Under the pieces are notes generated by a model. It had not been told where the DNA came from, made no database searches, and saw only the letters and a program-made list of their open reading frames with translations. A stretch of DNA of 64,000 bases from Tildeniella torsiva UHER 1998/13D (GTDB taxonomy: Bacteria; Cyanobacteriota; Cyanobacteriia; Phormidesmidales; Phormidesmidaceae). The DNA is taken from NCBI GenBank assembly GCA_019358835.1, contig JAHHIH010000028.1:1-64000 (forward strand). Direction: 5' to 3'. Made by a program: the position numbers and the translations under genes. Shown one piece after another: positions 1 to 64,000 of this stretch. The stretch's first letter is position 1; each line of letters starts with the position of its first letter.

Positions 1-63
1 CGGGTCTTCTAGCGTTTCAAAGTGCGCTAGCAACGTCCCTGACTCAGACCCAGAGGTACTCAT
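1..63 (-). mobile_element. ISAs1-like transposase, N-terminal fragment
   Basis: The minus strand opens at an ATG (61-63) and runs off the window edge. The 21 visible residues include LLAHFETLEDP, which resembles the start of ISAs1-family (H-repeat type) DDE transposases, where an F-x-x-LEDPR segment near the N-terminus is typical. Only the start is visible, so the catalytic residues and the far end cannot be checked. The reading direction is the same as that of the adjacent truncated peptidase, and the peptidase-like sequence stops about 90 bp upstream of this ATG, as expected if an insertion sequence begins there. The family call rests on a short motif and position; the alternative is another protein with a similar start. 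Confidence 0.5.
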
Positions 64-152
64 AGGATGTCCTGCCTCAACATCTATCCTGAAGTATCTC
101 TCATCTACGAGTATGCGTTTGCCCTGATTAGCCCTAGGCGTTCGTCGCACTG
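64..152 (-). mobile_element. Probable left end of the insertion sequence
   Basis: This stretch lies between the transposase ATG and the point where M28 similarity ends. The in-frame continuation of the peptidase here encodes unrelated residues and soon hits a stop at 105-107. The end of the element is placed near 152, where the minus strand reads CAGTGCGACGAACGCC. The exact border and the terminal inverted repeat cannot be fixed because the other end lies outside the window. Confidence 0.4.
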
Positions 153-572
153 ATGTAGATCTCTGGCATAGTGTCCGCTGCCTACAAAGCCCGATTCTTC
201 TAGGTCAAAGGCCGCCAGGCGCAGGGGAGACTTGCCGGGCTGCTCGGCAAAGGCGCGGGCTAGCTCCAGCAGCACCGCGATCCCGGTGGCGTTGTCATCA
301 GCTCCGGGGGAGCCGGGCACCGAGTCGTAGTGAGCCCCAACCAGAATAGGCGGACGATGAGGATCTAGTCCCGGCAGATTCAGAATCCAGTTGGTGTGCG
401 CCTGACCTCGATGCTCAAAGGTGTGAGCCGTGACCTTGCCCCAGCAAGACAATTCTTGCTGGATATATTGCTGCACGAAAAAGTGGTTGGCAGAGGCCAG
501 ATAGGGGCTGCGATCGCCCACCACCTGCTCCAGATGAGCCAACAGTCGAGATGTTAGGGCAGTATCGCGCAA
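105..572 (-). pseudogene. M28 family zinc peptidase, C-terminally truncated
   Basis: The 155 codons encode the first half of an M28 (aminopeptidase Y/glutaminyl cyclase-like) hydrolase. Visible metal and catalytic signatures are the HYDS motif (first zinc His plus Asp), GADDNATG (bridging Asp) and DLEESGF (catalytic and zinc Glu). The later zinc-binding Asp and His, and about half the usual fold, are missing. Similarity stops at GSGHYARDLH; the remaining residues appear to come from the inserted element. The likely start is TTG at 570-572, only 9 bases after the SDR stop codon, so the two genes were probably cotranscribed. Without the second half it should not be an active peptidase. Confidence 0.7.
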
Positions 573-581
573 CAGAATTCC

Positions 582-1361
582 CTAGGCGGGCTTTTGGAAG
601 CCCTTAGTGACATCGGCCAGGTTTTTGCGGGGCAAAAGCCGCGTGCTTAAAGAAATCAGCTTATTCACGGTGCCGTGGACAGCAATGCGCTGGCCCTTTT
701 CCATCGCCTCGTAGCCGTAGGTGGCCACCACTGCTGAGGTAGGCAGATTTTTGCTCTCAAAAAGTTTGACATCATGCACATTGGCCCGGTCTTGAAATTC
801 TGACTGGGTGGGGCCGGGGCAGAGGGTGGTGGCAGTCACCCCAGTGCCCTCTAGTTCAGTGGCGATCGCATCGGTAAACGACAGCACAAAGGCCTTACTG
901 GCGTAGTACACCGCCATATACGGCCCCGGCAAAAACGCCGCCGTAGACGCCACATTGAGAATGCGGCCCTGGCCTTGGGCAATCATCGCAGGCAGATACA
1001 GCCGCGTCAGGTGGGTCAGCGCCACAATATTGAGCTGAAGCATGGCGTTTTGGTTGTCCCAGTCGGCCTCAGCAAACGGGGCTAGCGACCCAAACCCAGC
1101 ATTGTTGACCAGAGCGTAGGGCATAATGCCCTTAAACTGAGTCCAATCGTAGAACTGCTGGCGGGTATTGGCGTCAGTTAGATCGCCCCGGTAGGTGAGC
1201 ACCTGCACGCCGTGAGCCGACTGTAGCTCATCCTTAAGCTCCAGCAAGCGTTCTTCTCGGCGGGCAATCAGCACCAGGTCGTGGCGGTGGGCGGCACACA
1301 CCTTCGCCAGCTCATAGCCAATGCCGCTGGAGGCTCCGGTGATCAGAATCGGCTTGGCCAT
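582..1361 (-). CDS. SDR family NAD(P)-dependent oxidoreductase
   Basis: A 259-aa classical short-chain dehydrogenase of the DltE/YqjQ-like type. The N-terminus has the Rossmann motif TGASSGIG (residues 8-15), followed by the NNAGFG motif near residue 87 and the catalytic Ser...YYASK triad near residues 140-157. These predict NAD(P)H-dependent reduction or oxidation of a carbonyl or alcohol; the substrate cannot be read from sequence. ATG start at 1359-1361. It sits 42 bp downstream of mnmG on the same strand and just upstream of the truncated peptidase, so the three may share a transcript. The C-terminal LLPRKNLADVTKGFQK extension is typical of the subfamily. Confidence 0.9.
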   Translation of the reverse strand: MAKPILITGASSGIGYELAKVCAAHRHDLVLIARREERLLELKDELQSAHGVQVLTYRGDLTDANTRQQFYDWTQFKGIMPYALVNNAGFGSLAPFAEADWDNQNAMLQLNIVALTHLTRLYLPAMIAQGQGRILNVASTAAFLPGPYMAVYYASKAFVLSFTDAIATELEGTGVTATTLCPGPTQSEFQDRANVHDVKLFESKNLPTSAVVATYGYEAMEKGQRIAVHGTVNKLISLSTRLLPRKNLADVTKGFQKPA

Positions 1362-1403
1362 GGTTTGCCCCCAGAGAGTCAGCTAGAGAGAATCGGCTTG
1401 ATT

Positions 1404-3326
1404 CTAACGAATTGCCGCCGGGGTCGCCTGCCCCCGCCGCGACTGAATCTCTAGGTATACCAGCAGGGCGTTGACATCGGCGGGGTTGACGCCGCCAATG
1501 CGGGAGGCCTGGCCAATGGTCAGCGGTTTGACCTGGTTCAGCTTTTCGCGGGCTTCTTTTGAAAGGGTGTCGATCGCCGCATAGTCGAGAGTTTCGGGCA
1601 GCTTGCGGTTGGTGCTTTTGGCCACCTGGTCGATCTGGTTTTGCTGCCGCTGAATGTAGCCCGAATACTTGATGTCGATCTCGGCCCCCTCTTTTTCTTC
1701 GCGAATCAGGGATGGATTGCCAAGGCCGTAGCGCTCTAGGTCGCCGTAGTGCAGGCCTGGACGGCGCAGCAGGTCGGACAGGGTAATTGAGCCTTTTATC
1801 CGCTGGTCGGTATCCGCCGCAATCCGCTGGCCCAGCTCGTCGTGCTCTTTGACCCGAGTTTCTTGCAGGCGCTCTTTTTCGGCGGCAATGTTGTCGTACT
1901 TGCGGGTGAAGATTTCCCAACGGCGATCGTCAATCAGGCCAATTTCGCGGCCCAGGGGGGTCAGGCGCTGGTCGGCATTATCAGACCGCAGCAGCAGCCG
2001 ATATTCTGAGCGCGAGGTCAGCATGCGGTAGGGTTCTCGCAGATCCTTAGTGCACAGATCATCGAGCAGTGTGCCAATGTAGCTCTGCTCGCGGGAGAAC
2101 ACCAGCAGCTCTTGCCCCCGCACCAGTCGCGCCGCGTTGACCCCAGCCACAAAGCCTTGGGCAGCGGCCTCTTCATAGCCAGTGGTGCCATTCACCTGGC
2201 CCGCGCAGAATAGGCCCTCAACCCGCTTGGTCATCATGGTGGGGTAGCACTGGGTGGCGGGCAGGTAGTCGTATTCCACGGCGTAGGCGGGGCGCAGCAT
2301 GGCGCATTGCTCTAGCCCTGGCAGCGTGCGCAGCATGGCCAGCTGAAGTTTCTCGGGCAGCCCAGTCGAAAAGCCCTGCACGTAGATTTCTGGAATGTCG
2401 CGGCCCTCGGGCTCCAGAAAAATCTGGTGGCTCTCTTTGTCGGCAAAGCGCACGATTTTGTCTTCGATGCTAGGGCAGTAGCGAGGGCCTTTGGAATCGA
2501 CCCAGCCACCGTAGATCGGCGACAGGTGCAGGTTTTCTTGAATGAGCCGGTGGGTAGCGGCGGTGGTGCGGGTGAGGTGGCAGGGCATTTGCTCGCGCTC
2601 AACCCAAGCCTCGGGGTCAAAGCTAAACCAGCGGATGTCGTCATCGCCGGGCTGGGGTTCGAGCACATCGAAGTTGATCGAGCGGCGATCGACCCGCGCC
2701 GGAGTGCCGGTTTTGAGTCGCCCCGTTTCAAACCCCAGGCGGTTGAGGGTGTCGGTCAGGCCCGTGGCGGCAAACTCTCCAGCGCGCCCCGCCGCCATCG
2801 ATTTGTCGCCAATCCAGATGGTGCCGCCAAGAAATGTTCCGGTAGTGAGAATGACGGCCTTGCATTTGAAGGCGACACCGAAATAGGTTTCGACTCCCAC
2901 CACCTCGTCGTTGGGGCCGAGCACCAGATCCGTCACCATGCCCTCGCGAATCACCAGGTTCTCCTGGTTTTCGACGATAGTTTTCATCACGGCGGCGTAT
3001 TCGCGCTTGTCGGTCTGCGCCCGTAAGGCCCACACTGCCGGCCCACGAGAATTGTTGAGCACGCGCTTTTGCAGGTAGGTGCGATCGGCCATTTTGCCAA
3101 TTTCGCCCCCCAAAGCATCGACTTCGTGGGTGAGCTGCGATTTGGCGGGGCCGCCCACGGCAGGGTTGCAGGGCTGCCAGGCGATTTTGTCGAGGTTGAG
3201 GGTAATCATCAGGGTGCGACAGCCCAGGCGCGCCGAGGCCAGGGCTGCCTCACAGCCCGAGTGGCCGCCACCTACCACCACCACATCGTATTCGTCTAGA
3301 AAATCAGCGGCACCTGGGGCAATCAT
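1404..3326 (-). CDS. mnmG: tRNA U34 carboxymethylaminomethyl modification enzyme MnmG (GidA)
   Basis: A 640-aa FAD enzyme that, with MnmE, installs the 5-carboxymethylaminomethyl group on the wobble uridine of several tRNAs. The Rossmann dinucleotide-binding motif [14 protein letters not shown] lies near residue 15, with the family signatures [17 protein letters not shown] and YCPSIEDK further on and a helical C-terminal MnmE/tRNA-binding domain ending in [17 protein letters not shown]. Length matches the family. The ATG at 3324-3326 is preferred over a TTG at 3341, because it leaves a short N-terminal extension before the FAD motif. MnmE is not in the window. Housekeeping gene; no sign of decay. 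Confidence 0.97.
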
Positions 3327-3405
3327 GCAGTCTAGACACAACAGTACTTACGGACTTCTAGTTTAGCGGGTTGCCGGTGGGTCTCTGGCCAGTCGGTCTC
3401 TGAAT

Positions 3406-4623
3406 CTATGTCAAGCCCGAGAGAATGCTCTTAATAACAGCGACCAAATCGTCTATTTCTGACTCCAGCGTGAGGTAGTGGGTGCAGGCGCGGACGCAGT
3501 TGGGCGCTAGCAGGGTGCGGAGAAGGACATTCTGGCGCTCTAGCTCATCCACCAGTCGCTTGTGCCAGGTTGGGGACGGTTCGCCATTCTCTAGCACCCA
3601 GAAGGAAACTAGGCCAGAATCCGGCGGGGTCTGCCGCACCAGGCGGATGTAAGGCAGCTCTTGCAGCTGCGACCACAGCCGCTGGCTGAGTTCCACCAGA
3701 CGCTGGTAGCGCTGGGCGGCGGTGCCCCACTCGGCTTGATGGGCGATCGCCGCCCTTAACCCCGCCAGCAGCGGATAGTTTGAGGTGGCTACCTCATAGC
3801 GCTCCCCATTGGGCTTCCAGCCGGTGGGGTTGGCGGCGGCATCGGTGGTAATGCCGCGCCAGCCAATAAACGTGGGAGCAATCTGCGCCATCGCCTCGGG
3901 GCGCACGTAGAGCCCGCCTAAGCCAGCAGGGCCGCACCACCACTTGTGGCCCGTGAAGGCGTAAAAATCGACCCCGATCGCGGGCAGATCCAGCGGCAGA
4001 GCACCGACGGACTGGGCCGCATCCACCAGCACTAGCACTGGGTTAGGGCGATCGCGGCAAACCCCAACAATGCGCTCTAGCGGCAACACCTGGCCGGTAT
4101 TCCACAAAATGTGGCTAACCACCAGCAGCCGGGTGTTGGGTTGCAGATGCTCAGCCACAACGGCGGCGGCATCACCGCCATTTACGGTTTCGAGTAGGGG
4201 ACAAAGGCTATAGGTGACGCCGAAGCGGCGGCAAATTTCTTGCACGGCGGCAATTATGCCGGGGTGCTCGCAGTCTGAGAGCAACATATGATCCCCAGTA
4301 TTCCAAGCGATTCCCCACAGGGGAATGTTGCAGCCAACGCTGACGTTTTCGGTCAGGGTAACGGTGTCGGCGGTAGTGCCGAGTTCGGCAGCGATCGCCG
4401 TGCGGGTTTTGGCCGCCTCGGCCATGATCCACTGGTTCGTCGCCCCTGAAAATGGCCCCATTTCTTGTATACGGTGGTGGGCCTGAAAAATGGCGTCTAG
4501 GGTAGCCTGGGCCATGGGCCCCTGCCCGCCATAATTGAAATACTGATTGCCCCTCAGTGCCGGAAACTGCTGATGATGGAGTACGAGGCGATCGAGCACG
4601 GCGGTAGAAGAGGAATCAATCAC
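3406..4623 (-). CDS. Class V PLP-dependent enzyme, cystine lyase (C-DES)-like
   Basis: A 405-aa fold-type I PLP enzyme of the aminotransferase class V group. The Schiff-base lysine is K227 in YAFTGHKWWCGPAG, with the cofactor-binding LVDAAQSVGALPLDL segment upstream and SDCEHPGII near residue 118. The N-terminal YFNYGGQGPM and MGPFSGATNQ resemble the cyanobacterial L-cysteine/cystine lyase C-DES, which makes persulfide, pyruvate and ammonia from cystine. Cysteine desulfurase or isopenicillin-N-epimerase-like activity remain alternatives, since the family is hard to split by eye. Start is GTG at 4621-4623. It precedes mnmG by 79 bp on the same strand. Confidence 0.82.
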   Translation of the reverse strand: MIDSSSTAVLDRLVLHHQQFPALRGNQYFNYGGQGPMAQATLDAIFQAHHRIQEMGPFSGATNQWIMAEAAKTRTAIAAELGTTADTVTLTENVSVGCNIPLWGIAWNTGDHMLLSDCEHPGIIAAVQEICRRFGVTYSLCPLLETVNGGDAAAVVAEHLQPNTRLLVVSHILWNTGQVLPLERIVGVCRDRPNPVLVLVDAAQSVGALPLDLPAIGVDFYAFTGHKWWCGPAGLGGLYVRPEAMAQIAPTFIGWRGITTDAAANPTGWKPNGERYEVATSNYPLLAGLRAAIAHQAEWGTAAQRYQRLVELSQRLWSQLQELPYIRLVRQTPPDSGLVSFWVLENGEPSPTWHKRLVDELERQNVLLRTLLAPNCVRACTHYLTLESEIDDLVAVIKSILSGLT

Positions 4624-4977
4624 GGTTAGGGAATTTGTCTTAAAGAGAGGAATCTTCTCAACCCTATACCACCCAGCCCTACCCTGGGGCCGCCTCAGCG
4701 CATCTTCGAGGAGCCTAAACTATGCCCACGTTCCCCGGAAGCCGCCCTAGGGTATAACATTTAGAATAAGCAAGCTTGGGACTGATCCCGCTACGGTAGT
4801 CAGCTATGGGATGTGATTGGCAACAACAGTGGGGCGATGATACCCAGCAATGGCTGTCGCAGCACTCTGGCGTGGCCCTGCTCACCACCACCACTCTCAG
4901 CGGTTCTGCTAAAGCTTTGGTGCATCCGCAACAGCAGTCTTTTTCTTTGTTCTTTAGCACTTGCCCTATAACTCGCT
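4624..4977. other. Gene-free divergent intergenic region
   Basis: This region separates the minus-strand PLP enzyme from the plus-strand nuclease and should carry promoters for both. A possible -10 box (TATAAC) lies at 4754-4759 on the plus strand. A 60-codon open frame from 4806 lacks a good ribosome binding site and has no recognisable features. I see no RNA gene or repeat here. Confidence 0.4.
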
Positions 4978-6567
4978 TTGTCTGCTAGCCACCCCCTGCC
5001 ACCGCGTTCAAGTTCAGGGGGTGGCCCGCAAAGCTCCCTGACTTTTCCCGCTGCGACAACGCCTAAACCCCTCATTCGATGGCTCACCGACGATGTGCTG
5101 TTTCACTACCAGCGCTGTAGTCGGCGAGCCTTTTTAGATCTGTACGGCGATCGCAACCAAAAAGACACTCCCTCTGACTATCTGCTCAAGCTGCGCCAAG
5201 ACAGCCTCACCCACCGCGAACGGGTGCTCGAAGATTACTACCCTCTCTACCGGCCCGAGTTTCTGTCGGGCGACTGGGCCGCCGGAGCAAAAGCTACTCT
5301 AGACCTAATGGCTGAAGGGGTTGAGGCCATTCGCCAGGGGGTGCTAGCCGCCCCCTCAGCGGTAGATGGAGTGCAGCTGGTGAGCCAGCCCGACCTGCTG
5401 ATCAAGCGACCCGGCTGGTCGTGCTGGGGCGACTGGGTTTACGTGCCCATAGATATTAAGCTGGGCAAAAAGCCAAAGCTTGACTACCAGGTGGTAGCGG
5501 CCTATCACGCCTACGTGCTCTCGCGGGTACAGGGGGTGTGGCCTGACACCAGCTGCTTGTCCCTGCGCGGCGGGCAAACCTACCATATCGACTTGGCGCA
5601 GCTGGTACCCAAGCTGCAAACAGTGCTCAACGACTGCCTTAGAGAACTGCGCAGTACAGCTACGCCTGAGCTGTTTATTTCCCACAGTCGCTGCGATCTC
5701 TGCCACTGGTTCAACCATTGCTACACCGAGGCCAGAGCAACCCGCCATCTGTCGCTGCTGCCGGGGGTGACCCCCGCCCGCTACGAGTTTCTCAAGCAGC
5801 ACCACCTCACCACCGTTGCCGCCCTGGCCCTGGCCAGCCCTGCCCACCTCGCTCCCCTACCCGGCTTTGGCGAACAGGTGGCCGAAAAGCTGGTTCACCA
5901 AGCCCAGGCCCTAATTGACAACCGCGCCATCCCCCGCAGCGCCCCCCATGCACCCCACGGCTTTCCCCTCTGGCCGGAAGATTTGCCCGAGGGCGAAGTC
6001 GAGCTGTACTTCGATATTGAGGCTGCCCCAGATCAGAACCTGATTTATCTCCACGGGGTGCTGGTGGTCAACCATCGCACGGGCGACACCAACTTCCACG
6101 CCCTGCTGGCCGAAAACCACCACCAGGAGCGCCGCGCCTGGAACGACTTTCTCGATCTGGTGCACGCTTACCCCTACGCACCGATCTACCACTTCTGCCC
6201 CTACGAAGCCCAGACCGTGCGCAAACTGGGGCAGCTCTACGGCACGCCCCACCGCCGTACCGAGGCGCTGCTCGATCGCTTCTTTGATATCCACAAGTGC
6301 ATCACCGACGGGGTCACCCTGCCCATTGAGAGCTACGCCCTCAAGCACATCGCCCGCTGGATGGGCTTTGACTGGCGCGACGAGGGGGCTAACGGCGCCC
6401 AGTCGATCTGTTGGTATAACGCTTGGGCCGAAACTGGCGATCGCACCTACCTAGACGCCATCCTGCGCTACAACGAGGACGACTGCCGCGCCACCTACCA
6501 CATCAAAGACTGGCTGGTAAAATTTGCCGAACCCTACTGGGAGCAGCTCTACCAAACCATCGGCTAG
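4978..6567 (+). CDS. TM0106-family RecB-like putative nuclease with RNase H-like domain
   Basis: A 529-aa protein with a RecB-like N-terminal half and a DEDD exonuclease-like C-terminal half. The N-terminal part has DIKLGKKPKLDYQ, the RecB-type D...K core, and a Cys cluster (CDLCHWFNHC near residue 240) that may bind Fe-S or zinc. A helix-hairpin-helix-like stretch follows near residues 255-310. The C-terminal part starts with ELYFDIEA (first acidic pair) near residue 340 and ends with YNEDDCRATYHI, the last acidic motif of the fold. This predicts DNA or RNA cleavage of unknown role. The start is TTG at 4978; translation could begin slightly downstream. Confidence 0.85.
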   Translation: MSASHPLPPRSSSGGGPQSSLTFPAATTPKPLIRWLTDDVLFHYQRCSRRAFLDLYGDRNQKDTPSDYLLKLRQDSLTHRERVLEDYYPLYRPEFLSGDWAAGAKATLDLMAEGVEAIRQGVLAAPSAVDGVQLVSQPDLLIKRPGWSCWGDWVYVPIDIKLGKKPKLDYQVVAAYHAYVLSRVQGVWPDTSCLSLRGGQTYHIDLAQLVPKLQTVLNDCLRELRSTATPELFISHSRCDLCHWFNHCYTEARATRHLSLLPGVTPARYEFLKQHHLTTVAALALASPAHLAPLPGFGEQVAEKLVHQAQALIDNRAIPRSAPHAPHGFPLWPEDLPEGEVELYFDIEAAPDQNLIYLHGVLVVNHRTGDTNFHALLAENHHQERRAWNDFLDLVHAYPYAPIYHFCPYEAQTVRKLGQLYGTPHRRTEALLDRFFDIHKCITDGVTLPIESYALKHIARWMGFDWRDEGANGAQSICWYNAWAETGDRTYLDAILRYNEDDCRATYHIKDWLVKFAEPYWEQLYQTIG

Positions 6568-6579
6568 ACTCCCTGGATA

Positions 6580-7029
6580 TTAGGACTCGGACGTAACAAC
6601 ACTGTGGCGGCCAAAAATCTGGGCTAGGCCCGGTACGGCGCTTTCCACATCGCCAATTACCGACTGGCGCAGCTTGGTGTAGGACGACCGCACCAGCCCG
6701 TTGTCGGTCTTGGCAATGCGGCGATCGGTCACCCCGAGAATGACATCGGCAGCCCGCACCTGGTTTTGAGTCAGATAGGCCACCGGGTCACCGGCCTGCT
6801 CACCCTCGGCCCACAGGGGGTCTAAGGAGGTCACCACCTCGGGCAACATCCGCTCAACGGCCCCAGGAACATAGCCTGAGTTCATTCCCTTGACGACTCC
6901 GTAGGTGGTTTTTAGAGCCATGCCCCCAAAGCCACCCTTAGAGGCCACCTGGCTATCAATGAGTAGGGCACAGTCAGCTACAACCTGAGCCTTTACAGTC
7001 TTGTCACTTAAAATATCGCTTAAACCCAT
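6580..7029 (-). CDS. DUF6918-like conserved protein
   Basis: A 149-aa soluble protein without transmembrane segments. The start, including KAQVVADCALLIDSQVASK, and the phrase YVPGAVERMLPE resemble the DUF6918 family known from actinobacteria and some cyanobacteria. The function of that family is unknown. ATG start at 7027-7029. It is convergent with the nuclease gene, with 12 bp between the stops. A possible small reading frame lies 15 bp upstream on the same strand. Confidence 0.78.
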   Translation of the reverse strand: MGLSDILSDKTVKAQVVADCALLIDSQVASKGGFGGMALKTTYGVVKGMNSGYVPGAVERMLPEVVTSLDPLWAEGEQAGDPVAYLTQNQVRAADVILGVTDRRIAKTDNGLVRSSYTKLRQSVIGDVESAVPGLAQIFGRHSVVTSES

Positions 7030-7043
7030 AGCAGTTAATCAGC

Positions 7044-7187
7044 TCAATAACTAGGTTCTGTACTGGTCTCAATCTTCTGCTGCCCCACGGCTAGATCAGC
7101 ATTCCCTAGGCGAGGTTTGAGATTGCTTAACACATCGATAAACTTTGTTGGGTCACCCTTGCCGACCACCGGTTCCGCTAACAGCAC
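7044..7187 (-). CDS. Possible small hypothetical protein (47 aa)
   Basis: An open frame starting at GTG (7185-7187) and ending at TGA (7044-7046), bounded upstream by a TAA at 7197-7199. The product begins VLLAEPVVGKGDPTKF and has a balanced, protein-like composition. It lies between the S4-domain gene and the DUF6918-like gene, on the same strand as both. It could be a true small gene or the remnant of a longer one whose 5' part is lost. No ribosome binding site stands out. Confidence 0.35.
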   Translation of the reverse strand: MLLAEPVVGKGDPTKFIDVLSNLKPRLGNADLAVGQQKIETSTEPSY

Positions 7188-7207
7188 TGGCGCAACTTAG
7201 AGAGTCC

Positions 7208-7417
7208 CTATTCTAAAACCGCCAGATCGACGACCCAGACCTGCCCGTTCATAGCGACGCTATCGCCCTTTACCAGCTTGCGTCCCCGCCGAGTTTCGAC
7301 TTCACCGTTGACGCTCACCTCGCCGTCCTGAATGATCAGCTTGGCCTGCCCCCCCGTGGAGACCACCTGCATTTGCTTCAAAAACTGGTCAAGTTTGATG
7401 TAATCCATACTGGCCAT
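7208..7417 (-). CDS. S4-domain RNA-binding protein (YbcJ-like)
   Basis: A 69-aa single-domain S4 protein. The sequence from YIKLDQFLKQ through GGQAKLIIQDGEVSVNGE to RRGRKLVKGD is the alpha-L RNA-binding motif seen in ribosomal protein S4, RluA-type pseudouridine synthases and the small YbcJ/YaaA proteins. It probably binds structured RNA, but no target can be inferred. The upstream ATG at 7439-7441 is possible; the ATG at 7415-7417 is preferred because homologues begin just before YIKL. Divergent from the gene at 7535. Confidence 0.88.
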   Translation of the reverse strand: MASMDYIKLDQFLKQMQVVSTGGQAKLIIQDGEVSVNGEVETRRGRKLVKGDSVAMNGQVWVVDLAVLE

Positions 7418-7534
7418 AGGGCGATCGGGGAAGGTTAACAACAGAGCAATAGAAAGTCTTCAACTCTAGAGGCTAAAACGCCCCTTACACTCAGGAGAGG
7501 GCGTTTATATCACTGCTATCAGCGGAGGGGCACG

Positions 7535-7876
7535 ATGTTGACCAATCACCAACTCCTGCAAGAACTCAGACAAAAACACCAGCAGCTCGAGCAGTTTCGC
7601 CGTGCCGCTAGCCAGGCGCTTCAAGCGCTGCTCGATCAGTACGACTGGGGGGTAGTTACCGGTGCCGGGCACCGAGGCTTACCGCTACTCACCCTGCGAT
7701 TTGACCATCGCATTGCCCTCAATGACCCCTGCTTACTTGCCTTGGCAGAGGAAGCCGAGCAGGTCTGGGGGCCCATAGACTTTGCCCTATTCTCCGGCGA
7801 ATCTCAAGACCCCGTGCGAGTCTTAAGCCGCACGCTGCTCGACCAGCGCTGGCGCTGGCGGCAATCCAGCCACTAG
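7535..7876 (+). CDS. Hypothetical protein, 113 aa
   Basis: I do not recognise the family. The N-terminal 45 residues are Gln/Leu-rich and helical (QELRQKHQQLEQFRRAA) and probably form a coiled coil, followed by a compact segment including GAGHRGLPLLTLRFDHRIAL. There is no signal peptide or membrane segment. A good ribosome binding site (GGAGGGG) precedes the ATG. Codon use matches the neighbours, supporting a real gene. Confidence 0.7.
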   Translation: MLTNHQLLQELRQKHQQLEQFRRAASQALQALLDQYDWGVVTGAGHRGLPLLTLRFDHRIALNDPCLLALAEEAEQVWGPIDFALFSGESQDPVRVLSRTLLDQRWRWRQSSH

Positions 7877-7958
7877 CCCCCATGGCCCGCCGCTATTATG
7901 CGGTAGCAATCTCCAGAGGACGGGATGGGTGAGAAGCCCCCCGCCCCCGGCCTGGCAC

Positions 7959-8165
7959 CTAATAGCTCAACTTCAGCGCATTCACGGGCACCTCGTCCCA
8001 CGACTCAACGGTGCGCATTTGAGCAACCCAGCCAGCAGCGCGCTGCTCTTCGGACAGATTGTCTTCAAACGACTGGTAGCATGCCTGAGCTTGGGCTTCG
8101 TCGCTGCAGGCAATGCACGAGTAAATGATCCCAGACGGATCAATTTGTTCGTTGACCCAAATCAT
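7959..8165 (-). CDS. Conserved small cyanobacterial protein, 68 aa
   Basis: A short soluble protein beginning MIWVNEQIDPSGIIYSCIAC. Similar proteins in other cyanobacteria are sometimes labelled glycogen debranching protein, but the length rules out an enzyme of that type and nothing here supports the label. Two Cys lie in IACSDEAQAQACY. ATG start at 8163-8165. It follows hmpF on the same strand by 60 bp and could be read through from it. Function unknown. Confidence 0.7.
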   Translation of the reverse strand: MIWVNEQIDPSGIIYSCIACSDEAQAQACYQSFEDNLSEEQRAAGWVAQMRTVESWDEVPVNALKLSY

Positions 8166-8226
8166 GCGCGGTTATGCCTCTAGATGTCTATCAGCCGACT
8201 CTAGCACCTGGGGCCTTAGTTTTTGT

Positions 8227-9978
8227 TTAGGATGCCGCGACCTGAGGGGCACCCACGCTAACGACGGTTTGACGCAGCTCGGCGATCGCCTGCAATTGGT
8301 AATCATTGACCTCCTGAAGCTTAGTCACCGCTCCAGCCAAGTTCTCCAAAGACTGCCTCAGCCCGTTGACGCTCTCCTGCGCCGGGTTGAGCAGCTCTTC
8401 GCAAACCGCCAGCTTGCCCACTAAGCCCGCCAGGTCTTGCTGCTGCTGCCGCAGACCCGCCTCAAACGCCTCCACCTCAGCACGATGGGTAGTCAGGGCA
8501 GCCTCAGCCCCTTCGATCTCTCTTTTGAGCTGGCCAATGCCATCCTGGGTCTTCTTGACCTCGGTCTCTAGGGCCTGAATGCTATCTGTCGTATGCTGGC
8601 GCTGAGTGTCAATGGTGTTGAGCAGAGGCTCTAGATCTACCGCACTCACAGGCGTTTCTTCTACCGTCAGGCCCTGGCGTCGCCGCAGCACCGCCTGATG
8701 CTGGCTCAACAATTCTTCGCGCTCTAGCAAATTGCGCCGCTGGCCCACCAGGGTCTCGTTGAGCATTTGGTAGCGATCTTGCTCTTCTTCGATCTCGGTC
8801 TCTAGCTGAAGGCGCTCAAACTCGCTGGCCTGCTCAATCTTGAGCTGAATCTCATCGATGGCCTGCTGCTCTAGGGCTAGCTCCTCCTCCTGGTCAGAGA
8901 CAAACCGGGACATTTTCTCCAGGTCTTTTTCCAGATCGCCCACCATGGTTTGGAGCTGGTCTAAGTCCATAGCTTCCAGGGCCGCCACATCGACCTTTTT
9001 GCTCAGCCGCACCTTGTCGGTAGTATTGAGCAGATCGTAGATTTTCTGGTGCAGGTTGGCCTGGGCTTGCAGGGTATCGGTCAGAGTCTGAATCTGCTCC
9101 TGCTGGGTTTTAACCGCCTGCTGCCGCAGCTTTAGATCTTCGCGCTTGGCTACGAGCGCGGCTTCGGCCTGACGCCAGTCGGCCCAGCGCTGGGTGAGCT
9201 GGGTAGCCTGCTGGTCTAGCTCCTGCTGGCGCTGCTCCAAGCCTTGGCGCTGACCTTCGAGAGCTTGTCGATAGTCTCCCAGCAGGCCCTGATGATAGTT
9301 CAGCCCATCGGTGGCGTGGGTGAGCGGATCGCGCAGGGCTTCTACGGGCATCACGGCTTCGGTCAGGCGGTTGAGGGCACCTTGCAGATTAGCCACCTGT
9401 TCTGAATCCAGCCCAGCGGCAGTGACGCCTTCAGCCCGCTGCTCTTCCAGACGGCGCATTTCACCGTTGAGATGGGCCCAGGCACCCTCTAGGTCTTGAT
9501 TTTTGCGGGTGAGTTCTTCCTGCTGTTGCTCTAGGCTTTGGCGCAGCTGATCCAGCTCCTGGCGCTGGGCATCTAGCTGCTCGAGATCGGCTTCGGCCTG
9601 CTCAACCTGCTCCTGACGGGACTCTAGCTCCAGCTCGCGGCGGTTGAGTTCCTGGCTCTGGAAGGTGAGCGACTGCTTCCACTGCTCGATCTCCTCTTCC
9701 TGGGTCTTCGACTTTTTGCTCAGGTTAGAGAAGTTTTGCAAAATAGTGGTCAGCGATCGCCCCGCCTCATAGTGACGCTGGATCTGTCGGTTGCCGCTGA
9801 CGTCCACCATCACCAGGGCACCAGCGTTGTAGGAAGCATCATCCGGGGCCACCAGGGTCTCATCCCCAGTGACGGCGCTCCAGCTATTCTCGCTGCGCTG
9901 ACAGGCCAGCAGCTTGAATTCAGGCTTGCCGCTGCCAATAAACCCGGTCTTTTTCTGGACTTCTGCTAGGTACAGCAC
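8227..9978 (-). CDS. hmpF: Pilus motility taxis protein HmpF
   Basis: A 583-aa protein with a compact N-terminal region (residues 1-100, beginning MLYLAEVQKKTGF) and then about 400 residues of Gln/Glu/Leu-rich coiled coil. This layout and the N-terminus match HmpF of Nostoc punctiforme, a dynamic polar protein needed for type IV pilus activity in hormogonia. It lies divergently from the pilG-pilL taxis genes, which supports the assignment. The start is GTG at 9976-9978. No membrane segment is visible, so it is predicted to be cytoplasmic and to reach the membrane through partners. Confidence 0.88.
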   Translation of the reverse strand: MLYLAEVQKKTGFIGSGKPEFKLLACQRSENSWSAVTGDETLVAPDDASYNAGALVMVDVSGNRQIQRHYEAGRSLTTILQNFSNLSKKSKTQEEEIEQWKQSLTFQSQELNRRELELESRQEQVEQAEADLEQLDAQRQELDQLRQSLEQQQEELTRKNQDLEGAWAHLNGEMRRLEEQRAEGVTAAGLDSEQVANLQGALNRLTEAVMPVEALRDPLTHATDGLNYHQGLLGDYRQALEGQRQGLEQRQQELDQQATQLTQRWADWRQAEAALVAKREDLKLRQQAVKTQQEQIQTLTDTLQAQANLHQKIYDLLNTTDKVRLSKKVDVAALEAMDLDQLQTMVGDLEKDLEKMSRFVSDQEEELALEQQAIDEIQLKIEQASEFERLQLETEIEEEQDRYQMLNETLVGQRRNLLEREELLSQHQAVLRRRQGLTVEETPVSAVDLEPLLNTIDTQRQHTTDSIQALETEVKKTQDGIGQLKREIEGAEAALTTHRAEVEAFEAGLRQQQQDLAGLVGKLAVCEELLNPAQESVNGLRQSLENLAGAVTKLQEVNDYQLQAIAELRQTVVSVGAPQVAAS

Positions 9979-10824
9979 GCTGGTGGTCCTCGTGGCTTAG
10001 AACGTTAACGTTAGGGGAGTAAAGCTGACGCAGTCTTTAAGAATCTTGCATCTCTATCAACTAAGAGGGGTAGGTAAAGAGGCTGCCTGTTTATGTAAAC
10101 GATCTGGGGCTGCGTAAATGTGCGCTGATACAACATCTAGCTAGCTCTAGATTAGCTCAGAGCCTAAATTCTCAGGCATCCTGCCCTCACCTGAGCTACT
10201 GTCTATCCTAGTTGTACTGGCCTAGTCATACTGGGTCTACCCATAAACCCTATCGCAAACCCCCTGAGTCAGGGTAAAGTTCACGGCCTATCTGCCATGA
10301 GAACAACCGCGATCGCACCACAGTACCGATAGCCTAACGCCCTGAACCCAGGGTCAGAGGCTGAAGGTCAGGACTATTAATCATTGAGGGGTTACTTCCA
10401 CACGGCCAAAGCTAATGCGAATCTTAGCTAATTTTGACTGGGTAAAACCGTCATGTTAGATAACCAATCGCAGCTCGTAGACGACCCCGACTAGAAAGCA
10501 CACCTTTAGAGTTCCCCAAAATCATCCTGCCGAGCAGACCGCCACCACTAGAGTTCCCCGCGATCGCGCAGCATCGCCGACGAAGCGCCGTATACTGAGA
10601 GCACGCCGGGGCGGCGCGGCGCTCAGCCCCCTCAACCCCTAGGCCAATGCGCTGGCCATCCCAAATCAAACACTTCAGCCCAGCGGTACCAGCCCTCTAG
10701 CGAGCGATCGTTACGCCAAGAAAATCAAAGGGTACGATTGGTCTTCTAGTTAGGGCATGCTGAGTTCAGCCCCACCTTTCCTGGCCTGGCTAATCAGGTG
10801 CTGTTCCCATCCTTGGGTTGCCTC
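9979..10824. promoter_or_regulatory. Long divergent control region between hmpF and pilG
   Basis: About 850 bp without a convincing gene separates hmpF from the pil taxis operon. It holds an exact direct repeat of TAGAGTTCCCC at 10507-10517 and 10549-10559. A possible -10 TATACT lies near 10591-10596. A 72-codon minus-strand frame (10451-10669) has poor composition and is not supported. The size suggests several promoters or a non-coding transcript, but I recognise no known RNA. Confidence 0.5.
10507..10559. repeat. Paired 11-bp direct repeat, possible regulator site
   Basis: TAGAGTTCCCC occurs twice with start points 42 bp apart, four helical turns, so a protein bound at both would sit on the same DNA face. 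It lies about 270-320 bp upstream of the pilG start. A regulator is not known. Confidence 0.35.
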
Positions 10825-12096
10825 ATGCAGGGTTATCTGTCAGAAATTGATATTCGCAGCATTCTACAGCTCATCGAGCTAGGGCAGCGCACCGGCGAAC
10901 TGTACCTAGAAAGCTATGGTAGCACCGGTAACCAGTCCCCCAATCAATCCGTTGACGGAGCGCTCACGGCGACTGACTCGCGCTCCTGGCTAGTATTTTT
11001 AGCCAATGGACAACTCGTCTACGCCGGCACCACCGACAACAAGCTCGATCGCCTGCGCGACCATCTCTACCGCTACGGCATCGACCAGTCGCTACCAGAC
11101 CCCAGCACCACCGCTGCGATCGCCGCCTTTAACTCCCTCGAGTACGGTACCCTGTGGGCTCTGCTCGAACAGCACTTAATCACCCCCGACCAGGGCCGCA
11201 CCATTCTGAGCCACATGGTGCACGAGACGCTCTTTGACCTACTGAGCCTCCACCACGGTGCCTTTGTGTTTCAGCTCAGCTCAGCTCTCAGCCCCCAGTT
11301 GATGACCCATACCATCAGCGACCTAGTCACAGGCATCACCCAGCAAATTCAAACCTGGCACCAGCTGCACCCTCACCTACAATCCCCTGACCAATGCCCA
11401 GTGCTCCTGGCCCCCGAAGCCTTCCAAGCCAGCGTATCCACCCAGGTCTATCAGCGGATGGTCACCTGGATGGACGGCAAAACCTCCATTCGCCGCATTG
11501 CCCGCTACCTCGGCCGCGACCTGCTCAGCGTTGCCCGCAGCCTAGTCCCCGCCCTGCAGCAGGGGCAAATCAGCCTAGTCTACGGCCCTGCCGAGGCCAG
11601 CCTAGCTCCCAGTACCCAGCGGCCTGGCCCCGAGCGCTTACCCCGGATTGTCTGTGTCGATGACAGCACCACCGTTCGCCAGGCCGTCGAGCGTATTCTC
11701 GCTGGGCAGGGCTACGAAGCCACCTCCATTGGTAACCCCCTCAAAGCCCTGGGCTTGCTATTTCAGCTCCAGCCCAACCTGATTCTCTGCGATATCACCA
11801 TGCCCGAACTAGATGGGTACGAGCTGTGTGCCATGCTCAGGCACTCCAGCGCCTTCCGCCAAACCCCCATCGTCATGCTCACCGGCAAAGACGGCTTTTT
11901 AGACCGGGTTAAAGCCAGAATGGTAGGTGCAACCGACTATTTGACCAAGCCCTTTGGCCCCGGCGAACTGCTAGCGCTGGTCGAAAAGTACGCTGGCCCC
12001 GGCGACCTCAACCGCCCCCGCCCCGACACCCTGCTGGCCGAAGCCATCGAAGACGAATTCGACATCGACTTTAGCAAGGCTCCGATGCCCCAGTAA
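10825..12096 (+). CDS. pilG: PatA/PilG-type response regulator (PATAN + REC)
   Basis: A 423-aa two-domain regulator. The N-terminal PATAN (DUF4388) region begins MQGYLSEIDIRSILQLIELG; the C-terminal receiver has the acidic pair in IVCVDDSTTVRQ, the phospho-acceptor Asp in LILCDITMPELDG, Thr in MLTGKD and Lys in TKPF. This matches PilG (PixG/HmpA-type), the output regulator of cyanobacterial pilus taxis that links the kinase PilL to pilus motors. ATG at 10825 is preferred over the upstream GTG at 10798, because homologues start at this Met. It heads the taxis gene series, followed 255 bp later by pilH. Confidence 0.92.
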   Translation: MQGYLSEIDIRSILQLIELGQRTGELYLESYGSTGNQSPNQSVDGALTATDSRSWLVFLANGQLVYAGTTDNKLDRLRDHLYRYGIDQSLPDPSTTAAIAAFNSLEYGTLWALLEQHLITPDQGRTILSHMVHETLFDLLSLHHGAFVFQLSSALSPQLMTHTISDLVTGITQQIQTWHQLHPHLQSPDQCPVLLAPEAFQASVSTQVYQRMVTWMDGKTSIRRIARYLGRDLLSVARSLVPALQQGQISLVYGPAEASLAPSTQRPGPERLPRIVCVDDSTTVRQAVERILAGQGYEATSIGNPLKALGLLFQLQPNLILCDITMPELDGYELCAMLRHSSAFRQTPIVMLTGKDGFLDRVKARMVGATDYLTKPFGPGELLALVEKYAGPGDLNRPRPDTLLAEAIEDEFDIDFSKAPMPQ

Positions 12097-12230
12097 CATT
12101 CCTTAGCCTAACCAGGGTTTTTGCATCAATTCCGATAAGATTCGCCATAATCTAAACAACCCGGTTGATTAATTTATCTAAACCGACAGCATAGCCTGCG
12201 TTTGAGGGTACGTTAGAGTCACAGGTTTGG

Positions 12231-12250
12231 AGCCCTTCGGGGCTGCTTTT
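12231..12250 (+). terminator. Possible intrinsic terminator after pilG
   Basis: AGCCC and GGGCT flank a TTCG tetraloop, followed two bases later by TTTT. It would reduce read-through from pilG into pilH. The five-pair stem is short, so it may be partial. Confidence 0.45.
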
Positions 12251-12320
12251 AAGCGCGGTCAGGTTGTGTCTTAAGCCCTTATCGGCGATAGTCGCACAGC
12301 ATCACTGACGGTTTATGTCT

Positions 12321-12341
12321 GGCCATTTAGCTGGCCTTTTT
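12321..12341 (+). terminator. Hairpin with T-run just before pilH
   Basis: GGCCA and TGGCC flank a six-base loop and are followed directly by TTTTT, 10 bases before the pilH ATG. It has the form of an intrinsic terminator but sits in the leader of pilH, so it may act as an attenuator or affect ribosome access. Confidence 0.5.
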
Positions 12342-12351
12342 GAATCAACCT

Positions 12352-12717
12352 ATGAGTACAGTTCTGGTGGTAGAAGATAGTATTCCTCAGCGGGAAATGA
12401 TTACCGAGTTACTACGGGGCATTGGCCTCAGCGTTACCGTAGCCAGCGATGGCATGGAGGCCCTCGAGCAAATGCAGAGCCAGCGTCCGGACATGGTTGT
12501 GCTCGATATCGTGATGCCTCGCATGAACGGCTACGAGCTGTGTCGCCGCATCAAAGCCGATCCCTCTACCCAAAATGTACCTGTAGTCATGTGTTCTTCC
12601 AAAGGCGAAGAGTTTGACCGTTACTGGGGCATGAAACAGGGGGCAGACGCTTACATTGCCAAGCCGTTTCAGCCCACCGAGCTGGTCGGCACGGTGAAGC
12701 AGCTGCTCAGGGGATAG
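12352..12717 (+). CDS. pilH: CheY-like response regulator PilH
   Basis: A 121-aa single receiver domain. The acidic pair is in VVEDS, the phospho-acceptor is D52 in VVLDIVMPRMNG, and the switch residues are Ser in CSSKG and Lys in AKPF. It corresponds to PilH/HmpB of cyanobacterial pilus taxis systems and should be a phosphorylation target of PilL. The ATG at 12352 is preferred over the TTG at 12340. It lies 44 bp before pilI. No DNA-binding output domain is present, as expected for a CheY-type protein. Confidence 0.95.
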   Translation: MSTVLVVEDSIPQREMITELLRGIGLSVTVASDGMEALEQMQSQRPDMVVLDIVMPRMNGYELCRRIKADPSTQNVPVVMCSSKGEEFDRYWGMKQGADAYIAKPFQPTELVGTVKQLLRG

Positions 12718-12761
12718 GGTTCAAAGAGTGATGCAACAGAGGGCAACATACTAACAGGCTT

Positions 12762-13292
12762 ATGGTAGGCAATCCTGACTTTCTCACCCAGACTGGGCAA
12801 GACCAAGATCCAGAGCTACAAGAGCTGGAAACGCCCGATGGCGAGCTATTTTTGCGCTTCTTCGTCACCCCCGAAGACGAATTTGCGCTGCCTGCCACCG
12901 GTATTCGTCGCATTATTGAGCAGCCTCCCGATCGCATCACGCCTATCCCCAATGTGTCGCACCTGCTGCTGGGTACCCTCAACGAACAGGGACGGGTGGT
13001 GTGGGTAGCTGACCTCGGCCAATTTCTCGGCTATTCATCGGTGCTCAACACCGATCGCCCCGAGATTTCGGTCATCGCCATTGAAGATCAGGGAACTATG
13101 CTAGGCTTGGCCGTTAACCGAATTGTGGGCACCCGCTGGCTCAACCCCGACAAAACCCGGGTGTCAGACAATAGCCCCGACACAATGGCTCCATTTTTGC
13201 GCGGTGAATGGGTCATTGACGCTGAGGAAAACAAAACCCTCAGGCTGCTCGACCACGTTGCTGTTATTCGTTCAGCCCGCTGGGCCACCTAG
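12762..13292 (+). CDS. pilI: CheW-like adaptor PilI
   Basis: A 176-aa single CheW domain that should couple the receptor PilJ to the kinase PilL. The core starts near residue 28 with FLRFFVTPEDEFALP and contains the VSHLLLGTLNEQGRVVWVADL motif, typical of CheW (the N-L-R-G-x-V-P-V-D-L equivalent), and ends at a conserved DHVAVIRS strand. The short acidic N-terminal tail is extra. It is positioned between pilH and pilJ, the order known from Synechocystis pilGHIJL and Nostoc hmp loci. Confidence 0.92.
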   Translation: MVGNPDFLTQTGQDQDPELQELETPDGELFLRFFVTPEDEFALPATGIRRIIEQPPDRITPIPNVSHLLLGTLNEQGRVVWVADLGQFLGYSSVLNTDRPEISVIAIEDQGTMLGLAVNRIVGTRWLNPDKTRVSDNSPDTMAPFLRGEWVIDAEENKTLRLLDHVAVIRSARWAT

Positions 13293-13343
13293 GCTTAGCC
13301 CCATCCTTACCCCTTAGGACACTTGCACCGGCAGGAGAAGACC

Positions 13344-15992
13344 ATGGCTTCAGGCATCGATTACTCTCAAGCCTATCAAAAAGCAGAACGGGCCTACGTA
13401 CAGGGCAACTACTCGGAGGCTGCGGCAGTTATCGATCAGCTGGCCGATGATTACCCTGAAGACCCCAGTGTGCTATTGCTGCGGGGCCACATTTACTGCT
13501 ACGGCCTACAGCAATACAATGTCGCTGCGGCCCAGTACAGCGCCGTGCTCGATCTAACCTCCGAGCCAGAATACGTCGATTACGCCAGCAACGGTCTTGA
13601 CTACGCCAACCAGTTCTCCGCAGAGGCATCCTCCGGAGCCGCCGTGGACTATGAAACCGATGCCGGAGACACGTTCTTTGACGCTGGTGCATCAATGTCG
13701 ATGGGTTTAGAGAGCAGCGTTGGTGCCTCTGGTGGCGCAGAGCTGTCAGATAACCATCTCGACCTCGGCGACTTTAGCCTAGCGGACGACATGCCAGGCT
13801 CGATCGCCAACGGCGGGTTTGGCAATCCTTCCCTAGCCGACCCCTTTGCGGCCGACCCCTTTGCCACCAACGACCCCTTTGCGACAGATCCTAGCGATGG
13901 AGCAGGTTCTAGCTTTGGCACTAGCTCCGGCAGCGGCTGGGCTGAGGGTCAAGAGAGCTTAGACGATATCACCTTTGATGATGACGCCTCCTTTGATTCT
14001 CTGGAGGTAGGCCAGGCTGACGACCCCTTTGGTGGGGCTGCCGAGGCCCATGACGGTGACCTCTACAGCGACATGGAGCTAGCTTCCCACGGCTTTGACC
14101 AGGGCTGGCCCCCCGCAGATGACGGCGGTGACGACATGACGGTGTTTGCGCCTGAGCCCGACCTCTTGACCGACGACCTCGATACCGCTGGCGATAGCTC
14201 CGATCTCGACTACAACGCCTACGCCGACAATGGATACATGCCTGATTTAGACGATAGCGCCCAGCCCAGCAGCAACGTTGACTTTTTAGACGAATTTAGC
14301 GACTTTGACGACCTGGGCAACCTGCCCGACTTTGAGCTGTCAGACAGTTCTGCCGGGTTTACCACACCCTCGGTCGGCACCTCAGGACTGACCTCCACCG
14401 ATGACAGTGGCTTTAACGGGGGCACTTCCGCCTTTGACCTCAGCGACATGAACGATCAGGCGGTGATCAGCGACGACGATATTTTCAGCATTGCGGGTGC
14501 TAGCGATAGCCTGCCCGTGTTTACCCAAACCGACAGCCACGACGTGGAAGCGGTGACCACTGAGCAGGACTGGCTGGGCTTTTTAGACAACGCTCCCATG
14601 TCGACTAAAGAGCTGATCGTGGCCATTGCCGCTGGCGTTGCCTCGGCCCTAGCGGTAGGTGTGATCAACTTTGCCGCATCGACCCTACAGCCAGGACGGT
14701 CGATGCCTAAGGCCGTGCATGCAGCCATGGCCCTGGCCGGTGGAGTAGCCGGGTTTGGCTCAGCCCTAGTGGTGGGGCGTTTGGCCCACCGCCAGGTAGG
14801 CCGCAGTGTTGATGATTTACAACAGCAGTTTGATACCGTAATTAGGGGCAATTTGTCGGCCCGGGCCACGGTGTTTACCGAAGATGAGTTTGGTCGGCTG
14901 GCCAGCAGCTTTAACAAAATGTCGCGGGTGATTTTAACCACCACTAGCGAAGCCCAGCGTAAAGCCCAGGAGCAAGAGCAGGCCAAGGAAGACCTCCAGC
15001 GCCAGGTAATTCGTCTGCTAGACGACGTGGAAGGGGCGGCTCGGGGCGACCTGACCGTGCAGGCGGAGGTCACCGCCGACGTACTCGGAGCCGTAGCCGA
15101 CTCCTTTAACCTCACTATTCAAAACCTGCGGGAGATTGTGGAACAGGTGAGTGTGGCCGCTCGCCAGGTGAGCAAGGGGTCTACAGAAAACGAGATTTTT
15201 GCCCGCAGTCTGTCGGCAGACGCCCTGCGCCAGGCCGAGGAGCTAGCGGTGACGCTGAACTCGGTGCAGGTGATGACCGACTCGATTCAGCGGGTGGCCG
15301 AGAGCGCTCGCGAGGCGGAGGAAGTGGCCCGCACCGCATCCTCTACCGCCCTGAAGGGGGGTGAGTCGGTAGAGCGGACGGTGGCAGGTATTCTCGAGAT
15401 TCGCGAAACGGTGGCGGAAACCACTCGCAAGGTGAAGCGTCTAGCGGAATCTTCCCAGGAAATTTCGAAGATTGTGGCGTTGATTTCGCAGATTGCCTCC
15501 CGCACTAACCTGCTGGCCTTAAACGCCAGTATTGAGGCGGCGCGGGCTGGGGAAGCGGGTCGGGGCTTCGCCATTGTGGCCGACGAGGTGCGGCAGCTAG
15601 CCGACCGGGCGGCCAAGGCATCGAAAGAGATTGAGCAGATCGTGCTGCAAATTCAAAGTGAGACGGGCGGGGTAATGACCGCTATGGAAGAGGGCACCCA
15701 GCAGGTGATTGAGGGCACCCGCTTGGCGGAGCAGGCGAAGCGATCGCTCGAAGACATCATTCAGGTGTCAAACCGCATTGACGTGCTAGTGCGATCGATT
15801 ACCGCTGACACCGTAGAGCAGACCGAGACCTCCCGCGCCGTAGCCCAGGTGATGCAATCGGTAGAACTCACGGCCCAGGAGACTTCTCAGGAGGCCCAAA
15901 GGGTATCGGGATCGCTCCAGAATCTGGTGGGGGTTGCCCGCGATCTGCTGACCTCCGTGGAGCGCTTTAAAGTGAATAAAACAGATAGCTAG
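13344..15992 (+). CDS. pilJ: Methyl-accepting chemotaxis protein PilJ (HmpD-type)
   Basis: An 882-aa pilus-taxis receptor. Residues 1-80 form a TPR-like pair ([20 protein letters not shown]), then about 330 acidic, probably disordered residues with tandem DPFA units, then two membrane helices (about 423-444 and 459-480) with only a short loop between them. HAMP-like segments follow (about 480-615) and the C-terminal signalling hairpin has the conserved [20 protein letters not shown] tip. No periplasmic sensor domain is present, so the input is probably cytoplasmic or from a membrane partner. ATG at 13344 follows an AGGAG; the TTG at 13323 is less likely. It lies between pilI and pilL. Confidence 0.93.
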
Positions 15993-16053
15993 GTGCAGTT
16001 AGTCAACGGGAGCGAGCCGGACGCGGTCAAAAAGCATTCAGAGGGGAATTGAC

Positions 16054-19000
16054 ATGTCGCCTGAAGATCAAAAACGCATCTTGGGGTACTTCATCGAAGA
16101 AGCCAAGGATCATCTCAACACCATTGAGCAGGGTTTGCTGAACCTGACGGACACCCTCAACGACTCTGAGATGATGAATGAAGTGTTTCGGGCGGCCCAC
16201 TCAGTAAAAGGCGGGGCAGCCATGCTGGGGCTCAACAGCATTCAGCGCACCAGTCACCGCATGGAAGACTTCTTTAAGGTGATGAAAGAGTCGCCGATGC
16301 GCCCCGATCGCGACCTAGAAACCATGTTGCTGCAAATTTTCGACGGGCTGCAAGAGCAGTTGGAGCAGCTGCAAAGCCCCTTTGGCCTCACCAACGACCA
16401 AGCCCAGGAAATTATGGCTCCCCTAGAGCCCATTTTTGTGCAGGCTGAGGCTCACCTCGACGCACTGGTAGCCGCCGCCCCAGCAGCAGTTCCCGCCGCT
16501 GCGCCGCCGCGTCCCGCAACGGTAGCGGCAGCACCTCACCCCGAAACCAGCGCCCTTCAACTTGTGTTCCGTAGCGATGTCCCGGCGCTGCTGCGAGACA
16601 TGCTGGCTACCTTTAAGCAGCCCGACAGCAGCACCTCACGCCAAGCCCTCAATCGCCTGTGCCAGCGCATGCACAGCCTGGGCGAACAGTTTGAGCTGTC
16701 CCAGTGGTGCGCCCTGACGCAGGTGGTAGAGGGGGCGATCGCCAACCCAGCCCAGACCTACCGCTCGCTCGCGCCAGTGGTAATCAAAGACCTGAAGCAG
16801 GCCCAAGACCAGGTGCTAGCCGGAGCCAGCGGCCAAGTAGCTGCCTCTAGAGCGCTACAAGACCTGCTGCCGGTTCAAGTCGAGCCCGATTTGGCTAGCG
16901 ACGACTCCACCCTTGATGCACTGCTGGCCGAGGCGCTTAACGACGATGCTGACGGGCCTGATCTAGCCGACTTGTTTGCCGCTGCTGAGGAAGGCGATGC
17001 CGACGATCTGACCCTAGACAGCCCTGAAAATTGGCTAGATGACCTGACCCTAGACAGCCCGGACAACGTGACCGAAACCGGTTTAGAGTCGGTCTTTGGC
17101 CAGTTCGATGGATCGCTACCCTCTGAACCCACCATGCCCCAAGGAATGGCTGGCAGCATAGGGCCAGAGGTGGGGGCCGCAGAACTCAACAGTCTAGCCG
17201 ATTTGTTTGAGGGTGCCTCCGACAGCCTGGCCGACATTTGGGAAGAAGATCTATCAGAGGTCTCCCTTGACGATTTAGACCCAAAAAATGGCGTAACCGC
17301 CGATCGCAGCGACTCTGAGTTTGCCGATTTGTTTGCTCCTGAGGCGGCGACTCAAGAGCTTGAACCTGCTGAGAATCCTGCCATTGACGATATGGCTAGC
17401 CTGTTTGGCTACGATCTCGATGCCGGATCAGCCGCCGAGGCTCCTACAGTCAGCGAGCCGACCCTAGGGATCGACCAGGCGGTCGATTTATTCATTGACG
17501 ATGTAGCATCGGTTTCTATAGCCACGGCTGGCGCAGAAACCGCCGTAGACCCTCTCGCTGATTTTCTTGACGATGCGCCCAGCTTTGGCGCAGAGACCAG
17601 GGTCGACGTTCCCCTGGATGATTTTTTCGCTATGGATGAGTCTGCCGAGGCCCGTGAGGCCAACGCCGCCAGCGACGAGGTCGATAGCTTTTTTGATGCC
17701 CTCTCCGATGACGATTTCATCGACGATGACGATGCCCACACCATGCCCGAGCTGCACCTAGAGCTGGATCTAGATAGCTCAAGCAGCGGCGGCTCTGAAG
17801 CTGACAACGGGCTTTTTAGCCATGAGTCATCGAGTCTACTCACGGCAGACGGTCACGCCCCTGGCATAGAGGCAGTGGAGGCAGCGGGTACAACAAACCT
17901 CTTGGATGAAGCCGATCCCTCTTTAGATGACCCATTTGGGGAACTAAACCTGACCGACAGTGCGTTTGATCTGGCGTTTGACGATATCCCTGACGAAGCC
18001 AGTGTTGAGCCTGAGTTAACAGCGACCGAGGCCGAGACCAGTTTTGACATCCCCACCAATGACAGCGACGGAGCCGAGCTGACCGCCGCATCATTCGAGA
18101 GCTATGGGGGTGGAGCTGAAGACACAGCTGAGGAAGCCAGCTTTGCCGATTTAGAAAGCCTGCTCGACGAACCCATGCTTGAGTTTGATCAATTGCCTGG
18201 TTCAGAGGAATCTCTGAGCGATGGGCTGGGGCTAGCAGACAATGCCTTTGCCGATATGTTTGAGGGGGATGCCTACAGCAACAACGGCTATACAGAGGCT
18301 CTGCCTACACCTGTTAGTCAAGGCTTTGACGACTATGGTCTCGATGACAACAGCTTTGACGATCTAGAAGCCCTGATTGGGGAAGAGGCTCCGGTCACCG
18401 ATGCTGCGGCTTCTGGGCAAACAGCCAGTGGGTTCCCAACGCCTTTCCCCAGCGGAGCCAGCCTGCCCAGCGACGATCGCCCCTTTGAAAACGGCGATGA
18501 CGAATTTGGCGACCTTGAAAAGCTGTTGGAAGAAGCCGACCAGCTGGGCGGCTCGGCTCCATCTGTAGGGTCTCGCCGAGGGGCATCAATGCAGGCCGCT
18601 CGGCGATCGCCCCGCCGAGCCACCAACACCACCGACCAAACCATGCGCGTTTCGGTGGGCCACCTCGACACCCTGAGCAACCTGGTGGGGGAACTGGTGG
18701 TCAACCGCAACTCCCTAGAGCAAGATCAGGAACGCCTGCGGCAGTTTCTCGACAACCTGCTGCACCAGGTCTCGCAGCTCAACGATGTCGGCCAACGCAT
18801 GCGCGATTTATACGAGCGATCGCTGCTGGAGAGCTCATTAATTGCCAACCGCCAGGCCTTTGCCCTGGGGGTTTCTTCCTCTGACCGAGGCGGTGGTCAT
18901 GCCACCGGGGCCACCTTTGACGCTCTGGAGATGGATCGCTTCACCGGCTTCCACACCCTTTCCCAGGAGATGATCGAGCTGATTGTGCGGGTGCGGGAGG

Positions 19001-20589
19001 CCTCGTCGGACATTGAGTTCACTATCGACTCCACCGACCAAATTGCCCGCCAGTTTCGCCAGGTGACCACCCAGCTGCAAGAGGGCCTCAACAAGGCGCG
19101 CATGGTACCCTTTGGGCAAACCGCCGATCGCCTGCCCCGCGCCGTGCGCGATATTTCTCTGAGGTGTGGCAAAGAGGCCCAACTCGTGGTCGAAGGGCGC
19201 GATACCCTGATCGACAAAATGATTCTAGAGCGCCTCTACGACCCCATGACCCACCTGGTCAACAACGCCATTACCCACGGCATTGAGTCCCCCGAAGAGC
19301 GCCTGGCCACCGGCAAAGGGCGGGAAGGCACCATTGCCGTGCGGGCCTTCTACCAGGGCAACCAAACCGTCATCTACATCGCTGACAACGGCGGCGGCAT
19401 CAACCCAGCGGTGGTTAAGGCAAAAGCTCTCAAGCAGGGGCTGATTACCCCCGCCGAAGCCCAAACCATGACCGAGATCGAGGTCTACGATCTACTGTTT
19501 TTGCCGGGCTTTAGCACCCGCGATCAGGCCGATGACTTTTCTGGGCGCGGCGTCGGCATGGATGTGGTGCGCACCGCCCTATCGGACATTCGTGGGTCGA
19601 TCACCATCGAATCTGAAGTGGGCAAAGGCACCAGCTTTACCATACGACTGCCCCTCACCCTCAGCATTACCAAGGCGCTTAGCTGCGTCAACAACCAGGC
19701 CCGCATCGCCTTCCCCATGGACGGAGTGGAGGACATGTTCGACGTGCCCAAAGAGCGCATTCAAACCGATGACCAGGGCCATGCCTGCATTCTCTGGCGG
19801 GATACGCTGCTGCCCTTTAGACCCCTCAGCGACCTGCTGCGCTTTAACCGCAGCCTGGGCCGAGGCCGGGTCTACGGCGGCCCCCAGGACGAGGACGTGG
19901 TCTCTATGGTGGTGCTGCGTAGTGCTAGTACCTTTATCGCTCTTCAGGTCGACCAGGTCATTGGCGAGCAGGAGATTGTAATTAAACAGCTAGAAGGGCC
20001 AGTGCCCAAGCCCATCGGCATTGCCGGTGCCACGGTGCTAGGGGATGGGCGCGTCATGCCCATTGCCGACGTACTGGAGCTAATCGATCTGGCCAGCGGA
20101 CGTCTGCGGCGTGATGCTTCGACCTCGCTATGGACGCAGACGGTGGATGAAGAACCCGTCGAGATGGTCGCTCATACCGACCCAACGGTGCTGATTGTGG
20201 ATGACTCGATTACGGTGCGTGAGCTGCTGTCGATGAGCTTTAACAAGATTGGCTACCGGGTCGAACAGGCCCGCGACGGCCAGGAAGCCTGGGAAAAGCT
20301 GCGTTCTGGCCTGCCCTGCGACCTGGTCTTCTGCGATATTGAAATGCCTCGCATGGATGGGTTAGAGCTACTCTCCCGGATGCAAAAAGACAGCGCCCTG
20401 AGCCAGATTCCGACGGCGATGCTGACCTCTCGGGGGGCCGATCGCCACCGACAGATGGCTGTAGATCTGGGGGCCAAGGGCTACTTTACCAAGCCCTATC
20501 TAGAGGAAATGCTGCTGGATGCGGCCAAGCGCATGCTCCAGGGCGAGAACATGATTCGGCGAAAGATAGCTGAGGAATCTGAAACCTAG
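16054..20589 (+). CDS. pilL: CheA-type hybrid histidine kinase PilL (HmpE-type)
   Basis: A 1511-aa kinase. The Hpt domain carries H49 in FRAAHSVKGGAAMLG. A second helical segment (about 165-265) may be a degenerate Hpt or P2-like unit. Residues about 285-850 are acidic and low in complexity, with repeated short F/L-A-D-L-F and D-L-E-x-L-L motifs. Dimerisation begins near 863 (RVSVGHLDTLSNLVGELVVN), the ATPase N-box HLVNNAITHG is near 1067 and the G-box GRGVGMDVV near 1167, then a CheW-like domain and a C-terminal receiver with phospho-Asp in FCDIEMPRMDG. It phosphorylates PilG/PilH in pilus taxis. ATG follows GAGGGG. The linker is unusually long. Confidence 0.95.
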   Translation: MSPEDQKRILGYFIEEAKDHLNTIEQGLLNLTDTLNDSEMMNEVFRAAHSVKGGAAMLGLNSIQRTSHRMEDFFKVMKESPMRPDRDLETMLLQIFDGLQEQLEQLQSPFGLTNDQAQEIMAPLEPIFVQAEAHLDALVAAAPAAVPAAAPPRPATVAAAPHPETSALQLVFRSDVPALLRDMLATFKQPDSSTSRQALNRLCQRMHSLGEQFELSQWCALTQVVEGAIANPAQTYRSLAPVVIKDLKQAQDQVLAGASGQVAASRALQDLLPVQVEPDLASDDSTLDALLAEALNDDADGPDLADLFAAAEEGDADDLTLDSPENWLDDLTLDSPDNVTETGLESVFGQFDGSLPSEPTMPQGMAGSIGPEVGAAELNSLADLFEGASDSLADIWEEDLSEVSLDDLDPKNGVTADRSDSEFADLFAPEAATQELEPAENPAIDDMASLFGYDLDAGSAAEAPTVSEPTLGIDQAVDLFIDDVASVSIATAGAETAVDPLADFLDDAPSFGAETRVDVPLDDFFAMDESAEAREANAASDEVDSFFDALSDDDFIDDDDAHTMPELHLELDLDSSSSGGSEADNGLFSHESSSLLTADGHAPGIEAVEAAGTTNLLDEADPSLDDPFGELNLTDSAFDLAFDDIPDEASVEPELTATEAETSFDIPTNDSDGAELTAASFESYGGGAEDTAEEASFADLESLLDEPMLEFDQLPGSEESLSDGLGLADNAFADMFEGDAYSNNGYTEALPTPVSQGFDDYGLDDNSFDDLEALIGEEAPVTDAAASGQTASGFPTPFPSGASLPSDDRPFENGDDEFGDLEKLLEEADQLGGSAPSVGSRRGASMQAARRSPRRATNTTDQTMRVSVGHLDTLSNLVGELVVNRNSLEQDQERLRQFLDNLLHQVSQLNDVGQRMRDLYERSLLESSLIANRQAFALGVSSSDRGGGHATGATFDALEMDRFTGFHTLSQEMIELIVRVREASSDIEFTIDSTDQIARQFRQVTTQLQEGLNKARMVPFGQTADRLPRAVRDISLRCGKEAQLVVEGRDTLIDKMILERLYDPMTHLVNNAITHGIESPEERLATGKGREGTIAVRAFYQGNQTVIYIADNGGGINPAVVKAKALKQGLITPAEAQTMTEIEVYDLLFLPGFSTRDQADDFSGRGVGMDVVRTALSDIRGSITIESEVGKGTSFTIRLPLTLSITKALSCVNNQARIAFPMDGVEDMFDVPKERIQTDDQGHACILWRDTLLPFRPLSDLLRFNRSLGRGRVYGGPQDEDVVSMVVLRSASTFIALQVDQVIGEQEIVIKQLEGPVPKPIGIAGATVLGDGRVMPIADVLELIDLASGRLRRDASTSLWTQTVDEEPVEMVAHTDPTVLIVDDSITVRELLSMSFNKIGYRVEQARDGQEAWEKLRSGLPCDLVFCDIEMPRMDGLELLSRMQKDSALSQIPTAMLTSRGADRHRQMAVDLGAKGYFTKPYLEEMLLDAAKRMLQGENMIRRKIAEESET
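17008..17060 (+). repeat. 36-bp-spaced direct repeat inside pilL
   Basis: CTGACCCTAGACAGCCC occurs at 17008-17024 and 17044-17060, exactly 12 codons apart, so the repeated LTLDSP peptide is kept in frame. It points to a local duplication in the disordered linker. Confidence 0.7.
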
Positions 20590-20746
20590 GGGCTAGCAAC
20601 CGCCAGCAACATAAACAGTCGAATGCAGGGCGAATTCATGGGTCGAATGGCTCGTTGGTGGAGTCAAGCGCTTGACTGACGACGATCGCGCTGCTTAGCG
20701 ACAGCAGTTCAGGTTAGGATCACAGACATCTTAAGCAGTGTGGGCC

Positions 20747-22219
20747 ATGACCGTAGCAGAGCGATCGCGCATTGACTGGGCACCGATTATTGATGCCTTT
20801 ACGGTCGCTCTCGGGGGCGATCGCGTCGTGCGTCGCAAAGAAGAAATTTTGGTCTACGAGTGCGACGGGTTGACGAGCTATCGCCAGCGCCCCGCCGTGG
20901 TCGTGCTGCCCAAAACCACAGAGCAGGTGGCGGCGGCAGTCAAGATCTGCGATCGCTTTCAGGTGCCCTTTGTGGCGCGGGGGGCGGGCACCGGCCTCTC
21001 GGGCGGGGCGCTGCCCATCGAAGACTCGGTGCTGATTGTCACCGCCACTATGAACCAGATTCTCTCGGTGGATTTAGAGAACCAGCAGGTAGTCGTACAA
21101 CCGGGCGTGATCAACAATTGGGTCACCCAGGCGGTCAGCGGCGCGGGCTTTTACTACGCCCCCGACCCCTCTAGCCAGTCGGTATGCTCGGTGGGCGGCA
21201 ACGTGGCGGAGAATTCTGGCGGGGTGCACTGCCTCAAGTACGGAGTGACCACTAACCACGTGCTGGGGCTCAAGGTGGTGCTGCCCACAGGCGATATTGT
21301 AAACCTTGGCGGCGAGGTAGCCGAAACCCCTGGCTACGATCTGTGTGGGCTCTTCGTTGGTTCCGAAGGCACCCTGGGCATTGCCACCGAAATTACCCTG
21401 CGCATTCTGAAAGCGCCCCAGTCGATTCAGGTGCTGCTGGCCGACTTTACCTCGGTGGAGGCTGCTGGGGAAGCGGTGTCGGCCATCACCAGTGCGGGCA
21501 TTATCCCCGCTGGAATGGAGATGATGGACAACTTTAGCCTCAACGCGGTGGAAGATGTGGTAGCCACCAACTGCTACCCCCGCGATGCGGCGGCGATTTT
21601 GCTAATTGAGATTGACGGGCTACCGGCAGAAGTGGCGGCAACGGGCGATCGCATTGCCACCCTCTGCCGCCAAAACGGGGCACGCACTATCACCGTCGCC
21701 ACCGACCCGGAAGAACGTCTGCGGTTGTGGAAGGGCCGCAAGGCCGCATTTGCCGCCATGGGCAAGCTCAGCCCCGACTACTACGTACAAGACGGCGTCA
21801 TCCCCCGCACCCAGTTGCCTTACGTGCTAAAGGAAATTGAGGCATTGGGCGACAAGCACGGCTATCGAGTGGCCAACGTCTTTCACGCGGGCGACGGCAA
21901 TCTGCATCCGCTGATTCTCTACGACAACGCCATTCCTGGCCAGCTTGAACAGGTGGAAGAACTGGGCGGCGATATTCTCAGGCTATGCGTACGGGTGGGT
22001 GGCAGCATCTCGGGTGAGCACGGCATTGGGGCCGACAAGCGCTGCTACATGCCCGACATGTTTTCGCCAGTGGACTTACAAACCATGGGTTGGATCCGGG
22101 AAGCCCTTGACCCAGAGATGTTGGCAAACCCCACGAAGCTCTTGCCCACCCCACGCACCTGCGGCGAAGCAGCCCACAGCGTAGCCGCAGCAGCCCTATC
22201 GGCAGTAGAACGATTCTAG
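20747..22219 (+). CDS. glcD: Glycolate dehydrogenase subunit GlcD (FAD-linked)
   Basis: A 490-aa FAD-binding PCMH-type oxidase that oxidises glycolate to glyoxylate in photorespiration; D-lactate is a possible alternative substrate. The FAD-binding region contains VARGAGTGLSGGALP and SVGGNVAENSGGVHCLKYG, and the C-terminal cap has FHAGDGNLHPLIL and SGEHGIGADKR, which hold metal/substrate-binding His residues. ATG at 20747 is preferred over the in-frame GTG at 20738. GlcE and GlcF are not adjacent, as is common in cyanobacteria. Confidence 0.93.
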   Translation: MTVAERSRIDWAPIIDAFTVALGGDRVVRRKEEILVYECDGLTSYRQRPAVVVLPKTTEQVAAAVKICDRFQVPFVARGAGTGLSGGALPIEDSVLIVTATMNQILSVDLENQQVVVQPGVINNWVTQAVSGAGFYYAPDPSSQSVCSVGGNVAENSGGVHCLKYGVTTNHVLGLKVVLPTGDIVNLGGEVAETPGYDLCGLFVGSEGTLGIATEITLRILKAPQSIQVLLADFTSVEAAGEAVSAITSAGIIPAGMEMMDNFSLNAVEDVVATNCYPRDAAAILLIEIDGLPAEVAATGDRIATLCRQNGARTITVATDPEERLRLWKGRKAAFAAMGKLSPDYYVQDGVIPRTQLPYVLKEIEALGDKHGYRVANVFHAGDGNLHPLILYDNAIPGQLEQVEELGGDILRLCVRVGGSISGEHGIGADKRCYMPDMFSPVDLQTMGWIREALDPEMLANPTKLLPTPRTCGEAAHSVAAAALSAVERF

Positions 22220-22261
22220 GAGTAGCCGATTGGGTGACCTGGATCTAAGCCTGTGGCTTAC

Positions 22262-22779
22262 TCAATACAACCGTTCCAAATCGTGGTGCTTTCCCTTCCA
22301 AAAGCCGCGTTCTTTCAATATCCCCTGGCTTTGAAAGCCTGTTTTTTGAGCAGCTGTTTAGAGGCCAGGTTGTCAACCATTACCTCTGCAACAATGCTTT
22401 GCAAATTTTCCACCTCAAAACCATAGCTGAAGATGGCGCTCAACGCTTCTAGCAAAATGCCTTGCCGCCAAAATTCACGGGCCAGTTCGTAGCCTACTTC
22501 TGCCTGACTGGCTGTCCTATCCCAGGTGAATCCGCAGGAACCGATTAAATTGTTGTGCAGTTTAAGGGCGATCGCCCAGCGAATACCGCGATCGCCCTTA
22601 AACCCAATTTTTCGACGTTCGATGACGGCTCTAGCTTGGTCAAGATGCATGAACGTATCGAGGTCGTGAAACTGCGTCACCTGAGGGTCTAAAAAGAGTG
22701 AGAAAATAGCTTCGGCATCGGCTTCGGTTGTCTGGCGTAGCCACAGGCGCGGGGTCTCAAGGGTGGGAAAGTCTGGCAT
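22262..22779 (-). pseudogene. GNAT acetyltransferase (RimJ/RimL type) with 3'-end frameshift
   Basis: The first frame gives 154 residues and stops at 22315. It has the RimJ/RimL-like start LETPRLWLRQTTEADAEAIF and the acetyl-CoA region ELAREFWRQGILLEAL. Just before the stop there is a run of six A on the coding strand. If one A is added, the frame continues to a TGA at 22262-22264 and reads KTGFQSQGILKERGFWKGK, then HHDLERLY, which is the normal C-terminal beta-strand end of this family. A one-base deletion in the A-run therefore explains the early stop. Activity may survive partly or return by slippage. The 5' end overlaps the upstream ABM gene by 23 bp. Confidence 0.8.
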
Positions 22780-23071
22780 AGCTTAAAACCGATACGTAAT
22801 GCTCAACCTTTGGGAAAGGTTCATAGAAATGGTGCAGCAGCGATCGCCAGGTTTGATACTCTAGCGATTGTCGAAAGCCTACCGTGTGGTCTTCTAAAGT
22901 TTGCCAGCGAACCAGCAGTAGGTATTGATTTTCAGTTTCGACACAACGCTGCAACTCGTGAGAAATGTATCCTGGCCTAGCGACAATAATATCAGAGGCC
23001 TTTTGAAAGGCCATCTCGAAATCTAATTGGGTACCAGGCTTAATGGTCAAAACGGCTACTTCTAATATCAT
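22757..23071 (-). CDS. Antibiotic biosynthesis monooxygenase (ABM)-domain protein
   Basis: A 104-aa single-domain dimeric alpha+beta barrel protein. The start MILEVAVLTIKPGTQLDFE, the PGYISHELQRC strand and YLLLVRWQTLEDHTVGF, with the family W and H positions, match ABM/YgiN-like proteins, which handle quinones or other aromatic compounds or act as heme-degrading enzymes in some members. The substrate is unknown. The stop lies inside the start of the acetyltransferase, so the two are probably translationally coupled. Confidence 0.88.
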   Translation of the reverse strand: MILEVAVLTIKPGTQLDFEMAFQKASDIIVARPGYISHELQRCVETENQYLLLVRWQTLEDHTVGFRQSLEYQTWRSLLHHFYEPFPKVEHYVSVLSYARLSHP

Positions 23072-23314
23072 GATTAAATCTTTGATGCGGTTTCCAAAAA
23101 TCTCATTACTCCAATCGCATTCAGGCCAAAACTTTTCATTCTGTCGCTAAAAATTCAGAATTTGAAATCCTCTCCTCCAAAGGTCATAGAAACGCCCTCA
23201 TCCCCTTGGTAGATACAGTTAGGAAGGTCTAGCTCTAGGGTTGTATGAGCGATAGGCAAGCGATCAAAGCGTTCCCCTTGCCCAACCGCTTAACTATTCT
23301 CCTTGGAGGCTCCG

Positions 23315-23659
23315 ATGTCTAATCCTAGAGTTGAAAGCGATAACTACGACGCTCATATTATTCCGGCGGAAACAGCTGCCCGAAAAGAGCGCGAGGGTGG
23401 CAACTTTAAGCAAACCCGCGACGAGTCTCATAGCTCTATCGACACTAGCGGTGGCCAAACCGTAGACAAGGAAGGGCTCGCCAACAACTACCCCATTGAG
23501 CCTGAAATGTACATCAACGAGCCCGGCGACCTGCGGGAAGAAGAGGAAGCCGAGAAAGCACAGCGAGCCGCTGAGCTGAGCGAAATTAACCAAACCGATG
23601 AAACCGGCAAGGTGACCACCGAGTCGGATGAGCGCGGCAAAGGCGTGGGGCGAATCTAG
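23315..23659 (+). CDS. Conserved hydrophilic protein, 114 aa
   Basis: A charged, probably unfolded protein with no signal peptide or membrane helix. It starts MSNPRVESDNYDAHIIP and ends in DERGKGVGRI, a tail I associate with a small cyanobacterial family of unknown function. High Glu/Asp/Lys/Asn content resembles stress or hydrophilin-like proteins, but no functional claim is made. ATG at 23315 follows a GGAGG; the TTG at 23303 is less likely. A strong hairpin follows at 23720-23752. Confidence 0.75.
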   Translation: MSNPRVESDNYDAHIIPAETAARKEREGGNFKQTRDESHSSIDTSGGQTVDKEGLANNYPIEPEMYINEPGDLREEEEAEKAQRAAELSEINQTDETGKVTTESDERGKGVGRI

Positions 23660-23719
23660 CCTGGGCCGAGAATGTAGCGTTCTTGTAATGCTTGATACGC
23701 TGGCGCGATCGCAGCGCGA

Positions 23720-23752
23720 CAATGGGGGGAGGCCTAGCAGCCGCCCCCATTG
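23720..23752 (+). terminator. Strong hairpin between two plus-strand genes
   Basis: CAATGGGGG and CCCCCATTG form a perfect 9-bp stem around a loop that can itself pair. The T-run after it is weak (CTTTGGG), so it may be an inefficient terminator or a processing or stability element for the upstream gene. Confidence 0.5.
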
Positions 23753-23786
23753 CTTTGGGCGTTACTTTTTGGCGTTATTTGAGGGC

Positions 23787-24320
23787 ATGACCACAATGAC
23801 TTCGGCTACCCTACGAGAACTGGTCAATCGCTACTATCAGGCTGGTGCCCGCGACCTGCACGGGCTAAATTTGCAGGGGTTAAATCTGGCCGCAGCCCAC
23901 TTGGCCAATGCCGATCTGCGCCGCACTACCCTGACTCGGGCCAACCTTTACCAGGCCGATCTAACCCACATTGATGGCTACCAAATCACGCTGGCCCAGG
24001 CCGATCTGCGCGGTGCCTCCTTGGCCAATGCCGTTCTACGCGAGGCCGATCTGCGCAAGGCCCACTGCCACCGCGCCACCCTGGTCAATGCCGATCTGCG
24101 CGACAGTTGCCTTGACCACGCCGACTTTAGCCACGCCAACTTAGAAGGGGCCAACCTGACTAAGGCCGACCTCGCCCACGCCAATCTCTACTGGGCTAAC
24201 CTGCGCTATACCAATTTGACCGGGGCCAACCTGAATAAGGCCAACCTCACGGGCGCTAAGTTTTGCCAAACCATCATGCCTGACGGCAGTATTCGCAATT
24301 CTGAATGTGCTGTCGTTTAG
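23787..24320 (+). CDS. Pentapeptide repeat protein
   Basis: A 177-aa protein made almost entirely of pentapeptide repeats of the A(D/N)Lxx type, for example ADLRRTTLTRANLYQADL and ANLTKADLAHANLYWANL, from about residue 35 to 160. Such proteins form a right-handed quadrilateral beta-helix. The short N-terminal segment (TSATLRELVNRYYQAGARD) is a helical cap. The cellular role of most cyanobacterial members is unknown. ATG at 23787 is used; a second ATG at 23796 is possible. No signal peptide is visible, so it should be cytoplasmic. Confidence 0.92.
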   Translation: MTTMTSATLRELVNRYYQAGARDLHGLNLQGLNLAAAHLANADLRRTTLTRANLYQADLTHIDGYQITLAQADLRGASLANAVLREADLRKAHCHRATLVNADLRDSCLDHADFSHANLEGANLTKADLAHANLYWANLRYTNLTGANLNKANLTGAKFCQTIMPDGSIRNSECAVV

Positions 24321-24426
24321 AACGTTCTGCCTCTGTGACCTGAACCCCCTCCGTGGGCCGCGCGAGTCAACTCAGTGGAGCAATTCCTCCTAAAGTAGTT
24401 GTTCTCAGGATTTTGGTGAGTTCTCT

Positions 24427-24477
24427 ATGGCCAACCTACGGGTTTTGTTAATGTCATCCCCCGTGGGGGGATGTTAG
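24427..24477 (+). CDS. Possible 16-aa leader peptide
   Basis: ATG to TAG encodes MANLRVLLMSSPVGGC. It lies 35 bp before the chelatase-like gene and its last codons form the hairpin at 24455-24473. It may be a regulatory leader or just chance; no ribosome binding site is obvious. Confidence 0.25.
   Translation: MANLRVLLMSSPVGGC
24455..24473. promoter_or_regulatory. GC-rich hairpin upstream of the chelatase-like gene
   Basis: CATCCCCC and GGGGGATG form a perfect 8-bp stem with a 3-base loop, 39 bp upstream of the start codon. There is no T-run, so it is not a typical terminator. It may be an operator or a leader RNA element. Confidence 0.4.
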
Positions 24478-24512
24478 CCTGTGGGAAATGACCACTCCAC
24501 AGAACAGGCACT

Positions 24513-25721
24513 ATGGTTGCAACCCCCGACGTTATTCAAGCGTCTGCATCTCACTCCCACTCCTCATCCTCTGGCGATAGCCGGGTAGCGGTGCTGCTGA
24601 TGGGCTACGGCGAAGTCGAAAGCTACGAAGACTTTGCCAACTACAACGAGCAGGCGCTAAACCTCCTAACGGCAAAATTTGCCCCGGTGCCCACCTGGGT
24701 GTATCCCCCCCTGGCCAAGGTGCTGGCCGCCTTCGACCTCCACGAGTGGAGCCACCAGCACGGCAATTTTATCTCCCCCCACAACGCTATTTTTGAGGCC
24801 CAGCGGGCCGGCATTGAGGCCAATTTGAAGGAGCGCTGGGGCGATCGCATCAAAGTCTTCAAAGCCTTCAACTTCTGCAAGCCCTTCCTGCCCGACCAGG
24901 TGCTAGAGCAAGTTAAGCAAGAGGGCTACGACAAGCTGCTGATCTACCCCCTGCTGGTGGTGGATTCTATTTTCACCAGTGGTATTGCCATCGAGCAGGT
25001 GAATCAGGCCCTAGTCAAGCTAGCTGACGGCACCGAACACTGGGTCAAGGGCACGCGCTACATCCCCTCCTTTTTCGACGCACCCGACTACATCGACCTG
25101 CTAGCCACCATGGTCGAAGAAAAAATCAAAGACCACCTGGCTGTGGCCCACCTGCCATCCCAAACCGGCATCGTGCTGATGAACCACGGCTGCCCCCACG
25201 AGGCTAAAGGCTTTACCTCCGGCATTGACGAGAGCCAAAAGCTCTACGACAAAGTGCGCGATCGCCTGATCTACAAGTACCCGCTGATCTCCGTGGGCTG
25301 GCTCAACCACGACACCCCGCTGATCAAGTGGACCCAGCCCAACGCCGACCTGGCCGCCCGCAACCTAATCGACCTGGGGGCCACCGCCCTGGTATTTATG
25401 CCCATCGGCTTTGCCACCGAAAACCACGAAACCCTGCTGGATGTCGAGCACATCATTGAAGGGCTGCGGCGCAAGCGCCCCGACGTTACCTACGTGCAAA
25501 TGCCCTGCGTCAACGATCGCCCCGACTTCTTAGCCATGGCCGCCACCTGGGCCGACAAGCACATCGCCGATCTGCTCGAAGAAGAAGCCTTGGCCATCAA
25601 TCCGGCTCTGGCGGTGTCGCAGGCGGCGGCGGTGCACAGCCACCACGGTCACACCCACGACCACCATCTACCTGGGCACGATCAGGGTCACAGCCATGAC
25701 CACGGGCATCATCACCACTAG
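24513..25721 (+). CDS. Ferrochelatase/CbiX-like protein with His-rich C-terminus
   Basis: A 402-aa protein of the class II chelatase fold. Two related halves are visible: RVAVLLMGYGEVESYEDFANY near residue 24 and TGIVLMNHGCPHEAKGF near residue 215, the latter with the His of the metal site. FMPIGFATENHETLLDVE near 300 resembles the ferrochelatase signature with an active-site Glu. The final 30 residues are rich in His (HSHHGHTHDHH and a terminal HHHH), as in nickel/cobalt-handling proteins. It lacks the hydrophobic CAB-like tail of normal cyanobacterial HemH, so it may be a paralogue that loads or stores another metal. The substrate is inferred, not known. Confidence 0.8.
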   Translation: MVATPDVIQASASHSHSSSSGDSRVAVLLMGYGEVESYEDFANYNEQALNLLTAKFAPVPTWVYPPLAKVLAAFDLHEWSHQHGNFISPHNAIFEAQRAGIEANLKERWGDRIKVFKAFNFCKPFLPDQVLEQVKQEGYDKLLIYPLLVVDSIFTSGIAIEQVNQALVKLADGTEHWVKGTRYIPSFFDAPDYIDLLATMVEEKIKDHLAVAHLPSQTGIVLMNHGCPHEAKGFTSGIDESQKLYDKVRDRLIYKYPLISVGWLNHDTPLIKWTQPNADLAARNLIDLGATALVFMPIGFATENHETLLDVEHIIEGLRRKRPDVTYVQMPCVNDRPDFLAMAATWADKHIADLLEEEALAINPALAVSQAAAVHSHHGHTHDHHLPGHDQGHSHDHGHHHH

Positions 25722-25761
25722 CACCGGGTCGATCGCCAGCATCTGACGCGAGACTGCCCTT

Positions 25762-25983
25762 TCAGGCTCTGGATGACGATACGCACATAGAAGCGGATGG
25801 GTGTGACTTACCCATCCGCTTGATCAGCATGTTGGGTAGGGTAATGGGGCTGAGCACCACGGCTAGCCCCAGAAAAGCCCAGCCGCTGAGGCGACTTTTA
25901 GGATTCGACGGGTCGGCTAAAAATGAGCCAATGGCCAGAAGAAAAACCATCAGCGATGCCAATAGATAAAGCTGTAGGGCCAT
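25762..25983 (-). CDS. Small conserved membrane protein, 73 aa
   Basis: A two-helix membrane protein. Helix 1 is LYLLASLMVFLLAIGSFLAD (about residues 5-24) and helix 2 is WAFLGLAVVLSPITLPNML (about 36-54). The DP-SNPKS link between them is a pattern I associate with a small cyanobacterial family of unknown function. ATG start at 25981-25983. Convergent with the chelatase-like gene. Confidence 0.75.
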   Translation of the reverse strand: MALQLYLLASLMVFLLAIGSFLADPSNPKSRLSGWAFLGLAVVLSPITLPNMLIKRMGKSHPSASMCVSSSRA

Positions 25984-26249
25984 AGTATTTTGCGGTTAAT
26001 TGCTCTATCTCTAGACTGCCCAGGGCCAATCGCTCTAGACATAGTGAAGATACCGAACTTTCTAGGACATCAACGCCTACCGATCCCAGGCGCTATCCAT
26101 GCACAAGTCAGCATGACTCAAGACCACCTGATTAAGTGCCTCCGTTGGCAATAGCGCGATCGCTGGCACAGAACACCAAGTCGTGACAAGCCCCGGCAAA
26201 CCCGCTAGAATCAGCCGTTAATACAGGTGTTCTAAGCGATGGATGGGTT

Positions 26250-27437
26250 ATGCCAGTGAGTTCCAGCCAAATTAAAGCCCTGCTCGACCAAAAGCGGGAT
26301 GCCTTTAGCGCCTTTAGCCGGGCTAAGTTTGAGTTGCTCCACGCCTACCACCGGGCCTGGATCGAGTTTGCAACTCTGCCCCACGGGCGACAGATGGCTC
26401 AACTCGACCGCCACGCTGGGCCTGTGGGTGCTCGCCCTCTAGAAGAAATCGCCGCCGAAAAGGGCATCTTGCCCTTCTTCTTTGCGGAATCTGGATCAGT
26501 GAGCGATCGCTGGACAAACCGCGAGCAGAGCGCCCAGTGGGTGCAGACCGTCCTAGAAGACATCACCACCTTTGCCGTGGATGGCTCCCAAATCTCCCCC
26601 GGTAAAGACATCTCTATCCCCATTGCGCTGCTGCAAATCGGCTGGTTTGAAAACCCCCACAGCGCGACCCGCCCCTACAAAAAGGACGTGCGGGTTGACC
26701 TCATGACCCCCAGCGATCTGGGGCCAAACCCGGCTCAGCCCGTGGAGCGCCGAGTCAACATTCGCCGCTTTCAAATGGAGGTGGCGCGGTTGGTGGAGTA
26801 TATCAACGCCTGCCAAGAGCCGGAGCGCACCCTGGTGTTTTTCGACGGGGCGCTGGTGGTCACCTTTGCCGAAGCCTTTGACCAAGAGAGCCAAACTGCC
26901 TACGTACAGTCGATTTTGTCATTGCTGGAGGCCAGCGATCGCCGCCGGGTTCCCCTGGTGGGCTATGTAGATACCTCCTACGCCCACGACCTGACCGGTA
27001 TGCTGCACCACGCCTACGGTCTAGAGGCCACCGAGGGCATCCACGATGCCCAACTGCTGGCTCGGCTGATGGAGTGGGGCGATCGCAGCGCGGTGTTTCA
27101 GTGCGATCGCGGCGGCATTCTGGAGCAGTACAACGACTATGGCGACCAGATTGCCTTCACGTATCTCAAGACCACCCGCGACGGATATCCAGTGCGGCTC
27201 GAAATGCCCCGCTGGATGTGGGAAAGCGGCCACATCACTCAATACCTCAATTGGGTACGCGGCGAGGTGATCATCGGCGGCGGTTACCCCTACAGCATTG
27301 AAACCGCCGACCAAACCGCCGTACTTCAGGGCCAAGACAAACATATTTTTCTGCGCGTGCTGCAAGATTGGGCCGATCGCGAAGCCATCAACCTACGGCT
27401 CTCTCGCAAAATGGTCAGCAAGCAGCGCCGCCGTTAA
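26250..27437 (+). CDS. nurA: NurA-domain nuclease
   Basis: A 395-aa protein with the NurA 5'-3' exonuclease fold. The first metal-binding Asp lies in TFAVDGSQISPGKD (about residue 111) and further acidic positions in TLVFFDGALVV (about 200) and PLVGYVDTSYAHDL (about 240). In archaea and some bacteria NurA works with the HerA ATPase to resect double-strand breaks; no HerA gene lies nearby, so a partner must be elsewhere or absent. ATG start at 26250. An inverted repeat follows downstream at 27473-27506. Confidence 0.85.
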   Translation: MPVSSSQIKALLDQKRDAFSAFSRAKFELLHAYHRAWIEFATLPHGRQMAQLDRHAGPVGARPLEEIAAEKGILPFFFAESGSVSDRWTNREQSAQWVQTVLEDITTFAVDGSQISPGKDISIPIALLQIGWFENPHSATRPYKKDVRVDLMTPSDLGPNPAQPVERRVNIRRFQMEVARLVEYINACQEPERTLVFFDGALVVTFAEAFDQESQTAYVQSILSLLEASDRRRVPLVGYVDTSYAHDLTGMLHHAYGLEATEGIHDAQLLARLMEWGDRSAVFQCDRGGILEQYNDYGDQIAFTYLKTTRDGYPVRLEMPRWMWESGHITQYLNWVRGEVIIGGGYPYSIETADQTAVLQGQDKHIFLRVLQDWADREAINLRLSRKMVSKQRRR

Positions 27438-27472
27438 CGGCAACTATAAAGTCTCTGTGAACCACCTTCAAA

Positions 27473-27506
27473 CTCCGTAATTTGACCTACACCCTTCGTT
27501 ACGGAG
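27473..27506. promoter_or_regulatory. Inverted repeat between nurA and the PEP-CTERM gene
   Basis: CTCCGTAA (27473-27480) and TTACGGAG (27499-27506) are perfect complements separated by 18 bases. It lacks a T-run. It could be a weak terminator for nurA or an operator or leader element of the secreted-protein gene 120 bp further on. Confidence 0.4.
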
Positions 27507-27629
27507 GATGTTTAAGTAAAGAAGTACACCTAAAACCTGTATCTGTCTCGGAGAGACCATCAGACGCAAACGCCCCCTGTCGTCTATGGCTACTGCCTAC
27601 AGTGCCTACTCAAGGAGGATTTGCCCTGC

Positions 27630-28280
27630 ATGAAAGCATTCAAAGTATTGAGCGTTGCCCTATTGTTCACTGGCCTGTTGGGGTCGATGGCACCCGAGGC
27701 CTTTGCAAAAGGAAACTCTGGCAAAGGCGGTGGCGGTAGCCAGCCTGCGGCTCCCCTGACCTGTGCTAACGGCTCAGCAACCAGCAACCCCCTGGCCGGG
27801 GGGTCTTCGCTGAGCTATACCCAGTGTTTGAATCCAGTTTCGGGCAACGATGTAACCAGCAGCATCAGCGCCGAGCTCACCACCTTTCTCGACAGCACCC
27901 TAGGGGAAGACTGGGTATTTGACGGCAAGTATGAAGACGGTCGTAACTCCTCTGGCCCCAATGATTACGGCTTTAGCTGGGTACAAACCGGCAAAGGCAG
28001 CGGCACCTGGAGCCTAGCCGAGACCGTGACCAGTCCCTTTGTAATCAGTCTCAAGGCCGGTAACGCCTACACAGCCTACTATTTTGACAGCAGCACCAGC
28101 TTCAACAGCGGCACCTGGGCCACCTTCGACCAAAAGGATCTGTCCCATGCGTCATTCTTCGTCGCCAAAGGCCTCACCCCCGAGGAACCCAATACCACCG
28201 TGCCAGAACCGGCCTCGACCGCTGCCCTAGTGCTAGTAGGCCTGAGCGCTGCGGGTCTAGCCCGCAAAAAGCAGAGTTAG
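27630..28280 (+). CDS. PEP-CTERM exosortase-sorted protein
   Basis: A 216-aa exported protein. Residues 1-26 are a signal peptide (KVLSVALLFTGLLGSMAPEA, cleavage near AFA-KG). The mature part is Gly/Ser-rich at first and holds two Cys (LTCANGS, YTQCLNP). The C-terminus is a PEP-CTERM sorting signal: VPEPASTAALVLVGLSAAG followed by basic RKK. Such proteins are cleaved by an exosortase and delivered to the cell surface or exopolysaccharide; the exosortase is not in the window. The ATG at 27630 follows a strong AAGGAGG. Confidence 0.9.
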   Translation: MKAFKVLSVALLFTGLLGSMAPEAFAKGNSGKGGGGSQPAAPLTCANGSATSNPLAGGSSLSYTQCLNPVSGNDVTSSISAELTTFLDSTLGEDWVFDGKYEDGRNSSGPNDYGFSWVQTGKGSGTWSLAETVTSPFVISLKAGNAYTAYYFDSSTSFNSGTWATFDQKDLSHASFFVAKGLTPEEPNTTVPEPASTAALVLVGLSAAGLARKKQS

Positions 28281-28422
28281 GCCCGCTGGTCTCAACATCG
28301 TAAAAATTGCCCACAATGCTCTGGCGACTTACCCATGTCGTCGGAGCTTTTCTATTTGAAAGGCACTCAGGAGCTTTACCCTGTGGTTGAATCGGAGAAT
28401 AGCGCGCTGAGAACTACCGCCC

Positions 28423-29823
28423 ATGGCCGAACCACAACCACACAACCGCCAGGAAACCGACAGCATGGGGGCGATCGCCGTGCCCAGCGATCGCTACTGG
28501 GGGGCCCAAACCCAGCGATCCATTCGCTATTTTTCCATTGGCCAGGACAAAATGCCGTTGGAGGTGGTGCATGCGATCGCCCTGACCAAAAAAGCCTCAG
28601 CCCTGGCCAACGCTGACCTGGGCAAGCTGCCCCAGGAGAAGGCTGACCTGATTGTGCAGGCCGCCGATGAGGTCAGCCATGGAACGCTAGACGACCACTT
28701 TCCCCTACATGTGTGGATGACCGGCAGCGGTACCCAGTGCAACATGAACGTCAATGAGGTAATTGCCAACCGGGCCATTGAGCTGGCGGGCGGCCAGATG
28801 GGCAGCAAAACCCCCGTTCATCCCAATGACCACGTCAACATGTCCCAGTCGTCCAACGACGTGTTCCCTACGGCTATGCACATCGCCGCCGCCCAGGGCC
28901 TCATCCACACCCTGTGCCCCGCCATCACCCGGTTGAGGGATGCTCTCAATGAGAAGGTCGAAGCCTGGAGCGACATCGTCAAAATTGGGCGCACCCACAT
29001 GCAAGACGCCGTACCCCTCACCCTGGGCCAGGAGTTCTCAGGCTATGCGGGCATGCTCGACGACAACCTAAAACGCATTGAGGGATGCCTGCCAGGGCTG
29101 TACGAACTAGCCCTAGGGGGCACGGCGATCGGCACCGGCATCAATGCGGGGCCAGGCTTTGCGGAAGCCGCCGCCGAACACATTGCCGCGATTACCGGGC
29201 TGCCCTTTGTTAGCGCTCCCAACAAGTTCACCGTCATGGGTGCCCACGATGCCGTGGTAATGGCCAGCGGCGTGCTCAAAACCCTGGCCGTGTCGCTCTA
29301 CAAGATTGCCAACGACATTCGCCTGCTCAGCTGCGGCCCCAGGGCCGGGTTCGCCGAGCTACAGCTACCAGAGAACGAGCCAGGGTCATCGATCATGCCG
29401 GGGAAGGTCAACCCCACCCAGTGCGAGGCTCTGGCCATGGTAGCGGTGCAGGTCATGGGCTATGACACGGCGGTGGCCTTTGCCGGAGCCAGCGGCTATC
29501 TAGAGATGAACGTCTACAAGCCGATGATGATCTTCAATCTGCTGCAATCGGTGCGGCTGATGGCCGACAGCTGCCACAACTTCACCGAATTTTTGGTCGC
29601 AGGCATGAGCCCCAACCTGAAACGGATCGACCAGTACTTGCAGCAGTCGCTGATGCTGGTCACGGCCCTTAGCCCAGCCATTGGCTACGACAAGGCCTCT
29701 CAAATTGCCCACCATGCCTTTGAGCACGATCTCACCCTGAAACAGGCCGCCCTGGCCCTAGGCTACGTCTCAGAATCGGAGTTTGATCAGCTGATTGCCC
29801 CCCGCCGCATGACCCTGCCTTGA
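28423..29823 (+). CDS. fumC: Class II fumarate hydratase
   Basis: A 466-aa iron-independent fumarase that interconverts fumarate and malate. It has the superfamily signature [11 protein letters not shown] near residue 325, the [19 protein letters not shown] segment near 105, and the [14 protein letters not shown] motif near 130 with the catalytic residues. Length and start ([16 protein letters not shown]) fit FumC rather than aspartase. It stands alone, 150 bp upstream of cpcG. Housekeeping carbon metabolism and recycling of fumarate made by purine synthesis, for which purB also lies in this window. Confidence 0.96.
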
Positions 29824-29977
29824 GCACCGCAGCCGCACAGCATCCACTCCAGTGGCCACTTCCGTGGAATGTTAAGGACTGTGTTAATTTGCTCAGGTTA
29901 CTCAGGTTCGCGGCAGCCATTCCCGTATGATCATCCTTAAAGTTTGTAAATTTTCCTAAGATTCTGGAGATTCAAAC

Positions 29978-30739
29978 GTGTCTCTTCCGTTACTAAACTA
30001 TTCCCCGTCCAGCCAAAATCAGCGCGTTGCTGCTTACGAAATCGGCGGTGACGAACAGCCCAGAATTTACTCTTCCGATGACCTGTACGATACTAGCGAC
30101 ATGGATTCGCTGGTTGAGGCGGCCTATCGGCAGATGTTCTTCCACGCATTTAAGTGCGATCGCCAGCCTTTTCTGGAGTCGCAGCTGCGCAACGGCCAAA
30201 TCACCGTGCGCGACTTTATTCGTGGTCTGGCGCTGTCGCCCACCTTCTACAGCAGCTTCTACGAGAAGAACAGCAACTACAAGTTTGTTGAACACTGCGT
30301 CCAAAAAATCTTGGGCCGCGAGGTGTACAGCGATCGCGAGAAAATTGCCTGGTCTATCGTCGTAGCCAACAAGGGCATCAAAGGCCTAGTCGATGAGCTC
30401 CTCGACAGCGAAGAGTATCTCACCAGCTTTGGCTACAGCACGGTGCCCTACCAAAAGCGCCGCGTGCTGCCCGGTCGCCCCGAAGGCGAGCGCCCCATCC
30501 ATATCAAGAACCCCCGCTACGACACCTACCACCGCAACCAACTGGGCTTCCCTCAGATTGTGTGGCAGTCGCAGGTCAAGCGCTACGTTCCCCAAGAGAA
30601 GAAGGTTACCGCTGGCAATCCTCAGGGCTTCCTGGGTATGGCCCGCAGTATTGGGGCCACTGGTTCGGCACCCGCTCGCGTATCCACCAGCGAAATCAAC
30701 ATCGCCACCGCTGTGCCCTACCGCAAAGTGTCGTCGTAG
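29978..30739 (+). CDS. cpcG: Phycobilisome rod-core linker CpcG
   Basis: A 253-aa linker that joins phycocyanin rods to the allophycocyanin core. The Pfam00427 linker domain covers about residues 25-180, including [39 protein letters not shown] and [19 protein letters not shown]. The C-terminal 70 residues form the core-binding extension. The start is GTG at 29978 with GGAGA upstream. No phycocyanin genes are adjacent, as is often true for cpcG copies outside the cpc operon. A strong terminator follows. Confidence 0.95.
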
Positions 30740-30779
30740 CTAGGTCCAGCGACCTTCGGCTATGTTTCTAGAACACCAT

Positions 30780-30814
30780 AGGGGATGTGAGCGATCGCTC
30801 ACATCCCCTTTTTT
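30780..30814 (+). terminator. Intrinsic terminator of cpcG
   Basis: A perfect 30-bp palindrome (30780-30809), centred on the HIP1 octamer GCGATCGC, is followed by a run of T (30809-30814). This is a strong Rho-independent terminator placed 40 bp after the cpcG stop. Confidence 0.9.
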
Positions 30815-30915
30815 ATGAGTCCTACATAGTCCCGCGCGTTTATCAGTAGCCGCCGCCTTCACCCAAACCGAGATTAAGCACCCTCCATGGCACGCCCCTG
30901 CCACAGCAGATAGGC

Positions 30916-30946
30916 AAAAAAAATCCCCTGGCGATCGCCAGTGGGA
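30916..30946 (-). terminator. Intrinsic terminator of the PPC/TPR gene
   Basis: On the minus strand, TCCC-A-CTGGCGATCGCCAG-GGGA folds into a stem with one bulged A and is followed by eight T. It lies about 80 bp after the stop of the gene at 31025. Its stem also contains a GGCGATCGCC core. Confidence 0.8.
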
Positions 30947-31024
30947 CTTTTCAGGGTGCATCTACCATTCACCTTTTCGCCTAAGACGAGGCTTCGTCCG
31001 GAAAAGTTGCCAAAGAATTTCAGC

Positions 31025-31735
31025 CTAGTTTGAATTCTCGACGTTGCGCAGCACCGCCGCCTGCTCCCGGAGAGAAGCAGCCCAGTCTTCAGACCCGCTA
31101 GCTTCAAACAGAGTAGCCGCCTGCTCAAAATCGGCTATGACCAACTCTCGTGCCTCCAAAGGAATATCCTCTGGCCCTTCTACTAAGTCGCCTTGTTCCA
31201 CGTACACCTGCCCTAGAATGGCTTGGGCCCGTCCCAGATAGGCCGATGACTGGTCTGGGTCAATCGCGATCGCCTCAGTGTACGCAGCAATGGCCCCAGG
31301 GTAGTCTTCAGCCACGGCCAGGGCCTCGGCCTGGGCATAGGTCATTTCAAATTCGGTAGAGGTGCGCACAACGAGGTCATAGTCGCCACCCTGACCCGAA
31401 AACGACCGAGCCACCACAGTGTAGGTGCCGTCTTCGGGCAGTTCGATAATGATGGTTGAGTTTAGAGTGCCACCAAAGTCGTCGTTAGTCGCAATTTCGG
31501 CCTCGCCAGGCCCCATTAGCGACAACACAGGATCAAAGTCTTCACTGGCCAGGGTAATCGTCATCACCTGCCCGGCTGTGCCCTCAAAGGTATAGGTAGA
31601 CTCTGCCGGATAAATGGTGCCTGCCTCTTCTAGCACGGTGTCGGCGCGGGCAACTAGCGTTGTCGGACCAGCTAGCAGCCCCACCAAAGCTACCGGCGCG
31701 GCTAATCCCACAGGAAACAACCGTAGAAAACCCAT
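31025..31735 (-). CDS. Secreted PPC-domain and TPR protein
   Basis: A 236-aa exported protein. Residues 1-32 are a signal peptide (LRLFPVGLAAPVALVGLLAG). Residues 38-125 form a bacterial pre-peptidase C-terminal (PPC) beta-sandwich domain: YTFEGTAGQVMTITLASEDFDP, the DDFGG turn, and GTYTVVARSFSGQGGDYDL. The rest is a TPR-like helical region (QAEALAVAEDYPGAIAAYTE). It is probably periplasmic or surface-located; no function is known. The ATG at 31733-31735 has a clear GGGGAGG, so the longer upstream start is unlikely. Divergent from the gene at 31870. Confidence 0.85.
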   Translation of the reverse strand: MGFLRLFPVGLAAPVALVGLLAGPTTLVARADTVLEEAGTIYPAESTYTFEGTAGQVMTITLASEDFDPVLSLMGPGEAEIATNDDFGGTLNSTIIIELPEDGTYTVVARSFSGQGGDYDLVVRTSTEFEMTYAQAEALAVAEDYPGAIAAYTEAIAIDPDQSSAYLGRAQAILGQVYVEQGDLVEGPEDIPLEARELVIADFEQAATLFEASGSEDWAASLREQAAVLRNVENSN

Positions 31736-31869
31736 GCAACCTCCCCTAGGAAACAACGAACACACAAATCTGCCATGCAGCCTAGCACAAGCCTGCCCTG
31801 GCCTGAGGCAACGTTAGAGGTGTCGCAGCAGGCTATGGTAATACTGGAGCCATGTGACTCACTGTGCCT

Positions 31870-32169
31870 ATGCCCCCCATATATCTCATCGTGACGACTG
31901 GTCTAGGGATGGTAACCGTTTTAGGGAATAACGCCCTAGCCCTGCCACCCCCTAACGACATTCCTGAAGAAATTTTGCGTACAGAAATTATTACAGAAGC
32001 GCAATCGCCCCTGAACGGAGAGCGGCTCTCTCCAGCAGACTACGCTGCTCTAGAAGAGGAACTGCGCGACCCCAATACTGAGCCCGTTGTTAACCCCGAC
32101 ATCGCCCAGCTGATTCAACTTCTGCAGCTTAGACGTATCGTTAAGCCCATCCTCCCTTTCTTACGGTAG
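31870..32169 (+). CDS. Conserved small exported protein, 99 aa
   Basis: A short secreted protein with a signal peptide (YLIVTTGLGMVTVLGNNALA). The mature part begins LPPPNDIPEEILRTEIITEA, a pattern I associate with a small cyanobacterial family of unknown function, and ends with a basic, hydrophobic tail (RRIVKPILPFL). ATG at 31870; a GTG two codons earlier is also possible. It lies 120 bp upstream of glgB. Confidence 0.75.
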   Translation: MPPIYLIVTTGLGMVTVLGNNALALPPPNDIPEEILRTEIITEAQSPLNGERLSPADYAALEEELRDPNTEPVVNPDIAQLIQLLQLRRIVKPILPFLR

Positions 32170-32289
32170 GGGTCAAATAAGCCAAGATCCGCGAAAATTT
32201 CCCTGTGGGAATCGCTAAGTTTTGTTACTCTATTCCGCAGATAGTAAATTTACACAGACCGCTTATATCCCCTGTGGACCTTTAATAAC

Positions 32290-34584
32290 ATGCCTGCAAC
32301 CGTTGACGCTGAGCAGATTGACCGGATTGTCTGGAACCAACACCATGACCCCTTTGAGATTTTGGGGCCGCACATGGTGCAGCAAGATGGTCAAACCGTT
32401 TGGGCCGTGAGAGCCTATTTACCCCAGGCCGACAAAGCCTGGGTGGTGCTGCCAGAAGAGCACAAAGAAGTGCCTATGGAGTCTAACCATAACCCCCACT
32501 TCTTTGAGTGTGTGCTGCAGGTTCAAGACCTGGCCAACTACCAGCTCAAGTACGTCATCGGTGACCATATTCACGTTATCTATGATCCCTATGCCTTTAA
32601 GACCCGCGCCATTACCGATTTCGACATTCACCTCTTCAGCGAAGGCAACCACCACCGCATCTACGAAAAGCTAGGGTCGCACTTTACTGAGGTCGAAGGC
32701 GTCACAGGCGTGTACTTTGCCGTGTGGGCTCCCAATGCTCGCAACGCATCGGTACTGGGTGATTTTAATTATTGGGATGGCCGCAAACACCAGATGCGCC
32801 GCCTCTCTAACGGCATTTGGGATTTGTTTATCCCTGGGTTAGACGTTGGTACCCACTATAAATACGAAATTAAAAACTACGACGGTCATATTTACGAAAA
32901 GTCTGACCCCTACGGCTTTCAGCAGGAAATTCGACCCAAAACTGCCTCCATCGTCACCGATCTAGACAGCTATACCTGGCAAGATGCCGACTGGATGGAA
33001 AAGCGGCGTCAGACCGAACCCCTGACCCAGCCGGTCTCTATCTACGAACTCCATGTTGGCTCCTGGCTGCATGAGTCATCGGCAAGCCCCGCCCTACGCC
33101 CCGACGGCACTCCAGAACCGGTCGTTACAGTGGCCGAGCTGAAACCTGGAGCCCGTTTTCTCACCTATCGAGAACTGGCGGATCGGCTGATTCCCTACGT
33201 TAAAGAGCTAGGGTTTACCCACATTGAGCTACTGCCCGTCGCTGAGCACCCTTTTGATGGCTCCTGGGGCTATCAGGTGACGGGCTATTACGCGGTGACC
33301 TCTCGCTACGGCACCCCCGAAGATTTTATGTATTTCGTGGATCAGTGCCACGCCAACGGCATTGGGGTAATTGTTGACTGGGTGCCGGGCCACTTTCCTA
33401 AGGATGGCCATGGCCTGGCCTTCTTTGATGGTACCCACCTCTACGAGCACGCTGACCCCCGCAAGGGCGAGCACAAAGAGTGGGGCACTCTGGTGTTTAA
33501 CTATGGCCGCAATGAGGTGCGCAACTTTTTGGTGGCCAACGCCATCTTTTGGTTTGAAAAGTACCACATCGACGGAATCCGGGTCGATGCGGTGGCTTCC
33601 ATGCTCTACCTCAACTACTTCCGCAAAGACGGGGAGTGGGTGGCCAACGACTATGGTGGCTGTGAGCATATCGAAGCTGCAGACTTTCTCCGCCAGGTGA
33701 ACCACGTGCTGTTTACCTACTTCCCTGGAGTGCTCTCGATCGCAGAAGAATCGACGGCCTGGCCCATGGTCTCCTGGCCTACCTACGTGGGCGGCCTGGG
33801 CTTCAACCTAAAGTGGAACATGGGCTGGATGCACGACATGTTGGATTACTTCAACATGGATCCGTGGTTCCGACAATTTCACCAGAACAACGTCACCTTC
33901 AGCATTTGGTACGCCTTTACCGAAAACTTTATGCTTGCGCTATCCCACGACGAGGTGGTGCACGGCAAGAGCAACATGCTGGGCAAAATGCCGGGCGACG
34001 AATGGCAAAAGTTCGCCAACCTGCGCTGTCTCTACACCTACATGTTCATGCATCCGGGCAAGAAAACCCTGTTTATGAGCATGGAGTTTGGCCAGTGGAG
34101 CGAATGGAATGTGTGGGGTGACTTAGAGTGGCATCTGCTGGAACACCAGCCCCACGCCAGCCTCAAGCACTTCATGGGTAAGCTCAACGAGTTTTACCGC
34201 AGCGAACCGGCTCTGTTTACCCAGGACTTTGATCAGTCTGGCTTTGAGTGGATTGATTGCAGCGACAATCGCCACAGCGTGGTGGCCTTTATTCGCCGCG
34301 ATAAGGGCAGCAATGACTTTGTGGTGGTGGTGTGCAACTTTACGCCCCAACCCCACAGTCACTACCGGGTGGGCGTGCCCGAGCAGGGCTACTACAGAGA
34401 ACTCTTTAACAGCGATGCCCGCGACTTCGGCGGCAGCAATATGGGTAATCTGGGCGGCAAATGGTCTGAAGACTGGTCGTTCCACAACCGCCCCTACTCA
34501 CTGGATCTGACCCTGCCACCTCTCGGGGTGATTGTCATGAAACTGACTTCCGAAGAAACCCAAAAAGCCCTATCAGGTGAGTAA
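32290..34584 (+). CDS. glgB: 1,4-alpha-glucan branching enzyme
   Basis: A 764-aa GH13 enzyme that forms the alpha-1,6 branches of glycogen. Two N-terminal CBM48-like modules (about residues 1-230, with [19 protein letters not shown]) precede the catalytic barrel. Active-site motifs are [13 protein letters not shown] (nucleophile Asp near 435), LSIAEES (acid Glu near 488) and [14 protein letters not shown] (near 555). Length is usual for cyanobacterial GlgB with the long N-terminus. Other glycogen genes are not in the window. Confidence 0.97.
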
Positions 34585-34610
34585 CTGGGGGCTAGCTAAC
34601 CGAGGCCGCT

Positions 34611-35033
34611 ATGCAACCACGCATCACTGTCATCACCCTTGGCGTGGATGATTTGGAGCGATCGCTGCGTTTCTACCGAGATGGCCTAGGCCTCTCAACA
34701 TCAGGGATCGTGGGCCAAGAGTTTGAGCATGGAGCGGTGGCCTTCATCGACCTTCAGTCAGGCCTGCGGCTTGCGCTTTGGCCCCGTGAGAGCATCGCCC
34801 ACGATACGGGACTGTCGCGAGGTTTAGCCAGTTCAACAGAGTTTACCCTGGGGCACAATGTGGGCTCTAGGGTAGAAGTCGATGCCGTCATGGAGCAGGC
34901 CAACACCGCTGGTGCAACTATCGTCAAACCGGCCCAGGAGACGTTTTGGGGTGGTTATGCGGGTTATTTTCAAGACCCGGACGGCCACCTTTGGGAAGTG
35001 GTGTGGAATCCGCAGTGGACGGCGCTAGATTGA
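34611..35033 (+). CDS. VOC superfamily (glyoxalase-like) protein
   Basis: A 140-aa vicinal-oxygen-chelate protein. The first betaalphabetabetabeta unit begins ITVITLGVDDLERSLRFYRDGLG, and the second ends YFQDPDGHLWEVVWNP with the metal-type His and Glu of the fold. The N-terminal metal His is replaced in TLGVDD, which is usual for non-glyoxalase members such as bleomycin-resistance-like or isomerase-like proteins. Substrate unknown. It is 26 bp after glgB and may be cotranscribed. Confidence 0.88.
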   Translation: MQPRITVITLGVDDLERSLRFYRDGLGLSTSGIVGQEFEHGAVAFIDLQSGLRLALWPRESIAHDTGLSRGLASSTEFTLGHNVGSRVEVDAVMEQANTAGATIVKPAQETFWGGYAGYFQDPDGHLWEVVWNPQWTALD

Positions 35034-35181
35034 GCAATCGCACCACATTCACTCCAACGGTGAGATGTAGCGGCGAAGGAGCAGGACATCCATTGACCGC
35101 TAGTTTCCGACTCCGTAGACGAACCGATCGCTGACCATAACCAATTCTTGCCTTCTTAATCCGTTGCTGGTAGATTAAATC

Positions 35182-35195
35182 AGACCGATCAGTCT
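35182..35195. promoter_or_regulatory. TetR operator in front of the tetR gene
   Basis: AGACCGATCAGTCT is a near-perfect palindrome ending 6 bases before the tetR start codon. It matches 13 of 14 bases of the larger palindrome before the glutathione S-transferase gene. The placement fits autorepression. Confidence 0.7.
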
Positions 35196-35201
35196 TTTTT
35201 A

Positions 35202-35801
35202 ATGTCAAAAGCTCAAGTCACCAAAGCGCATATCATCGAGCAGGCGGCGGCTCTGTTTAACCAACAGGGCTATGCTGGGTCGTCGATGTCTGATGTGATG
35301 CGGGTGACGGGCCTGCAAAAGGGGGGCATCTATAACCACTTTCGCAGCAAAGATGAGCTTGCCCTAGAGGCCTTTGGCTTCGCCGTGGAGCGCATTCAGC
35401 AGCGATTTAAGGGCGCTCTCAAGGGGAAGCGCCACGCCGTCGATAGGCTGATGGCCATTCTCAGCGTCTATGGACAGTTTTTGGAGGATCCACCGGTTCA
35501 GGGTGGGTGCCCGCTGCTGAATACGGCTGTGGAGAGCGATGATGCTCACCCTGCTCTGCGAGCACAAACGCAGTTGGCTATGGACGCTTGGCGATCGCTA
35601 ATCGAGCGCATTGTTGAGAAAGGCATTGCCCGTGGTGAACTGCAATCTAATGTAGACGCTGCAACGGTAGCCACTATTTTGATTGCCACCCTTGAGGGCG
35701 GCATCATGCTCAGCAAACTCTATGGTGACCCCTGCCATTTAGAGCGATCGCTAGCCCATCTGGGCCTCTATGTTCAACACCAGCTAGCTGTGCCCAGCTA
35801 A
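35202..35801 (+). CDS. TetR/AcrR family regulator
   Basis: A 199-aa repressor. The N-terminal helix-turn-helix (about residues 8-55) includes HIIEQAAALFNQQGYAGSS, the recognition region GLQKGGIYNHFRSKDELA, and then a helical ligand-binding/dimer domain. A Cys in VQGGCPLLNTA lies in the region used by related YxaF/LmrA- and AcuR-like regulators for ligand or thiol sensing. Its own promoter and that of the next gene carry the same palindrome, so it probably represses both and responds to an electrophile or xenobiotic; the ligand is inferred only. Confidence 0.92.
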   Translation: MSKAQVTKAHIIEQAAALFNQQGYAGSSMSDVMRVTGLQKGGIYNHFRSKDELALEAFGFAVERIQQRFKGALKGKRHAVDRLMAILSVYGQFLEDPPVQGGCPLLNTAVESDDAHPALRAQTQLAMDAWRSLIERIVEKGIARGELQSNVDAATVATILIATLEGGIMLSKLYGDPCHLERSLAHLGLYVQHQLAVPS

Positions 35802-35814
35802 TTTTTTTGCCCCA

Positions 35815-35836
35815 AAAGAGACCGATCGGTCTCTTT
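35815..35836. promoter_or_regulatory. TetR operator in front of the GST gene
   Basis: A perfect 22-bp palindrome with the core AGAGACCGATCGGTCTCT (35817-35834), 17 bp before the glutathione S-transferase ATG. It shares its centre with the site before tetR, which marks both as binding sites for the same regulator. Confidence 0.75.
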
Positions 35837-35853
35837 ATTCTCGCTATGGAACT

Positions 35854-36570
35854 ATGCCCATGTTGACGCTGTACTATGCCCGACCCTCCATTTACGCTCG
35901 CCCAGTGTGGCTAGCCCTGCTCGAAAAGCAGCTGCCCTTTCAACTCATACCGGTGAATTTAAGCGGCCAGCAGTTTGAGCCTGAATTTCTGGCGGTCAAC
36001 CCCTTTGGCCATGTGCCCGTCTTGGAGGATGACGGGTTTCGCGTCATTGAGTCGCTGGCGATTTTAGATTATCTAGAGGCGCGCTATCCCGAGGTAGCGC
36101 TGTTGCCCACAGAGGCAACGGCTTTAGCGAGGGTGCGGATGGTGCAGCTCTTGACGCTTAACGAGCTGTTGCCCGGCATCTTTAACCTGCTGGTTCACCA
36201 CGACAAAGCGGCTGAGGCCTCATCTACTCTAGAGTATGCTCAGCTACGAGTCAGAAATACGCTGGTTTTTTTTGAAAGTCTGTTGGCGGACAGCCAATAT
36301 TTTGCAGGAGAACAGCTAACGCTGGCCGAAATCGTGGCTGGAACCCTCGTGCCACAGGTGTCTGACCTGGGCGTTTCGCTGACCGATTATCCTCGGTTGC
36401 AGCGCTGGTCTGAGCAGCTCTTGGCTCGGCCTGCCTGGCAGCAAATTCAGCTAAGCGCCGCGGAGTGGAGTAACTTTAGGCGTCACATGCGAGTGATGCC
36501 GAAGATTTGGCAGCGGCGTCGCCAGCAGCGCGTGACGGCCATCTCGCAACAGCAGTTTCTGACGACGTAG
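35854..36570 (+). CDS. Glutathione S-transferase family protein
   Basis: A 238-aa GST. The thioredoxin-like N-terminal domain begins LTLYYARPSIYARPVWLALLE, with Ser/Tyr near residue 11-13 as possible activating residues, and contains NPFGHVPVLEDDGFRVIES, with the cis-Pro and the glutathione-binding Glu-Ser. A helical C-terminal domain follows (about 90-205) with LTLAEIVAGTLVP. The final 30 residues are basic and extra. It probably conjugates or reduces an electrophile and is controlled by the adjacent TetR. The ATG at 35860 is an alternative start. Confidence 0.92.
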   Translation: MPMLTLYYARPSIYARPVWLALLEKQLPFQLIPVNLSGQQFEPEFLAVNPFGHVPVLEDDGFRVIESLAILDYLEARYPEVALLPTEATALARVRMVQLLTLNELLPGIFNLLVHHDKAAEASSTLEYAQLRVRNTLVFFESLLADSQYFAGEQLTLAEIVAGTLVPQVSDLGVSLTDYPRLQRWSEQLLARPAWQQIQLSAAEWSNFRRHMRVMPKIWQRRRQQRVTAISQQQFLTT

Positions 36571-36595
36571 TCGCTGAAGAAAGCTCACCCCACCT

Positions 36596-37789
36596 ATGGG
36601 CACCACTCCCTACGATTGGCTGGATCGGTCTTTAGAGGCGCTGCATCGCGCCCACCGCTACCGCTCGGTGCAGGCAATCGACGGTATGGCCGGGGCAGTG
36701 GTTCAGCGTCAGGGACAGACCCTGGTGAACTTTGCCAGCAACGACTATCTGGGCCTGGCCAGCGACCCTCGTCTGGCGGAGGCGGCGATCGCGGCCATTC
36801 ACACCTACGGAACCGGCAGCACTGGCTCGCGGCTGCTCAGCGGCCATCGCGACCTGCATCGGGAGTTGGAGCGGGCGATCGCCGTCCTCAAGGGCACCGA
36901 GGACGCGATTGTGTTTAGCTCAGGCTATCTGGCGAATATGGGGGCGATCGCCGCCCTAGTCGGCACCCCAGATCTGATTTTGGGCGACGAGTACAATCAC
37001 TCTAGCCTGAGGGCAGGGGGCAAGGTCAGCGGGGCCACCGCCCTGGACTATCGCCATGGGGACGTGGCCCACCTAAAAGAACTATTGGAGACCCACCGCG
37101 ATCGCCACCGCCGCTGTCTGATCACTACCGACAGCGTATTCAGCATGGATGGTGACCTGTGCCCGCTGGCAGAAATTCTGGCTGTGGCAGAAACCTACAA
37201 CGCTATGGTGCTCGTGGACGAGGCCCACGGCACGGGAGTGTTTGGCAAAGGCGGCTCTGGGGCCGTAGAGCACCTGGGCTGCACCAACCATCCTCTGGTC
37301 ACAGTTGGCACCCTCAGCAAGGCCCTGGGCAGCCTAGGGGGCTACGTAGCTGGATCTACCCAGTTGATCGACTTCCTCCGCAACCGCGCCCCAGGCTGGA
37401 TTTACACCACAGGTCTATCGCCAGCGGATACGGCGGCGGCCCTGGCGGCGGTGCAGATTATTCAGCAAGAACCCTGGCGCCGCGAAGTACTCTGGCACCA
37501 GGTAAACTACCTCATTCAGCAGATTGATCAAATCTTGGCAGAGTCAGCAGCAGCCCCCCTTCGGCTTAGGCGCTTGCCGTCGGCTTCGCCCATTATCTGC
37601 CTGGAGGGCTTATCAGCGGAGGCTATTTTGACAGCCAGCCAGCAGCTGCAATCTGCGAGCCTATGGGTCGCAGCGGTGAGACCACCGACAGTGCCCACGA
37701 GCCGCTTGCGGATTACGCTTATGGCTACCCACAAGCAGCACCATCTACACCAGTTAGTGGCTGAACTACAGACTCTGATTAAGGGTTAA
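36596..37789 (+). CDS. bioF: 8-amino-7-oxononanoate synthase
   Basis: A 397-aa alpha-oxoamine synthase that condenses pimeloyl-ACP/CoA with alanine in biotin synthesis. PLP binding is shown by K242 in TLSKALGSLGG, the DEAHGTGVFGKGG segment near 205, and the N-terminal NDYLGLASDPRLAEAA and GSTGSRLLSGH motifs. Related KBL or HemA-type enzymes are less likely from the N-terminal pattern. It follows the GST gene by 25 bp. Its stop lies 4 bp before the stop of the convergent rpsU. Confidence 0.92.
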   Translation: MGTTPYDWLDRSLEALHRAHRYRSVQAIDGMAGAVVQRQGQTLVNFASNDYLGLASDPRLAEAAIAAIHTYGTGSTGSRLLSGHRDLHRELERAIAVLKGTEDAIVFSSGYLANMGAIAALVGTPDLILGDEYNHSSLRAGGKVSGATALDYRHGDVAHLKELLETHRDRHRRCLITTDSVFSMDGDLCPLAEILAVAETYNAMVLVDEAHGTGVFGKGGSGAVEHLGCTNHPLVTVGTLSKALGSLGGYVAGSTQLIDFLRNRAPGWIYTTGLSPADTAAALAAVQIIQQEPWRREVLWHQVNYLIQQIDQILAESAAAPLRLRRLPSASPIICLEGLSAEAILTASQQLQSASLWVAAVRPPTVPTSRLRITLMATHKQHHLHQLVAELQTLIKG

Positions 37790-37793
37790 ACGC

Positions 37794-37982
37794 CTAGCGC
37801 TTTGATCCCCAGCGCCGCTGCTTCTGACGGGCGATGGTTTTGCGCTTCTTCTTTTCGATGGGGGTTTCGAAATGGCGATTTTTCCGCATATCTGAAAAAA
37901 TGCCGGCCCGAGCAACCTTGCGCTTAAAGCGCCGTAGGGCCGATTCAATATTTTCGTCTTCTCCCAATACAACCTGGGCCAT
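37794..37982 (-). CDS. rpsU: 30S ribosomal protein S21
   Basis: A 62-aa basic protein with the S21 pattern: [20 protein letters not shown], then FEKKKRK-like basic tail ([19 protein letters not shown]). The ATG at 37980-37982 has GGAGAA upstream, so longer frames are rejected. It lies downstream of the RRM gene on the same strand, a conserved cyanobacterial order, with a strong hairpin in between. Confidence 0.97.
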
Positions 37983-38093
37983 TAGTTCTCCTAAAAATTT
38001 GCTAACGCGGATAAAGCAGCGCTCTAATAGCGTCAGCCTAAAATCCTTGGGCACCGACGGTGCGATACCCCCTCGACAACGCCTGAATGTTAT

Positions 38094-38123
38094 GGGTGTG
38101 GCCAAGCGTACTCGGCCACACCC
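38094..38123 (-). promoter_or_regulatory. Perfect hairpin between the RRM gene and rpsU
   Basis: GGGTGTGGCC and GGCCACACCC form a 10-bp perfect stem with a 10-base loop, just after the RRM stop codon. No T-run follows on the minus strand, so it is more likely a processing or stability element, or partial attenuator, between the two genes. Confidence 0.6.
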
Positions 38124-38129
38124 TGTTGC

Positions 38130-38429
38130 TTAGCGACGGCTGTTCCAGCCACCGCCGCCGCCACCGCCGCCACCGCCACCACGAGACTCTCTGGGGCGAG
38201 CTTTATTGACCTTTAGATCGCGCCCCATCCACTCGGCCCCATCCAGGGCTTCAATAGCTTTGTCTTCGTCGGCTTCGCTTTCCATTTCAACGAAAGCAAA
38301 ACCGCGAGGACGACCGGTTTCACGATCGGTAGGCAGGCTAACCCGGCTAACGGCACCATATTCGGCAAAGACCTCGGTGATCTGGTCTTGGGTGGCGGTA
38401 AAGGCCAAATTCCCTACGTAAATCGACAT
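38130..38429 (-). CDS. RRM RNA-binding protein (Rbp family)
   Basis: A 99-aa single RRM protein with a Gly-rich tail. RNP2 is IYVGNL (residues 3-8) and RNP1 is RGFAFVEM (about 42-49). The tail is eleven Gly followed by WNSRR. Such cyanobacterial Rbp proteins bind U-rich RNA; several are cold-induced or guide photosynthetic mRNAs to the thylakoid. The gene order with rpsU supports the family. Regulation by cold is known for relatives and inferred here. Confidence 0.95.
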   Translation of the reverse strand: MSIYVGNLAFTATQDQITEVFAEYGAVSRVSLPTDRETGRPRGFAFVEMESEADEDKAIEALDGAEWMGRDLKVNKARPRESRGGGGGGGGGGGWNSRR

Positions 38430-38599
38430 GGATACATCTCCAAATAGAGAGAGAAGGAGTAGAAAGTTATCAAGGAGATGTACTCAACTAAGGACTAAGC
38501 CAAGCCGGTAATGCAACTAACAACTTGCTTGTCACACGATAGCACAGGGCTACCTTGTGACCAGTATGGGGCGATCGTGCGATCGCCTATCAGAGGCGT

Positions 38600-38803
38600 C
38601 TAATCCTCTGGCAGCACCCATTTGGGCGGCTGAGAGGCGCGCTCCATCATTTTGCGGCGCACGGCCTCGTCGGCCATTTCGAGCAGCTTATCGAGGGGGG
38701 TGTCAGAAATAAATTTTGACGCTTCGGCAGTGTACTCCAGGTTGGGGCAGTCATTCCCCAGCACACAGCCGTCTTTACAATCTACCGCGCAATTAACCGC
38801 CAT
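38600..38803 (-). CDS. Small Cys-rich conserved protein, 67 aa
   Basis: A short soluble protein beginning MAVNCAVDCKDGCVLGNDC. Four Cys at residues 5, 9, 13 and 19 could bind zinc or an Fe-S cluster; the spacing C-x3-C-x3-C-x5-C is not a standard zinc-finger. The C-terminal half (SDTPLDKLLEMADEAVRRKM) is a helix. I associate it with a small conserved cyanobacterial family, function unknown. Confidence 0.75.
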   Translation of the reverse strand: MAVNCAVDCKDGCVLGNDCPNLEYTAEASKFISDTPLDKLLEMADEAVRRKMMERASQPPKWVLPED

Positions 38804-38980
38804 GGTCTTTTTTCGAGCCTCATAACGTCAGCGTTGGGGCAAAATGCGATATTCGATTTCAATAGCCCCTCAAAAATTGTAACAACCTGCGCCCGCGCCA
38901 TCGTCGCGCCATTGTGTAGAGAATTGCCCTAGGGCTGCTCTGGGCCAGGGTAGAGTTAGCAAAATGCGATCGAGGTTGCC

Positions 38981-39118
38981 ATGAGCCTACCCCCTACCAC
39001 TCAGCCCCGCTGGCCTTTGTGGCTGTTGGGTGCAACGTTACTGCTGCTATTGGGCATGGCCTACTGGTACTGGCTCGATCCAGCGCTACTGAATCGGCTG
39101 ATGCCAGGGGCAGGATAG
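38981..39118 (+). CDS. Single-helix membrane microprotein, 45 aa
   Basis: An ATG-to-TAG frame encodes a protein with one clear membrane helix, WLLGATLLLLLGMAYWYW, flanked by a Pro-rich N-terminus and a short C-terminal tail. The composition is protein-like and the frame ends 80 bp before the lipase start. Ribosome binding site is weak (GAGG at 38971-38974). Function unknown. Confidence 0.5.
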   Translation: MSLPPTTQPRWPLWLLGATLLLLLGMAYWYWLDPALLNRLMPGAG

Positions 39119-39198
39119 AGGATTTGGGGTTTGGGAGGCTGCCTCGAGGTTTTTCCGGTAGCATCGGGGCAAGCAATGGGAATTTGTCGGTAGTAACT

Positions 39199-41118
39199 AT
39201 GGCTATTCGTCGATTTTTTCTCGTTTTTGGGGCTTCACTGAGCCTAGCCACTGGCGCGATCGCCCAAATACCGACGGCAGCCGCGACGCTGGCTAACGGG
39301 GTAGAGCTGCAAACCTCAGAGGTGCTCGTTGCCCAGAGCATGCCCAGGCGTCTGCTGCGATCGCCCTTGAGAATGATGACGAGTATTTCGCCAGCCCTCC
39401 TGTTAGCCAGCCTCAGCCTGGCGGGCGGTGCCTTTATTGCCCTGACTTGGCTGCATGTGTATCAGCAGCAGCGGCGCTGGCAGCGGGTAGAGCTGGCTCG
39501 CCAGGAGGTGAAGGCCTTTCGGGAGCGAGAGGCCGTTAAAAATGTGCTGGATATTCTGGACTACGAGGAGTACCGCACGTTCTACATTAACCATCCAGAA
39601 GACGGGCGATTGATTAGCTTTGAGGCTACCGACTATCGGCTCAGGCGGGCGCTGCGATCGCACGATCAAATGGTCAAAATGCGCAATGGCCTTGACGAAA
39701 TCAAGCGCCTGGCTAGCCAGAACAACGCGATCGCCCCCAAAACCCTGGAGCTGGTGCAGCAGTACGACAGCGAAGAGTTTGTTATTGAGATCGCCCTGCG
39801 GGACTGGTTCGACTCATTCCTCGGTGGGCTAGAGTACTTCGAAATCATGATCGAGTCGGGCCTGGTGATGGCCGACGAGATCAAGCCCTTCATCATCTAC
39901 TGGATTAATTTGATTGGCGATCGCCGCTACCGGCGCAAGGGCGGCTCCGGCTTCTACGACAAGCTGTTTCACTACATCTACTGGGCGGGCTACGGACGGG
40001 TGCAAAAGCTGTTTGAGCGCTTTGGCTTCAAGATTTTGCCGCCCCCCTACAGCACCCACGACTTTAGCGGCATTGAGACCATTGAAGCCGAGGGGGGCAA
40101 GTACGACACCTACCGCGCCCTGTGCCTGGCCAAAGCCGCCCACCTGGTCTACGAAGACCGCGACTACGTCACCGACATTTCGCGGCTGTGGCTTAGCGAC
40201 GACATTGACAACCGCTGGAAGCAGCTCAACGCCCGCAGGTATGTAGTCGAGGTGATCAAAACCTGGCTCCAAGAGGGCGAGAAGACCAGCATCCGGGATA
40301 TTCGCGACAGTTTCATGTATCTCGACATGCGCCTTACCGACACCCAGGCGTTTCTGTTTCGGCGCGACAACAACCTGATTTTGGTGTTTAAGGGCACCCA
40401 GCAGCTCACCGACTGGAAAACGAACCTCAAGATTCGCCTGAAAGAATTTACGGTGCTGGCCGACCAGGAGGCAGTGCCCCCCACCGGACGAGTCCACCGA
40501 GGCTTTTTAGACGCCTGGCAAAGCGTGGAAAAGCAGGTGGTCTACTACCTGAAAAAATGGCGAACCCCCGAAACCAAGCTGTGGGTGACCGGCCACAGCC
40601 TGGGCGGTGCCCTGGCGGCGGTGGCCACGATTTCCCTAGAAACCCAGGGGTTTGAGGTGAGTGGGCTGTATACCTTTGGCCAGCCCCGAGTGGCCGACTG
40701 GAAGCTGGTGAACTATATGAATGGGCGAATGGGCGATCGCATCGTCCGCTATGTCAATAACAACGACATCGTGCCAATGATTCCGCCACAGATTATTCCC
40801 TGGGTGCCGACGCGGGTGTACGGCCATATGGGCCAATTTCGCTACTTCAACGACTCCGGTAGCCTGCGCCGCCAGTCCTTTCTGTTCCAGCGCTTCCCCG
40901 ACCGCCTGTTTGGCATGATTCGCGCCATTCTTACCTCCGGCACCCCCGACGCGGTCGATGACCACAAGATGGAGTTCTACGTGGCCAACCTGCAAAAGGC
41001 CCTCGATCGGGAAGAAGAAGAGGCCAAGCTCGAAATCGAGCAGGGCCTGATCGCGGGCGACTTTGTAGAAGGCATGAAAGAACGCATGCGGGCGCGGCGC
41101 AGCAGTCCGGAGGGGTAG
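39199..41118 (+). CDS. Class 3 lipase family protein
   Basis: A 639-aa alpha/beta hydrolase. An N-terminal hydrophobic segment (FFLVFGASLSLATGAIA) looks like a signal peptide or anchor, and a second helix lies near residues 65-85 (LLLASLSLAGGAFIALTWLH). A charged helical region then leads to the lipase domain (about 380-575) with the nucleophile S467 in VTGHSLGGALAA, plus LVFKGTQQLTDWKTN and IVRYVNNNDIVPMIPP carrying the catalytic Asp, and the His probably in YGHMGQF. It likely hydrolyses membrane or storage lipids. The ATG at 39199 is preferred over the upstream GTG. Confidence 0.9.
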   Translation: MAIRRFFLVFGASLSLATGAIAQIPTAAATLANGVELQTSEVLVAQSMPRRLLRSPLRMMTSISPALLLASLSLAGGAFIALTWLHVYQQQRRWQRVELARQEVKAFREREAVKNVLDILDYEEYRTFYINHPEDGRLISFEATDYRLRRALRSHDQMVKMRNGLDEIKRLASQNNAIAPKTLELVQQYDSEEFVIEIALRDWFDSFLGGLEYFEIMIESGLVMADEIKPFIIYWINLIGDRRYRRKGGSGFYDKLFHYIYWAGYGRVQKLFERFGFKILPPPYSTHDFSGIETIEAEGGKYDTYRALCLAKAAHLVYEDRDYVTDISRLWLSDDIDNRWKQLNARRYVVEVIKTWLQEGEKTSIRDIRDSFMYLDMRLTDTQAFLFRRDNNLILVFKGTQQLTDWKTNLKIRLKEFTVLADQEAVPPTGRVHRGFLDAWQSVEKQVVYYLKKWRTPETKLWVTGHSLGGALAAVATISLETQGFEVSGLYTFGQPRVADWKLVNYMNGRMGDRIVRYVNNNDIVPMIPPQIIPWVPTRVYGHMGQFRYFNDSGSLRRQSFLFQRFPDRLFGMIRAILTSGTPDAVDDHKMEFYVANLQKALDREEEEAKLEIEQGLIAGDFVEGMKERMRARRSSPEG

Positions 41119-41180
41119 AGGGGTGGAGAGTGAGGGGTAAGGGGTCAGTATTTTCTCAAATCCATCTAACCCCCTACTCC
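41116..41180. repeat. G-rich degenerate repeat between convergent genes
   Basis: The lipase stop is followed by GGGGTGGAGAGTGAGGGGTA-type sequence, which can pair imperfectly with CCCCCTACTCCCTAC further on. Related sequence occurs at 42745-42787 and 43343-43387. It may also serve as a terminator. Confidence 0.45.
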
Positions 41181-42740
41181 CTACGGCAGCGGCACGAAGT
41201 CAAAACCGGTGCCTGACCGACTGCCGGGTTTAACTTCGACCAGCAGCACAGTGGTGTTGCGATCGCCCGACGGCAAGAAGCTAATCGCCCCTGTGGATCC
41301 ATTAGCGGAGAATCCTTGCGCGGCCAAAGCTTGCCCCATCGCAGCTCGCCCTGAGGTACCGCTGCCGGGAGCCACGTTCCCGACCGTGCGGGCCGAACTC
41401 AACGCCTGAAACGCGTCGTAGCTGAGAGCCGTACGCCAGTTGACATCGCCGCCCCAGAGGCTAGAGGAGGTCTGGGCAAAGGGTGGGGTCGATTTGAGCG
41501 GGTGCCAGGGCACGGTCACTACGGTGCCCGTCAGGCTAGCGCCGCCTTTTTCCAGCGCATCAATGCGGTAGAAAGCGTCGCCAGCTAGCACCGGCAACTG
41601 GCCATTGTTGAGCTGGGCGACGGCGATCGCCGCATCAAAGGTGGCCGAGTCGGGCAGCAGCACTATGGCATCGGCTCCGCTGCCCTGGAGTTCTGTCGAT
41701 GGGTTGCCCTGGGAGAGATCGACCAGTTTGGCCACCTGGCCCCCTTCTAAGCCCAGGGTGGTGGAGAACGCGTCTTGCAGCGACTTGCTGTAGGAGCTTT
41801 GGGAGTTATAGAACACGATGGGCTTGGTCTTGCCCAACGTGAGCATGTGGCGGGCCAGGGTGGTGCCCGTAAACTGGTCGCTAGGAATCACCCGAAAAAC
41901 AAAATTACCGCCCTCCCTGGGCACCGTAGCCAACTCTGTGGTGGTGCTGGTGGGGGAGATCATCGGCAGCTGGCCCTGTTGGTAGACGGGGGCAGCGGCT
42001 AGGGTCGTGGTGCTGGTGCCGTGGCCGATGACACCAACGACGTTGGGGTCTTGGACGAGGGCATTGGCGATCGCAGCTGCCTGGCCCGCATCGTTGCGAT
42101 CGTTAGCAATCAGCACCTTCATGGGGGTGCCAGCCTTGATCGCCTCATCCTGGGCCTGGGCGACACCACGCAGCAGTTCGCGGGCGGTGTTGGGGTTATC
42201 GCCAATGGGCACGACAGCGGCAATGCCTAAAGCAGGGGTAGAACCGAGCTTGGCATTGTTGAAATAAATCAACGCCTCGGGGTCGTTGCGAACGGCCTTA
42301 CGGGCGGCGTCAAAGCGGGCGGCGGCGGTAGCATAGTCGCCCGAAGCGTAGGCGGCGGCCCCCGCCTGCATGTCAGCGTTGGATGCATCGGTGAAGAGGA
42401 TGCGATCGCCCCAACTCAGGGCGTTGGCCACATCGGCGGGCTGGCCTGGGGTGGTTGTCGGTGTCGTAGCAGTCGGATCCACTCCTGTATTGGTATTGGC
42501 ATCCACCGGAGGATTAGTGGCTTGAGGAACAGGCTGGGATGCATCCTTACGGAAAAAGGCGTTATAGCCCGTAAAGCCCAGCGCCCCTAAGAAGATGGCG
42601 GCCCCCACCCCGGCAATCACGGGAGCCAGGGACTTACTCTTTTTCAGAGGCTGGCCGCAGATTTCGCACTTCTGAGCGGTGGTGGTGTTTTCTTCGTAGC
42701 CGCATTTAGGGCAGGTGACGTGGTTGAAGCTGTCGGTCAT
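41181..42740 (-). CDS. Zinc-ribbon, membrane-anchored periplasmic-binding protein
   Basis: A 519-aa protein with an unusual order of parts. Residues 9-30 form a zinc ribbon (CPKCGY and CEICGQ). A membrane helix follows (about 37-60, APVIAGVGAAIFLGALGF), then a Pro/Thr-rich linker, a TPR-like pair (about 120-165) and a type I periplasmic-binding (Leu/Ile/Val-type) domain to the end, including GVIGHGTSTTTLAAAP and PMISPTSTTTELA. The ribbon should be cytoplasmic and the binding domain outside. No ABC permease lies nearby, so a sensor or recruitment role is more likely than transport. ATG at 42738-42740; longer frames run through repeats. It follows the tubulin-like gene. Confidence 0.82.
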   Translation of the reverse strand: MTDSFNHVTCPKCGYEENTTTAQKCEICGQPLKKSKSLAPVIAGVGAAIFLGALGFTGYNAFFRKDASQPVPQATNPPVDANTNTGVDPTATTPTTTPGQPADVANALSWGDRILFTDASNADMQAGAAAYASGDYATAAARFDAARKAVRNDPEALIYFNNAKLGSTPALGIAAVVPIGDNPNTARELLRGVAQAQDEAIKAGTPMKVLIANDRNDAGQAAAIANALVQDPNVVGVIGHGTSTTTLAAAPVYQQGQLPMISPTSTTTELATVPREGGNFVFRVIPSDQFTGTTLARHMLTLGKTKPIVFYNSQSSYSKSLQDAFSTTLGLEGGQVAKLVDLSQGNPSTELQGSGADAIVLLPDSATFDAAIAVAQLNNGQLPVLAGDAFYRIDALEKGGASLTGTVVTVPWHPLKSTPPFAQTSSSLWGGDVNWRTALSYDAFQALSSARTVGNVAPGSGTSGRAAMGQALAAQGFSANGSTGAISFLPSGDRNTTVLLVEVKPGSRSGTGFDFVPLP

Positions 42741-42787
42741 GGTAAATGGGTGGATGAGTAGGGGGTGGATGGGCGGTGGGGAGAGGG

Positions 42788-42947
42788 TTGAGTTTTGAGT
42801 TTTGAGTTTTGAATTGAAGAAGTCGGGTAGGTTGGGTGCAACGGCGTGGAACTCAACGCCCATGTTGTAAGTTAACTTTCGCTGGTGCCGCACCCAGCCT
42901 ACAACCAGCTACGCACTCAAAACTGAGCATTCAAAACTCAGAACTTT
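42788..42947. repeat. Composite repeat element between the tubulin-like and binding-protein genes
   Basis: The plus strand has three tandem copies of TTTTGAG (from 42790) and, 100 bp on, sequence of the reverse sense (ACTCAAAACT, 42915-42924). Between them is a 76-bp palindromic element, with arms GTAGGTTGGGTGC (42827-42839) and GCACCCAGCCTAC (42890-42902) that match at 12 of 13 positions. It looks like a small non-autonomous or REP-like element. Confidence 0.65.
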
Positions 42948-42951
42948 CTTC

Positions 42952-45900
42952 CTACGGTCGGTTCATTTCGGCGCGCACGTTGTCTTCAATGGTGGCAACC
43001 TGCTCGTTGGTGAGGCCCAGTTCTTCCTGGAGGTCAAGCAGTTGGGCCTGTTCCTCCATGTCAATTTCGCCGTCGTTGTCGAGGAAGGCCCGGTACATGA
43101 GGGCAAACTCGGCGGCGGCCTGTTCGAGGGTGTCTTGGGGTTGATATTGGGCGGCGATCGCATTCGCCTGCTCCACCGAAACCCCATACTTCAATCGGAA
43201 TTTCTCCAGGAGTTCCAGTTCGGTAGGCGAGGGCGTACCGCGTCGGTAGCAGCTTTCCACCAGCTTGGCGTATTTGGTCAGGTTTTCAGAGTCGAGGACG
43301 ACGGGGGTGGGGTTAGTGCTGGGGCGGACGGCGGGGGCCGCTGGGATAGGGGGTAGGGGGTGAGGAGTGGGGATGGTAGCGGTGGGTTGAGGATTTTCGC
43401 CAGGGATGAAGAGGCGGTGGGTGGTGACGAAGTTGGAGATCGCGGCCTGGATGCGTTTGTAATCCTCGCTGTCGGAGCCGCCGGGGAGAGTTTGCTCCTG
43501 CTGTTGCAGGTAGGTCATCACCTGGGTGTAGAGGGCTTGCTTTTGGGGTTTGGTGGCGGCCTGTTCGCCGATCGCCCGAATGGCATTGTCCAGGGTTTCC
43601 GACAGGCGGCGGTTTTGGTCGGTGAGGAGGAAGTCTTCGGCCTCTTCCCAGGTGGTACCCATGACCTCCGTTTTGTCGAAGCCGGTGAGTTTGTCGCGGT
43701 AGGTGAATTTGACCTCGGCAAAGCCCGTCACCCGGTTGTCTTCGCGGCGCACTAGGCCCAGGGCGTTGGCCAGCATCAGATTGTAGCGGGCCTGGCGCTC
43801 GTTGCTGGTTTCGGGCATGACATCGCCAAACTGCCGGTAGTCTTGGTGGGTGTGCAGGGGGTTGTGGTCGGCCTGGCTAACTGCGCGGTAGAGCGATCGC
43901 ATCCGCTCCATGCCCTCAATCATCCTCAATGGGAAAGCGCCAATTTCCTGCACAAAGTAAATGTGGTAGGGGTCGTTGAGAGGGCGAATTTCTTTGTCGG
44001 TGACGGTGCTGGTTTTGCGGATCATCGGCAGCAGGGCGGCAACGGCGGGGTCGGTGGGCTTGCTGCCGCCCTGGATGCCAACGAGTTTTTGGTACTTCTC
44101 CAGCTTGTCGTCCCAACCCAGCTTCTTTTGCTCCTGGCTGAGGCGCAGAAAGGCCTCCGATTTCTCGAAGGTGGTTTTGATCTGGGCCTCCTGCATTTCG
44201 ACCGTGGGGTACTGCTCCAGGAATTTGCGGGCGGTGGAGATGTCGAGCTGACTGCGGCGGCGAAACACATCCATGGCCTGACCCAGCAGTCGTTCGTAGA
44301 GATCCTTAGTTTTCAGCGCGTCGTAGGGGTAGAGGTCAAACAGGCGTACCCGCAGTTCTTCGAGCACCTGTTGGGAGAGGGTCTGGCAGAGGGTTTCTTC
44401 CTGGTCGGCGACGGTTTTGCGGTAGGCGGCGTCGATTTCTTTTTCGTCGTAGAGCAAAATGCCGTTGACCGTCAGGCCGCCGGTCTCCCGGGTGTAGACA
44501 CGCTCTTTGTCCTTCAGTTCGACCTGGACGTTGCCCAGCACGGTTTCAAAGGCAGTGAGATCGACCAAGAGCTGGTCGATTTCTTCGCGCAGGCCGTCGA
44601 GCAGCATTACCCCCAGGGTGCGGGCTTTGACCTCGACCTTAGAGACGTAGACCTGCTCCAGCGCCTGCATGATGCCTTGAAAGTCATCTTCGATAACTTT
44701 TTTCCGATTGAGCATCATCATCTGCTTGGCGTGGTCGTCGATCTGCTTGAGCAGGGTTTGCAGAGCGTTTTGGGCCGATCGCTCGCGCGGTAGCCAGTAT
44801 TTCTGCCGATCTTCGTCGAATTTGCTGCGAAAGTTGGCAAACACCTCGATTAGCACTTCCAAGAACTGGCGGGTAAACTTCGGCCCCCGGAAGCGATCTT
44901 CCACCATCAGGTAGACCGTGGCCCGCAGTTCCTTGCGCTTTTCGGGGATTAGCCAGCTGAGGTTGTCCCACATTTTTTGGAAGTAGTCGCTCCAGCGCTT
45001 AGGGTCGGTGCCGGTGTCGTTGAAGTGGGGGGCGTATTTCTCCTGCTCGTTGGAGATAAACCGTTGCAGGTTCTCGAAGGGGATATTCAGATCGTTGCGG
45101 CGCTTGCGCACCCCGGCCACCCAGTCGGCGACTTCCTTGGCGTAGGGCTTTTTGTTGTCGCCCATGCTGATGCTGTCGATCACCTGGTGGTCGTGCTCTG
45201 ATTCGGCGAGGAACAGGCCAGGGAGAATCTCGGTGCGAATCAGGTCGGACATCGCTGCCGGGGCGGGGGTGGGGTTGCTCCACCAGTCCACCAACTTGGC
45301 CGCCAGGCGAGCTGAGCAGGCGTTCAGCACCCGCTCTACGGGGAACTGAATGCTGGAGAGGCCAAAGCTCATGAAGTTTTGCGGGTAGCCCAAGGCGTCG
45401 GGGCTGGCCCAGTGCTTGCGGACGTTGTCGCGCACCAGCTTTTTGTACTGGCTAAAGCCGGAGCTAAAGTCGAGAAACACGTTCTGAGCCACCATCTCCA
45501 GCACGTCGCCCAGGGTGGGGAAGGTGACTTTGTCGTTGCTGTTGCCCACCAGGTAGGTGAAGTTGAAGGGCACATCGAGGCCACTCTGGCTGGTGATGCG
45601 ATCGCTCTGGCTGTCGCTGTACTGCACGTCAAAGCGGGTGTCGCCTCGGCTGTAGTGGTTCAGCTCCATCAGGGCAGCGTAGGCGTTGGCAATGACGCGA
45701 TCGCCCAATCCCGAAAAGGCCCCCGGCAACACCAGAAAGGCGCTGGTCTGGGGCAGTTCTGACACGGGTACCCAGTCGCGCAGGTTGTAGGCCAGATCCA
45801 TTACCATGCCGGAGCCAGTGCCGCCGGAGAGCGAACAGACCACAAAGATGTTGATGCCCTTGTCGAGCTGCACCTTCCAGCGATCGAGCATGAACTTCTC

Positions 45901-46335
45901 ATGGCCGACGATGCGCCCCTTGGCCTTGGTGAAGTAGTCCTTAATCAGCGGATAGTTGAGGCTGAAGGCAAACCGCCCTAGGGCCCGGATCTGGCCCGCC
46001 CCAGACAAGATCGAGTCGGTGCCCTTGAGCTCGCTGGGGAACCATTCGTCTAAATACTGGTAGGCCGACAGCTTGTTGAGAATAGCCTTGGCATCCTCAA
46101 CCTTGGCCCACACCTGCTCGATGGGGCGTAGGGAAATATCCTGCTTTAGCACCGTCTGGGCTTCGGAAACTTTGGCGTTTTGCTCAGTGTCGATGTGCAA
46201 AAACGAGACGATGGGCAGGGCGTCGAGGGAGCCATACTGCTCCACGATCATGCGGCGAATTTTGACCAAAATCTCTTTGCCAGTGCCCCCTACGCCAATG
46301 ATGACGGTGGGGGTCATGCCTGTATATTCGCTCAT
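42952..46335 (-). CDS. Tubulin-like domain protein with TerB-like C-terminus
   Basis: An 1127-aa cytoplasmic protein. Residues 11-23 read VIIGVGGTGKEIL, and near residue 170 lies SGGTGSGMVMDLAY, the glycine-rich tubulin/FtsZ nucleotide motif (GGTGSG). This is the Tubulin_2 type. A long helical middle (about 450-950) follows, then a Pro-rich linker (about 1000-1025) and about 100 helical residues with DNDGEIDMEE, resembling a TerB-type metal-binding helix pair. It may form nucleotide-controlled filaments or act as a GTPase switch; the family function is unknown. It is followed by the zinc-ribbon binding protein. ATG at 46333-46335. Confidence 0.85.
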   Translation of the reverse strand: MSEYTGMTPTVIIGVGGTGKEILVKIRRMIVEQYGSLDALPIVSFLHIDTEQNAKVSEAQTVLKQDISLRPIEQVWAKVEDAKAILNKLSAYQYLDEWFPSELKGTDSILSGAGQIRALGRFAFSLNYPLIKDYFTKAKGRIVGHEKFMLDRWKVQLDKGINIFVVCSLSGGTGSGMVMDLAYNLRDWVPVSELPQTSAFLVLPGAFSGLGDRVIANAYAALMELNHYSRGDTRFDVQYSDSQSDRITSQSGLDVPFNFTYLVGNSNDKVTFPTLGDVLEMVAQNVFLDFSSGFSQYKKLVRDNVRKHWASPDALGYPQNFMSFGLSSIQFPVERVLNACSARLAAKLVDWWSNPTPAPAAMSDLIRTEILPGLFLAESEHDHQVIDSISMGDNKKPYAKEVADWVAGVRKRRNDLNIPFENLQRFISNEQEKYAPHFNDTGTDPKRWSDYFQKMWDNLSWLIPEKRKELRATVYLMVEDRFRGPKFTRQFLEVLIEVFANFRSKFDEDRQKYWLPRERSAQNALQTLLKQIDDHAKQMMMLNRKKVIEDDFQGIMQALEQVYVSKVEVKARTLGVMLLDGLREEIDQLLVDLTAFETVLGNVQVELKDKERVYTRETGGLTVNGILLYDEKEIDAAYRKTVADQEETLCQTLSQQVLEELRVRLFDLYPYDALKTKDLYERLLGQAMDVFRRRSQLDISTARKFLEQYPTVEMQEAQIKTTFEKSEAFLRLSQEQKKLGWDDKLEKYQKLVGIQGGSKPTDPAVAALLPMIRKTSTVTDKEIRPLNDPYHIYFVQEIGAFPLRMIEGMERMRSLYRAVSQADHNPLHTHQDYRQFGDVMPETSNERQARYNLMLANALGLVRREDNRVTGFAEVKFTYRDKLTGFDKTEVMGTTWEEAEDFLLTDQNRRLSETLDNAIRAIGEQAATKPQKQALYTQVMTYLQQQEQTLPGGSDSEDYKRIQAAISNFVTTHRLFIPGENPQPTATIPTPHPLPPIPAAPAVRPSTNPTPVVLDSENLTKYAKLVESCYRRGTPSPTELELLEKFRLKYGVSVEQANAIAAQYQPQDTLEQAAAEFALMYRAFLDNDGEIDMEEQAQLLDLQEELGLTNEQVATIEDNVRAEMNRP

Positions 46336-46660
46336 AGGTGGGGCACCGAAGGAGGGCTACTGCCTGTTAGGTTTCCCCAGTAACTTCCGTAGGACTACGG
46401 TCATTCCGCAAGGGCTTATTAAAAGTTGACAATCAGCTGGGCAGAGGGGGTTGCGATCGCAGGCTACTCCACACCTAGGGGTCCAACAATCTAGCAATGA
46501 ACAGGGCATTGAGGCGATTGCGCCCTAAAAAAAGGTTAAGCCTAAGGGCATAGGCGACTTCTCCCCGCAGTGAGATCGCTAGACTTGATAAGCAACGGCA
46601 CTTCAGGCGTTATGTTTAGATGTTTTGCCTGGCTGCAATCTGCCCCTACCCGCCATACCT
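46336..46660. other. Divergent intergenic region
   Basis: About 325 bp between the tubulin-like gene and the UPF0182 gene. It should hold promoters for both. I see no gene, RNA or clear repeat in it. Confidence 0.35.
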
Positions 46661-49441
46661 GTGACCTATTCCCCTGCTAAATCCTTCAAGGCCCGTCGGT
46701 TCCTGCCCTGGCTGGTGGCAATCACGCTGCTGCTGGTGTTCTCGGGCAGCCTGGTACATCTGCTGACCGAGTCGTGGTGGTTTGAGTCGGTGGGCTACGC
46801 GTCGGTGTTTTGGGTACGCATCAAGTGGCAGCTAGCCCTGGGGGTGGGGTCGTTTGTCGTTTACGGCGGAGTGCTGTGGGCCAACTACCAAATCGCGCGG
46901 CAGCTGACCCGCGATCGCGCCTACCATTTGTCGAGTCGCTACACCGACCCGGCTCAGCTCCAGCAGATCGAACGCTTTATCCATCTGGGAGCAACAGGGC
47001 TGGTTTTTCTGCTCTCGCTGGGGGTGGCACTGCGCACCGCGTCCGCCTGGCAGACGGTACTGCAATTTTTCAACCCCACTGAGTTTGGCACTGCCGACCC
47101 CATCTTTCAGCGCGACATTGGCTTTTACATGTTTAAGCTGCCCCTGTGGCAGGGGCAGCAAGACAGCATGATGGGTCTGCTGGTGTGGTCGCTACTGCTG
47201 GCCAGCGCTGTGTATGCCCTCAAGGGTGAGGTGCGCCCCGAGCGCGGCTGGAAGTACTTTCTCACCGGGGAGGCTAAGGCCCACCTGTGCCTACTGCTGA
47301 CCGCGATCGCGGTGCTGCTGGCGATGGGCTTTTGGCTCGATCGCTTTTCGCTGCTCTACTCCGACAGCGGCGTCATCTTTGGGGCGGGCTACACCGATGT
47401 CCACGCCCGGCTCCAGTCTTTTTGGCTGATGGGGTTTGTCACCCTGGCAGTGGCAGCGCTGTTTTTAATTGCCCTGGGGCGCAGCGGCTTTTCGCTGCCC
47501 ATTTTTGGCATTGTCATCTATCTGGGCGTGCTGGTGCTGGTCAACGGCCTGTACCCCTGGGTTCAGCAAAACTTTGTGGTGGAGCCCAACGAACTCACCA
47601 TGGAGCGCCCCTACATCGAGCACAACATTGCCTTTACCCGCGAGGCCTACAACCTCACCAGCGTGGTGTCAGAGCCCTTCCCCGCCGACAATAGCCTCGA
47701 TCGCGCAGTGATTGACGCCAACGAGCCCACCGTCGGCAACATTCGCCTCTGGGACTACGCGCCCCTGCTCAGCACCTACAAGCAGCTGCAAGAAATTCGC
47801 CTCTACTACAACTTTGAGGATGTGGATGTTGACCGCTACACCCTCAACGGCGACTACCGCCAGGTCACCCTCTCGGCCCGCGAACTGCCGGTCGAGCAGC
47901 TGCCCCCCGAAGCTCAAAACTGGATCAACCGCCAGCTCAAATTTACCCACGGCTTTGGGGTGGTGATGAGCCCGGTCAACCAGGTCACCCCCAACGGGCT
48001 ACCCGATTTCTTTATTCGCAATGTGCCCCCGGTTTCCACCGTCGATTTGCCCCTCGACCAGCCCCGGCTCTACTACGGCGAAAGCACCCGCAACTACATT
48101 TTTACCGGGGCCAACACCGACGAGTTCGACTATCCCCAGGGCGATACCAACGCGTCTTACCGCTACACCGGAGCGGGCGGCGTACCGCTCAACTCGTGGC
48201 TGCGACGGCTGGCCTACGCCTTTGACTTAGGCAACGTGCGAGTGCTGATTTCCAACTATTTCAGCCCTGAAACCCGGATTCACTACCACCGGCTGATTAC
48301 TGAGCGGGTGCGCCACGTGGCCCCCTTTCTCACCTACGACAGCGATCCCTACCCAGCAGTGATCGACGGGCGCATCAAGTGGGTTTTAGATGGCTACACC
48401 AGCAGCGATCGCTACCCCTATTCCGAGCCCCTCAACCGCCGCACCGACATGGTCTCGCTGGTGGAGAACACCAACCCCCTGATGCGCAACGGCGTCAACT
48501 ACATTCGCGATGCGGTCAAGGTGTTTGTCGACGCCTACGACGGCAGCCTGGAGTTTTATGCGCGCGATCGTGACGACCCGCTGCTGGCTACCTACAGCCA
48601 GATTTTTCCCAACCTGTTTAAACCCATCGAAGATCTGCCCGCCAGCTACCGCGCGCACCTGCGCTACCCCCAGGATATTTTCACCGTGCAGGCCCAGATG
48701 TACCGGGCCTACCACATGGAAAACCCAGAAGTCTTCTACAACCGTGAAGACCTCTGGCGGTTCCCAGAGCATGGGGAAGAGGGCGCTGCAGAGCCCATGG
48801 AGCCCTACTACGTGATCATGAAGCTGCCCCAGCTAGAGGGAGAAGAGTTTATGCAAATTCTCCCCTTTACCCCCGCTAACCGCGACAACATGATCGCCTG
48901 GATGGCGGGCGGCTCCGACGGCGACAATTACGGCAAGCTGCTGCTCTACGAATTCCCGAAGCAGGAGCTAGTGTTTGGCCCCACCCAGGTCGAGGCCCGT
49001 ATTAGTCAGACGCCAGAGATCTCTGAGCAGCTTACCCTTTGGAGCCAGCAAGGCTCGGGGGTAATTCGCGGCACCCTGCTGGTGATCCCCGTCGAGCAGT
49101 CGCTGCTCTACGTGCAGCCCATCTATCTCCGAGCCGACCAGGGCGAGCTGCCCGAGCTGCGGCGGGTGATTGTGGCCTACAACGATCGCGTCGTGATGCG
49201 TGAAACCCTGGATCAAAGCCTGGATGCCATTTTTGGCGGTGCGATCGCCCCTCCCCCTGCCCCCGCCGACCCCGGTGTCGCACCCGCCCCCCCGAGCACC
49301 GTCTCCGATCTGGTGCAGTCAGCCCTAGATGCTTACCAAACCGGCCAGCAGGCCCTTCAGCAGGGCGATTGGCGGCGCTACGGCGAAGCCCAGCAGCAGC
49401 TAGAGCGCGCACTACAGGAGCTAAATCAACAAAATCCGTAA
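46661..49441 (+). CDS. UPF0182 (COG1615) membrane protein
   Basis: A 926-aa protein with about seven membrane helices in the first 310 residues, starting FLPWLVAITLLLVFSGSLVH, with the family hallmark LTESWWFESVGYASVFW. The rest is a large soluble domain, probably outside the membrane, including NELTMERPYIEHNIAFTREAYNL and LRYPQDIFTVQAQMYRAYHM, typical of the family. A Pro-rich stretch and a Gln-rich helix end the protein. Function is unknown. Starts at GTG 46661 (used) or TTG 46625 are both possible. Confidence 0.93.
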   Translation: MTYSPAKSFKARRFLPWLVAITLLLVFSGSLVHLLTESWWFESVGYASVFWVRIKWQLALGVGSFVVYGGVLWANYQIARQLTRDRAYHLSSRYTDPAQLQQIERFIHLGATGLVFLLSLGVALRTASAWQTVLQFFNPTEFGTADPIFQRDIGFYMFKLPLWQGQQDSMMGLLVWSLLLASAVYALKGEVRPERGWKYFLTGEAKAHLCLLLTAIAVLLAMGFWLDRFSLLYSDSGVIFGAGYTDVHARLQSFWLMGFVTLAVAALFLIALGRSGFSLPIFGIVIYLGVLVLVNGLYPWVQQNFVVEPNELTMERPYIEHNIAFTREAYNLTSVVSEPFPADNSLDRAVIDANEPTVGNIRLWDYAPLLSTYKQLQEIRLYYNFEDVDVDRYTLNGDYRQVTLSARELPVEQLPPEAQNWINRQLKFTHGFGVVMSPVNQVTPNGLPDFFIRNVPPVSTVDLPLDQPRLYYGESTRNYIFTGANTDEFDYPQGDTNASYRYTGAGGVPLNSWLRRLAYAFDLGNVRVLISNYFSPETRIHYHRLITERVRHVAPFLTYDSDPYPAVIDGRIKWVLDGYTSSDRYPYSEPLNRRTDMVSLVENTNPLMRNGVNYIRDAVKVFVDAYDGSLEFYARDRDDPLLATYSQIFPNLFKPIEDLPASYRAHLRYPQDIFTVQAQMYRAYHMENPEVFYNREDLWRFPEHGEEGAAEPMEPYYVIMKLPQLEGEEFMQILPFTPANRDNMIAWMAGGSDGDNYGKLLLYEFPKQELVFGPTQVEARISQTPEISEQLTLWSQQGSGVIRGTLLVIPVEQSLLYVQPIYLRADQGELPELRRVIVAYNDRVVMRETLDQSLDAIFGGAIAPPPAPADPGVAPAPPSTVSDLVQSALDAYQTGQQALQQGDWRRYGEAQQQLERALQELNQQNP

Positions 49442-49570
49442 CAATTGGGACGACATTACCTTAGGTTTACGCACTGTGAGCCGATGATTGTGTCAATATC
49501 AGCCACCGCGGGCATACTATAGGGAATTCTCCGGCCTGTGCGCTGAATTCATCGAATTCAATAGACCCCT

Positions 49571-52500
49571 ATGTCTAATCCGCCCCCCACTGTTCTGCAA
49601 CTGGCCCGTCAGGGCGACCCAGAGGCGATCGCGGCTCTGATGAATCGCCACCTAGAGGCCCAGGGTATTACTGCCCACGTGGTGCAAAACGACAGCACCC
49701 TTCAGGTGAACCTAGAGTCCGCCCAAATTCCCCACCAGGCCGATCTGGTGGCCTACGTGAAAAAAGGCATCACCGGGCTGGAGCTAGCCGCCATCCAACA
49801 CCTGACCGTCAGCGGCAAACAGCTGGGGGCCGACACCAGCGCCTGGAGCGAAGACCTGGTGCTGCAAGACTCCTCCATTGCCGATTTGGACTTTGACCTA
49901 GGCCTAGATGCCGCCCCCGCCAGCGATGATCCCGACCTCGGGTTTGACCTCGACAGCACCAGTGGAACCGACCTCGATCAGCTAGGCGACCTTGACGCGG
50001 CCCTAGGCAATGACTTCGGCGGTGCCGACCTCGATTTAGGGTTTACCGACAGCCCCAGCGATCTCGATCTCGATGCCCCAGCCGACTTTGACCTCAGCTT
50101 TACCGACGATAGCGCCAGCGACTTTGACCTCGATCTCACCGACACCAGCCTCACCGATACCAACCTCACCAACAGCGTTACCGACCTGGGGGCCGCCGAT
50201 GATTTTGGTCTAGAGTTCACCGACACCTCTGCCGACGCCAGCGATCTCGACTTCGATCTAGGCCTTGGCGAAGATCCGAGCGATTCTGAGGTTACCGATC
50301 TAGATTTTGATCTGGGACTCTCCGAGCCTGGCGCTGCTGAATCCGCTGCCGACTTCGATCTCGACCTGGCCCTGGCCGATACCCCCGCCGCTGACCTAAG
50401 CTTCACCGAAGCCTCAGAGAGCGCAACCTCCGACGCGGCGGAGCTCGATTTTGACTTAGGCCTAGACGATGCTCCTGCAGGTGCCGCAGATGACCTGGGC
50501 TTTGATCTAGATCTCACTGATGAACCCGCTGAGGGTGCCCCAGCGAGCGATTTTGACCTCGATTTAAGCATGGGCGACCTCGATATGGATGACGAATTCG
50601 CTGGGGCCTCAGAGGATGATCTAAATTTAGGCTTTGAACCATCTCCGATCGCAGCGGCTGACACCGATCTAGATTTTGATTTCGATGGGGGAGAACCCAG
50701 CGCCCCCAGTGGATTCGACGCTGATGCGTTAGATCTGGATCTGGGCCTAGAGGATGCACCCACCGGGGCCAGCGATGGGCTCGACTTTGACCTAGGAACC
50801 GACGACAATGCCCTCGACCTAGATTTTGCCGCTGCCGATGAAGCTGCTCTTCTAGATTTAGAGGCCGATCAATGGCCTGCCGCCAGCGACCCCGAAGCCG
50901 TTGCCGACTTTGACTTCGACTTTGAGACCGACCCAGAGCTGACTGAGAGTGTGGGCGATGGGGAGGCGATCGCCGCCGCCGACCTCGACTTTGACATCAA
51001 CACCCCTGCAGCTCACCCCACAGCCCCTGACGTGGATAGCGATCTAGACGACCTTTGGAGCAGCGGCGACGCCAGCCTCGATCTAGAGAGCATCCCCACT
51101 CCAGGCCCAGCAGACGGTACCATCGACCCCTGGGCCACCGATTTGTCTGGGATGGATGACTTGGTCGGTTTTGACGAGGGCTTGAGCGACGAAGTCGGTC
51201 CTCCCGAGGAACTGACCAACCTGGAGGACATTCCCAACGATCTCGATCTGCCTGGGGTAGAACCCGATCTCCTAGGGGTCACTGAGTTCGATGCCGAGCT
51301 AGGCCTGGGGTTTGATGACGAAGGATTCGATCCGGAAGCCCCTATGGCTGAGGAAATCACACCCGACGCCGAGGCCTTCCCTGACCTCGATCTGGGCGCT
51401 GGCTACGCTACACCAGACCTAGAACCGGGTTTAGAAAATTTGGCCCCCGAGCTTTTAGCTGCAGAAGATTTAGCTTTTGAGGATTTAGGTGCCGCTGCTG
51501 ATCTCGATCTCACCGAAGCTGCCACCTTGGGCAGCGACGACTGGGCCTCAGTCGAGCCGGGTCTCACCGTCGATGCTGACCCTGACCTGGGAACTTACGA
51601 CGATCTAGGGGCCTACGACGATCTGGGAGCCGCTGATTTTGCCGCCGCTGATCTTAACCTAGCCGAGGACGAGCTCAGTGCTGAGGCAACAGACACCCCC
51701 GTCTTCAACGATTTTGATTTAGAAGCCGCTTCAGAAGATCTGCTCCTGGATCCCTTGGGCGCAGAGGCCTTTCCTGGGGAGAGCGCCTCGGGGAACCCCG
51801 AGGCTGAGGCTCCACCCTGGGCAGCGGAGGACAGCAGCTTTGACCCCAACCTCGTCCTAGACTCCCCTGCCGACTTCGAGGTTGAACCCGAGATTGCATT
51901 TGATCCTGGCCTGAGCTTCGAGTCTCAGACTGAGACCCCCTACACCACTCCCAATCCCTTTGATTCCGAGGCCTACGGGACAGGCTTTGATGCCGATACC
52001 GACATGCCCTTCTCAACCATGGAGTTAGACCAGACCGTTGAGGGCGACTTTATCCCCGATCTCGCCATGGCTGGCGAACCTGGCGACGTTGACGATACGT
52101 TTCTAGAGCAGCCTGAGGATTATTCTGCTGGGGCTGTACCGGCTTCTGTCCTCGGACTCAGCGATGACATGATGGATGATCCGGCCTTTGAGTCCGTTGA
52201 GTTTGGCAGCGACGAGCTAGATTCGCCCGGCTTTGAGTCCGCAGGACTCAGCGACGAAGGTTTCGAGATCCAGGATTTCGGTGATGAAGGGTTTGAAGAT
52301 GAAGGGTTTGATGCCGGGGGCTTTAGCGACAGTTCCCCAGACAGCAACGGCTTCATCCAAGACCGCAACGGGGTGGCCTTAGTAGATGATGAACCCGACG
52401 CCACTGACGACTTCATTCAAGAGTTTGGCTCAGACCCATCCACCCACGTCTCTCTCTCTCCTGAACAGTTTAACGACGACGGCAGCGTCCGCCGGGCAGG

Positions 52501-52906
52501 CGGAGGGTCTGGCTTGCCCATGCGCTTGATTTTAGGCTTGGGCCTGGGGGCTCTGGCTCTAGCTCTGGTTGGTCTGCTGCTCAACGGGCTGCTCGGTCGC
52601 CTGCGACAGCCTACTCCAGGGGGAGAGCCTGCAATCACCGAATCGGCTGTACCACCTCCGGTTGACCCAGCGGCTGTACCCGCAGAGGATCTGTTTAGGC
52701 AAGCAGTTAATGCGGCTCAAACCGCCGCTAACCAAGCCCAAACCGCTACTACCCCGGCCCAGTGGCAAGAGGTAGCCAACGCGTGGGCGCAGGCGATCGA
52801 TCTGATGCAGCGAGTGCCCGCCTCTGACCCCAACTACGCCACTGCCCAGCAGAAGGCGGTTGACTATCAGCCCAACCTCGACTATGCCCGGCAAAACGCC
52901 CAGTAG
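49571..52906 (+). CDS. Acidic Asp/Leu/Phe-repeat membrane protein, 1111 aa
   Basis: Residues 1-98 form a folded N-terminal domain (LQLARQGDPEAIAALMNRHL and the VSGKQLG end), which I have seen in front of other cyanobacterial proteins. Residues about 100-960 are highly acidic and made of irregular repeats such as DLDFDLGLDDAP and DFDLDL. One membrane helix lies at about 977-1000 (LILGLGLGALALALVGLLLN), followed by a Pro-rich linker and a helical C-terminal unit (about 1030-1111). No Cys or enzymatic motif stands out. The layout is reminiscent of FimV, a pole-organising protein of type IV pilus systems, but with no detectable LysM domain. Function unknown. Confidence 0.85.
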   Translation: MSNPPPTVLQLARQGDPEAIAALMNRHLEAQGITAHVVQNDSTLQVNLESAQIPHQADLVAYVKKGITGLELAAIQHLTVSGKQLGADTSAWSEDLVLQDSSIADLDFDLGLDAAPASDDPDLGFDLDSTSGTDLDQLGDLDAALGNDFGGADLDLGFTDSPSDLDLDAPADFDLSFTDDSASDFDLDLTDTSLTDTNLTNSVTDLGAADDFGLEFTDTSADASDLDFDLGLGEDPSDSEVTDLDFDLGLSEPGAAESAADFDLDLALADTPAADLSFTEASESATSDAAELDFDLGLDDAPAGAADDLGFDLDLTDEPAEGAPASDFDLDLSMGDLDMDDEFAGASEDDLNLGFEPSPIAAADTDLDFDFDGGEPSAPSGFDADALDLDLGLEDAPTGASDGLDFDLGTDDNALDLDFAAADEAALLDLEADQWPAASDPEAVADFDFDFETDPELTESVGDGEAIAAADLDFDINTPAAHPTAPDVDSDLDDLWSSGDASLDLESIPTPGPADGTIDPWATDLSGMDDLVGFDEGLSDEVGPPEELTNLEDIPNDLDLPGVEPDLLGVTEFDAELGLGFDDEGFDPEAPMAEEITPDAEAFPDLDLGAGYATPDLEPGLENLAPELLAAEDLAFEDLGAAADLDLTEAATLGSDDWASVEPGLTVDADPDLGTYDDLGAYDDLGAADFAAADLNLAEDELSAEATDTPVFNDFDLEAASEDLLLDPLGAEAFPGESASGNPEAEAPPWAAEDSSFDPNLVLDSPADFEVEPEIAFDPGLSFESQTETPYTTPNPFDSEAYGTGFDADTDMPFSTMELDQTVEGDFIPDLAMAGEPGDVDDTFLEQPEDYSAGAVPASVLGLSDDMMDDPAFESVEFGSDELDSPGFESAGLSDEGFEIQDFGDEGFEDEGFDAGGFSDSSPDSNGFIQDRNGVALVDDEPDATDDFIQEFGSDPSTHVSLSPEQFNDDGSVRRAGGGSGLPMRLILGLGLGALALALVGLLLNGLLGRLRQPTPGGEPAITESAVPPPVDPAAVPAEDLFRQAVNAAQTAANQAQTATTPAQWQEVANAWAQAIDLMQRVPASDPNYATAQQKAVDYQPNLDYARQNAQ

Positions 52907-53230
52907 TCGCAGTAGACCCTTCTGTCAGGCAAAGGCCGGGTAAATGCAAACATCGCCTAGAGTGAGTCCTGGATTCTTAAATTTTCTCTAGGGAAAATTC
53001 TGATTGTGTCAGGAAGCAGCCTAGGTCTGGCGCTCTCGTTGGCAGGTCTGAACGGTCAAATTTATAGCAAATCCTCTACCCGTTGACATCTCTAGCCAGC
53101 GCTACACTTCCAGCCAAACCAATGCTGGCAAAAGCGCTGTCCTGCGCCTCAGGCATGAAGTATAGTGCTTCAATTTTCCACAGCCTGGGGCTGCCGGGTA
53201 GAATGGGACGGTTGTATTCTGACCAAAGCC
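52907..53230. other. Gene-free region upstream of purB
   Basis: It holds an imperfect hairpin AATTTTC...GAAAATT at 52979-52998, likely near the end of the upstream transcript, and a TTGACA at 53082-53087 that may be a -35 box. The -10 partner is not clear (TACACT lies only 14 bp away). No RNA gene is seen. Confidence 0.4.
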
Positions 53231-54526
53231 TTGATTGAACGCTACACCCTGCCCGAAATGGGCGATCTCTGGACCGACGACTACAAATTTAAAACCTGGC
53301 TGCGGGTCGAAATCGCGGTGTGCGAAGCCCAGGCCGAGTTGGGCTACATTCCTGAGGAAGCGGTCACGGAAATCAAGGCTAAGGCCAAGTTTGACCCCAA
53401 GCGCATTCTTGAGATTGAGGCGGAGGTGCGCCACGATGTGATCGCCTTTCTCACCAACGTCAATGAGTACGTGGGCGACGCCGGGCGCTACATTCACCTG
53501 GGCATGACCAGCTCTGACATGCTCGACACGGCCCTATCGCTACAGCTGGTAGACAGCCTTCAGGTGATCATGATCCATGTGGAGAGCCTGATTCAGGCGA
53601 TTCGCTACCGGGCTCAGGAGCACCGCGATACGGTGATGATTGGTCGCTCCCACGGCATTCACGCGGAGCCGATTACCTTTGGCTTTAAGCTGGCTGGCTG
53701 GCTGGCGGAGATGCTGCGCCACCGGGAGCGGCTGACCCATCTACAGGATGCGATCGCCGTCGGCAAAATCTCTGGCGCAGTGGGCACCTACGCCAACATC
53801 GACCCCAAAATTGAGGCTTTGGCCTGTCAAAACCTGGGCCTGCGCCCCGACACCGCCTCCACCCAGGTGATCTCCCGCGACATCCACGCCGACTTTATGA
53901 ACGCTCTAGCCCTGCTGGGGGCCTCCATCGAGCGGTTTGCGGTCGAAATTCGCAACTTGCAGCGCACCGACGTGCTGGAAGTAGAGGAATTTTTCTCTAA
54001 GAAGCAGAAGGGTTCATCGGCCATGCCCCACAAGCGCAACCCCATCCGCTCAGAGCGGTTGACCGGGATGGCGAGACTGCTGCGCGGCAACGCCATGGCT
54101 GCCCTGGAGAATGTGGCCCTGTGGCACGAGCGCGATATTTCCCACAGTTCGGTGGAGCGGGTGGCTTTGCCCGACAGCTGCATACTCACCCACTTCATGC
54201 TGGTAGAAACCACCGAGCTAATCAAAAATCTGCTGGTCTACCCCGAAAACATGGCCCGCAATATGAATGTCTACGGCGGCGTCGTGTTTAGCCAGGGGGT
54301 GCTGCTAGCCCTAGTGGATAAGGGGCTGGCGCGGGAAGAGGCCTATGCGATCGTGCAGTCCTGCGCCCACCAGGCCTGGAACACCGACGACGGCAACTTT
54401 CGCGGGCTAATTGAGGCCGATGAGCGGGTGACAGTCCACCTTTCGACGGCAGAGATTGACCTCTGCTTTAGCCCCGATCGCCACCTGCGCAACCTCGACC
54501 AGGTTTACCAACGGTTGGGCATCTGA
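53231..54526 (+). CDS. purB: Adenylosuccinate lyase
   Basis: A 431-aa fumarase/aspartase-superfamily enzyme that releases fumarate from SAICAR and adenylosuccinate in purine synthesis. Signatures are GSSAMPHKRNP near residue 262, MTSSDMLDTALSLQL near 95, and GRSHGIHAEPITFG near 140. The TTG at 53231 is chosen as start because homologues begin MIERYTLPEM; the longer frame upstream has no support. The fumarate it produces is the substrate of FumC, also present in the window. Confidence 0.96.
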   Translation: MIERYTLPEMGDLWTDDYKFKTWLRVEIAVCEAQAELGYIPEEAVTEIKAKAKFDPKRILEIEAEVRHDVIAFLTNVNEYVGDAGRYIHLGMTSSDMLDTALSLQLVDSLQVIMIHVESLIQAIRYRAQEHRDTVMIGRSHGIHAEPITFGFKLAGWLAEMLRHRERLTHLQDAIAVGKISGAVGTYANIDPKIEALACQNLGLRPDTASTQVISRDIHADFMNALALLGASIERFAVEIRNLQRTDVLEVEEFFSKKQKGSSAMPHKRNPIRSERLTGMARLLRGNAMAALENVALWHERDISHSSVERVALPDSCILTHFMLVETTELIKNLLVYPENMARNMNVYGGVVFSQGVLLALVDKGLAREEAYAIVQSCAHQAWNTDDGNFRGLIEADERVTVHLSTAEIDLCFSPDRHLRNLDQVYQRLGI

Positions 54527-54664
54527 GCCAGATCGCTCGGCCTGGTAGCTGACGGATCAGACAAACCGAGACTTTCTTGCGATGGTTGACGCGCGTTGCC
54601 CTAGTCTCACCTACCTAGGTGAGGCCAGCCTGTCTTAGCGCCTTTTCTTACTTCAGGAGCACCC

Positions 54665-56770
54665 ATGGCTGCATTGACAACCGGCGATCGCGCAGCAGGG
54701 CTCCTAAGCTTTTTGCCCGATAGCCCCATTGTGGCCTTCACGGTGCTGCTGCTGGTGACGCTGATTATTCCGCCCATCTTTGAGCGGCTGCGGCTGCCGG
54801 GGTTAGTGGGGTTGCTGGCAGCGGGGGTACTGCTGGGGCCGAGCGTGGCCGGGCTCCTAGACCCAGCGGGGGACGTGGAAACCCTGCTGTCTGACGTGGG
54901 CAAAATCTACCTCATGTTTGTGGCCGGGCTGGAGATCGACCTCAAAGACTTTAAGCGCACCCGCAATCGCTCCCTGGGGTTTGGGTTTACCACCTTTGCC
55001 GTGCCGCTGACCGCAGGCATACTGCTGAGCCGAGTCTTTGGCTTTAACTGGATTGCAGCAGTGCTGATTGGGTCACTGCTCGCCTCCCACACGCTGCTGG
55101 CCTACCCGATCGTCATGCGGTTGGGAATTACTAAAGAGCCCTCTGTGGGGGCGACGGTGGGCGCGACAATTTTTACCGATATTGGGGCTCTGCTGGTGCT
55201 GGCTATGTGCGTCGCCGCCCAGGCAGGGGAGTTTTCGGCCCGCACGGTGGTGACGCAGCTCGTCATGCTGGGACTGTTTGCCACGGCGGTGCTGGTGGGC
55301 ATTGACTGGGCGGGCAAGCAGTACTTCAGGCGTAACGGCGATCGCGAGGGCAATCAGTTTTTATTTGTGCTGGCGGCGGTCTTTTTGGCGGCTGTAGGGT
55401 CACAGCTGATCAACGTTGACAAAATTGTAGGGGCGTTTTTGGCGGGGCTAGCGGTCAACGACGTGGTGGGCAACGGCCCGGTCAAAGAAAAAGTGGAGTT
55501 TGTCGGCGGGGTGCTGTTCATTCCCTTTTTCTTTGTGTGTATGGGTCTGCTGCTCGACCTCCAGGTGTTCGTCGAGTCGATGACCACTAATCTGGCCTTT
55601 ACCCTTGCGCTGACGGGTACCCTCATCCTCAGCAAGTTTTTAGCCGCCCTGGCCACTAAGCCCTTTTACCGATACAGCTGGACTCAAATTTTCACCATGT
55701 GGTCGCTGTCGATGCCCCAGGTAGCCGCCACCCTGGCCGCCGCCCTGGTGGGATTGCAGCAGGGCATTCTCTCAGATTTAGAATTCAACGCCGTCATTGT
55801 GATGATGTTGATCACCTCAGTGCTGGGGCCGCTGCTCACCGCCCGATTTGCCGGGCGGCTGGTGGCTCCCAAACTGGCTCGCCCTGAGACTGAGACAAAC
55901 TCACTCTGGTTTGACTACGGGTCAGCCCCTGAAAGTCGTGCAGACTCTACCATCACCGGCCCCTTTACGGTAGTAGTGCCAATCTACAACCCAATCACCC
56001 AGCGCTACCTGATTGAGATGGCCGCTCTGCTGGACAGCCACGAAGGGGGCTACGTCATACCAGTGACGGTAGCCCGTGCCCACGTGCATATGGATGACCC
56101 CAAACTGGTTACTGCCCTAGAGAACTGCCGCAAACTGCTGCAAAAAGCCGAAGCCCTGAGCCAAGAGTTCAAAGTCTAGGCTTACTCGGTGCTGCGCATC
56201 GACGACGACGTGTCAGAGGGCATTACCCGCACCGCCCGCGAGCAAAACGCTAGCCTCATTTTGCTGGGCTGGAGCCGCCAGGGTTTTAGGGCCAAGCTCT
56301 TTGGCACCCTGGTTGATGAGGTGTTTTGGTCAAGCCACTGCCCGGTAGTCGTGGCGCGGCTGCTCGCCGAACCCATCGACATTCACCGGGTGCTGGTGCC
56401 GATGAAGACCATCACTCCCCAGGCGGTACGCACGGTGCGCTTTGCCCAAATGTTTGCCGATACCCACAAGGCCCAGGTGACCCTGCTGCACGTGTGCGAT
56501 CGCCACACCCCCGAGAGTCAAGTCAAGGCTCTAGAAGCAGCCTTGACCAGAGTTATGGGCGAAGGGCCGCAAATTAGCTGGAACCTGCTCACCCTAATCC
56601 ACGACAACCCAGCGGAGATCATTCTCGAAACGGCCCAAACCCACGACATGATTGTGCTGCGATCGATGCGGCGGCGCACCGCTGGCGGTCTGGCCGTGAG
56701 CAACGTTACTCACCAGGTAATCAACGAAGCCACCTGTTCCCTAGTGCTGTTTGGCGAACCCCATACCTAG
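54665..56770 (+). pseudogene. Cation/proton antiporter with universal stress domains, split by an in-frame TAG
   Basis: A CPA2/KefB-like antiporter (about 12 membrane helices, residues 15-410) with a C-terminal tandem universal stress (USP) region. The first frame ends at TAG (56177-56179), in the middle of the first USP domain. The same frame continues without a shift to 56770 and encodes the rest of that domain (SVLRIDDDVSEGITRTAREQ and ASLILLGWSRQGF) and a second USP domain. Together it is 701 codons, the usual length for this fusion. A CAG to TAG change would explain it. The antiporter domain alone might still work; the USP domain is cut. Confidence 0.85.
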
Positions 56771-56780
56771 CCCCCAAAGC

Positions 56781-56811
56781 AAAGTCCCCTAGCCTGGGCC
56801 AGGGGACTTTT
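56781..56811. terminator. Bidirectional terminator
   Basis: AAAGTCCCCT (56781-56790) and AGGGGACTTT (56801-56810) form a perfect 10-bp stem with A- and T-tails on both strands, placed between the convergent antiporter/USP and DoxX genes. Confidence 0.85.
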
Positions 56812-56832
56812 GCAACCAGACCAAAGAATCAG

Positions 56833-57387
56833 CTAAAGCGCCGACTTGGTACCAGACTTGGCCTCATCCGAACGCTGAAATACATCTTCCAGGGAGGCTC
56901 GCTTACCGTCGGTTTGGTTGGTACGCAGCCCGTTGAGCACATTGGCCAACAGCGCATCTATCGAGAGCCGCCCACCACCATTGACCACAAAGAATAGGAA
57001 GGTGGCAGCGTAGAGGGCAGACAGCTCCAGATAAGGAATGCTGAGACCTGCCACCTTAACGTGGTGGTACATCGCTACCAGCATGGTGAACAGCAGACCC
57101 ATCGCTGCGGGACGGGTAAACAGCCCTAGCGCCACCAGGGGAGCGCCAATCAGCTCGGTAAAGGCCGCCATATAGCTGAGGGTAATGGGAAACGGCAAAC
57201 CCAGGTAGGCCACATAGGCGTTGGCAAAGCTCTCGATGTTGGCTAGCTTATCGAGACCGTTATGAATCATTACAACACCAGCAACGACTCTCAGAATTGT
57301 CCAAGAAATCTGAAAAGCGGTGTTGGTGGACTGATTGGGCTGAAGCGCAAGGCCGCCCAGGGATAGGATGCGTTGCTGAGCAATCAT
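56833..57387 (-). CDS. DoxX family membrane protein
   Basis: A 184-aa protein with four membrane helices. DoxX hallmarks are the TILRVVAGVVMIHNGLDKL first helix, FTELIGAPLVALGLFTRPAA in the middle and AALYAATFLFFVVNGGGRLSID-like end. The C-terminal 40 residues are hydrophilic. Relatives take part in thiosulfate or thiol/redox metabolism; the role here is not known. ATG at 57385-57387. A palindromic candidate operator lies 21 bp upstream. Confidence 0.9.
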   Translation of the reverse strand: MIAQQRILSLGGLALQPNQSTNTAFQISWTILRVVAGVVMIHNGLDKLANIESFANAYVAYLGLPFPITLSYMAAFTELIGAPLVALGLFTRPAAMGLLFTMLVAMYHHVKVAGLSIPYLELSALYAATFLFFVVNGGGRLSIDALLANVLNGLRTNQTDGKRASLEDVFQRSDEAKSGTKSAL

Positions 57388-57408
57388 AGTGACTAAGAAA
57401 AGTTAACG

Positions 57409-57430
57409 TCGTTATTAATTATCGTAACGA
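57409..57430. promoter_or_regulatory. Possible operator upstream of doxX
   Basis: TCGTTA (57409-57414) and TAACGA (57425-57430) are inverted repeats around an A/T-rich centre, in the 5' leader or promoter of the DoxX gene. This size and spacing suit a dimeric regulator of the MarR or TetR type. Confidence 0.35.
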
Positions 57431-57859
57431 AGTTTTAAGAGGAGTAAAGGGTCTGCTTATACCAATTTGCTCTCCCCGCCAGAAAATGTGCTTGAGGCCC
57501 AACAGCAGGAATGGCTCGACCTTCCTTGGGGCGAGGCAGACGATGATTCTTGACAGCCCCCAACTGGCTGCTGCCGAGATGCCCTACCTGAGCGAAGCCC
57601 ATCAGTGGGTTGCCGCATTCGCCATCTTGATTTCCCCTAACCCGGCAACGGCGTGAGGCGCTAGGTCAACGCCATGGGCATGGCAGTCAAATCAGGCCAT
57701 AACCCATTTATGGATCCTTAAACGCTTGACAATCAGCTCTGTTCGACCTTTCTGAGCAGCAGTGTTAACTTTTTTATCTAGTTGTCGCTCCACCTTGTGA
57801 GAGGGCGTAACGGAACTTGATAATCAATTCAGAAACGCAGATAAATCAAGGACATACCC
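57431..57859. other. Gene-poor region with possible gene remnants
   Basis: A plus-strand stretch near 57460-57560 reads in one frame as PPENVLEAQQQEWLDLPWGE before a stop, and an overlapping 37-aa frame (57543-57656, ATG to TGA) follows. Their composition is protein-like but neither has a clear ribosome binding site or a full domain, so they may be the remains of a small gene, perhaps of an antitoxin type; this is a guess. Confidence 0.3.
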
Positions 57860-58282
57860 ATGGGTTTAATTAAGTCTATTTTTGGGGCGATCTTTGGGCT
57901 GATTGGCGGCATCTTCAAGACCGTTAGTGGCTTGGTAGGTCTGGGCAAAAAGTCTGAATTTTTCATGGAGCTCGATGAATCTGACAGCAGTGCCCAACCG
58001 GAAGCCCCCGCTCTCGCCGCCCCCGCCGAAGCCAAGGCTGAGGCAGCCGCTCCCGCTAAAGCAGTTGGTAAAGCTCCGGCAAAGGCTTCAGCTAAAGCAG
58101 CAACCAAAGCTCCCGCTAAAGCTGCTCCCGCTCCTGTAGCAACAGCACCCGCTGAACCTGTACCTACCGCCTTTGCCTCTACCTACCTGACCAGCGTGGG
58201 TACGGCCCTGCCCCGTCGCCGTCGTCCCGGTCCTAGCCTATCTCCCTTTATGGATATGGCTAAGCAGGTCAAGTCCCGCTAA
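57860..58282 (+). CDS. Conserved cyanobacterial protein with amphipathic start and Ala/Lys/Pro linker
   Basis: A 140-aa protein. Residues 1-32 (LIKSIFGAIFGLIGGIFKTV) are amphipathic and probably bind a membrane, and KKSEFFMELDES follows. Residues 45-110 are Ala/Pro/Lys-rich with APAKA-type repeats and likely unfolded. The C-terminus ends in a basic PRRRRPGPSL and PFMDMAKQVKSR. I associate the N-terminal pattern with a widespread small cyanobacterial family, function unknown. It is followed by a strong bidirectional terminator. Confidence 0.75.
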   Translation: MGLIKSIFGAIFGLIGGIFKTVSGLVGLGKKSEFFMELDESDSSAQPEAPALAAPAEAKAEAAAPAKAVGKAPAKASAKAATKAPAKAAPAPVATAPAEPVPTAFASTYLTSVGTALPRRRRPGPSLSPFMDMAKQVKSR

Positions 58283-58319
58283 TCCAGCGACTCCGCCTAG
58301 GCGATAGGAATTGATTAAC

Positions 58320-58362
58320 GGTTCAGGGGTTAGGGTTGGTTGTCGGCCCTGACCCCTGAACC
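58320..58362. terminator. Bidirectional terminator
   Basis: GGTTCAGGGGTTAGGG (58320-58335) and CCCTGACCCCTGAACC (58347-58362) form a 16-pair stem (one G-T pair), followed by TTAATTTTT. It separates the convergent genes on both sides. Confidence 0.85.
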
Positions 58363-59460
58363 TTAATTTTTAGAACCTCTAGCGTCTCCTTCAACCACAA
58401 ACCGCAGCCCGCTGTATAGGTGAAAGGCCCCATCCCAGGGCGAGGGCAGCGATCGCCTCAGCTCTATCTGGTGTTCAAAGGTAGGGAGCAGCTCTATTAA
58501 GTCCAGAGCGCTCTCTCCAAACCCGCTGAAATCGGTAATTGGGGCCAGCGCGATGCGGTCTTCAAAGTAGCTTTTCATCGCCTTCCATGCGGTGCCAGCA
58601 ATCAAAGGTGACGGATACGCTGCCGCCGGGGGCAGCGGCATCGCCTCACGGTATTTATAGGTGCGATCGCACAGCCGCAGCACGCATCCACGCCCGTGCA
58701 AGTGCCAGTCCATCACCTCGCCGTAGTCCTGGGTGGCATCTTTGCGCTTGAGCTTGCCCCGCACATCTAAATCGACTACCGATTCATAAATGGGCAGCTG
58801 CCCTACCACCCACTGGGTAATATCGCCCCAGGTGAGCTGAATAGTGCCCTGCTGGCCCGCATCATTCAGACACACTACCGTCAGCTCTGGCTCCACCGCA
58901 CGAATGGCCTGCACCCGAAAGGTAGCCAGCCCCTTGATCTGACCCACCGTAGCCCACCGGGCAGGAGTGCCCTCGGCCTTAAGCTGCTCGCAAAAGTACT
59001 GCGTTTCCCCCGCTGCTCCGACCCGCAGCAGACGCCAGTGTTTGCTGGGCAGTCGGGTTCTGGCGGTGTAGGCGTCAATCTGCATGACCCGAGCTAGGCC
59101 CTGGGCCGCCGATTCGCGGCGATCGCCCGTCACCGGTTCCAGCGCCAGCACCGCCGCCGCCCCGGCCCCCGGCTGCTGCTTGGCGGCACTCAGATCGTGC
59201 TCTCGGCGCTGGGCCAGCCGATCGCGCACCCGCTGCACCCCTTCGCGCGCTGGGCTCAGCACCTTAGAATTAGCCGTGCCTTGCAGCAGTCGGGTGTACG
59301 TGATCTGAGCCTTCTCTAACTCACCCTTGGCTTCCCAGTACTGCCCCATGGCCAGCTTCAGCCACGGGTCTTGGGGCGTCTTTTGCTGCCACTGCTTAAT
59401 CAGCTGGGCTGCCTGGGTCAGCTGCTGAGCCCTCAGGGCCGCAGAAACAAGGTCGTACAT
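58363..59460 (-). CDS. TPR-containing conserved protein, 365 aa
   Basis: I do not recognise a functional family. Residues 1-60 contain a TPR-like pair (QLTQAAQLIKQWQQKTPQDP and GQYWEAKGELEKAQITYTRL). The rest is a mixed alpha/beta region including a segment about 120-250 (KHWRLLRVGAAGETQYFCEQ) and another near 270-345. No membrane helix, signal peptide or catalytic motif is visible. ATG at 59458-59460 is preferred over a longer frame. It ends against the terminator at 58320-58362. Confidence 0.75.
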   Translation of the reverse strand: MYDLVSAALRAQQLTQAAQLIKQWQQKTPQDPWLKLAMGQYWEAKGELEKAQITYTRLLQGTANSKVLSPAREGVQRVRDRLAQRREHDLSAAKQQPGAGAAAVLALEPVTGDRRESAAQGLARVMQIDAYTARTRLPSKHWRLLRVGAAGETQYFCEQLKAEGTPARWATVGQIKGLATFRVQAIRAVEPELTVVCLNDAGQQGTIQLTWGDITQWVVGQLPIYESVVDLDVRGKLKRKDATQDYGEVMDWHLHGRGCVLRLCDRTYKYREAMPLPPAAAYPSPLIAGTAWKAMKSYFEDRIALAPITDFSGFGESALDLIELLPTFEHQIELRRSLPSPWDGAFHLYSGLRFVVEGDARGSKN

Positions 59461-59564
59461 AGATGGGCAATGGAGATCTGCGCGTGGTACGACTCTAGCA
59501 TTTGCGCCAGGGCTAGACTCAGGCAACGCTCCCCTCTGGCGATCGCCGCTGCCTTAGCTATGCC

Positions 59565-60860
59565 CTATCGAGCCCCGGCATGGGACAGATCGACACTGCC
59601 AAAGTTGAGGCTGAGGGCAATATTGATGTTTTCAAACATGTTGACCAGCCAGGCCACCGTTTCGCTGGAGGCCGTTTCGTAGTGGTTAAACAAAAGCGAA
59701 AACCGCCGCTCTAAAAAGGGCCTAACCTTTTGGCAAATCAGCAAAATTCTAAGCAGCAGACCCGTGGTGTGCACCGGCCCAAGGTTGTTGATTAAGTCAA
59801 GAAATACGTAGTGCTGCCGACCGGCGCTGGGGTCAACCACCAAGAAGTTGAACAGGTTGCTGCACGTCCGCACCTTGAGAAAGTCATCCATCGGCTTGCT
59901 GTCGCTGTCAGTAAAGGTAGACAGCAGGTGGTCTTCAAGCATGGCTTTGAACTGCCGCTGGCTGTATCCAGCATCGACATCGGCAATGATGTAGTCAAAC
60001 AGGTCTTCTTTGAACTGCCGAAACGAAGCACCATGATTGTGGGTGAGCAAAAAGCGCTGGGCTCCATCGCGGTAGCTTTGGCCATGATCGCGGCGGCGGG
60101 CAAACTGCTTCAGCGACGACACCAGCTCTTTATCATTCAGCAGAGTTGGATTGTGCACCACCCGCAGCCGATCGGCAAAGTTCGTCTGGCCCTGGCTATG
60201 CAGTCGCCCGCGACGAACCCGATAGGTGACGTAGTGACTTAGGTCAACCTCAAACTTATGCTGGGCCTCAACCTGCATGTGACGCACATACTGCTGATGC
60301 TGAAGATCGCTGTCTTCAGTGACCAAACAGTGTTCATAGAGGTAGGGATAGCGGTTGATCAGCGAGCCCAATGGCACGGCTTCGGCCTGCCGATTGCGGG
60401 GCAGAGCCGAGTGGCGCGCCTCAATGATGCGCCCCAGGCGTTTGAGGGCTAGATACTGCTCCGTATCGCGGAAATCTTGGGTGACCTGGCGGAGACGCCG
60501 AATAGACCGCGATCGCGACAGTTCTGGCACCCGACCAGCGGGCACTGACTCCAGCAGTTCGATCAGAATTGGGATAGCTGGCTGTGCCTGAGTGTTGGTT
60601 TGCCAGCGGTTAATGAGAATGTGGCAGCAGCGGTTGAGAATAAACCGAAAATACTCCTCGATGTCATTACCAGCCAGCAGGCGATCGAGGGCGGCGACGA
60701 CATCGCGATCGGGGTAGCCGAACCCGTCTAGGAACAGTGCCTGAAACCGATCAATCATGGCATCAGGCGACTCAACGCCCACGCAGGTCAGCAGATGACT
60801 GTAGAGACGCTGCTCATCGGCAGTGGTAATTCGATTGTTATAGGCCGCTTTTGTCTTCAC
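59565..60860 (-). CDS. Conserved all-helical protein, 431 aa
   Basis: A mostly helical soluble protein without recognisable motif. The start is GTG at 60858-60860 (MKTKAAYNNRITTADEQ). Notable conserved-looking stretches are YFRFILNRCCHILINRWQ near residue 70 and VFLDLINNLGPVHTTGLLLR near 350. I associate this pattern with a cyanobacterial family of unknown function; no signal peptide is present. It precedes the TPR protein on the same strand by about 100 bp and may share its transcript. Confidence 0.75.
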   Translation of the reverse strand: MKTKAAYNNRITTADEQRLYSHLLTCVGVESPDAMIDRFQALFLDGFGYPDRDVVAALDRLLAGNDIEEYFRFILNRCCHILINRWQTNTQAQPAIPILIELLESVPAGRVPELSRSRSIRRLRQVTQDFRDTEQYLALKRLGRIIEARHSALPRNRQAEAVPLGSLINRYPYLYEHCLVTEDSDLQHQQYVRHMQVEAQHKFEVDLSHYVTYRVRRGRLHSQGQTNFADRLRVVHNPTLLNDKELVSSLKQFARRRDHGQSYRDGAQRFLLTHNHGASFRQFKEDLFDYIIADVDAGYSQRQFKAMLEDHLLSTFTDSDSKPMDDFLKVRTCSNLFNFLVVDPSAGRQHYVFLDLINNLGPVHTTGLLLRILLICQKVRPFLERRFSLLFNHYETASSETVAWLVNMFENINIALSLNFGSVDLSHAGAR

Positions 60861-61430
60861 CGTTTTACCGCCCTTGCCCCACCAGCAGATGTGCTCAGCA
60901 AACTAAGCCCATAGGGACTGCGATGAGAAAAACTTGAATGCTAAACTCGCTATCTAAAGTACGAACTCAAAAGATGCACGGTTTCGATGGCAGTAACAGT
61001 CCTTGGGTTCATTAAAGTCGATCGGCAACCCTGTTCGCGTCAGTTTTTACACTGGGCCGTTGTCTGCGTATCTCAAGATTACTGCGTGAATTTCCTAGTT
61101 TCTGGGATTATGTCGAGAGCGTTAACAAAGCTCTGGTAAAGTTCTTTACCCAATCATGAGGCGGTAGTGAACCCTGTAGGCTTAGAATACCCATACCCCA
61201 GGGCCATCCACCTCAAAGCCTCTGGAGTCTAGGCCATGTCTGTAGCCTGCAAACCCTATCTTTAGAAAGCTTGCCCCACTCCATCGGCAATTCTCATGTA
61301 CCCCAGCCTGGCGGGGCAAACCGCTGACGCCTGGGGTCAGAATTCCTTTACAATCAGAACACTTTTATGGCGGCACCTGGCCAAAAACTGGCGGGGTACA
61401 GGCTCGCTATCGCTGATTACCACCGACTCT
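60861..61430. other. Divergent intergenic region upstream of murF
   Basis: About 570 bp with no convincing gene. An open frame continues upstream of the chosen murF start to 61296 but is not conserved-looking. Promoters for murF and the minus-strand gene are expected here; I see no repeat or RNA. Confidence 0.4.
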
Positions 61431-62783
61431 ATGGGTTTTTCATCTCTGGCTACTCTGGCTGCAGCTATGCAGGCCCCGCTAGACCACGTGCCGCCTGCTC
61501 ACCGAGAAAAACTGGTAGCAAATATTACTACCGACAGCCGCGACATCCGTGAAAACGCTCTTTTTATCGCACTGGCGGGCAATCGCTTTGACGGCCATGG
61601 GTTTGTCGAGGCCGCGATCGCTCAAGGGGCTCTGGCTGCCGTAGTGGAGCAAGGTAAGCTCTTGCCCCATCTGCCCTGTTTACCGGTGGCCGATACCCTT
61701 GCGGCTTACCAGGCCTTAGGGCATTGGTGGCGTACCCAGCAGCAGGCCAGCATTATTGCTATCACTGGATCGGTGGGTAAAACCACCACCAAAGAGCTGA
61801 TTGCGGCGGCCCTGGGCACCCAGGGATCAGTCCATAAAACCCTGGCCAACTACAACAACGACATTGGCGTCCCGAAAACACTGCTCCAGCTTCAGCCCAG
61901 TCACGCCTTTGGCGTGATCGAAATGGGCATGCGGGGGCCAGGGGAAATTGCCCGACTGGCCCGCATTGCCGTCCCCGACGTGGCAGTGATCACCAATGTG
62001 GGAACAGCGCACATTGGCCGTCTGGGGTCAGAGCAGGCGATCGCTGACGCCAAGTGCGAACTGCTGGCTGAACTTCCACCCCAGGGCATTGCGGTACTCA
62101 ACCACGACAACGCCAGGCTCTTAGCCACAGCCGACACCGTCTGGGCGGGGCGCACCATCACCTTTGGCCTAGAGGGCGGCGATGTGCAGGGCGCGCTAGT
62201 CAATTCTCAAACCCTTGAAGTGCAGGGAGTAAGCCTACCCCTGCCCCTGCCGGGTCGCCACAATGCGCTGAATCTGCTGGCAGCGATCGCCGTTATGCAG
62301 GCCCTCAACCTCGACTGGCGGGTACTCAGCCAAGGCATTTCGGTAGAGTTGCCCAGCGGTCGCGCCCGGCAAATTTTTCTACCCAACGATATTGTGCTGC
62401 TCGATGAGACCTACAACGCCGGGGTAGAGTCGATGACGGCGGCCCTCCACCTGCTTGCCGAAACCCCAGGGCAACGACGGATTGCCGTGCTGGGCACCAT
62501 GAAAGAGCTGGGGGAGCGATCGGTCGAGCTACACCGCCAGATTGGGCAGGTTGTAAGTCATCTGGGGCTAGATACGCTGCTCACCCTGGCCGACCCTGAT
62601 GAATCCCTAGCCTTGGCGGCGGGCGCGGCGGGCGTCAAGACTGTAGGGTTCAGCGAACATGGGTCTCTGGCCCAGCATCTGCAAGGAATGCTGCAACCAG
62701 GCGATCGCGTCTTGCTCAAGGCGTCGCGATCGGTGGCCCTAGACCAAGTGGTCGAGATCCTGACAAAGTCCTTCAATTCCTAG
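61431..62783 (+). CDS. murF: UDP-MurNAc-tripeptide--D-Ala-D-Ala ligase
   Basis: A 450-aa Mur ligase that adds the D-Ala-D-Ala dipeptide to the peptidoglycan precursor. The N-terminal domain has ITTDSRDIRENALFIAL; the ATP-binding loop ITGSVGKTTTKELIAAAL lies near residue 110; the central domain has NYNNDIGVPKTLLQL and VTNVGTAHIGRLGS (about 140-200); the C-terminal domain has LLDETYNAGVESMTAAL (about 325). ATG at 61431 is used, as the frame upstream has no family similarity. Confidence 0.95.
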   Translation: MGFSSLATLAAAMQAPLDHVPPAHREKLVANITTDSRDIRENALFIALAGNRFDGHGFVEAAIAQGALAAVVEQGKLLPHLPCLPVADTLAAYQALGHWWRTQQQASIIAITGSVGKTTTKELIAAALGTQGSVHKTLANYNNDIGVPKTLLQLQPSHAFGVIEMGMRGPGEIARLARIAVPDVAVITNVGTAHIGRLGSEQAIADAKCELLAELPPQGIAVLNHDNARLLATADTVWAGRTITFGLEGGDVQGALVNSQTLEVQGVSLPLPLPGRHNALNLLAAIAVMQALNLDWRVLSQGISVELPSGRARQIFLPNDIVLLDETYNAGVESMTAALHLLAETPGQRRIAVLGTMKELGERSVELHRQIGQVVSHLGLDTLLTLADPDESLALAAGAAGVKTVGFSEHGSLAQHLQGMLQPGDRVLLKASRSVALDQVVEILTKSFNS

Positions 62784-62853
62784 GCTAAACCACATTCTCA
62801 ACCCGATCATCCCCTATAGGCTTAGGGTCAGTTTCTCATCACCATGAGGGATA

Positions 62854-63990
62854 CTAGTAGTCATACTCAGCTACTGGATTCATCGGATCGGGAGCAAAGG
62901 CCAGCCACAGCGGAAACTGAAGTAACGCTAGACTAATCACCGACTCAGCTTCATCCACCACAATAAAGGGCAGACCATTGTCAGCAGTAATGCGATCGGC
63001 CCGCTGGGCTAGAGGCTCTGGCGCATCAAACAGCATAACCCCCTGACCAGTGCCAAAATCAGCGCGAGAAATACCCAGGCAGTCTTGCAGACCCCGACGC
63101 CATTCTCCCAGGCGCTCAGGGCTGTTAGAGAGTACGAGGGTCCGCAGACGATTGCCGTAGAGGGCATACAAAATCGACAGCGCAGAGGAAGCCACCAGCA
63201 CATTTTGCAGACGGCTGCCCATACTCTTAACCGCTCCCCGTCCGCCCTGGGCAAAGAACCAGTTAGATACCCGCTCAGCATGAATCGGCTCAAAGGTGCG
63301 ACGCAGCTGCCACAGGGGGCCGTAATAGTCAGGCCGCATGCGGTACTGGTCAAGCAAGCTGCGAATACGCTCAGTTTGATCTTGAAAGGCGTTAGAGGCA
63401 AAGGCCGGCTGCCCAGAGGCAGGCTCAGCAGCTCGGCGGGGTGAAGAACGATTCACAGACCGCTCCGTCCCGAAATCGCCCCGATTGTCCATTTCCGGCG
63501 CGGCGGTAGGCCGCGCCGCTGGAGACAGATCAAGCTGCTCTGCCGCCACCGACAGATCTTGCAGACTCCCCACCAAATAGTCTTTAAAGCCCTGCACCCG
63601 CACCGCTAGGTCTTGGGATGCTCCAGCAAAGGTAGTGCGCATTTCCGCCTGAATGCGCTCTTGACGACGCTCTAGGGTCTCAATTTCCTTTTGGAGAGTA
63701 CGTTTACGCTGCTCTAGGTCTGCCGTTCCCTGCTGTACCATACGGCCAACATCAGCCTGAATTTTTTGAAACTGATCTTGGGTAAGGCGGTTATAGGTCG
63801 CTTGCAGGTCGGCAATGCTGCGCTTGAGATCGGTCTCCTGCTGGCGAAGAGCATCAATACGAGTACTCCAGTCTGACTTAAGACCCGCTGAATCGGCAGA
63901 GCCATAAGCAGAACTAGCCTCAGGACTGCCGTAGCCACTGCCACCACTCTCCGGCCCTAGGCTTGATTTCGATAGCTCCTCTGCGGTCAT
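62854..63990 (-). CDS. DUF3086 domain protein
   Basis: A 378-aa protein typical of cyanobacteria. Residues 1-40 are Ser/Gly-rich, 45-135 form a coiled coil (LRQQETDLKRSIADLQATYN), then a linker, and residues 215-372 are the DUF3086 region with YYGPLWQLRRTFEPIHAERV, RLRTLVLSNSPERLGEWRRG and FPLWLAFAPDPMNP. No enzymatic motif or membrane helix is seen. ATG at 63988-63990. Function unknown. Confidence 0.9.
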   Translation of the reverse strand: MTAEELSKSSLGPESGGSGYGSPEASSAYGSADSAGLKSDWSTRIDALRQQETDLKRSIADLQATYNRLTQDQFQKIQADVGRMVQQGTADLEQRKRTLQKEIETLERRQERIQAEMRTTFAGASQDLAVRVQGFKDYLVGSLQDLSVAAEQLDLSPAARPTAAPEMDNRGDFGTERSVNRSSPRRAAEPASGQPAFASNAFQDQTERIRSLLDQYRMRPDYYGPLWQLRRTFEPIHAERVSNWFFAQGGRGAVKSMGSRLQNVLVASSALSILYALYGNRLRTLVLSNSPERLGEWRRGLQDCLGISRADFGTGQGVMLFDAPEPLAQRADRITADNGLPFIVVDEAESVISLALLQFPLWLAFAPDPMNPVAEYDY

Positions 63991-64000
63991 AACGGCTCCA

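Follow-up and report, generated by a model that had tools for sequence, protein, structure and literature searches.

Two genes lie on the minus strand at positions 41181 to 46335 of the window, that is, the whole stretch of 64,000 nucleotides of Tildeniella torsiva UHER 1998/13D that was analysed. Open reading frames were called by simple scripts and listed for positions 30000–58000. The pair comprises a gene for a giant tubulin-like protein and, downstream of it, a gene for a putative membrane partner, with the following features:

41181..42740, minus strand: partner protein of 519 amino acids with zinc ribbon, membrane helix and external solute-binding domain (open reading frame, Pfam, hydropathy)
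41229..42188, minus strand: Peripla_BP_6 domain, predicted external ligand-binding domain (Pfam, E 5e-23)
42573..42629, minus strand: membrane helix, residues ~38–56, with KKSKS on its N-terminal side (hydropathy, alignment)
42657..42713, minus strand: zinc ribbon CPKC...KCEIC, residues 10–28, predicted to be cytoplasmic (alignment)
42741..42951, no strand: intergenic gap of 211 bp (open reading frame positions)
42952..46335, minus strand: giant protein of the Tubulin_2/FtsZl1 family, 1127 amino acids (open reading frame, Pfam, alignment of 16 sequences)
42967..43293, minus strand: C-terminal six-helix tail, residues 1015–1123 (model of the last 110 amino acids)
44479..44886, minus strand: predicted long helical hairpin or coiled coil, residues 484–619 (AF2 secondary structure)
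45286..46305, minus strand: Tubulin_2 nucleotide-binding domain, residues 11–350 (Pfam; strand and helix order in AF2, low confidence overall)
45808..45825, minus strand: GGTGSG loop, residues 171–176 (sequence)

The nearest genes flanking the pair encode a lipase_3 and a UPF0182 protein (Pfam). Neither an ABC permease nor an ABC ATPase adjoins the partner gene, in agreement with the earlier note on this DNA, which had described two genes on the same strand lacking an ABC permease. In other loci, the gap between tubulin and partner gene amounts to 4 bp (L009), 10 bp (L010), or 33 bp (L016).

The length of the partner is counted from an ATG; a longer open reading frame begins at an upstream GTG. 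All three parts of the architecture described before for this protein, the zinc ribbon, the single membrane helix, and the solute-binding domain outside, were recovered. As a single sequence, the ribbon scored below the Pfam cut-offs. Its four cysteines are invariant in nine aligned stalks (ribbon plus helix) that carry three kinds of outer domain, and in this nine-row alignment the motifs C-x-KC and KCEICG do not vary. The helix of the partner was called from hydropathy only. We infer a single-pass protein with the ribbon in the cytoplasm, the side being deduced from the position of the ribbon and the KK residues. The PDB entry closest to the Peripla_BP_6 domain is 3td9 (E 8e-20), a branched-chain amino acid binding protein, and the partner shares the periplasmic-binding fold of its external domain with the LivJ-type ABC binding proteins. 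It differs from them in the zinc ribbon and membrane helix placed in front of this domain and in the lack of adjacent transporter genes.

The giant protein matched Pfam Tubulin_2 (PF13809) at residues 11–350 with an E value of 1e-93 and 314.9 bits against a cut-off of 27. The GGTGSG loop is invariant in all 16 aligned tubulins and conforms to the GG(T)G(S/T)G loop of FtsZl1, so that the 1127-residue protein with tubulin/FtsZ motifs was found as described before. The central coiled coil and helical C-terminus that also characterize FtsZl1 were predicted by AF2 at low confidence overall: the mean pLDDT of the full-length model was poor (56.7), that of the separately modelled last 110 amino acids good (87). 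Compared with the PDB, the full-length model gave nothing below E 0.001 (best E 0.026); the top ranks were long-helical chains, and the tubulin-family protein CetZ2 (4b45) appeared at E 0.15. A sequence profile retrieved no solved relative at E ≤ 0.1, and none of the NCBIfam families matched. Because the model is poor and the PDB matches are non-significant, the tubulin assignment rests on Pfam. The C-terminus had been called TerB-like before. This label was not confirmed, since no Pfam TerB family profile matched the giant protein at E values up to 1 and the best PDB match of the six-helix tail model was non-significant (E 0.69).

Makarova and Koonin (2010, PMC2875224) defined the family as FtsZl1, listed vWA, kinase, GTPase, and OmpA proteins as its partners, and proposed a function in membrane remodelling; Tubulin_2 has been tied to this FtsZ-like family (PMC9871819), and the vWA context is also found in PMC12204202 and PMC5898192. 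Like the giant protein, FtsZl1 combines an FtsZ-like N-terminal domain with a coiled coil, a helical C-terminus, and membrane-associated neighbours. In the published review of the 2010 article, Jekely pointed to a branched-chain amino acid periplasmic component beside FtsZl1 in Arthrospira and to a TRAP component in Polaromonas, and suggested transport or signalling; the authors set these neighbours aside as lineage-specific (PMC2875224). The former statement that no described pathway contains such a pair was therefore too strong. The zinc-stalk receptor, its co-inheritance with the tubulin, and the exchange of its outer domain are not described in the parts of PMC2875224 drawn on here. In the open-licence literature, we found neither a paper on the zinc-stalk partner nor one giving the FtsZl1 family a function.

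A tubulin search of the genome collection yielded 21 loci. The tubulins of Nodosilinea, Shackletoniella, Phormidium, and Leptolyngbya loci are 89–97% identical to the giant protein, that of L021, located on a short contig, 79%, and those of Nostoc, Gloeomargarita, Pantanalinema, Phormidesmis, Xenococcus, and other relatives 59–67%. Gene neighbourhoods were compared in 62 loci, i.e., the window, these 21 loci, and 40 from further searches. Within the clade of the giant protein (clade A), the tubulin is followed downstream by a gene encoding the ribbon and helix of the window partner, joined to differing outer domains. The clade-A stalk carries Peripla_BP_6 in the window, its relatives, and L022 (where both the stalk gene and the tubulin look broken), a PstS-like PBP_like_2 domain in L010 and L013 (by Pfam) and in L015 and L083 (by clustering), and an NMT1-like domain together with OmpA in L009 (by Pfam) and its homologue L016 (by clustering). 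Stalks with WD40 were also detected by Pfam. The Gloeomargarita genomes G085 and G241 each encode two stalk proteins away from the tubulin, one PstS-like and one with WD40 (pair confirmed by Pfam in G085). WD40 and outer parts without a recognized domain, as they occur on some stalks, are non-obvious ligand sensors.

The stalk was identified by a profile search, which replaced a motif search because the motif was too narrow for the Gloeomargarita stalks; both placed a stalk near the tubulin in the same loci. Of the clade-A loci, 22 extend 1 kb or more downstream of the tubulin and were testable, and 15 of them have the stalk; in L004, L017, and L021, the sequence stops at the tubulin, which places them outside this count. 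In L002, approximately 3.2 kb of other genes separate the tubulin from the stalk gene. A neighbouring stalk is missing in L006, which carries an insertion, in L020, and in the Gloeomargarita-type loci L011, L012, L019, L082, and L084. Judged by sequence comparison, the conserved partner of the tubulin is the zinc stalk, and the solute-binding domain is interchangeable.

Co-occurrence was surveyed in a set of 386 genomes that samples the cyanobacteria evenly, with a limited number of candidates scored per genome (at most two for the tubulin, 15 for the clade-A stalk, and 13 for the clade-B stalk described below). Four genomes (G000, G064, G085, and G241) contain a tubulin of clade A, with an identity of at least 66%, and all other tubulin matches longer than 60 residues are at most 39% identical. 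The clade-A stalk profile A4 retrieved the same four genomes at E ≤ 1e-14, followed by a next-best match of 3e-8 covering the ribbon only. Since G000 and G064 supplied rows to A4, the independent finds are G085 and G241. Fisher's exact test, which ignores relatedness, gave p = 1e-9 for the association; here and below, the counts refer to species genomes related by descent and are not phylogenetically independent.

In the host order (63 genomes, nearly all candidates scored), a clade-A tubulin was found in 17 genomes, including incomplete or split copies (G410, G411, G413, G416, and G419). Precisely these 17 also have the clade-A stalk (E ≤ 2.2e-25), and the remaining 46 gave no match at E ≤ 1e-6; two rows of A4, the window and L018, come from the host genus. 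L018 belongs to Nodosilinea nodulosa PCC 7104, which has both genes. Within the host genus, nine genomes have neither tubulin nor stalk; five of these reach a completeness of at least 96%, and four stay below 90%. In 11 of the 17 genomes, tubulin and stalk lie no more than 10 kb apart on a common contig (in G410 judged by a tail fragment); the distance on one contig is 333 kb in G407 and 2.1 Mb in G423, and in four genomes the two are on different contigs. They are also far apart on one contig in the Gloeomargarita genomes G085 and G241. The survey of co-occurrence and distance that the earlier note had proposed did not give the outcome named there as refuting, genes that are separated in related genomes and differ in phylogenetic spread: within the genomes searched, clade-A stalk and clade-A tubulin have the same distribution, and they are neighbours in most testable clade-A loci.

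The partner of a second set of tubulins with 31–38% identity (clade B) carries another zinc motif at its N-terminus (W-x-C-x-G ... C-x(2-4)-C); helix and outer domain again come next. Of the 68 genomes matched in the 386-genome search, 62 contributed tubulins to a tree of 77 tips; left off were G016 and G385 (no usable open reading frame), G125 and G167, and G127 and G215 (tail-only matches). With a support of 1.0, clade A (11 tips) and clade B (26 tips) came out as monophyletic sister groups, and none of the other sequences falls inside either. At E ≤ 7e-18, the clade-B stalk was detected in 23 of the 386 genomes, exactly those with a clade-B tubulin. The exception is G056, which has a weaker B-type stalk (2e-10) and a clade-C tubulin only; with this genome included, Fisher's test gave p = 4e-36, ignoring relatedness. 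The profile rows came from nine of the 23 genomes, leaving 14 independent finds. Within the host order, G399 and G419 have tubulins with 35–38% identity, and the clade-B stalk was found in exactly these two of the 63 genomes, as predicted before the result was seen. Pfam identified Peripla_BP_6 (L086), PBP_like_2 (L097), and a phosphonate-binding domain with SNase (L180) as outer domains of clade-B stalks. G187 (L182) has two stalk proteins; the one scanned had no Pfam match.

Stalk and tubulin share a neighbourhood in 11 of the 23 clade-B genomes (G105, G131, G143, G172, G187, G195, G207, G229, G233, G298, and G376), in G187 and G233 on opposite strands. Together with the 11 of 17 order genomes mentioned above, this would be in line with two hitch-hikers on one genomic island, co-inherited through linkage and functionally uncoupled. 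The pair is non-adjacent, however, in 12 of the 23 clade-B genomes (seven with the genes on different contigs), seven of the 22 testable clade-A loci, and six of the 17 order genomes. Both genes are kept although they are far apart on one contig in G407, G423, G085, and G241 as well as in the clade-B genomes G089, G095, G179, G247, and G312, and the stalk stays unchanged while the outer domain changes. Hitch-hiking is therefore disfavoured and appears extremely improbable. A constant predicted stalk, an exchanged outer domain, and a co-inheritance that matches the tubulin clade even when the genes are unlinked argue for a dedicated stalk–tubulin partnership, which we consider highly probable.

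A linked vWA gene, which the earlier note had suggested looking for, did not turn up in the form known from clade B. Beside many clade-B tubulins lies the gene of c13, a membrane protein of the vWA type that Pfam recognizes weakly (VWA_2, E 0.0033). In a search of 51 genomes, c13 was full length in 13 of the 23 clade-B genomes, reduced in two, and not found in eight. None of the four clade-A genomes had a full-length match: the c13 profile did not match in G000 and G085, and G064 and G241 gave partial matches only (7.6e-4 and 8.7e-4). Clade A thus differs from the common FtsZl1 systems in lacking the clade-B vWA type, and the vWA protein, as far as c13 is concerned, was rejected as a universal partner. 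Because c13 is full length in just 13 of 23 clade-B genomes, the stalk is the more constant partner.

Clade-C tubulins are encoded in operons with the order vWA-like gene, tubulin, ZorA-like gene, and ZorB-like gene. The operon is complete in 16 of the 17 loci that have at least one of the genes, and additionally in L194. The vWA-like gene is weakly recognized (VWA_2 E 0.027 in L114, no match in L110). In PADLOC, the one ZorA-like protein checked matched at E 6e-14 and the one ZorB-like protein at E 6e-8. The tubulin tails vary among the clades: six helices are modelled in A, a zinc ribbon (L086) and GYF_2 (L089) were found in the two clade-B members scanned, and a sub-threshold SHOCT match in the single clade-C member scanned (L103).

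These clade-C operons, the patchy spread of the pair, and the occurrence of tubulins in predicted conflict systems (PMC7159879) would suit a conflict or defence device, in which a sensor-triggered tubulin assembles abortively upon infection. Kaur et al. (2020, PMC7159879) described tubulin-vWA-GTPase conflict systems in firmicutes and actinobacteria, which resemble the window pair in a tubulin-family protein with a coiled coil, in membrane proteins, and in zinc ribbons; another system in that article has a transmembrane segment with a periplasmic-binding domain in a variable slot. The tubulin systems described there centre on a DO-GTPase and GAP1, neither of which was recognized beside the window pair in a Pfam scan of five window proteins, which gave no GTPase family besides the tubulin. 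PADLOC returned one marginal match for the giant protein (E 0.0084, in the tail) and none for the partner, with no Zor match for either, and the flanking genes encode the lipase and the UPF0182 protein. Membership of the pair in Zorya was rejected on the missing Zor matches and these flanks. A defence function, drawn by analogy with the Kaur systems and also favoured by a sensor that is common to caspase and STAND-type proteins (see below), is quite unlikely for the pair.

The partner sequence matched proteins in 142 of the 386 genomes, which marks its outer module as generic; the raw count of solute-binding matches was therefore dropped as a measure of co-occurrence in favour of the stalk-only count. 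Eight long proteins bearing the module, hand-picked and thus non-random, were inspected. The module was combined with a protein kinase domain in L129 and L053, with a caspase C14 domain in L122 and L127 (L127 also with STAND), and with an AAA/STAND-type NTPase in three proteins, two in L124 and one in L125. The protein of L128 contains two Peripla_BP_6 copies and no effector-domain match in the open reading frame as cut. The combination with kinase, caspase, and STAND proteins looks like a receptor-type use of the sensor.

This use bears on the possibility that the stalk protein is a passive anchor, whose complex remodels or holds the membrane, as hypothesized in 2010 for FtsZl1 (PMC2875224), and whose outer domains tether the wall or matrix without sensing. 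The OmpA domain fused to the stalk in L009 and its homologue L016 would fit such an anchor, as would WD40 and the domain-less outer parts. The outer domains examined are, however, mostly solute-binding folds of several kinds, and the same Peripla_BP_6 module occurs within the kinase, caspase, and STAND-type proteins. An anchoring role is possible but, on this evidence, unlikely.

The reading we prefer, and regard as moderately probable from the comparative sequence data, is that of a transmembrane receptor with a dedicated stalk that would report to a tubulin-like putative GTPase. The pair would form a two-component membrane system, in which the 519-residue protein acts as a single-pass receptor whose N-terminus faces the cytoplasm. 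The ligand would be sensed by the external domain, which in the window has a type I periplasmic-binding fold like that of amino-acid-binding proteins, and the cytoplasmic zinc ribbon with the helix would serve as a dedicated docking stalk binding directly to the giant Tubulin_2 protein, probably at its clade-specific C-terminal region. Ligand binding or clustering of the receptor might then alter how the tubulin-like protein assembles with GTP beneath the membrane, and this protein may serve as scaffold or output. For such a ligand-controlled assembly, the case is about evenly balanced. The earlier proposal that the pair could connect an external ligand to a nucleotide-dependent tubulin-like protein is partly supported and offers the best reading. 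More tentatively, and with slightly less than even confidence, the stalk proteins could represent a class of bacterial "cytoskeletal receptors", single-pass proteins in which swappable outer sensors are plugged clade-specifically by a short zinc stalk, their one fixed part, into a giant tubulin-family putative GTPase, and the extracellular ligand would control assembly directly, without kinase or second messenger.

The co-inheritance supports the suggestion of the 2010 reviewer, which had been set aside as lineage-specific (PMC2875224). The putative interaction of the stalk with the tubulin would be the minimal one for testing. The arrangement of stalk and sensor suggests a route from outside signals to a cytoskeleton-like protein, and the co-inherited transmembrane partner gives the FtsZl1 family a testable role, in which a tubulin-like protein would receive signals from outside the cell.

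The UPF0182 gene flanking the tubulin and its partner is itself adjoined by a gene for a protein that consists chiefly of acidic Asp/Leu-rich repeats, and a homolog of the latter adjoins UPF0182 in relatives, too.

Window 49571-52906: 1111-amino acid acidic repeat protein

A hydrophobic stretch was recognized by eye close to its C-terminus, and a Pfam scan of this protein returned no family above the cut-off.

The tubulin locus seems to accept insertions. In L006, a transposase-looking ORF replaces the tail of the tubulin and overlaps it. In L002, the tubulin gene is set apart from that of its partner by inserted genes, and L020 has methylase-looking genes downstream (both gene labels were assigned by eye).

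In Gloeomargarita, a protein with the zinc ribbon and membrane helix of the partner carries a WD40 propeller, which is predicted to be external.

L190:6644-7798: zinc ribbon, helix, and WD40 protein (WD40 by Pfam)
L193:6047-7180: zinc ribbon, helix, and WD40 protein

Kinase, caspase-domain, and STAND-type proteins (L122-L129, L053) likewise contain the outer module that the window partner has, Peripla_BP_6; one of the kinase proteins has a Trans_reg_C-like N-terminus.

Another type of tubulin (910 and 926 amino acids) was found in L117 and L118, flanked by a vWA protein and a protein of 1018 or 922 amino acids. The large protein beside the L118 tubulin, the one of these two neighbors that was scanned, gave a weak Tubulin_2 match (E 0.017).

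The operon of clade C, a further Tubulin_2 clade, has the conserved order vWA-like, tubulin, ZorA-like, and ZorB-like gene (L102-L116, L121, L194). It is complete in 16 of the 17 loci having any of its genes, and also in L194. The ZorA-like and ZorB-like genes are a proton-channel pair of the MotAB/ZorAB type, which in clade C adjoins a tubulin-family giant.
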